A stretch of 27,020 nt of DNA from a virus. This document shows, one piece after another, positions 1 through 27,020 of this stretch. Position 1 is the first letter of the stretch; each line of letters begins with the position of its first letter. The notes under the pieces are model-generated. The model saw nothing but the letters and a program-made list of their open reading frames with translations. It had not been told where the DNA came from and did no database searches. The position numbers and the translations under genes were made by a program. The DNA lies in IMG/VR virus record IMGVR_UViG_3300009788_000267, positions 1-27,020 of that record; one strand, written 5' to 3'.

Positions 1-164
1 AGCACCTCAATTTCATAGTCGCAGCGGGTCAATCCACAAGCAATGCAGGTAATCTCTCGATCTTCGGTTCGAATGATGGGGAAGACAGCATAGCCCATAA
101 TCTCCCCAGGCTTCCGATCTTCATCGGGAGGGCGCTCATAAAGATCTTCAGAATACTTTTCCAT
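1..164 (-). CDS. Hypothetical protein, C-terminus cut by window edge
   Basis: The first 54 residues of a gene that runs off the left end are visible. The ATG at 164-162 overlaps the TAA stop of the upstream gene in the form TAATG, which suggests translational coupling. The visible part is charged and contains a CxxC pair followed by a third cysteine (CIACGLTRCDY), which may belong to a small metal-binding site, but the partner ligands are not in the window. The bases before the start (GAGCGATAATG) resemble the initiation region of the next two genes upstream. No family was recognised. Confidence 0.7.
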   Translation of the reverse strand, partial: MEKYSEDLYERPPDEDRKPGEIMGYAVFPIIRTEDREITCIACGLTRCDYEIEV

Positions 165-478
165 TATCGCTCGAAACCGACTCTCTGGGGAGCACCATGT
201 TGCTCCATTCCATTGACAGCGATGGCTGCGATTTTGCGCAGGAATTCCAAGGCATCGACCTCGCAATAATGACGCTTTCCATCCCTATCCCCCGCCAACT
301 TTTTGGGCTCGTTAACCCAGATAGCCCTAGCCTTCGACGCATACTCTTCAATGAGGAGGAGGAATTCCCCCACTTCAAGCGGGTTGGGGGTTTCGGACCC
401 ATCAGGGTTACTCCATAGAGAGTCCTGATAGGCTCTTTCGCTGTCGATTGCTCTGAAAACTTCTTCTCTGTTAGTCAT
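164..478 (-). CDS. Small phage protein, paralogue of the next gene upstream
   Basis: A 104-residue acidic, probably helical protein of unknown function. It shares its layout with the 102-residue product encoded at 495-803: an N-terminal motif of the type AIDxERxYQ, a central segment with GxF....E.Y...AR, and a C-terminal block LxFxRKxxAxxVxxMEQxG followed by RxGxE. Proteins of this general appearance, with a C-terminal MEQHGAP-like motif, are frequent in tailed phages, but I cannot attach a function. The start at 478 is preceded by AGAAAGGGAACGATAATG, giving a GGGA-type ribosome binding site. The stop overlaps the ATG of the following gene. The gap to the upstream paralogue is 16 nt, consistent with a tandem duplication. 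Confidence 0.85.
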   Translation of the reverse strand: MTNREEVFRAIDSERAYQDSLWSNPDGSETPNPLEVGEFLLLIEEYASKARAIWVNEPKKLAGDRDGKRHYCEVDALEFLRKIAAIAVNGMEQHGAPQRVGFER

Positions 479-494
479 TATCGTTCCCTTTCTG

Positions 495-803
495 TCAACT
501 CTCGTAGCCTGAACGTTCGAGAATTCCGTTTTGCTCCATACAAGCGACGCCTAGCGCCGTCACTTTTCGAACGAAATCTAGACTCCCCTCCGCTCCCAAA
601 CTTCTTTGATCTATACTATTGCCTCCGTTTTCTAATATGCTCTCCAAGCGGCGTGCTTCCTGTAAGTAGTGTTCCATGAACACAATGAACGCTCCGGTCT
701 CGTGTTTGCCGCTGGATTCGGCGGTATCCCACTTTTTCTGATACTCTCGCTCGCCATCAATCGCCTTGTATACCTCAGCTCTGCGGTCGTCTTCGTAAGT
801 CAT
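495..803 (-). CDS. Small phage protein, tandem paralogue
   Basis: A 102-residue protein of unknown function, homologous to the one encoded at 164-478 (AIDGEREYQ, then EHYLQEAR, then LDFVRKV and CMEQNG). I chose the ATG at 803 instead of the longer in-frame ATG at 836. The 803 start forms a TAATG overlap with the stop of the upstream glycosyltransferase gene, follows a good GAGGAAA ribosome binding site, and aligns with the start of the paralogue. The bases around both starts are alike (RGGRAACGATAATGACT), so the duplication probably included the translation start. The first 11 residues of the longer reading (MELLRNSEETI) have no counterpart in the paralogue. Confidence 0.85.
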   Translation of the reverse strand: MTYEDDRRAEVYKAIDGEREYQKKWDTAESSGKHETGAFIVFMEHYLQEARRLESILENGGNSIDQRSLGAEGSLDFVRKVTALGVACMEQNGILERSGYES

Positions 804-1939
804 TATCGTTTCCTCGCTATTACGTAAAAGCTCCACAGAGGATCTGGCCGTGAAGTGTACTCAAGAATGTTGAAGTTCAGCTCTTCGCGCAAAAATTGCA
901 CTAGAGTCACTGGTTCGGGGTTCCAGACGTGCTCTTTACCCACCCACGAGCCTGTTTTAGCGTGCCAAGGCTCACATTGAGGATGAGGTAGATACATGAA
1001 CAGAATCCCGTGAGGTCGTATGATGCGATGCCATAGCGTAAGCTCTTGTTTCCACTCCGTTACTTGTTCCAAACAATGAGAACTGAATACTCCGGCGAAC
1101 TGGCCGTCTCTTGCGTTCTCTATGATATTGCGGTTTCCTTTGTCTATAGGAATCGAGTTCATTAGAGGCCATTGACTGCACCCAACATCAACGTATCCGC
1201 TCTTCATGTATTCCTTGGCCTTGCATTTTACGAAGTCAGCAGCGTTTCCTGTGTTTAAGAAGTTGGGGTAGCGCTTCTCAAACCTGACATCGGAGATCTT
1301 GTTCATAACATCATCCCACTCAGGCCTAGCTACAACAACATTGAAAGGCTTCCGTCGCTGCTCTCCTTCCTCAGTCATACCCATGACAACCCGGACGTTC
1401 AAGGCAGCCGCCGCTTGGGTAGCCCAACAATCTGGGCCAACCACAAGAGAAGCAGAACCTAAAATTCTGAGTGCTTTGCGCGTATCATCAAGACTTTTAG
1501 GATTCTCTAGGGTGAGGACTTCCGCACCAGTGCTTTTCAGCCTCTCCGCTATTCTTCCGACTCTAGGCCACCCTACAATAGAATGATGAGTTTGAACGAC
1601 TACTATAGTGTTCGTATCTGCCGGTCTATCTGGCAGAAAAATTTGAGGTGTCTTTCGTGCTAAAACTACTTCAGCAAAGATGGCGAATCTCTCTACTGTT
1701 GGTGCTAGAAGCGTCCAATCATCTGTGATATCCGCATAGTGATCGGCTTGGGGTTTGGGAGTCTCAAACTCGACAATTTCATAGATTAGAGGATGATGCT
1801 CGAAAAACGGGAAAAATTCCTTCTGGGTTCGCAAGGTAAGCTGGCATGGGGCGAACTTGTAATAAAGAGCTTCGAGAGTGGGCTCCGAAAGGATGATATC
1901 ATGGATATTGCCAGATATTGTAACAAGAACTTTTTGCAT
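803..1939 (-). CDS. Glycosyltransferase (GT9-like) fused to a class I methyltransferase-like domain
   Basis: A two-domain protein of about 378 residues. The first ~200 residues look like a GT-B glycosyltransferase of the ADP-heptose transferase (GT9) type: an N-terminal Rossmann-like strand (VLVTISGNIHD), and a second half with GSASLVVGPDCWATQAAAALNV, cited here only as the region at residues 165-185, which is the place of the GT9 nucleotide-sugar-binding loop. Residues ~235-378 resemble a class I SAM-dependent methyltransferase: VDVGCSQWP in the SAM-binding position, FSSHCLEQV in the usual 'SxHxLEH' place, then IIRPHGILFMYLPHP. Two starts are possible. ATG 1951 has no purine-rich leader, whereas ATG 1939 follows GAGTGAAACA, so 1939 is preferred. 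Substrate unknown; DNA base, virion protein or host glycan are all possible. The stop overlaps the next start. Confidence 0.75.
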   Translation of the reverse strand: MQKVLVTISGNIHDIILSEPTLEALYYKFAPCQLTLRTQKEFFPFFEHHPLIYEIVEFETPKPQADHYADITDDWTLLAPTVERFAIFAEVVLARKTPQIFLPDRPADTNTIVVVQTHHSIVGWPRVGRIAERLKSTGAEVLTLENPKSLDDTRKALRILGSASLVVGPDCWATQAAAALNVRVVMGMTEEGEQRRKPFNVVVARPEWDDVMNKISDVRFEKRYPNFLNTGNAADFVKCKAKEYMKSGYVDVGCSQWPLMNSIPIDKGNRNIIENARDGQFAGVFSSHCLEQVTEWKQELTLWHRIIRPHGILFMYLPHPQCEPWHAKTGSWVGKEHVWNPEPVTLVQFLREELNFNILEYTSRPDPLWSFYVIARKR

Positions 1940-1998
1940 TGTTTCACTCATGCAGTTTGTTGTAATCGTGTCGTATGGTTTGCTATAACTTTAGTGAA

Positions 1999-3861
1999 TT
2001 AATTGATGTCAAGTAGTAATTTCCGTGCTGAGCCGTCCGAACCCATTAGTCTTTCGATGTGGGCTTCCGCATCTTCACCAGAGGTAATCTTGATCAGACA
2101 GCGAGTTTCGGGGTTCATTGCATATTCTCGAACCTCTGAGGGGTTTGCCTCTCCATGCCCTTTCAATCGTACAATAGGAGCAGATTTGCCACTTTTGGGT
2201 AGTGTTTTTCTCACTTCTTGCAACGTATGGCCATAAAAGCGCGTGCTCTTATGAGTAGCTACGAAAAGTGGAGCATCCACGATATAAAGCATCTCGGTAG
2301 AAATGAGCTGTGGCATATACAGTGTGAAAAACGCCAGACAAAGGGCTGCGATGTGTTGCCCATCAGGATCCGAGTCGGGCATCAGTAGTAGTTTTCCGAT
2401 TCTGCATTTAGCTGGTTCGCATAAGTCTCCGGTTTTGGTCCCTATGCAGGTGATGATATCCTGAATCTCTCGGTTGGCGAGGAACTTAAATGCGGATATC
2501 CGGCTAGCATTAGGAATCTTGCCTTTGAGGCCCAGCACTTCCTGATAATAAGCGTTGCGTGCTAATTTGATAGAACCTCCGGCTGATTCTCCCTCACATA
2601 TGAAAAGCTCTCGTTCGTGCGGTTTGCATTTCGGAGCCTCGGCCAATTTTCCCGGCAGTACACCACGCTTACTGTTCTTGTGTACTACCAACTTTCGTAT
2701 AGTGCTACGCTCGGCTTTGAACTTGTCTCTGGCTTTGCTAAGAGCTACTGCCCGAGCAATGATGGTATTCGTCAGATCTCGATTAGCTTGCAAGAAATCA
2801 GTAACAGGCTGAGAAAGTTGACGAGTCACTATTGCCTCCACATCTGTATTGGTCAACTGATCTTTGGTTTGACCTTTGAAATGCGGATTAGTGTGCCTCA
2901 AATGGATGGCTGCGACAACTCCGGCACGGAGATCGGACGAGACTATTTTATCGCTGCTTGTATGCTGTTCCTTGAGCAGTTTACTGATTGTTTTTTGCAG
3001 TCCTTCAAGATGGGTTCCTCCTTCGGGCGTAGGACTGCTGTTCACGAAAGAATATGTCATCTCATTGTCATCATCAGTCCATAAAATGGCGACATCCATC
3101 CCACGAGTCTGCACAAAAAGAGGTCTAGTGTGCAGAGATTTCGCACCTATGTCTTCTGCTGATTGTGCCACAAATTCAGATAGTCCTTTAGAGGACTTAA
3201 AATTTTCTCTGGTATTGTGTTCGTCATCTAGTAAGCATAGACGCAGACCAGGGCACAGATACTTCAGAGTACTAAGCCAGTCTCGTATGATAGCATGATG
3301 TATTGTGGCATTGAAACCACTGAAAGGCCCTTTGCCGTCATAATCAGGCAGAAAGTGAACGATGGTGCCTTTTTTCAAAAGGCGTCCGCCACCGGTGACT
3401 TTGACAATTTTGGAAGTAGCTTTGCCTCTTGAGAATGACTGTTTCCATTCTGTGGATTTGCGGACCGTGTGGACATTGACCCACTCAGAGAGAGCATTGA
3501 CAACAGTAACTCCAACACCGTGAAGACCAGCAGAAACTGAGTAAGCGTTCTGGTCGAACTTACCTCCCGCGCCAAGGATAGTGAAGATGGTTTCTAGTGT
3601 GGATTTGCGAGTCTTGGGGTGCTTCTCAACGGGAATGCCTCGTCCGTTATCCTGCACACTGATGGATCCATCACCGTAATGAGTGACCATAATTTCCGTG
3701 ACATGGCCTGCCATATACTCATCAATGGCGTTATCCAGAACTTCTTTGACAAGCTGGTGCAGCCCATCCGAACCCACATTTTGGATGTACATGCCGGGCC
3801 GTTCGCGAACATGAGCGGCGTCCTTGAGGACTCTGATAGACTTGGCGTTGTATTCAACCAT
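1999..3861 (-). CDS. Type IIA DNA topoisomerase, GyrB/ParE-like ATPase subunit
   Basis: A complete 620-residue B subunit, close to ParE length and without the long insertion of enterobacterial GyrB. The GHKL ATPase domain has EVLDNAIDE (40-48), DNGRGIP (71-77) and GLHGVGV (112-118); the transducer has QTKDQL (331-336), whose lysine contacts ATP in the family. The TOPRIM domain has EGESAGG (423-429) and DSDPDG (496-501), preserving the Mg-binding acidic residues, followed by KGHGEANPSEV near 567. It would hydrolyse ATP to drive strand passage together with an A subunit, to relax or supercoil phage DNA during replication. No A subunit is encoded in this window. The ATG at 3861 overlaps the upstream TAA (TAATG). 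A 47-nt gap follows the stop. Confidence 0.95.
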   Translation of the reverse strand: MVEYNAKSIRVLKDAAHVRERPGMYIQNVGSDGLHQLVKEVLDNAIDEYMAGHVTEIMVTHYGDGSISVQDNGRGIPVEKHPKTRKSTLETIFTILGAGGKFDQNAYSVSAGLHGVGVTVVNALSEWVNVHTVRKSTEWKQSFSRGKATSKIVKVTGGGRLLKKGTIVHFLPDYDGKGPFSGFNATIHHAIIRDWLSTLKYLCPGLRLCLLDDEHNTRENFKSSKGLSEFVAQSAEDIGAKSLHTRPLFVQTRGMDVAILWTDDDNEMTYSFVNSSPTPEGGTHLEGLQKTISKLLKEQHTSSDKIVSSDLRAGVVAAIHLRHTNPHFKGQTKDQLTNTDVEAIVTRQLSQPVTDFLQANRDLTNTIIARAVALSKARDKFKAERSTIRKLVVHKNSKRGVLPGKLAEAPKCKPHERELFICEGESAGGSIKLARNAYYQEVLGLKGKIPNASRISAFKFLANREIQDIITCIGTKTGDLCEPAKCRIGKLLLMPDSDPDGQHIAALCLAFFTLYMPQLISTEMLYIVDAPLFVATHKSTRFYGHTLQEVRKTLPKSGKSAPIVRLKGHGEANPSEVREYAMNPETRCLIKITSGEDAEAHIERLMGSDGSARKLLLDIN

Positions 3862-4232
3862 TAATGGAAAGTCATCCTTTTCATGCTCCGCATTTTGTAC
3901 ATGAACTTATTTGGATCGTCTCTAAATAACCTGACGTGAGCGATCAAAATGTAGACCTCGTTGGGCTCAAGGTCTCCGGTGTTGGTAGGTGCGTTTTCCG
4001 GGCGAGTGAGCAGGGTAAGCATCCATTCATCGCCCTCATTGAAACACATTTCACAGAGCCCGCTCATCACGTCCCGATATTGCGCATATTCAACATGAAG
4101 CAGCACAGGTCCTTCATCTTCAGCGTTCGGTAAATGCACTTTCGCCAAGGCAGATTGGGGGTCGGGATCTTCCCGCAAATCATACAAGAAATAGCGCATT
4201 TCTTGCTCTTCGGGCGCGAAACTGAAGTTCAT
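3861..4232 (-). CDS. Hypothetical protein
   Basis: A 123-residue acidic protein of unknown function. The start is taken at 4232 (MNFSFAPEEQ), where ATG overlaps the TGA of the DUF1508-type gene as TGATG; an upstream in-frame ATG at 4256 would lie inside that gene. The protein has a central SGLCEMCFNEGDEWMLTLL segment with a single CxxC and a basic C-terminus (FMYKMRSMKRMTFH). Its stop overlaps the topoisomerase start as TAATG, so the two may be translationally coupled. No signal peptide or membrane segment is evident. Confidence 0.8.
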   Translation of the reverse strand: MNFSFAPEEQEMRYFLYDLREDPDPQSALAKVHLPNAEDEGPVLLHVEYAQYRDVMSGLCEMCFNEGDEWMLTLLTRPENAPTNTGDLEPNEVYILIAHVRLFRDDPNKFMYKMRSMKRMTFH

Positions 4233-4429
4233 CAGTCTTTCTCGACCTTCTTGCATTCCGCGAAATCGAAGGCGCGCACCACGGTATTAATCGCTCGATT
4301 GACGTTTGCTTCGCTCACGTAGCCTTCGCTACTTGTAGCGAGGATTTCGCCATTTACAGCACGCAGACGCCATCTCCATTCCCCGGCGCTGTCTTCGTAC
4401 CTCTCAATTACAGGATTTCTATCTGACAT
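4232..4429 (-). CDS. DUF1508 (YegP-like) small protein
   Basis: A 65-residue protein that fits one DUF1508 unit: ERYEDSAGEWRWRLRAVNG followed by EILATSSEGYVSEANVNRAI. The family pattern is [D/G]xxWRWRLxAxNGxxIAxSxEGYxxxAxxxxxI. The biochemical role of the family is not established. ATG 4429 is favoured over the in-frame ATG at 4453 because a strong AGGAGG site lies five bases before it, and that site would be inside the coding sequence of the longer version. It sits between thyX and an uncharacterised gene whose start overlaps its stop. Confidence 0.85.
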   Translation of the reverse strand: MSDRNPVIERYEDSAGEWRWRLRAVNGEILATSSEGYVSEANVNRAINTVVRAFDFAECKKVEKD

Positions 4430-4433
4430 GTTT

Positions 4434-4441
4434 CCCTCCTC
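4434..4441 (-). promoter_or_regulatory. Strong ribosome binding site that sets the DUF1508 gene start
   Basis: On the minus strand this reads GAGGAGGG, five bases before ATG 4429. It is the best match to the anti-Shine-Dalgarno sequence in the left half of the window. It supports the shorter 65-residue product over the 73-residue reading from 4453. Confidence 0.7.
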
Positions 4442-4468
4442 TGGATACTCCATCAGGAAACGAAGCTC

Positions 4469-5371
4469 TCAGTGCTCCTGATTCACTATTCCAAGATGCA
4501 ACAGTTTTTCCCAGCATTCATCGCGTTCTCGACACTTTTTTAGTTTAATCCAAGACGGGTCTTGTGCTCTCTCGAAATGTTGCTGAGAGTTTCCGGTTGG
4601 ATCAGTTTGAAGCAATTCTATCATGCGCCGGAGCACCCCAATTTCGAGGCGCGTTAACTGAAGAGCCTCTAGACGGTAATCTACAAACGCTTCCCACGCT
4701 TGCGGGAATAGCTTCGCCACGATTTCGTTACCTGCTAAGGTTGCGTATTCCCGGATCTCCTGTTGAGCATGCTCATTCATGCGCAGTTTTAGGAAATGGA
4801 AAAGGTTGTGCAGATCTATTTTCCAGTATGCCTCAGTGTAATTTGAGAGCGGTAGATCCTTGCGAGCCTGTTCACGTGCGACACCCCATTCTAATCTCTC
4901 CTCGTACATCTTACGAGTCATTGCATGATTTTCGCTTTCTCTGGCAGTCAAGCGATCTCCATAGTTTGGGTTCAGATTCCCAGAACTCCCTTGCTTGTTA
5001 CCTTCGCTTTGCAGACGCCACTCTCCAGGGAGCGTGGTGGCGCACTCATCTACAGCCACCGAATATCGGGTAGAATATTCATTCACCGATGCAGTTCTGT
5101 GTCGTATCCATTGTCGCCACGTGTCCATCGGCACCCGAACACGAAACTTTAACTCTGCCATCTCGAAAGGTGTCGTATGATGGTGCCTCATTAAAAATCG
5201 AATTAGAGTCCGATCGTCGGAGGTGTGCTGAGTGCCCTCACCGTAACATACACGAGCAGCTTCTACAATGGAATAGTCCTCTCCCATCCAATCCACTAAA
5301 CAGATATTGCCGCCGCTTCCAACTTGGAATTTTTTCCATCTTAGGGCATTTCCCGCTTCTTGATTGCTCAT
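4469..5371 (-). CDS. thyX: Flavin-dependent thymidylate synthase ThyX
   Basis: A 300-residue ThyX, which makes dTMP from dUMP using methylene-tetrahydrofolate, FAD and NADPH. The diagnostic RHRx7S motif is present as RHRTASVNEYS (90-100), followed by TRYS. Other family landmarks are HHTTPFE (64-70), the AREQARKDLP block near 165-174, and LHNLFHFLKLRMNEHAQQEIREYA, starting near 187, which carries the C-terminal active-site arginine helix. It is longer than many ThyX proteins because of an extra C-terminal ~60 residues. ATG 5371 follows TGGAGAAACA and overlaps the TGA of the upstream gene as ATGA. Together with the polymerase and deoxyribosyltransferase it forms a nucleotide-supply block; phages use ThyX to sustain dTTP for replication. 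Confidence 0.96.
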   Translation of the reverse strand: MSNQEAGNALRWKKFQVGSGGNICLVDWMGEDYSIVEAARVCYGEGTQHTSDDRTLIRFLMRHHHTTPFEMAELKFRVRVPMDTWRQWIRHRTASVNEYSTRYSVAVDECATTLPGEWRLQSEGNKQGSSGNLNPNYGDRLTARESENHAMTRKMYEERLEWGVAREQARKDLPLSNYTEAYWKIDLHNLFHFLKLRMNEHAQQEIREYATLAGNEIVAKLFPQAWEAFVDYRLEALQLTRLEIGVLRRMIELLQTDPTGNSQQHFERAQDPSWIKLKKCRERDECWEKLLHLGIVNQEH

Positions 5372-5856
5372 TGTTTCTCCACGTAGTCAGTAAGAAAAGA
5401 ATTGACGATGTTAATGGCCGCATTTAACGATTCTACTCGATAGCCGGTAGCTTCGCGAATCATAGAGTGTTCATGCAAATTGCCTTCGTTCTCTATTATC
5501 AGAACCACCGGTTTGTTGAAGGCTTTCGCCCAAGCTATCTCCATGACAGTTCCGATAGAGACTATCTTAGCGCCTTTGAGATAGGCCACCAACATATCAC
5601 AATGCATGACATCGTAATAGTCTCGGGTCGTAATAGCTCTCGAAGTACTGAGAGGACGCCGCATGCCGTTCTGCCCATCATCGTAAGCATCTTTAATACA
5701 AACTTCGCTATCCAAATATTCTTTGCACCGCAGAGGAGATATCCCAACGATTCCGTCATTTAACTTGGTCTTGAAGTGCTCACGCCAGCTCGTAGCGCTA
5801 CCAAAACTCTCTCCTGTGATAGGACCTGCCAAATAGCATGTGATCGCTCTACTCAT
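5368..5856 (-). CDS. Nucleoside 2-deoxyribosyltransferase-like enzyme
   Basis: A 162-residue protein of the nucleoside 2-deoxyribosyltransferase fold. Visible landmarks are YLAGPITG (8-15), an aspartate in HCDMLVAYL (85-93), and GTVMEIAWAKAFNKPVV (102-118), in which E106 is in the place of the catalytic glutamate. Family members exchange or hydrolyse the base of (deoxy)nucleosides or nucleotides. The aspartate-GT motif is changed to SIGT here, so activity may differ from classical enzymes; a nucleotide hydrolase is an alternative. ATG 5856 has a strong AAGGAGTCTTAAATG leader. It lies 15 nt after the polymerase gene and overlaps thyX by 4 nt, which points to a role in the same deoxynucleotide pathway. 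Confidence 0.85.
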   Translation of the reverse strand: MSRAITCYLAGPITGESFGSATSWREHFKTKLNDGIVGISPLRCKEYLDSEVCIKDAYDDGQNGMRRPLSTSRAITTRDYYDVMHCDMLVAYLKGAKIVSIGTVMEIAWAKAFNKPVVLIIENEGNLHEHSMIREATGYRVESLNAAINIVNSFLTDYVEKQ

Positions 5857-5871
5857 TTAAGACTCCTTTAT

Positions 5872-8800
5872 TCATGCGGCTTCTTTCATCCTCTCGGCCT
5901 CTTTCTTGCGAAGGCGATTCATCATATAATCCAGGTGGAGCTGGGTTCCGTCCCAGGGCTCTATTTCTCCCCACTTCAAGCCGATTTCGAAATCGACTTC
6001 GAGAGGTATGTTGAATTGTACTCCCCATATCTCTTTCATGCGTTCCATAAGTTTTGCGGTGAAGAAAGGCTGAATAGCTGCCATAGCCTCTGGAACCTCT
6101 TCAATTGGAACCTGAATCAGACAAGAGTCATGAACAACGTCCTCAATCTGCCAGCAATCCTTATCGGGATGGATATGCCATTTACCCGTTTCTATAAGCC
6201 ACTCAGAAAGCATAGCAGCTCCAAGGAATGCTCCATCCGACGAGATGCCTTGAATAGGACTGTTGCGGGCGATGCGCTTGGCGCGGGCGATTTCCCCCTT
6301 GTCCGCCAGACCTAGCATGAAGGTGATCAGGCGGCGTCTGCGACCTATGGGACTTTCTACATATCCATTCTGCTCCGCAAAATCCTCTATGTCGAAGAAC
6401 CATTGTTCGGCTGCATCGAACTGTTTGAAGAAGTCGGCAATTCGGCCTTGGACTACCCCGATATCTGCCACATTCAATTGCTGCGCGATGGCCTTGGCTC
6501 CGCGTCCGAACATGGAGCCGAATACGATTTGCTTGGTGTCATTTCGCTGGATCTTGGTGACTTTCTCGATATCGACCTGATACATTTCGCTGGCAGTGGA
6601 TTTATGTAGATCACCTGCAATTCCTGCGAATTTTTTGGCCTGACACAGCTTCTCAAACTCGGGATCTTTGGTAATAGCCCTCTCAGCCATCTTGAGAGCT
6701 TTGTGGGCGTATTTACCGCCCTCTCGAAGCTCCTCTATATCGGCATCCAGCAAGGCCACACCGGCCTCTAACACAGGATATCTCAGTTTGGGGTGTTTGG
6801 CTGCGTATTTGTTGCTCAGTTCAAGATACGTCATCCGGGCCTTTTTGCCCATATGAAAAGCCTTAGCCAACGAAGGACATTGAGCTAGGATACCCCACCA
6901 ACGGATCTCTGAAGTCATGAAGTCGAGCTGAACCAGGGCTGTCCCGGGCTCGGCCGCATACATGTTCTTGATTTCTTTCTTGGCCCAATTATCGGCTCTG
7001 GGGACTTGTTGAAGGTTGGGCTCGGTACAAGAGGATCGTCCGGTGTCTGTCGTGGTCACCCAGAAACTCGGGCGCACACGAGAGTCCTTACTGCCCTCAG
7101 CATCCATTTTAGGATCGAGGAAATCAAAAATAGATTGAACGTAGGAAGTCGCCAACTTCTTGAGGCCTGAATGCTCCTTGAGCATACCCACTTCTTCACG
7201 GATCTCGTAATACTTTTGTTGGAAATGCTTATCTAGTTTGCCTGTGGGTACTTCTTTCCCTTTACTGGGCCCGTACAGTATCTTCCTTTTGCTCTTACCG
7301 AAGTCAATAGGTTCCAGTCCCATCACGTCAAAGAACAGGGTACGTTTGTGGTCGTCTTTGTTAATATCGAAGACCCAATCTCCTTCAGAAGCGAAGATGG
7401 GCTTCATCTTGCCTCCCAGTTCTCTCTTTCGCATAACTGCGTTTGTCTTCCTGGCGGGCTTACTGGTTTTCCACCACTTCTTGATTTGAGCCATGCGGAT
7501 TGTGATAGGGCTTTTCTTCGCATTACTCAAGAGACGTAACTGATCAATATCCACCCACAAGCCGTTGGAGCCCATGATGGCGTTCATTCGCACAACAGGC
7601 TCAAACCAATGCTCGCTCAGTTTGAGTAATTGTTCTTTGTAATCTTCCCGTTTTGCTCGCTCAAGGATGTTGAAGAACAGGCGATAGGTATACACAACAT
7701 CACTACATCCGTACTTAGCCAACCTTCCTATTTCGACTTCTAGCATCCGTCCTTGATTACGCATGCGCTCGATTTCTGGGTCCTCTCCGTACTTCTCGAC
7801 ATTCAAATAGTCTCGAATTAGAGTTTCCAGTCTATAAGGCTTGTCCATTGATTTGCCACGGTTCTCGTCCTGGCAATACGCCATCGTCATAGTATCCATG
7901 AGAGGGCGATTGAATTTGGTGATACCCAATCCAAAATTGAATATCATTCTACAATCGAATTCCATGTTGTGGAACACCCAGTACCGGAATGGAGGATTTG
8001 GATGTGTGAAGAGCTTTATGAGCGCAGCATCGAGACGTTTGTACTCTTCTATAGTGAAGCCAGATTGCGGGTGGTGGTATGGGATAGCAACTGCGTTCTT
8101 GCCATCGTGGCAGAACTGGAACATACCTAGGATGTTGTCGTAGCGTTTGTTTAGACCTTTGGTTTCAGTGTCGCACGAGATGACCTTGATGTTCGGATCC
8201 GTTAGCAAGAAGTCTACATATTTCTCGATTTCATCAATGTCCTCAAGGAACTTATACTTCCACGGTTTGGACCAGCGATTTGCTTTCTTTGCAAGCTTCT
8301 CGGATCCCAATATGAGCTGCAAGTCATTCTTCCACTGCTCATACAAATTCTGTCTACGTAGGATATATGCTGGATGAAAAGTGGCAAATACCTTTCCGAT
8401 GGAATCGTGCTCAAAGTGCTGGCCGCGAGCCACGGTGATCTTAGGAGCATCTGGAAACAGTGCTTTGAGAGCTGTACCTCCCAATACCACTATCTTGGTA
8501 GGTTTGAGTTTTTTGATGTCCGCTCTAAGATGTTTGCGGCAAGCTTTGGATGCAGCGGGATCCGGCGGAACGGTCTCTGCGGCCTCATTGCGTGGCCAGT
8601 AACGCGCGATGTTGGTGTACGCGACAGACGCCCCACGTTTGTTCAGTTTGCGGAGAGTGTCCCGGAGTAGCTTTCCAGATCGGCCAATGAAAGGCAAACC
8701 ATCAGAGGCTTCGTTTTCACCTGGAGCCTCTCCGATAAAAAGGATAATCTCTTTTGGATTCCTGGTGCCCACGCGGATTTGGGTGGGTACAAGATGACAT

Positions 8801-8928
8801 TTCCTGAAAACAGGGCATTGGGATTGCTCACACGTGAACTCAAGAACGCCCGATTCCCAAGTGTCTTGGGAGGACTCGTCCTCAAACTCTTCGTCTTCGA
8901 TTTTGGGTGAAGTTTTAGCGCTCGGCAT
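5872..8928 (-). CDS. UDG-like domain fused to 3'-5' exonuclease and family A DNA polymerase
   Basis: A 1018-residue replicative polymerase. Residues ~30-210 form a family-4 uracil-DNA-glycosylase-like domain: GEAPGENE (66-73), GLPFIGRSGKLL (77-88) and FHPAYILRR (184-192). The exonuclease follows with CDTETKG (252-258), FHNMEFD (319-325) and YGCSD (406-410), so ExoI-III acidic residues are intact. The polymerase has motif A LVQLDFMTSEIR (D669, E674), motif B R795...K799...F803G, and motif C VVHDSCL (H933, D934). SPO1 DNA polymerase is known to carry the same kind of N-terminal domain. Oddities: the third canonical Fe-S cysteine of the UDG is Tyr110, motif B has Phe807 where Tyr is usual, motif C has Ser935 where Glu is usual, and there are ~65 extra residues between motifs A and B. 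ATG 8928 is the only start before an in-frame stop; its ribosome binding site is weak. Confidence 0.96.
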   Translation of the reverse strand: MPSAKTSPKIEDEEFEDESSQDTWESGVLEFTCEQSQCPVFRKCHLVPTQIRVGTRNPKEIILFIGEAPGENEASDGLPFIGRSGKLLRDTLRKLNKRGASVAYTNIARYWPRNEAAETVPPDPAASKACRKHLRADIKKLKPTKIVVLGGTALKALFPDAPKITVARGQHFEHDSIGKVFATFHPAYILRRQNLYEQWKNDLQLILGSEKLAKKANRWSKPWKYKFLEDIDEIEKYVDFLLTDPNIKVISCDTETKGLNKRYDNILGMFQFCHDGKNAVAIPYHHPQSGFTIEEYKRLDAALIKLFTHPNPPFRYWVFHNMEFDCRMIFNFGLGITKFNRPLMDTMTMAYCQDENRGKSMDKPYRLETLIRDYLNVEKYGEDPEIERMRNQGRMLEVEIGRLAKYGCSDVVYTYRLFFNILERAKREDYKEQLLKLSEHWFEPVVRMNAIMGSNGLWVDIDQLRLLSNAKKSPITIRMAQIKKWWKTSKPARKTNAVMRKRELGGKMKPIFASEGDWVFDINKDDHKRTLFFDVMGLEPIDFGKSKRKILYGPSKGKEVPTGKLDKHFQQKYYEIREEVGMLKEHSGLKKLATSYVQSIFDFLDPKMDAEGSKDSRVRPSFWVTTTDTGRSSCTEPNLQQVPRADNWAKKEIKNMYAAEPGTALVQLDFMTSEIRWWGILAQCPSLAKAFHMGKKARMTYLELSNKYAAKHPKLRYPVLEAGVALLDADIEELREGGKYAHKALKMAERAITKDPEFEKLCQAKKFAGIAGDLHKSTASEMYQVDIEKVTKIQRNDTKQIVFGSMFGRGAKAIAQQLNVADIGVVQGRIADFFKQFDAAEQWFFDIEDFAEQNGYVESPIGRRRRLITFMLGLADKGEIARAKRIARNSPIQGISSDGAFLGAAMLSEWLIETGKWHIHPDKDCWQIEDVVHDSCLIQVPIEEVPEAMAAIQPFFTAKLMERMKEIWGVQFNIPLEVDFEIGLKWGEIEPWDGTQLHLDYMMNRLRKKEAERMKEAA

Positions 8929-9009
8929 CCAATGTCTTTAGTCTATCAGATGTCTAGTACATGGGCGGAAAATTAGCCTAAAATTAGATGAATTAAGCCT
9001 TAATTAGGC
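8929..9009 (-). promoter_or_regulatory. AT-rich intergenic region with phased repeats upstream of the polymerase gene
   Basis: One of the two largest non-coding gaps, lying directly before the polymerase gene. On the minus strand GGCCTAATT begins at 9010, GGCTTAATT at 8999 and GGCTAATT at 8978, so the copies are 11 and 21 bases apart, about one and two helical turns. Positions 8991-9005 are a perfect inverted repeat, AATTAAG-C-CTTAATT. The arrangement suggests a protein-binding site or promoter region for the replication block. No convincing -35/-10 pair of a sigma70 promoter was found. Confidence 0.45.
8991..9005. repeat. Perfect 15-bp inverted repeat (possible operator)
   Basis: The sequence is AATTAAG, a single central C, then CTTAATT. 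It overlaps the second GGCYTAATT copy and could bind a dimeric regulator. It lacks a GC-rich stem or T-run, so it is not a typical terminator. Confidence 0.5.
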
Positions 9010-9450
9010 CTAGCTCCAGAGATATTTCACGATAACTGCATTTACGTCGGTCATTGCTTTACGTAGAGAAAGAGGCAGCATCCAATAGAAGTCCTCGCGC
9101 AGATTGGGGGTGATGATCACCGTCCCTTGCTCATTCTCCTCGCCGTACATGCCTGGGGCGAGGCGCTGCACCTCTGCGGCCTCTATTTGCCTGATCGGAA
9201 CTAAAACAAAGACGCCTTGAGCACGAGCAGGGCTCGTTTCGCGGACGATCTCAACCAGCCAGAATTCTCCATCTTTGGGGATCTCATCATCAGGGACCCA
9301 TTTGGAATCAATGACTCCTAGTTTCCCTAATGTCCTGGTGATGAGGTGGTTATGGATCTTCGGCTTACCGTTGATCGTGCCGCCGCCTATGAGTTGGGTA
9401 TTCGTGAAAAATTTGACAACCGTGCGTAAACCTGTGGGCACTACTCTCAT
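9010..9450 (-). CDS. Hypothetical protein between virion and replication blocks
   Basis: A 146-residue protein of unknown function. The middle (GEFWLVEIVRE, then GVFVLVPIRQI) alternates hydrophobic residues as in a small beta barrel, preceded by a basic segment with HNHLITRTLGKLG; an OB-like fold is conceivable but not shown. ATG 9450 follows AGGAAAGCAGT, a good ribosome binding site. It is separated by 18 nt from the upstream jelly-roll protein gene, so it is probably co-transcribed with the virion genes, and its TAG borders the AT-rich region before the polymerase. Confidence 0.8.
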   Translation of the reverse strand: MRVVPTGLRTVVKFFTNTQLIGGGTINGKPKIHNHLITRTLGKLGVIDSKWVPDDEIPKDGEFWLVEIVRETSPARAQGVFVLVPIRQIEAAEVQRLAPGMYGEENEQGTVIITPNLREDFYWMLPLSLRKAMTDVNAVIVKYLWS

Positions 9451-9468
9451 ACTGCTTTCCTGCTAATC

Positions 9469-10371
9469 TTAGAATGGTAGGAAATTGACGTTTGTTCCTA
9501 CAAGGGATATAAACGCTTTCCTTCCAGGGTTTATCTGCGATTTCAGAGAAACGAAATACGGTCGATTTTGGTCAAACTTGCTATCATCCATATCCTCAAC
9601 CCGCATTTCTCGGAACTCGAAGAGATTGGAAGTGTTGCTGATGATGTTGTTCGCGGCTGAAAAGACAGTTCCATCTTCAGCAATCAATTCTATAGTGACC
9701 GAAGCTCCTAGCTCGGCACTAATCTCAACAACGAGTCTATCAGGTGGAGATTCTTTTGCTACGAAAGGGAAGTAGTGAGTGATGCTTTGAATGCTGTCGG
9801 CTGTGTTCTCTAGTTCCAGGAATGCTCGTGTATTCACACTATCGTATACATCTGTTTGCGTGATAGAGCCTGGAATAGGATCCTCTTCTTGCAGTTGGAT
9901 TTTATTGAGATATGGAGGAGGAGAAATATCTGAAGGAAACTCTGTAGGATTCTTGATCTGTAGCTTCGGAGCTTCGATGAAGAATTCCGCGTTCAGGGGC
10001 ACAGAACCTCCAGGATATCTTACCCATCCAAGCACGACTGTATTCTCTAGATCGTCAAAGGCGAATATCCCATCCAGTCTCAATAACGTTGCAGAAACTC
10101 CGCCTTGAACATTCTGGTTTATGTGCTCATAGGCGATTGTGTAGTCTTTTGCATCGGCAGAGAGAGGTATCGGAACATTTGTAGAAGCTGTCTCTTGCAG
10201 AAGCAGAGTATGAAGCATCACAACGCTTGGGGCTATTGCTAATGTCTGGCTATCAAACAAAGTGAATTCAGCGCCGGAAATTACGCCGTACTGCACAATT
10301 GCTGTAGAGATCTGGTTGATCCGGTCAGCGAGTACAGTATCACCAAAGTTTATAAGTCTAATTTGAGCCAT
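9469..10371 (-). CDS. Putative baseplate/tail-fibre-associated structural protein
   Basis: A 300-residue protein. The first ~135 residues resemble, in pattern, the N-terminal part of the large fibres encoded further upstream: an ADRINQ/IND-like opening, a beta-rich core with a YTIAYEH strand, and a closing VVLGWVRYPGGS strand, compared with VFGVVNVPGGS in the 859-residue fibre. Residues ~155-300 form a second beta-sandwich-like domain ending in KAFISLVGTNVNF. I infer a short virion component that attaches to the same site as the fibres. ATG 10371 has AGGGGTAGCATT before it, and the upstream gene stops four bases earlier. Confidence 0.8.
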   Translation of the reverse strand: MAQIRLINFGDTVLADRINQISTAIVQYGVISGAEFTLFDSQTLAIAPSVVMLHTLLLQETASTNVPIPLSADAKDYTIAYEHINQNVQGGVSATLLRLDGIFAFDDLENTVVLGWVRYPGGSVPLNAEFFIEAPKLQIKNPTEFPSDISPPPYLNKIQLQEEDPIPGSITQTDVYDSVNTRAFLELENTADSIQSITHYFPFVAKESPPDRLVVEISAELGASVTIELIAEDGTVFSAANNIISNTSNLFEFREMRVEDMDDSKFDQNRPYFVSLKSQINPGRKAFISLVGTNVNFLPF

Positions 10372-10375
10372 AATG

Positions 10376-10981
10376 CTACCCCTGACCGTATAGCCGGAAT
10401 GTTCCTGATGAGATCAATCCAGCTTCGAAGATGAACCTAATTCCATCAATAGGAGGTACACCGGAACTACCGAGGCCTCGATACTGCCCCATTCCTGAAA
10501 CACGCGATCCGAGATCATCGTCGTTGTTGCCCCAACCTTCCCAACTAATTTTTGGTAGGCTGGCAAGGTCACCGAAATTGCTCAACGTGAAAGTGAAATC
10601 CCAATCTTCTTTGGAATCGGTTCCGAATTTCCAACCAGCATTTGTTCTAGTGGTATTTATGAAGTCTGCTGTATCGTCCTCGCTAGAAAAAACTCCTGTT
10701 GAGGTGGTATGTGATGCAGCAGTCCAACTGTAATCACTAGTGCCGCTTTTGAAGACTCCTCCTATGCTGAACAAGACGTGAAAATTGTCAGAGTCCGATG
10801 TAGGAGTAAGTTTATCGATCTCGATAATATAGCGAGTATACAGAGCCCCAGGAGACGCAGGGTCCGTCAGGTTTGTGAAGTCAACCGACGAGGCGTTGGC
10901 GGGCGTAATGGTCTGTATCAAAGAACGCCCAGCGATAGGATTCCCTAACGTATCAAATATGGTCGCGCCTTGAATCTCCAT
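10376..10981 (-). CDS. Putative virion protein with C-terminal receptor-tip-like domain
   Basis: A 201-residue beta-rich protein. Its last ~35 residues, with GVPPIDGIRFIFEAGLISSGTFRLYG split around residue 180, match a domain end often seen in phage tail tip and fibre proteins (IxFxFxxGxIxSGTFxLYG). The middle is rich in Ser/Thr/Asp and aromatic residues (SDYSWTAASHTTS, ISWEGWGNN), which is common in sugar-binding jelly rolls. The ATG at 10981 immediately follows the TAG of the collagen-containing fibre, with GGAG of the ribosome binding site inside that gene, so the two are likely made together. Confidence 0.8.
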   Translation of the reverse strand: MEIQGATIFDTLGNPIAGRSLIQTITPANASSVDFTNLTDPASPGALYTRYIIEIDKLTPTSDSDNFHVLFSIGGVFKSGTSDYSWTAASHTTSTGVFSSEDDTADFINTTRTNAGWKFGTDSKEDWDFTFTLSNFGDLASLPKISWEGWGNNDDDLGSRVSGMGQYRGLGSSGVPPIDGIRFIFEAGLISSGTFRLYGQG

Positions 10982-13900
10982 CTAAATCTCCGCAACAATC
11001 ACAGCTCTACCTTCCCGTGCCAAGAGGAACGTCACGGTCACAGTATTTTCATCTGTGATCTCAACACCTTCAGGTATGAGAGCTTCGTCGTTCTGGTCAT
11101 AAACTGCCCACGTCACGTTGGTAGTGCCGAGGTTATGAGTAATAACCCATGTGGTAGATGCTGGTGAGAATGCCTGTGCAAACACGTCAACTCCTGTTCC
11201 ATCAGCACCGGTGGCTCCGGCAACACCAGCAGCGCCATCTGCTCCAGCGGCACCTGTGATCCCCGCTTCACCGGTAGCTCCAGGGCTCGATCCAGTCGGA
11301 CCAGTTGCACCAGCATCGCCAGCAGATCCGGTTGGTCCGGTCGGCCCAGCGCTAGCCGGAAGTATTTGCGAAATATCGAGAAGTTCAAAGTCTGTGAACG
11401 TGCCGAACATTTCGAGTTGAATCTTGAAAATTTCCGCGCCAAAATCCTTGGTGAATTGTGCCAAGTTGGGGTTCAGATTCTCCAGAGTCATCGATTCGTA
11501 ATCCTGCCAATTGTCTGGATTCGAAGCCAAAGTGGATCGAATACGAACTGAATCGCTAGTCACGTCTTCAGGATTGTAAATCACTAGAGAAATCTCATTA
11601 ATTCCTGGAGAGAAACCAGAAGGAGCAGCAACAGCGCGGCTTCGGTATTTGCGACGCTCTTTATCCTTATCAGAGCTGATGGGCGGAATCTTGGTGCGCA
11701 AGCCCTCAGCAAAAGCATCCGGGGAAACGCCTACGTACACGTCTGTGCCTCTTTCAAAACCGGTAACTTCAAGACCTGCAGGAACCGGGGTGGCTAGTGT
11801 AGTAACGATTTCGTTGTTTGTCAGACCAGCCACATCTCGTGTCAGACTTACTCCCGGGAAACTATTGATCGTCTCGGCTATACCAGTGATTTCAGAGCTG
11901 AAAGTGGAATCAGCTAGAGTAGCTACGATGTTGTTGGCTGTTGTGGATGCATCAGCACCGATACCTAGATTGAATTCGCCAATAGAGGAATCAGCTCCTC
12001 CATCTGATCCGTTGGACATGCCAGATGGATTTAAAGTGAATCCTGTGGAGATCGATTCCTGAATAAGCACATTACCAATCACGCCTGGAGTGTCGTTTGT
12101 CAGATTGACCGAAGTTCCGTCTCCAGCCACAGCGGTGATATCGAATACTGCACCATCAATAGCCGAGATCATCGCTGATTGAACCGTAGCAGCGAGTGAG
12201 GATTTTGCTACTGTGACCGGAACATTTGCGCCACTCGTACCGCCACCAGTATCAAATTCAAAAGTGAATTCTGTAACACCGTCACTGATGACGAACAGAT
12301 CTCCATCCGCAAGGCCTGCTAGACCGGTTCCTGCATAACTAGCTTGTCCGCTGCCCGCGCTGAAGCCCATGACAGAAGCCAATGAGCTAGTTGGCAGATC
12401 AAACAAATTTGTACCGGTGACAGTGAAGGATCTATCTGTCAGAGCAGATACGGTGTAGACTGTGGCGTTCGTGGTAGCAGCGTTTAGTGAGTTTGCTAGA
12501 GAAGTCGCCAAATCTGCTGGAGCGAAGGTTCCCGGCGGAACGTTTGCCACAACAGATGCAGAGCCGCCTGCTGGGGATTCATCAACAATGAAGGCAGTCT
12601 GGCCAACAGCAACAGAGATTCCGAAGTTCAGCGCAGCCATAGTTCCTGTAGCTTTGACAGGCTTTTTCGCAGTAAGAACTCTGCCTGAACCTAGGTCGAT
12701 AGTATCCCCGTCCGATAGTGTCTCATTGAAGGGAATGTAGATAGTTCCCACAGCAGAATTCGGATCTGCACTGTCTGCGAAGGAATCTAGGAAACGCGGA
12801 ATTCTGAGATCTTCAAAGATCCACGGACGCGCGCCAGACTCAACAGGGAAGCCATTGAATAACGGAGTGCTCGGCAGATGCAAATTGAGGTTGATCGTTC
12901 GTACATCGCGAACTTCATCAACAGCCAAGCCGTCCCAGAATATGTTAGCTAGAGCACATTTCTCATTGAAGGATTCTGTAATGTGTGCCTCTTGCGCTGC
13001 ATATACGATGATTGTAGAATCGTTGCCGTCATTAACTCGATTTAGGATCTCGATAGAATCCAGGGAAAGGAAAAGCCCAGTTGTGCGAACAAACTGATTT
13101 GGATTTTCGCTGGTGCCGGGGATGGCGGAATCTACGTATGTCCCGAATTCGAATGTGACAGTTTCATTTAGAGGATTGCTATTGATATCGACGCCGATAA
13201 GTCGGATGCTTACTTCCATTCCCGTCACGTTGGCTGCTCGGGTCAGGCCAATTTCAAGCGGAGCATCGCCTTGCATAGCAATACCAATAGAAGTAGATCC
13301 AACAATGGCATCCAGCTTCGTAGGAGCAAGCAAAATCTGAGGCGATTTGAGGAGAGCCCCATTAGCGTCAAGGAACACTCTAAAATCTCGGGGAATAGGT
13401 CCAGAACCATCGAAAGAGATTGTAGGAGTAGGTATATCTGTGACTGCGATGCCGTCTGCCACAATTAGCTCGCTATCACCGGGCTGCCCAAATGTCAAAT
13501 CATTAGTGGGCGGATCGACAGGTGCTTCACCAGCAGAAGCGACTAGGTATTCAATGGTGACTCCATTATCCGGGATCTCCTCATCTTCCGGCACTACAAG
13601 AATGCTTTCACCGGGCACGAAATCTGCCGCGAGTTGAATAGCAGGGAAGCCGGTTTCATACACGCTGCCAAGACGGACAGCGAAATGTCCCAGATTTGCG
13701 TATTTGGCGTTGATGCCACCGTATATAGCGCTGCGGCGAGTGATATCTCCTGTAGTGTCTATCAAGAAACTAGCTGCTTGGATGGTCTCAGTCATCTTAA
13801 CGCCCGGCATCTTGGGAACGCTGATATCTTTGGACAGAACCATGCCATGAGCGAGAGTCTGTTGGTACAGTGTTAGCTTACCTGCAGCCAGATCGTTCAG

Positions 13901-14578
13901 GCTCGTTCCATGAGGATTTGTGCTTGTGGGTTCAGCGGTACCAACCATTTCGCGGTGTCGAATATCTACCGGGCTGTACCAAGACCTGTTGAACGTGAAG
14001 TTAGAGTCTCCTAGGTCGATTGTAATATCCAGAGACAAATCGGCAAGCTGATTGACTGTGACGATGCCTAGAACTACAATATCTTCTTTGCGGGTGGGAG
14101 AAAACAGAGCCGCATTATTGAAGTTTTCTAGGGTAGCTACCCCGATAACATCTTCATTTGTAGCTGGGCGCTGCTGTTGTACAGCAACATCGACGTTGAA
14201 TTTGTTGACTCGTCTTTCTTCCCCTTCCTCAAGGAAATACTCAATGTAGACAACATTCACGGCTCCAATGGCCGTTGAAGCTAGTTCAAACAGGAAAATT
14301 TTGTTGTTTAACTTAACCCAATTGCCGCCAGCAGTGACAGCAGTGCCTGGGCTTATGTCCACCCGAATTGGATCAGTGGAAGGCAGTACATTTAGAGGAC
14401 GCCCCAGATCCGTGATAGAGATGTCTCTGGGATCGGTGTCGTCAACGATTCCTGACTCGCCTGCAATGGAAAGTTTAGTGCGCTCCTGAATTTCTTCGGA
14501 GCTACTATCCTGCTGGAAAGACAGGAAATCTGTTGAAACAGGGGCTTGGAAATTGACGCCCGGTAGATTTACGCTCAT
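10982..14578 (-). CDS. Large tail fibre protein with collagen-like segment
   Basis: A 1198-residue fibre. Residues 1-~190 are a beta-rich adaptor-like region (IRVDISPGTAV, VVYIEYFL, DIVVLGIVTV). A tail-fibre type motif STNPHGTSLNDL follows at ~219-230. Residues ~640-950 contain repeated modules of the form DG..I.F.....TA..L..A.N.....V.A.. that resemble the insertion in the 380-residue protein encoded upstream. Residues 1078-1129 are Gly-X-Y triplets with one extra residue breaking the phase. The last 69 residues form a known type of fibre end domain (TTWVITHNLGT, then ITDENTVTVTF). It probably trimerises and contacts the host. ATG 14578 follows AGGAATTAGAATT. The preceding 57-nt gap holds only a weak 5-bp hairpin. 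Confidence 0.9.
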   Translation of the reverse strand: MSVNLPGVNFQAPVSTDFLSFQQDSSSEEIQERTKLSIAGESGIVDDTDPRDISITDLGRPLNVLPSTDPIRVDISPGTAVTAGGNWVKLNNKIFLFELASTAIGAVNVVYIEYFLEEGEERRVNKFNVDVAVQQQRPATNEDVIGVATLENFNNAALFSPTRKEDIVVLGIVTVNQLADLSLDITIDLGDSNFTFNRSWYSPVDIRHREMVGTAEPTSTNPHGTSLNDLAAGKLTLYQQTLAHGMVLSKDISVPKMPGVKMTETIQAASFLIDTTGDITRRSAIYGGINAKYANLGHFAVRLGSVYETGFPAIQLAADFVPGESILVVPEDEEIPDNGVTIEYLVASAGEAPVDPPTNDLTFGQPGDSELIVADGIAVTDIPTPTISFDGSGPIPRDFRVFLDANGALLKSPQILLAPTKLDAIVGSTSIGIAMQGDAPLEIGLTRAANVTGMEVSIRLIGVDINSNPLNETVTFEFGTYVDSAIPGTSENPNQFVRTTGLFLSLDSIEILNRVNDGNDSTIIVYAAQEAHITESFNEKCALANIFWDGLAVDEVRDVRTINLNLHLPSTPLFNGFPVESGARPWIFEDLRIPRFLDSFADSADPNSAVGTIYIPFNETLSDGDTIDLGSGRVLTAKKPVKATGTMAALNFGISVAVGQTAFIVDESPAGGSASVVANVPPGTFAPADLATSLANSLNAATTNATVYTVSALTDRSFTVTGTNLFDLPTSSLASVMGFSAGSGQASYAGTGLAGLADGDLFVISDGVTEFTFEFDTGGGTSGANVPVTVAKSSLAATVQSAMISAIDGAVFDITAVAGDGTSVNLTNDTPGVIGNVLIQESISTGFTLNPSGMSNGSDGGADSSIGEFNLGIGADASTTANNIVATLADSTFSSEITGIAETINSFPGVSLTRDVAGLTNNEIVTTLATPVPAGLEVTGFERGTDVYVGVSPDAFAEGLRTKIPPISSDKDKERRKYRSRAVAAPSGFSPGINEISLVIYNPEDVTSDSVRIRSTLASNPDNWQDYESMTLENLNPNLAQFTKDFGAEIFKIQLEMFGTFTDFELLDISQILPASAGPTGPTGSAGDAGATGPTGSSPGATGEAGITGAAGADGAAGVAGATGADGTGVDVFAQAFSPASTTWVITHNLGTTNVTWAVYDQNDEALIPEGVEITDENTVTVTFLLAREGRAVIVAEI
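11192..11347 (-). repeat. Collagen-like Gly-X-Y repeat coding segment
   Basis: Encodes seven Gly-X-Y triplets (GPT GPT GSA GDA GAT GPT GSS), one extra Pro, then ten more triplets ending in GTG. Collagen-like segments occur in phage fibres, where they trimerise. The extra residue is a one-residue phase break. Confidence 0.9.
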
Positions 14579-14635
14579 AATTCTAATTCCTGTCTAAAGC
14601 CACGCCTTCTGTAGAGAAATAAGTGTTCTCAAGAG

Positions 14636-16063
14636 TCATAGGAAAAGTATCCCGCCATCGAAACGGTTTGGAGTTCTGGAGGAATTAAACCGGCCTTTTA
14701 GGCCAGAAGCGAAATTCAAAAAATACGGCTTCTGGAAAACGTTGGTGGCTTGCCATTGAGCTTCACCGAATACGTCTGCGGTGATCCCGTAGACCAATGA
14801 AAATGCTTGAGTCTGTGTGGGGACCCAGTTTCCGAACTCTACCTGAGTCTCTTCGTCTTGTCCGATCACAATGATCTCGATCCGCTCGATTGGTTGGTCT
14901 GTAGCTGTCGTTCCAATAAGAATTTGAGTAGGTGTTAGAGCTTCCAAAGAGAACTCTCTTGTCTCATTAGGAACAAAAGTTACCCTGACAGTAGCGGGCG
15001 TGGATGCCTTAACAGGTACAATCCATTCCGTCCCCGGAGGCAATACTGGAATTACCTCTTGCGTTGTTTGGAACTGTCCACGCCCATCGCATATGGCAAT
15101 CGCCGTAATTTCTTGTGCGACGCCTCGCTTACCAAAAGTCATGGCTCCGTCCGCAACATGCCACAAAATAATAGAATCTGCCATGATAGGCATTTCAGAG
15201 ATCGGGAATTGCTTATCGACAGGTAGAGGAAATAAATTGTCGTCCACAATGGAGTTGCCTAGTTTATCGTATACCGTAAGCGACATCTGCTCATCCACGT
15301 TTGGCCGATCGAAAAGCACACCAGACACATAATCCAGAAGGAAGGGGCCTATGTCATCTGGGTTTCCTGGGACTTGTGGTACAAATACCTGATTACTGAG
15401 ATAGCTTGGTTGAGCTTTCAAGAACAGGTTGTTGCCTCCAGACAAGGCTGTTAAATCGACCGGTGTGGATTCGTCCAAGATGACTTCGTGAAAGAGACTA
15501 AAGGGAGCTTCCTCATCTACCACGCCCAGTAAGCGCGAACGTGATACGCTGATATCAAGAAGGCTGGTAAGTAAGCCTGGCGTAGTTTCAAACGAGAGCT
15601 TGTCTCCGGCCAAGATGTGATAGCGACTCTTGACGATAAGAGTAGTACTGTCAGCAGGCGCATCAAGCGATACAAATAGAGGTGTTGCAAACAGATTCAC
15701 ACTTGCATTTTCCGAGAAGTCGCCAGTTACAGGTTCGGTAAGCTGGATAAAAGTATCAGAAAAGTCCCGGACTGTGGCGAATTCGATGTCAGGGCCTATG
15801 GATAGAATCGCGCCGATTTCTAGCCATTTGTTGGGTCGTTCCAGTAATAGGATTTGTGTGTTTTTGGGCGCTGCGGCTTGCAGGAGGATTTCGTTATCGG
15901 GATTTATTAAAGCGAAGTCCGCACCTGTTTTACGTGCGAATCTCACCTGCCCTTTCAGCAAAGGATCAGAGAAGATAGGGAAACCCCTTGGCTGCACTAC
16001 CACGTTGGAATAGTGCGGCGAGATGCCGCTCAACAGCTCGTTGTATCTTTGCAACCTACCCAT
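14636..16063 (-). CDS. Putative baseplate or tail structural protein
   Basis: A 475-residue beta-rich protein without a recognised family name. The N-terminus (MGRLQRYNELLSGISPHYSN) is polar and may be helical. Two successive segments (~70-130 and ~130-190) follow the same plan: a hydrophobic strand, a G(A/D)xLS(I/F) turn, and a long variable strand, suggesting two similar beta domains. It ends in LKGRFNSSRTPNRFDGGILFL. Its ATG at 16063 lies inside the last codons of the upstream helical gene (8-nt overlap), so the two are probably translationally coupled. Position among fibre and gpH-like genes supports a virion role. Confidence 0.8.
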   Translation of the reverse strand: MGRLQRYNELLSGISPHYSNVVVQPRGFPIFSDPLLKGQVRFARKTGADFALINPDNEILLQAAAPKNTQILLLERPNKWLEIGAILSIGPDIEFATVRDFSDTFIQLTEPVTGDFSENASVNLFATPLFVSLDAPADSTTLIVKSRYHILAGDKLSFETTPGLLTSLLDISVSRSRLLGVVDEEAPFSLFHEVILDESTPVDLTALSGGNNLFLKAQPSYLSNQVFVPQVPGNPDDIGPFLLDYVSGVLFDRPNVDEQMSLTVYDKLGNSIVDDNLFPLPVDKQFPISEMPIMADSIILWHVADGAMTFGKRGVAQEITAIAICDGRGQFQTTQEVIPVLPPGTEWIVPVKASTPATVRVTFVPNETREFSLEALTPTQILIGTTATDQPIERIEIIVIGQDEETQVEFGNWVPTQTQAFSLVYGITADVFGEAQWQATNVFQKPYFLNFASGLKGRFNSSRTPNRFDGGILFL

Positions 16064-16538
16064 TACTCTTCTCTATCTCTGTTCTGAGGACGCCTATTTT
16101 ATAGCCAACATTTCCCAAATTGTCGTATTGAGCCAATTTACGCTCAGCTTCAGCAAGAAATTCAGAGCCTTTGGCCACGCTGGATTCAGCTAGCGTGTTT
16201 TCTGGCGCTAGTACGGAACGCATGCTTTGCACAACACTTCTCAGGACCGATATCGCTTGTCTGGACTCCAGATCTAGAATTTTGAAGATCAGTTGTTCGA
16301 TGTCCTGCACAGCGGTAACAGCCGAAATCTCCATTGCCTCATCAGGGATGTTTTGATCTTTGATGAGAGCGTAATGCTCTTTTGCTAAAGATGCTAATGA
16401 CTTATTCAGCGGTTGCGCATCTTCAGAAGACAGAGTGAAAATGGCCGCGTCTACATCTGCAACTACATCTGGCAGATTGTGTCCATCGAGCGTGTCTGCA
16501 ATCACGACCAGTTCTGTGAGTACCGTGTTAACGTCCAT
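16056..16538 (-). CDS. Helical protein in tail operon, function unknown
   Basis: A 160-residue protein predicted by eye to be almost entirely alpha-helical, with long amphipathic stretches (DIEQLIFKILDLESRQAI, then GSEFLAEAERKLAQYDN) and few glycines or aromatics, in contrast to its beta-rich neighbours. A tail-assembly chaperone or a coiled structural spacer are possible; neither is demonstrated. ATG 16538 overlaps the TAA of the upstream gpH-like gene as TAATG, and its end overlaps the downstream gene by 8 nt. Confidence 0.8.
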   Translation of the reverse strand: MDVNTVLTELVVIADTLDGHNLPDVVADVDAAIFTLSSEDAQPLNKSLASLAKEHYALIKDQNIPDEAMEISAVTAVQDIEQLIFKILDLESRQAISVLRSVVQSMRSVLAPENTLAESSVAKGSEFLAEAERKLAQYDNLGNVGYKIGVLRTEIEKSNG

Positions 16539-17680
16539 TAGTATTGCGTGATCGCTCGTGTGACGAAATTACTGTTGATGTTCTTGGCAACGATAGGAAA
16601 ATGACTGACGGCGTATAGTATCCGGGTTCCTATCTCCGCTGGGTTCACAGAGTCCATGATATCCACATAAATTCCAAGCTCTCCAAGTCCGAAGTTCCCA
16701 TCAGTTTGACCGATCCGACATACTAGAGACACAGCCGACATATTAGGGAATTCGATATCAAAGAAGGGCTCCACCACTGCTGGAGCCGAGGCGGGGAATC
16801 GTTCATTCTCTAGATAAGGACTGACTCCTCCTTCAAGAAGTCCTGTCCCTGGGACTATACCAAAGTTGTTGAAGCCCAGACCACCAGTGTCATACTCAAC
16901 TAGTGTATTCAGATTTCCTAGATCGCCTGCGGAGAGGGCGGAAATGGTAACCACATCACCAGACACTACCGCCTTCACCACATTTTCAATGAGAGGATTA
17001 GACGATCCGTTGATAGCTGTGGCGATATTCTGAGCCGTTTCCGCCAAGGTATCTCCTGGGACCCAAGTATTAGCGCCCGGTGAGTTGGTGATGACTTGGA
17101 AAGTAGTTGTGTTATCAGGCAACAGACCTCCACCACCGGCATCGGTCCATGTCTTACCTGTAGTCGGATCGAAAGTTCCAATTTGAAATTCGGAGGACGA
17201 GTTAGTGATGATCAGTTCATCAAGACCGCCCAGTGTTCCGCCTATCAGACGCAAGCGTTGCCCAATGTGGGCATTACTGGCAATACTGGACGGAGTGACT
17301 GTTAAAGTGCCGCCACCGTTTGCTCCACCTGCTTCGGTGCCTCCGGTGGCTGTGCCTGACTCCACCACAATAATACCAGCCGGAAAAGATACGCCGTTTA
17401 TTATTAGTGCGTCGTTCACATCAAAGCGGTTGTCTAGAATAGCAATAGTCGCTAGAGCCTCAGTGGTTTGATCGTTGATTGGGTTGACATGGAGAGGATT
17501 CACTGTATCGTATCCGCCATCTCCTACAGCAAATCCCGCCAATTTGAAAGTCACAAGCGGAGCATCAGGATCGTTTCCGTCTAATTTACCACGAGGCACA
17601 ATAGATCTAGCCAGGAGATTGCGTCCTGCTAAAGTCAATTGTGCGACCGGTACATCGCTATCGGACGGGATGAAGGGCAT
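16538..17680 (-). CDS. Tail-fibre-associated protein (P2 gpH N-terminus/DUF3751-like) with internal insertion
   Basis: A 380-residue protein. Residues 1-~85 and ~290-380 together resemble the N-terminal region of P2 gpH-like tail fibre proteins: LTLAGRNLLAR, AGFAVGDGGYD, then LVCRIGQTDGNFGLGELGIYVD and ILYAVSHFPIVAK. The 143-residue product encoded at 23301-23732 has the same two halves joined directly. The intervening ~200 residues are glycine-rich beta structure and include DTLAETAQNIATAINGS, a motif found in modular phage fibres. The ATG at 17680 follows GAGGATTAA, in which TAA is the upstream stop. Probably a fibre connector on the baseplate. Confidence 0.85.
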   Translation of the reverse strand: MPFIPSDSDVPVAQLTLAGRNLLARSIVPRGKLDGNDPDAPLVTFKLAGFAVGDGGYDTVNPLHVNPINDQTTEALATIAILDNRFDVNDALIINGVSFPAGIIVVESGTATGGTEAGGANGGGTLTVTPSSIASNAHIGQRLRLIGGTLGGLDELIITNSSSEFQIGTFDPTTGKTWTDAGGGGLLPDNTTTFQVITNSPGANTWVPGDTLAETAQNIATAINGSSNPLIENVVKAVVSGDVVTISALSAGDLGNLNTLVEYDTGGLGFNNFGIVPGTGLLEGGVSPYLENERFPASAPAVVEPFFDIEFPNMSAVSLVCRIGQTDGNFGLGELGIYVDIMDSVNPAEIGTRILYAVSHFPIVAKNINSNFVTRAITQY

Positions 17681-17983
17681 TTAATCCTCTAATTCTGCAT
17701 TCTCAGCAAGTTTTTTAGCAACTTCGGGGAAGTTCTCTGCAAGCATCACGTATCCCTTAGCAATTTCATTCTTGATGGATGAGAACGTGTTGGTGCTTGT
17801 GTTGGATGCTTTGATCGCCTCTGTCATAATGAAAGGCATTAGTTGGAAATGGCATCCTTTAGTAATCTGATCTTTGCCCGTTTGAAGGTTGGTCATGATG
17901 ATTTCGTTCCAAGCCGGGCACCCGTTCTCCCCATGCTGCTCGGGACATTTGTGGCACTTGAACGCTCGTTTATAAGACGCCAT
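17681..17983 (-). CDS. Cysteine-rich, possibly zinc-binding phage protein
   Basis: A 100-residue protein with C10-x2-C13 in FKCHKCPEQ, C22 in NGCPAWNE and C44 in KGCHF, a pattern suited to one zinc ion. The second half is helical (TEAIKASN, KNEIAKGYVMLAEN). Small proteins with a CxxCP...CPxWxE...GCxF layout occur in tail gene clusters of other phages, but I know no proven function. I chose ATG 17983 over the in-frame ATG at 18037: the latter lies inside the 859-residue fibre gene, whereas 17983 follows TAGGATTATTA just after that gene's stop. Confidence 0.85.
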   Translation of the reverse strand: MASYKRAFKCHKCPEQHGENGCPAWNEIIMTNLQTGKDQITKGCHFQLMPFIMTEAIKASNTSTNTFSSIKNEIAKGYVMLAENFPEVAKKLAENAELED

Positions 17984-17991
17984 TAATAATC

Positions 17992-20571
17992 CTAGTCCCT
18001 GATGCAGACGATTGCGTTGATGTATGACGGACGCCATGTACCGTCGTTTGATACAGCGTGCTCGTGAGTAGTTCCACCACCTGTCGAGTCCGTCGCACCA
18101 CCAAGATTTCTCATCAAGCCACTAAAACCTGAAGCGTCGCCAGTGGCGATTGCCACACCGTCAATATTGTGCGTATGCGCAGGCATTTCCGAGATTGTCA
18201 GAGCATGAGGGTCTGCTTGGAATCCAGTGATTGTCCAACTACCGCCGGTTACGCCGCCCAATGCTTCGGAATCAACGACCCGTACAACTGCATCATTCAC
18301 AGCTACATCTAAAGTCCAGCCAGTAGGCACAGAATCCTGCATGAACAGCATTTTGGAGCCTGCTGGAATGTCCGCATGGTCCGCTGATGCGAATTGCCAT
18401 GTAGATCCATCCCAATATTCGATACGTGGAGGGGTAGTATCGTCACGAAGGAAGATCATACCAGAATCAGGACTTAGAAGATCTCTGGTAGCTTCTGAGC
18501 CAAACTTGAACTTATGGTATCCACTCCCAGAACTGTGTTCTTCTTCCCATTGTGCTGGAATAGGCACTCCGTTAGCATTGACGAGCATTGTAGTATCGTC
18601 AATACCGATACCCATGTACCAATCGTTTTCTGTAGTGACTAGGACACCTGCAAAAGCATCAGCACCAGCATACAAACGTACACCAGACACAAAAGGCGTA
18701 CCTACCAGAGCTGTATACTTGCCGTTCTGGATGACGTTGTTCGAGGTCCCTTTTATTCCAAGAGGGAGTCGGCTGGGATCATCACTATCGGCTATTTCAA
18801 ACAGGGTGCCGCTCCACGCGATCGGCGTACCCGGTTGGATTGCTGGATTGAAAAGCGCCTCTGGGAACGTGACCGGAGGGACGGTCTCGCCATTTGGCTC
18901 GATCGCAATTTGGTTCATGTTCACCAGTAATTGAGTGGATGAAATTGCCCGTCCAATAAACCACTCGTTGGAACTGTTAGTAAGGCTGCCGGGGTTGGCT
19001 TTGTCGGCGTACAAAAAATCTACAGAGAAGAGGTTGGAGTTGGCTGTGTACAACCCCTCCATGATTAGGTTGTTGTAATTACCTCTAATACCAACAGGGA
19101 ATAGGTCTCCATTGGGGTCGGCATTTACAAATTTCGAGGTTAGAGTGTTGAAGGCGACAACAGCGCCTTCAGCTACCGATCCTTCCCAGATAGTAGGATC
19201 GTTAAATTGTGCATTTGGGGTTCCAAGCAGAAGTCGCAGAATTCTAGTGTCTAGCTGGCCTCCCTTGGGACCGCGATTCATAAGAAGATGTGGTAGTAGA
19301 GTACCGAGGGAAGTCCGTTTGCCGTAAGCAACCCTAACATCAGAATCTACGGGGTTGTCGAGAATCAGATATAGGCTGAGAGTCGGATCTGTGAAGAACC
19401 CCAAATCATCGACGGCACCTGAAGTTTGAGGATTCAGTTCATTCCCCGAAGAGCCAAGTCCAGGATCTCCAGTTTCTACAGCAGTGATTCTGACTGCTTG
19501 AAAATCTCCGTTGACGAATTCTACATCCTCTTCACTTTCTGCGCTGTAGAGATTGAACCATTGCTGAACAGTCCCTAGGAGGGCTTCCGAATCTGCAGGG
19601 GTTCCTACATAGTATGGTCCGTCCTGAGCCGGGAGTTCGATTTCCTGTGTTGAAGAAGAGATTGTGACGGCTAGTTCTGTAGGAGCAGCAAAAACTTTGG
19701 AGGAAGAGACCCATCGATTGGAATCGCTGGGGGGAGAATCCTCCAGCGAAGTTGCCGGAGATGGAACGTAGTTGCCTGCATTAGCATTCGCTTCGTCTTC
19801 AGTCAGAATTTTATCATCTGATTCTGTGACAAATCGGTTGGAGTTGTTAGGAGTACCAGCAGAACCTGCTACTGCTTCTGCCTGCAAGTCTGTTAAGTGG
19901 ATCTCATCGGAGAGAATATTTTGGCGATGCTGATTTAGCAGCTCTAGAACATCTGCTGCGTTGGTGATATCGATCCACGCAACGCCATTCCATGCAAAAA
20001 TCTTGGGTTGATCGCCGCTTCCATCAGTGACTATATAGAAATCGCCTGCACGATTTTGATTTGCTCCTGTGCTCGGGAGATCTATCTCGGCGCTTAAAAG
20101 TCCACGGAATTCTAGATAACCCAGAGGATCAACAATATCTGATTCGAAAATTTCAATCATCTGTGCCGTGGTAGCTGTAGAACCACCGGGCACGTTCACG
20201 ACGCCAAACACAATAAGATTTGGGTTGTCGGCTCCCTGCTGCCCTGCAGGACCATCCAGGAGGAATTCGGGTTCTGTGAGGCTCTCAATAGAGAGGATAG
20301 AGTCGGAGTTAGAAACGTATTCTTGTCGGACGACAATGTAGTTTTTGAAACCTGCTGTCACATCGAGACGGGTTGTTTCTGAGTCCTCGCGAACGAACAT
20401 GCCGTCCGACCCAGCGGTGGCGAACGGGGCAAGATCAATCTTCAAAACTCCAGGTACAGCAGTAATCTGGCCTCCAGAGAAGAATCCCTTGCTGAATAGA
20501 CCCTGGAATCGATCGTTGATGTCCTGAGTGGAATCAGGGTTTCGGAATTTTAATAGTGCTCTACGAGGCAT
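17992..20571 (-). CDS. Tail fibre protein with tail-collar-type C-terminus
   Basis: An 859-residue fibre, paralogue of the 905-residue fibre directly upstream. Residues 1-~150 are an adaptor-like region (NPDSTQDINDR, SKGFFSGG, GVVNVPGGS). Residues 174-202 (RAGDFYIVTDGSG...WNGVAWI) are a fibre beta unit. Two SNR(F/W)V motifs lie at 244-248 and 284-288. Two ~100-residue tandem repeats occupy ~455-560 and ~571-672. The C-terminus (735-859) is of the phage tail-collar type: IPAGSKMLF...PTGWTL, MPAHTH and INAIVCIRD. It probably trimerises and recognises the host with this tip. ATG 20571 overlaps the upstream TAA as TAATG after AGGACC. Confidence 0.93.
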   Translation of the reverse strand: MPRRALLKFRNPDSTQDINDRFQGLFSKGFFSGGQITAVPGVLKIDLAPFATAGSDGMFVREDSETTRLDVTAGFKNYIVVRQEYVSNSDSILSIESLTEPEFLLDGPAGQQGADNPNLIVFGVVNVPGGSTATTAQMIEIFESDIVDPLGYLEFRGLLSAEIDLPSTGANQNRAGDFYIVTDGSGDQPKIFAWNGVAWIDITNAADVLELLNQHRQNILSDEIHLTDLQAEAVAGSAGTPNNSNRFVTESDDKILTEDEANANAGNYVPSPATSLEDSPPSDSNRWVSSSKVFAAPTELAVTISSSTQEIELPAQDGPYYVGTPADSEALLGTVQQWFNLYSAESEEDVEFVNGDFQAVRITAVETGDPGLGSSGNELNPQTSGAVDDLGFFTDPTLSLYLILDNPVDSDVRVAYGKRTSLGTLLPHLLMNRGPKGGQLDTRILRLLLGTPNAQFNDPTIWEGSVAEGAVVAFNTLTSKFVNADPNGDLFPVGIRGNYNNLIMEGLYTANSNLFSVDFLYADKANPGSLTNSSNEWFIGRAISSTQLLVNMNQIAIEPNGETVPPVTFPEALFNPAIQPGTPIAWSGTLFEIADSDDPSRLPLGIKGTSNNVIQNGKYTALVGTPFVSGVRLYAGADAFAGVLVTTENDWYMGIGIDDTTMLVNANGVPIPAQWEEEHSSGSGYHKFKFGSEATRDLLSPDSGMIFLRDDTTPPRIEYWDGSTWQFASADHADIPAGSKMLFMQDSVPTGWTLDVAVNDAVVRVVDSEALGGVTGGSWTITGFQADPHALTISEMPAHTHNIDGVAIATGDASGFSGLMRNLGGATDSTGGGTTHEHAVSNDGTWRPSYINAIVCIRD
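18556..18861 (-). repeat. Second ~100-residue repeat of the 859-residue fibre
   Basis: Encodes residues ~571-672. It shares with the first copy the order GTPIAW, LPLGIKGTSNNVIQNGKY, RLYAG, then TTENDWYMGIGI and TTMLVNANG. Confidence 0.75.
18892..19209 (-). repeat. First ~100-residue repeat of the 859-residue fibre
   Basis: Encodes residues ~455-560 with GAVVAF, FPVGIRGNYNNLIMEGLY, FLYADK, then NSSNEWFIGRAISSTQLLVN. It corresponds position by position to the second copy and to the two copies in the neighbouring fibre. Confidence 0.75.
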
Positions 20572-23288
20572 TAGTTAGGTCCTAGATCGAGTACGAGTAG
20601 ATGTCTGGCTGTGGCTGTAGCAGAGGGATCTGTTTCATAGGCTTGTAAAGTGATGGTATGCGCTCCAGGGGAGAGCGTAGTCTGGTATCCTTGAAGGGGA
20701 AATGTAGATTCTCGGGGGGCGGTATAAACTTGAGCGGAGCAAGTCACGCCAAACGGTGCGGCGAAGGCAACTGTGTCAATCGTAAATCGATAGTCTGCTC
20801 TTGCAGTACCGCCTGAGGACTCTATTCCCAAAATTGCAAAGCACAGGACTGACGAATTTCCGCTGCGCCCCGTGAAGTCGAAAGCAACGGATAGAACATT
20901 GGTCCACGATGCGTCAAGAGCTATGGGGGTGCTGCCATCATCAGCATCAACAAGAATCTGGTTGATCAAGCCAGATAGTGAATCAGTTCCACCGGCTTCG
21001 TGACGTAGGGCGTGAGTGAATACGTTGAACGTATCTCCAGCGTCATCATCGAGGATACCTGTGGGCAGAATCAGATTTCCCCCAACCTCAAGAGAACTGG
21101 TGATCTCTAGAGGACCCGAGAACTGGCTGGCTTCCACCCAAGTGTTTGCAGCTCCGTTCGTGCAGTAGAAAACCTGACCTGTGTCAGTGGCAAACAGTGT
21201 CATACCTGTAGAGGAGGCTAGGCTGTTTGAAGTGGCAATTCCTGCATCTGCTGCTACGCCCACAAAAGTACGCGCTGACCCCTCCGAGTGAGTACCTGTT
21301 GTATCATCGTGCTCGATAGCAAAGATGCTTCGTGCTGTCTCCCACATCGGAGAAGCAGTAACGTTCACAAGCAATTCATTGCTGGAAACAGCGTGACCTA
21401 CGAAATAGTCATTTTGGCCAGTTTGTAGCTGTCCGTCAACAGTGGTGGAAGCGTAGAATCTTGTTCCTGGTGTGTAAGGAGAACCGCTAGTGGGTTGGAA
21501 TTTACCGACCTGGAGGATGTTGTTAGAGTTTCCACGGAGTCCATCAGGAGTAGGTGTGGCAGGATTAGAGTCATCCCAACGGACGAAGAGGCTTCCATCA
21601 AACGCTGCTACCTCGCCCGGCGAGAGAGATCCATCAAACAGGCCAACAGGGAACGCTGTACCTGGAACGAAAGCTGAGGGAGAAATGGCGAATCCGTTCA
21701 TATTCACCAATAGCTGCGTGGTGTCAAACATTGTACCGATGAATCTATCGTTGGGCGTGGTGGTCAACCCACCCGGTGTAGAGCTACTAGCGTAGACTTC
21801 ATCTCCTGCCGAGAAACCTGGGGCGGAGGTGAACTCGTAGAGACCTTCCATGATGAGATTATTGGTATTGCCTCGAATTCCGACAGGATACAGTGAAGAG
21901 GCGAGATTGTGCTTGGCGAACTTACCAAGACCGACACTAAAAGCTACTACATCACCGGGGCTGGTTCCCGAGTCCCAAGCTGAGTCGTCAAATTGTCCAT
22001 TCACGCTGCTTTCTAGGATCTGGCGTACTCGCGCATCCACTTGCCCGAACTGAGGTCCCCGTAGAAGAAAAGTTTCAGGTACAATGTCGCCAAGTAGGGT
22101 ACGCTTACCATAGCTAATCGTGAAGTCCACATCCGCTGGGTTGCTCACTCCCACAAATAGGGAAGCCCCGGAGAAGAATCCTAACGCATCAGTTTGAGGA
22201 TTCGCGGCCGGAGACAATTCATTGGTTAGGCTAGCTTCCGTGAAGATGCCGGTTATCCGTACGGGCTGGAACTCACTATTCAGAAGTTCTTGGTCGTCAT
22301 CTTCTTGAGAAGAATCTCGTCCATAGATATTGAAGAATTTCTGTGCCGTGCCGATTGTTCCTGCACCCACGAAATATGGACCATTTGCGTCTGTCAGCTC
22401 TATTGAGGAAGTGCCAACAAAATCAATTACAGCAGGAGCAGCAAAGATCTTAGAGGAGTTGATGTATCGATTCGAATCACTGGGCGCGAACTCGGACAGA
22501 ATTGTCGGATCAGCTTGCAAAGCATCATTTTCATTTTGGCTGGGGATCCTGGGGTCAAGACTCGTAACGTATCGATTCGAGTCACTAGGTGTTCCGACTG
22601 TCCCAAAGAGAGCATCAGCTTGCAAGTCAGTAACATGAATCTTATCCACATCTAGATTGTCTCTGTGAGTATCCAGCAGAGAAATCATAGTCTGAGCTTG
22701 TGTTGTGTTCACCCACTCCAAACCGTTCCAGGTCCAGATTTCTGGGAAGCCCCCGGATCCATCTGTGATGATATAGAAATCGCCAGCTCGGTTGCTATTG
22801 GTTGTGATCAGAGGCAACAGGCCTGCGTTATCCAAAACCCCACGGAACGCAAGACGGCCGACTGGATCTATTACGTCTCTTTCGAAAAATTCAATGTGAG
22901 ATTGGAGAACTTCAGTAGCTAGCGCGGGAACATCTACAACGGCAAATGTAATCAGATATTCCTGCTCAGGGTCTCCAAGATACTCCGCCCCAGTAAGAGA
23001 TTCTACAGAGACAATGGGATCGGTATTGGCTACATATCGCTGCCGAACTACAATGTAGTTACGTACGCCAGCACTGACAGAAAGGACATTGTTTTCATCA
23101 TCTTCCCGAACGAACATGCCATCCGGGCCCAGCGAAGCAAACGGAGTTAGGCGAACCGTAAGAGTGCTGGAAATAGCTTCTACGTCGCCGCCTGAAAATA
23201 CGCCCTTGTTGAACAGCCCGCGAGTGCGGTCGTTAATGTCTTGCGTACTGTCGGGATTTTGAAATCTTAGAAGGGTGCGTAGTGTCAC
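20571..23288 (-). CDS. Tail fibre protein with distal beta-sandwich, paralogue of next gene
   Basis: A 905-residue fibre. Residues 1-~650 match the plan of the 859-residue fibre: LLRFQNPDSTQDINDRTRG, FNKGVFSGG, RAGDFYIITDGSG, two SDSNRY motifs (236-241, 271-276) and two ~100-residue repeats (433-538, 550-647). After that the proteins differ. Here come a fibre motif TDTGQVFYCTNGAANTWVEA near 701, HALRHEAGGTDSL (759-771), a motif widespread in phage fibres, and a beta sandwich to the end (LSPGAHTITLQAYE). The start codon is GTG at 23288, preceded by AAAAGGACGATTCG; this reading aligns with the paralogue's ATG start. The stop overlaps the next start. Confidence 0.93.
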   Translation of the reverse strand: MTLRTLLRFQNPDSTQDINDRTRGLFNKGVFSGGDVEAISSTLTVRLTPFASLGPDGMFVREDDENNVLSVSAGVRNYIVVRQRYVANTDPIVSVESLTGAEYLGDPEQEYLITFAVVDVPALATEVLQSHIEFFERDVIDPVGRLAFRGVLDNAGLLPLITTNSNRAGDFYIITDGSGGFPEIWTWNGLEWVNTTQAQTMISLLDTHRDNLDVDKIHVTDLQADALFGTVGTPSDSNRYVTSLDPRIPSQNENDALQADPTILSEFAPSDSNRYINSSKIFAAPAVIDFVGTSSIELTDANGPYFVGAGTIGTAQKFFNIYGRDSSQEDDDQELLNSEFQPVRITGIFTEASLTNELSPAANPQTDALGFFSGASLFVGVSNPADVDFTISYGKRTLLGDIVPETFLLRGPQFGQVDARVRQILESSVNGQFDDSAWDSGTSPGDVVAFSVGLGKFAKHNLASSLYPVGIRGNTNNLIMEGLYEFTSAPGFSAGDEVYASSSTPGGLTTTPNDRFIGTMFDTTQLLVNMNGFAISPSAFVPGTAFPVGLFDGSLSPGEVAAFDGSLFVRWDDSNPATPTPDGLRGNSNNILQVGKFQPTSGSPYTPGTRFYASTTVDGQLQTGQNDYFVGHAVSSNELLVNVTASPMWETARSIFAIEHDDTTGTHSEGSARTFVGVAADAGIATSNSLASSTGMTLFATDTGQVFYCTNGAANTWVEASQFSGPLEITSSLEVGGNLILPTGILDDDAGDTFNVFTHALRHEAGGTDSLSGLINQILVDADDGSTPIALDASWTNVLSVAFDFTGRSGNSSVLCFAILGIESSGGTARADYRFTIDTVAFAAPFGVTCSAQVYTAPRESTFPLQGYQTTLSPGAHTITLQAYETDPSATATARHLLVLDLGPN
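21348..21641 (-). repeat. Second ~100-residue repeat of the 905-residue fibre
   Basis: Encodes residues ~550-647: GEVAAFDGSLF, PDGLRGNSNNILQVGKF, RFYAST, then GQNDYFVGHAVSSNELLVN. Same order of motifs as the other three copies. Confidence 0.75.
21675..21992 (-). repeat. First ~100-residue repeat of the 905-residue fibre
   Basis: Encodes residues ~433-538: GDVVAF, YPVGIRGNTNNLIMEGLYE, EVYASS, then TPNDRFIGTMFDTTQLLVNMNG. It is closest to the first copy in the 859-residue fibre (VGIRGN.NNLIMEGLY). Confidence 0.75.
22464..22484 (-). repeat. Near-identical 21-bp direct repeat, copy 1
   Basis: Plus strand GTATCGATTCGAATCACTGG and one further base. It differs at two of 21 positions from the copy at 22569-22589 and encodes the second SDSNRY motif of the 905-residue fibre. 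Confidence 0.7.
22569..22589 (-). repeat. Near-identical 21-bp direct repeat, copy 2
   Basis: Plus strand GTATCGATTCGAGTCACTAG and one further base, 105 bases (35 codons) from copy 1. It encodes the first SDSNRY motif of the same fibre. Confidence 0.7.
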
Positions 23289-23300
23289 CGAATCGTCCTT

Positions 23301-23732
23301 TTAGAAGATCACCGACACAGAGAACTCTACGACTTCTGTATCCACCTTCACCCGTAGGGGGAAGTTTCCGATTGCGAATAAGAAAGTGGTTCCTACCAGT
23401 GAAGGGTTTGCCGGTGCGGAGACATATGTTGCTAGCAAACCAATGTTCGATAGTTCGCCAACAGCTTCGTTTTGCTGAAGAATGCACAGGAATTCAGGCG
23501 TGAACAGATCATCCGGCAAGCTAGCATCATCAACAGGCTCAGGTCCAAAAGTGATACTAGGCAATTCAGCCAAAGAAGTATCAGGAGTGAGTGCCACAAT
23601 CGGGTTGCCCGGATCGTGTCCGCCACTGCCAACTTCGAATTGATTGACTACGAAAGAAGTGCCATTCACAGTTAGATCTGCGAATGCTGCGCGGCCTTGA
23701 TCTGTAATCGCCGCGAGAACGGTAATCGACAT
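23301..23732 (-). CDS. Small tail protein, P2 gpH N-terminus/DUF3751-like
   Basis: A 143-residue protein with the features of the N-terminal region of gpH-like tail fibres: an opening ITDQGRAAFADL, VNQFEVGSGGHDPGNP, and a second half with VGELSNIGLLATYV and FLFAIGNFPLRVK. It corresponds to the two outer parts of the 380-residue protein at 16538-17680 without that protein's insertion. It lies 12 nt before the 905-residue fibre and may link fibre to baseplate. ATG 23732 follows AGGAGTCTTAG, a strong ribosome binding site. Confidence 0.88.
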   Translation of the reverse strand: MSITVLAAITDQGRAAFADLTVNGTSFVVNQFEVGSGGHDPGNPIVALTPDTSLAELPSITFGPEPVDDASLPDDLFTPEFLCILQQNEAVGELSNIGLLATYVSAPANPSLVGTTFLFAIGNFPLRVKVDTEVVEFSVSVIF

Positions 23733-23751
23733 CTAAGACTCCTAAGACTGC

Positions 23752-24030
23752 CTATTGATCCAGAAGAGCGTCCGCCAGATCCTTATGTCCCTTGTTATGA
23801 AGAGCCGTCACAAGGGATACTATTTCCTTGGGCGGTCGCACTAGAGTGCCATCCGGCTGAACGGATCCGACAAGAGCCCGAACTTGATTCTGGTACTCCC
23901 AAATCTTGAGAGGACGGTTTCGAACTCTAGTAAACTTGCAGGCGGCTTCAATAGCCTCATCCAGAACATAAAAACGAATCTGCTGACCCATGACAGCTTT
24001 ATAGTCATCATCAAGTACGAAAATAAGCAC
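23752..24030 (-). CDS. Hypothetical protein in tail cluster (GTG start)
   Basis: A 92-residue protein of unknown function with mixed helix and strand character (FYVLDEAIEAACKFTRVRN, then PLKIWEYQNQVRALVG) and a helical end (HKDLADALLDQ). It starts with GTG at 24030, preceded by AAGGAGAAATCGC, a strong ribosome binding site. It lies 19 nt before the small gpH-like gene and after a 93-nt structured gap. Its place inside the virion cluster suggests a role in tail assembly, but nothing in the sequence proves it. Confidence 0.8.
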   Translation of the reverse strand: MLIFVLDDDYKAVMGQQIRFYVLDEAIEAACKFTRVRNRPLKIWEYQNQVRALVGSVQPDGTLVRPPKEIVSLVTALHNKGHKDLADALLDQ

Positions 24031-24123
24031 GCGATTTCTCCTTCGTCGGCCCAGCTAAATCCTGACCGAGCTGGTGGCAGCTAAAAAGCCATCAAGTTCC
24101 GTCTTCCTAAAGATAATGCGGTC
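24031..24123 (-). other. 93-nt intergenic region with inverted repeats
   Basis: The longest non-coding gap in the virion block. It contains CCAGCT (24051-24056) pairing with AGCTGG (24069-24074), loop 12 nt. It also contains GACCG (24064-24068) that could pair with CGGTC (24119-24123) just after the upstream stop. The GACCG lies in the loop of the first hairpin, so both helices together would be a pseudoknot-like fold. There is no T-run, so this is not a classical terminator. Confidence 0.4.
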
Positions 24124-26991
24124 TTAGACATTGCCGATGGCTTTGAAAAAGTGATGGATCAAGCTAGTAACGGTCCAAAAAGAGCCTCCGGTAAAGTTAC
24201 CATCTGTAGTGGCAGAAGCAAGAGATGATCCAGTACTCGACATGGCCCATATGATGTGGTTTTCGGCGTCATTTGTAGCCTCATAAACAGTGTCTCCTGA
24301 GACCACAATCCAATAAATCCCCGGTGTAAGAAGAGTTTCGTTAAAGAGGAAAATCTCGTAATTCGGTATCTCATCAGTGATTTCCATAGCAAATTTGTCT
24401 ACGGCACCTGCTATCAGGAGACCGGGTGCTGTTCCGGCGGGGTCTGAGGAGCTATCTTCGTGAATGGCCACATTTAGGCTACCTGAAGGCAGCCCCAGGC
24501 GATGCAGGAATAGTTCCACGAAGCGCAAGGTGGCAGAGGAACCAGTAACCTTGAATTGCTGCGCTATGGTAAGGTTTCCAGTACCTCCTCCTAAACGTGT
24601 ATTCTGTCCCTCCAAACCTCCAGAGAAGCTTGTGGGAGAAATCAAATCAGGAGTCACAGGATTAGCAGGATCTGTCGAAAAACTCAAATCGTTCCTGCTA
24701 CCTGTGGTGGAGAATTCCTTGGAAAATACGTCCAAGTAGATCTCCCCGTCTGGCAAATTATTCACCACAGTGGATTTCACGAAAGATCCTTGCCTACCAA
24801 GTTCTAGGCGTAGATTTTCTGCCGTGGCAACTCTATCGAATCCTTGAGTCCCTGTGCCTGCTGTAAGCTGGACCTTGTAAGATCTTGGAACGTAAGCGTT
24901 CTCGTCTAGATCATTGTAGGTTTCATCGCCTGTGAACACGGTCTCTACACCGTCTGGATCTGCGAACTTCAGCTCGCTGCCGTACAAGGATTGAGCGAAC
25001 ACGTTGTCTATGTCGTCCAGTTCAATCTTAGCCCGAGCTGGTCGGAAGTGCGCCTCGTTCGCTAGAACATGCATGCGACCAAGGTAGAAATCTCTGTAAA
25101 GATCGGCGAGTGGCGTAACGCTTCTTGGGAAAAACCAGATGCCTGTAATATCTGATCTATCTAGATCTCCAGCGCTCGGAACGAATCCGCCGGAGCCATT
25201 ATCGAAATCCAAAAATATAGGTATAACGTTTACACCGGGGACTAGATTCTCTTTGTCTATTTGATAAGTAGCTGCTCCTCCACTACCGTCGAAGATAAGG
25301 ATAATGATGGATAGTAGCTTACCGGGATAACTAGGCACACCTGAATCAGTTGGTTCTAGGGCGTCTTCCCCTAGAAACATGGTGAGATATAGTGTGTTTG
25401 CCCCTATGTTGGTCAGATCCAAGGGAGGACCTGAATTGGTCCACCTGATGGCGGGAAGTAGGGCTCCTCCTTCTTTAATAAATTGAACAGAAGAGGTGCC
25501 TCCCAAGGCGATTGTACTGTTTGAGGCAATAGTGATTGGTCCCGGATTGAGAAATCCTCCGAGCGAAAATTCCGAGAAGTTACTGAAGTCTAGGATAGTT
25601 GTGTCGGCTCGGAACTCATCAATGGACACGTTTTCTTCAGAAGTCCCTACCACATCGCTCACTTCTCCTTCAGCAGAGAGGCTAAACGGTATATCGGTTT
25701 CCTGCGAAAATAGTTCCAACTGTTGCGTAAAGAACCCATCATAGGCACACCGATCCAATGTCGAATCCAAGGCAGGAATAATGAACAAGGAGTCTAGTGC
25801 ATGCTCGATTGGAGTTTCATTTAGGGTGAATCTATCGAACCTGCCAGATAAGGGGAAGCCCACCCATCCGTCATCCCCAGGATCTATAGCAGGCTGGTCC
25901 AGCAGCTCGCCGGAGTCAAATGGTATTAGGGAATCGAAGGTAAGGCGTTTTTGCCCCAACGGATTATCTGCACTGACGAATAAGTCGAACGGGTAGCCAG
26001 CCGCGCAGAAAATGATATCGAATTTATTTAAGATCTCGACGACGATTCGAAAGTCGGTGAAGTTGAATTCACTATATGCTGTGGCCTCTGGATCGTCGAA
26101 ATCGAATCGGTGAGTTTCCGGTATCCCACCGGCTGTGACGAGAACTTCACTCTCTCCGATCTCCTGAATAGTGTAGTAGTTACGCGCTGCATCGACAAGT
26201 TTGATGAATGACAGCCAGTGAGCAATTTCGTAGTTGGGAATCCACGTATGTGCTTCGAAACCAGAGAACTCCAGTTGTCGCCGAAACAGGGGCACAACGT
26301 TAGGCTCGAAGGTGCCCTCATCTGTCTTCGTTGGAGCAAAAATAGGTGTGGTTCCCAGCAGGGCTGCTCCAAAGTCTCTGACACCTTGAGTGGAGCTGTT
26401 TTTAGTCATGTATGCGCGAGTAACAAAACGACTAATCAATGTGCGAAGTGACTTCGGGTTTGCATAAAGATCTTGGAAAGGAATCAACATCTCGGTCATA
26501 CGAGAAGAGAACTTACTAAAGAGAGCCCGTGTCTGTTCGTCCAAAGCATTCTGTGTGCTGTTGAAGATTTCTCGCGCGTAAGCTGTGACGAACGTACCGA
26601 CGTGAGATGCAATTACAGAAGTGAATGAGCCATCATTATGTGTGAACACATCAATCTGATTCTCTCCCTTCCGTAGCGGTAGAGAAACCACAAAGATATC
26701 ATTGATCGGGACCACTACCTTCTCTACAACCCGATTTTGGTTGGCAACGCTGGTGTTGTTGTCTAAGCTGATGAGCGTGGCCCGGATCGTGTGCTTTTGC
26801 CCAACGTTGTCTGAGGTGATGCGAAATGGGGTTTCGAATGTAGTGAACTGCGTTATAGGGCCTTCAATATTGGTGAATCCTCCTGATGGAATGCCTTTGA
26901 AGTCGCCCAATACATCACTGGTGCTTCCGAAAAGCATGCTATTCAGAGATTCTTGATAAACCTGAGGCTGTAGTTCGATTCGAATAGTCAT
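24124..26991 (-). CDS. Large baseplate/tail structural protein with beta-domain C-terminal half
   Basis: A 955-residue protein. Residues 1-~230 include a helical stretch (ALFSKFSSRMTEMLIPFQDLY) and SLRTLISRFVTRAYM, consistent with a baseplate or adaptor core. Residues ~464-645 (LDFSNFSEFSLGGF through ITGIWFFP) resemble a jelly-roll carbohydrate-binding module. Residues ~806-955 (AQQFKV, RFVELFLHRLG, NVAIHEDSSSDPAGTAPG, LLTPGIYWIVVSGD) resemble a choice-of-anchor/exoprotein beta domain. No enzyme motif was seen. ATG 26991 has a weak leader (CATCCAGTAAT). It is the first complete gene of the transcription unit as seen here; the previous gene probably ends just upstream. Confidence 0.85.
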   Translation of the reverse strand: MTIRIELQPQVYQESLNSMLFGSTSDVLGDFKGIPSGGFTNIEGPITQFTTFETPFRITSDNVGQKHTIRATLISLDNNTSVANQNRVVEKVVVPINDIFVVSLPLRKGENQIDVFTHNDGSFTSVIASHVGTFVTAYAREIFNSTQNALDEQTRALFSKFSSRMTEMLIPFQDLYANPKSLRTLISRFVTRAYMTKNSSTQGVRDFGAALLGTTPIFAPTKTDEGTFEPNVVPLFRRQLEFSGFEAHTWIPNYEIAHWLSFIKLVDAARNYYTIQEIGESEVLVTAGGIPETHRFDFDDPEATAYSEFNFTDFRIVVEILNKFDIIFCAAGYPFDLFVSADNPLGQKRLTFDSLIPFDSGELLDQPAIDPGDDGWVGFPLSGRFDRFTLNETPIEHALDSLFIIPALDSTLDRCAYDGFFTQQLELFSQETDIPFSLSAEGEVSDVVGTSEENVSIDEFRADTTILDFSNFSEFSLGGFLNPGPITIASNSTIALGGTSSVQFIKEGGALLPAIRWTNSGPPLDLTNIGANTLYLTMFLGEDALEPTDSGVPSYPGKLLSIIILIFDGSGGAATYQIDKENLVPGVNVIPIFLDFDNGSGGFVPSAGDLDRSDITGIWFFPRSVTPLADLYRDFYLGRMHVLANEAHFRPARAKIELDDIDNVFAQSLYGSELKFADPDGVETVFTGDETYNDLDENAYVPRSYKVQLTAGTGTQGFDRVATAENLRLELGRQGSFVKSTVVNNLPDGEIYLDVFSKEFSTTGSRNDLSFSTDPANPVTPDLISPTSFSGGLEGQNTRLGGGTGNLTIAQQFKVTGSSATLRFVELFLHRLGLPSGSLNVAIHEDSSSDPAGTAPGLLIAGAVDKFAMEITDEIPNYEIFLFNETLLTPGIYWIVVSGDTVYEATNDAENHIIWAMSSTGSSLASATTDGNFTGGSFWTVTSLIHHFFKAIGNV

Positions 26992-27020
26992 ATTACTGGA
27001 TGTTTAGTTGAAAAGTTGCA

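Follow-up and report, generated by a model that had tools for sequence, protein, structure and literature searches.

Comparison of the phage sequence analyzed here with its syntenic relatives supports a conserved, compact nucleotide-metabolism unit, which is composed of the genes for a UDG-headed family A DNA polymerase (UDG-PolA), a protein of the nucleoside 2'-deoxyribosyltransferase (NDT) superfamily and the thymidylate synthase ThyX. We consider it fairly probable that these genes are an operon for making ordinary thymine DNA, together with an N-glycosidase that removes some 2'-deoxynucleoside 5'-monophosphate (dNMP). The locus resembles a normal operon for DNA precursors more than an exotic-DNA system, and the middle enzyme is probably mislabelled as a deoxyribosyltransferase. 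The analyzed stretch (the window) is the entire IMG/VR record IMGVR_UViG_3300009788_000267 of 27,020 bases, and it clearly covers only part of a longer phage genome.

The three genes follow one another on the minus strand in head-to-tail orientation, in the transcription order UDG-PolA, NDT-superfamily gene and ThyX, and their adjacency with a 15-nt gap and a 4-nt overlap, as claimed in the original prediction, was borne out (Table 1). All Pfam assignments were above the cut-off: DNA_pol_A (4.9e-49), UDG (6.4e-23) and 3'-5' exonuclease (9.7e-15) in the single polymerase protein, PF05014 (1.7e-11) in the middle protein and Thy1 (5.6e-48) in ThyX. In addition to the ribosome-binding site in the spacer, a Shine-Dalgarno-like GTGGAG is located ahead of ThyX, and the overlapping stop and start codons are likely to cause translational coupling. 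Elsewhere in the window, a GyrB/ParE-like topoisomerase subunit is encoded at 1999-3861 (its GyrA partner is absent from the window, and a homologue was not found in the two syntenic relatives), two large paralogs (859 and 905 aa) are encoded side by side at 17992-23288 in the tail-gene region, a duplication that both relatives have too, and a 382-aa protein with a methyltransferase-like C-terminal part (803-1951) is matched in both relatives by a close copy as well as by additional, more distant ones.

Table 1. Features of the three-gene locus and of other small genes in the window
Feature	Position	Strand	Basis
Two similar small genes (164-478, 495-836; 'ER.YQD...W' proteins)	164..836	-	tblastn, ORFs
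131-aa protein; in L007 and L010 too, downstream of ThyX	3861..4256	-	tblastn
DUF1508 protein, 73 aa, next gene downstream of ThyX; in L007 too downstream of ThyX	4232..4453	-	Pfam, tblastn
ThyX, FAD-dependent thymidylate synthase, 300 aa, signature RHRTASVNEYSTRYS	4469..5371	-	Pfam, NCBIfam TIGR02170, 72% identity to L010 copy
4-nt overlap (ATGA) between the end of the NDT gene and the start of ThyX	5368..5371	-	sequence
162-aa member of the NDT superfamily, predicted to be a 2'-deoxynucleoside 5'-monophosphate N-glycosidase (Y8, D82, S100, E106)	5368..5856	-	PF05014, BlsM/MilB PDB matches, AlphaFold, residue conservation
15-nt spacer between polymerase and NDT genes, AAAGGAG ribosome-binding site ahead of NDT gene	5857..5871	-	sequence
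Family A DNA polymerase, 1018 aa	5872..8928	-	Pfam, PDB search, alignments

A scan with the window polymerase gave L007, on a 184-kb contig, whose polymerase is 61% identical over almost the full length, and a separate scan gave L010, on a 266-kb contig, as the second syntenic relative; an alignment-based scan with the polymerase returned only these two. In both relatives the tail genes come in the same order as in the window, and so do polymerase, NDT-superfamily gene and ThyX; because both keep an NDT-superfamily gene between the polymerase and ThyX, this order is not due to chance. The window NDT protein itself showed no tblastn match to the gene at this place in L007 or L010. The L007 gene has a weak match to PF05014 (E 3.5e-5, below the curated cut-off), aligns by profile (E 9e-7) and gave a structural model of moderate confidence (pLDDT 80) with the NDT-superfamily fold, and in both relatives Gly occupies the position of the phosphate Ser of the window protein. 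Since the gene at this place matches the superfamily by profile and fold, and not the window protein by tblastn, what is kept is the superfamily, not an ortholog; the proteins belong to different subfamilies, which need not catalyze the same reaction. At these loci we also observed that an intein carrying HNH/NUMOD4 domains splits the RHRTA/SVNEYS signature of ThyX in L007 (L007:11754-13553; 599-aa ORF, Pfam intein E 7e-12), and that the alternative NDT-superfamily gene is in frame with an upstream HTH/LAGLIDADG homing endonuclease-like segment in L010 (7206-8549) and L011 (5772-7028).

The closest PDB sequence matches of the window NDT protein were BlsM and MilB/BcmB, which are CMP or hydroxymethyl-CMP N-glycosidases. 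In a fold search with its AlphaFold model (pLDDT 94.4), MilB occupied ranks 1-3 and DNPH1 was in the top ten, with TM-scores of only about 0.6. The ORF picking missed 28 of the 80 NDT loci, and the residue count was therefore redone on 44 in-frame matches. Y8, D82 and E106 were invariant in all 44 aligned family members, and position 100 was Ser in 43 and Thr in one, with Ser in 51 of the 53 sequences of a second alignment and Asp in neither. Position 100 corresponds to the 5'-hydroxyl-binding Asp of classical NDTs, such as the Lactobacillus enzyme. Position 14, six residues past the first catalytic aromatic and thus the place of MilB Arg23, was T (24), S (18) or A (2) among the 44, and never Arg or Lys. 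The Asp-18-Ser-6-Glu spacing is the same as that of D80/S98/E104 in human DNPH1, and its S-6-E part the same as that of MilB S97/E103. Human DNPH1 uses Y24, D80 and E104 and has S98 at the phosphate, while MilB has S97 and F17, the F17Y change of which shifts the preference to deoxy substrates (PMC10603095); MilB Arg23 reads the hydroxymethyl group (PMC4081090). As in DNPH1/Rcl-like dNMP N-glycosidases, the window protein combines an NDT-superfamily fold containing the Tyr, Asp and Glu residues with Ser, not Asp, at the 5' pocket. From the residues, their spacing, the fold matches and the lack of Arg at the MilB Arg23 place, we predict that the protein is more likely a dNMP N-glycosidase than a deoxyribosyltransferase, and that it would be devoid of MilB-type hydroxymethyl recognition. 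The term 'deoxyribosyltransferase' used in the original prediction is only a family name; Y8, D82, S100 and E106 point to a nucleotide N-glycosidase.

Single-sequence scans gave few relatives of the NDT protein, whereas an alignment-based scan found them in 197 viral stretches, from which 80 loci were used for the neighbourhood analysis. Since 197 viral stretches contrast with only six matches, obtained with a narrower pattern than in the viral scan, among 84,980 prokaryote genomes, the family looks essentially viral and largely phage-specific; its best PHROG match is an unknown-function family. In the 16 kb fetched around the 80 loci, before dereplication, a tblastn panel detected dNMP kinase at 26, dCMP deaminase at 15 and ThyX at four; clusters of recurrent neighbours contained apparently spurious ORFs and were set aside, and all neighbour counts are from the panel. 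A dNTP gene was near 16 of 53 dereplicated locus groups compared with one of 58 viral loci taken at random (Fisher p = 2.4e-5), where the random loci were somewhat shorter on average and the panel queries were partly taken from NDT neighbourhoods. One locus (L080) unites the NDT gene, ThyX and, adjoining a dNMP kinase, a homologue of the small window genes at 164-836 (tblastn). Another (L006) carries a tandem pair of NDT-like genes (7992-8450 and 8447-8902) near a PolA gene.

The polymerase consists of a family-4-like UDG (about residues 40-200), a 3'-5' exonuclease (234-421) and a polymerase domain (616-990). The best matches of the UDG in the PDB search were Thermotoga family-4 UDG chains (E about 1e-23), and it keeps the family 4 motif residues E67, N106 and H185 (motifs GEAPGxxE, TN and HP), which we take to be the catalytic positions. 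With regard to the four-Cys Fe-S site of family 4, four cysteines (C33, C38, C44 and C130) are kept in the window, L007 and L010, with a spacing different from that of family 4 and with the KCRPP cysteine missing. The matches, motif residues and cysteines would agree with uracil exclusion, in which uracil that was misincorporated or arose by deamination would be excised at the fork by an active UDG head, and the dUMP/dUTP pool would be kept low by ThyX and the NDT protein. The dUTPase search proposed in the original prediction, run for two types, detected none in the relatives (the second type gave a weak signal in a single control only), which is also in line with this explanation, as is the slow hydrolysis of dUMP by DNPH1 (PMC10483697). 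We nevertheless regard it as unlikely, because the two closest relatives, with a polymerase still 61% identical, have S or E in place of N106 and D in place of H185, because the cysteine spacing is unlike family 4, and because the destruction of dUMP would starve ThyX of its substrate. Because these Asn and His residues are gone in the relatives, uracil excision is, judging from these sequences, not a conserved function in this lineage. The UDG core, 50-53% identical between the window and the relatives compared with about 69% in the polymerase domain, is among the fastest-diverging parts of the protein. UDG-like sequences related to the window head were found in 65 phage records, in most cases on polymerases. 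Many unrelated phages have a polymerase with such a head, and the UDG domains of the SPO1 type and of PaBG are degraded at the same motifs in the alignment, so that the analogy with SPO1 drawn in the original prediction is weak. With the site residues lost in close relatives, a UDG head on a phage polymerase is a poor sign of modified thymine.

The window ThyX scored 162.5 bits against TIGR02170 (cut-off 87.9), and its RHRxxSxNExSxR signature is present as RHRTASVNEYSTR. The original prediction had also suggested a search for dCMP deaminase and dUMP hydroxymethylase. The former was present in both relatives together with a canonical ThyX, which is the ordinary route from dUMP to dTMP. For the latter, PF00303 (ThyA-type thymidylate synthase/dUMP hydroxymethylase) was absent from G001 and G002, the two long relatives, with control genomes positive, and on this result a hydroxymethyluracil or modified-thymine module was rejected. 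A Z-genome was likewise rejected, as PurZ (PF00709) was not found in G001, G002 and seven other records. Searches for the hypermodification families PF18724 and PF18723 and for Tet/JBP (PF12851) found none but were positive in no control genome, and a search for TGT was negative but likewise so in a phage carrying 7-deazaguanine genes, so that these results have little weight; because of such poor controls, only the PF00303 and PurZ negatives count. Among the relatives of the 27-kb fragment we thus found no evidence of a modified base. What stands of the proposed base-identity module is the conserved, compact nucleotide-metabolism unit, while its link to hydroxymethyluracil or an unusual base is not supported, given that PF00303 and PurZ were not detected in the relatives. 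G002 has a class II RNR, and its N6/N4 and Dam-like DNA methylase families make ordinary DNA methylation possible; we also noted in it (L017-L018, L020-L021, L024-L029) an Acb1-like gene, as well as families of the NAPRTase/NAMPT type, cytidylyltransferase-like families and PRPP synthetase, which may together serve to rebuild NAD.

The supply of an unusual deoxynucleotide, in which the NDT protein would take deoxyribose 5-phosphate off a normal dNMP and attach it to a non-canonical base and the UDG-headed polymerase would handle the resulting DNA, has a precedent in DmtZ, a phage NDT-family enzyme that hydrolyses dAMP and also makes dZMP (2-aminoadenine) (PMC12884076). Moreover, genes annotated as thymidylate synthase and 'pyrimidine hmase' lie close by in one UDG-Pol phage (MW202455), and 7-deazaguanine genes are present in a UDG-Pol phage of Brevundimonas. 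We still judge this supply very improbable, since, besides the PurZ and PF00303 results, Ser100 and Asp82 match DNPH1 and not DmtZ (Asn77; phosphate contacts Val11, Gln13, Val98 and Gly99), the MilB-type Arg for hydroxymethyl pyrimidines is replaced by T, S or A in all 44 sequences, and the presence of a canonical ThyX and of dCMP deaminase implies that dTMP is made in the ordinary way. Plain nucleoside salvage, with the NDT protein as a classical nucleoside 2'-deoxyribosyltransferase that swaps the bases of deoxynucleosides, would fit the PF05014 score and the true deoxyribosyltransferase at rank 4 of the fold search (Desulfotalea 2'-deoxyribosyltransferase), but is just as improbable, because a Ser as in nucleotide hydrolases replaces the classical Asp, which was never seen in 44 or 53 sequences, and the dNMP kinase near 26 of the 80 loci puts the protein at the monophosphate level.

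According to our preferred explanation, the polymerase, NDT and ThyX genes would be co-transcribed as a replication and precursor unit. ThyX would convert dUMP, which in the relatives would come from the phage dCMP deaminase, to dTMP, and UDG-PolA would copy the phage DNA. The UDG head would probably serve mainly to contact or sense DNA, and excision by it would be dispensable, even if this activity possibly persists in the window phage. The DNPH1/MilB-like NDT protein would hydrolyse some dNMP to the base and deoxyribose 5-phosphate by way of a covalent intermediate on Glu106; Tyr8 would select the 2'-deoxy form and Ser100 would bind the 5'-phosphate. The NDT protein may thereby remove a dNMP that is unwanted or modified, or tune the pool, upstream of dNMP kinase. 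That the whole family is a class of dNMP N-glycosidases specific to phages, which would sanitise the nucleotide pool by breaking down dNMPs that are modified or come from the host (such as methylated dNMPs released from degraded host DNA) before phage dNMP kinase recycles them into phage DNA, is a tentative and rather doubtful extension. A phage family labelled 'deoxyribosyltransferase' or 'unknown' bears the signature of dNMP-destroying enzymes, and if this is confirmed, phage nucleotide metabolism would include a degradative step that possibly serves sanitisation; the precedents we found for it are human DNPH1 and DmtZ of Z-phages. What is new is a mostly phage-borne variant within the NDT superfamily.

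Among known systems, the mammalian dNMP N-hydrolase DNPH1 (Rcl) resembles the window NDT protein in the fold, the places of Tyr, Asp, Ser and Glu, the D-18-S-6-E spacing and the deoxy-type Tyr, but the identity is only about 16%, T, S or A replaces Arg at the R30/R23 position, and DNPH1 is not a phage protein. MilB/BcmB/BlsM, the best PDB sequence and fold matches, share the S.GT..EI.WA motif and the phosphate Ser; they differ in having the ribose-type Phe instead of Tyr and, in MilB, Arg23, and they occur in antibiotic clusters, whereas the NDT protein is found in phages near dNTP genes. The nearest functional precedent in phages is DmtZ of the PurZ0 phages Ghobes and Wayne, which is likewise a phage NDT-family protein near other dNTP enzymes and acts on a dNMP, the predicted type of substrate of the NDT protein; DmtZ differs in Asn77, in its phosphate pocket and in its occurrence with PurZ, which was not found in the relatives of the window. 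The window polymerase shares the UDG-like N-terminus, exonuclease and family A polymerase with other UDG-PolA polymerases (SPO1-type, PaBG and phiLo; PDB 9qhs), and its UDG has the canonical residues in contrast to the degraded SPO1-type and PaBG domains; hydroxymethyluracil genes were not found in its relatives. The window ThyX agrees with known ThyX proteins in family, signature and a score above the curated cut-off, with no notable difference.
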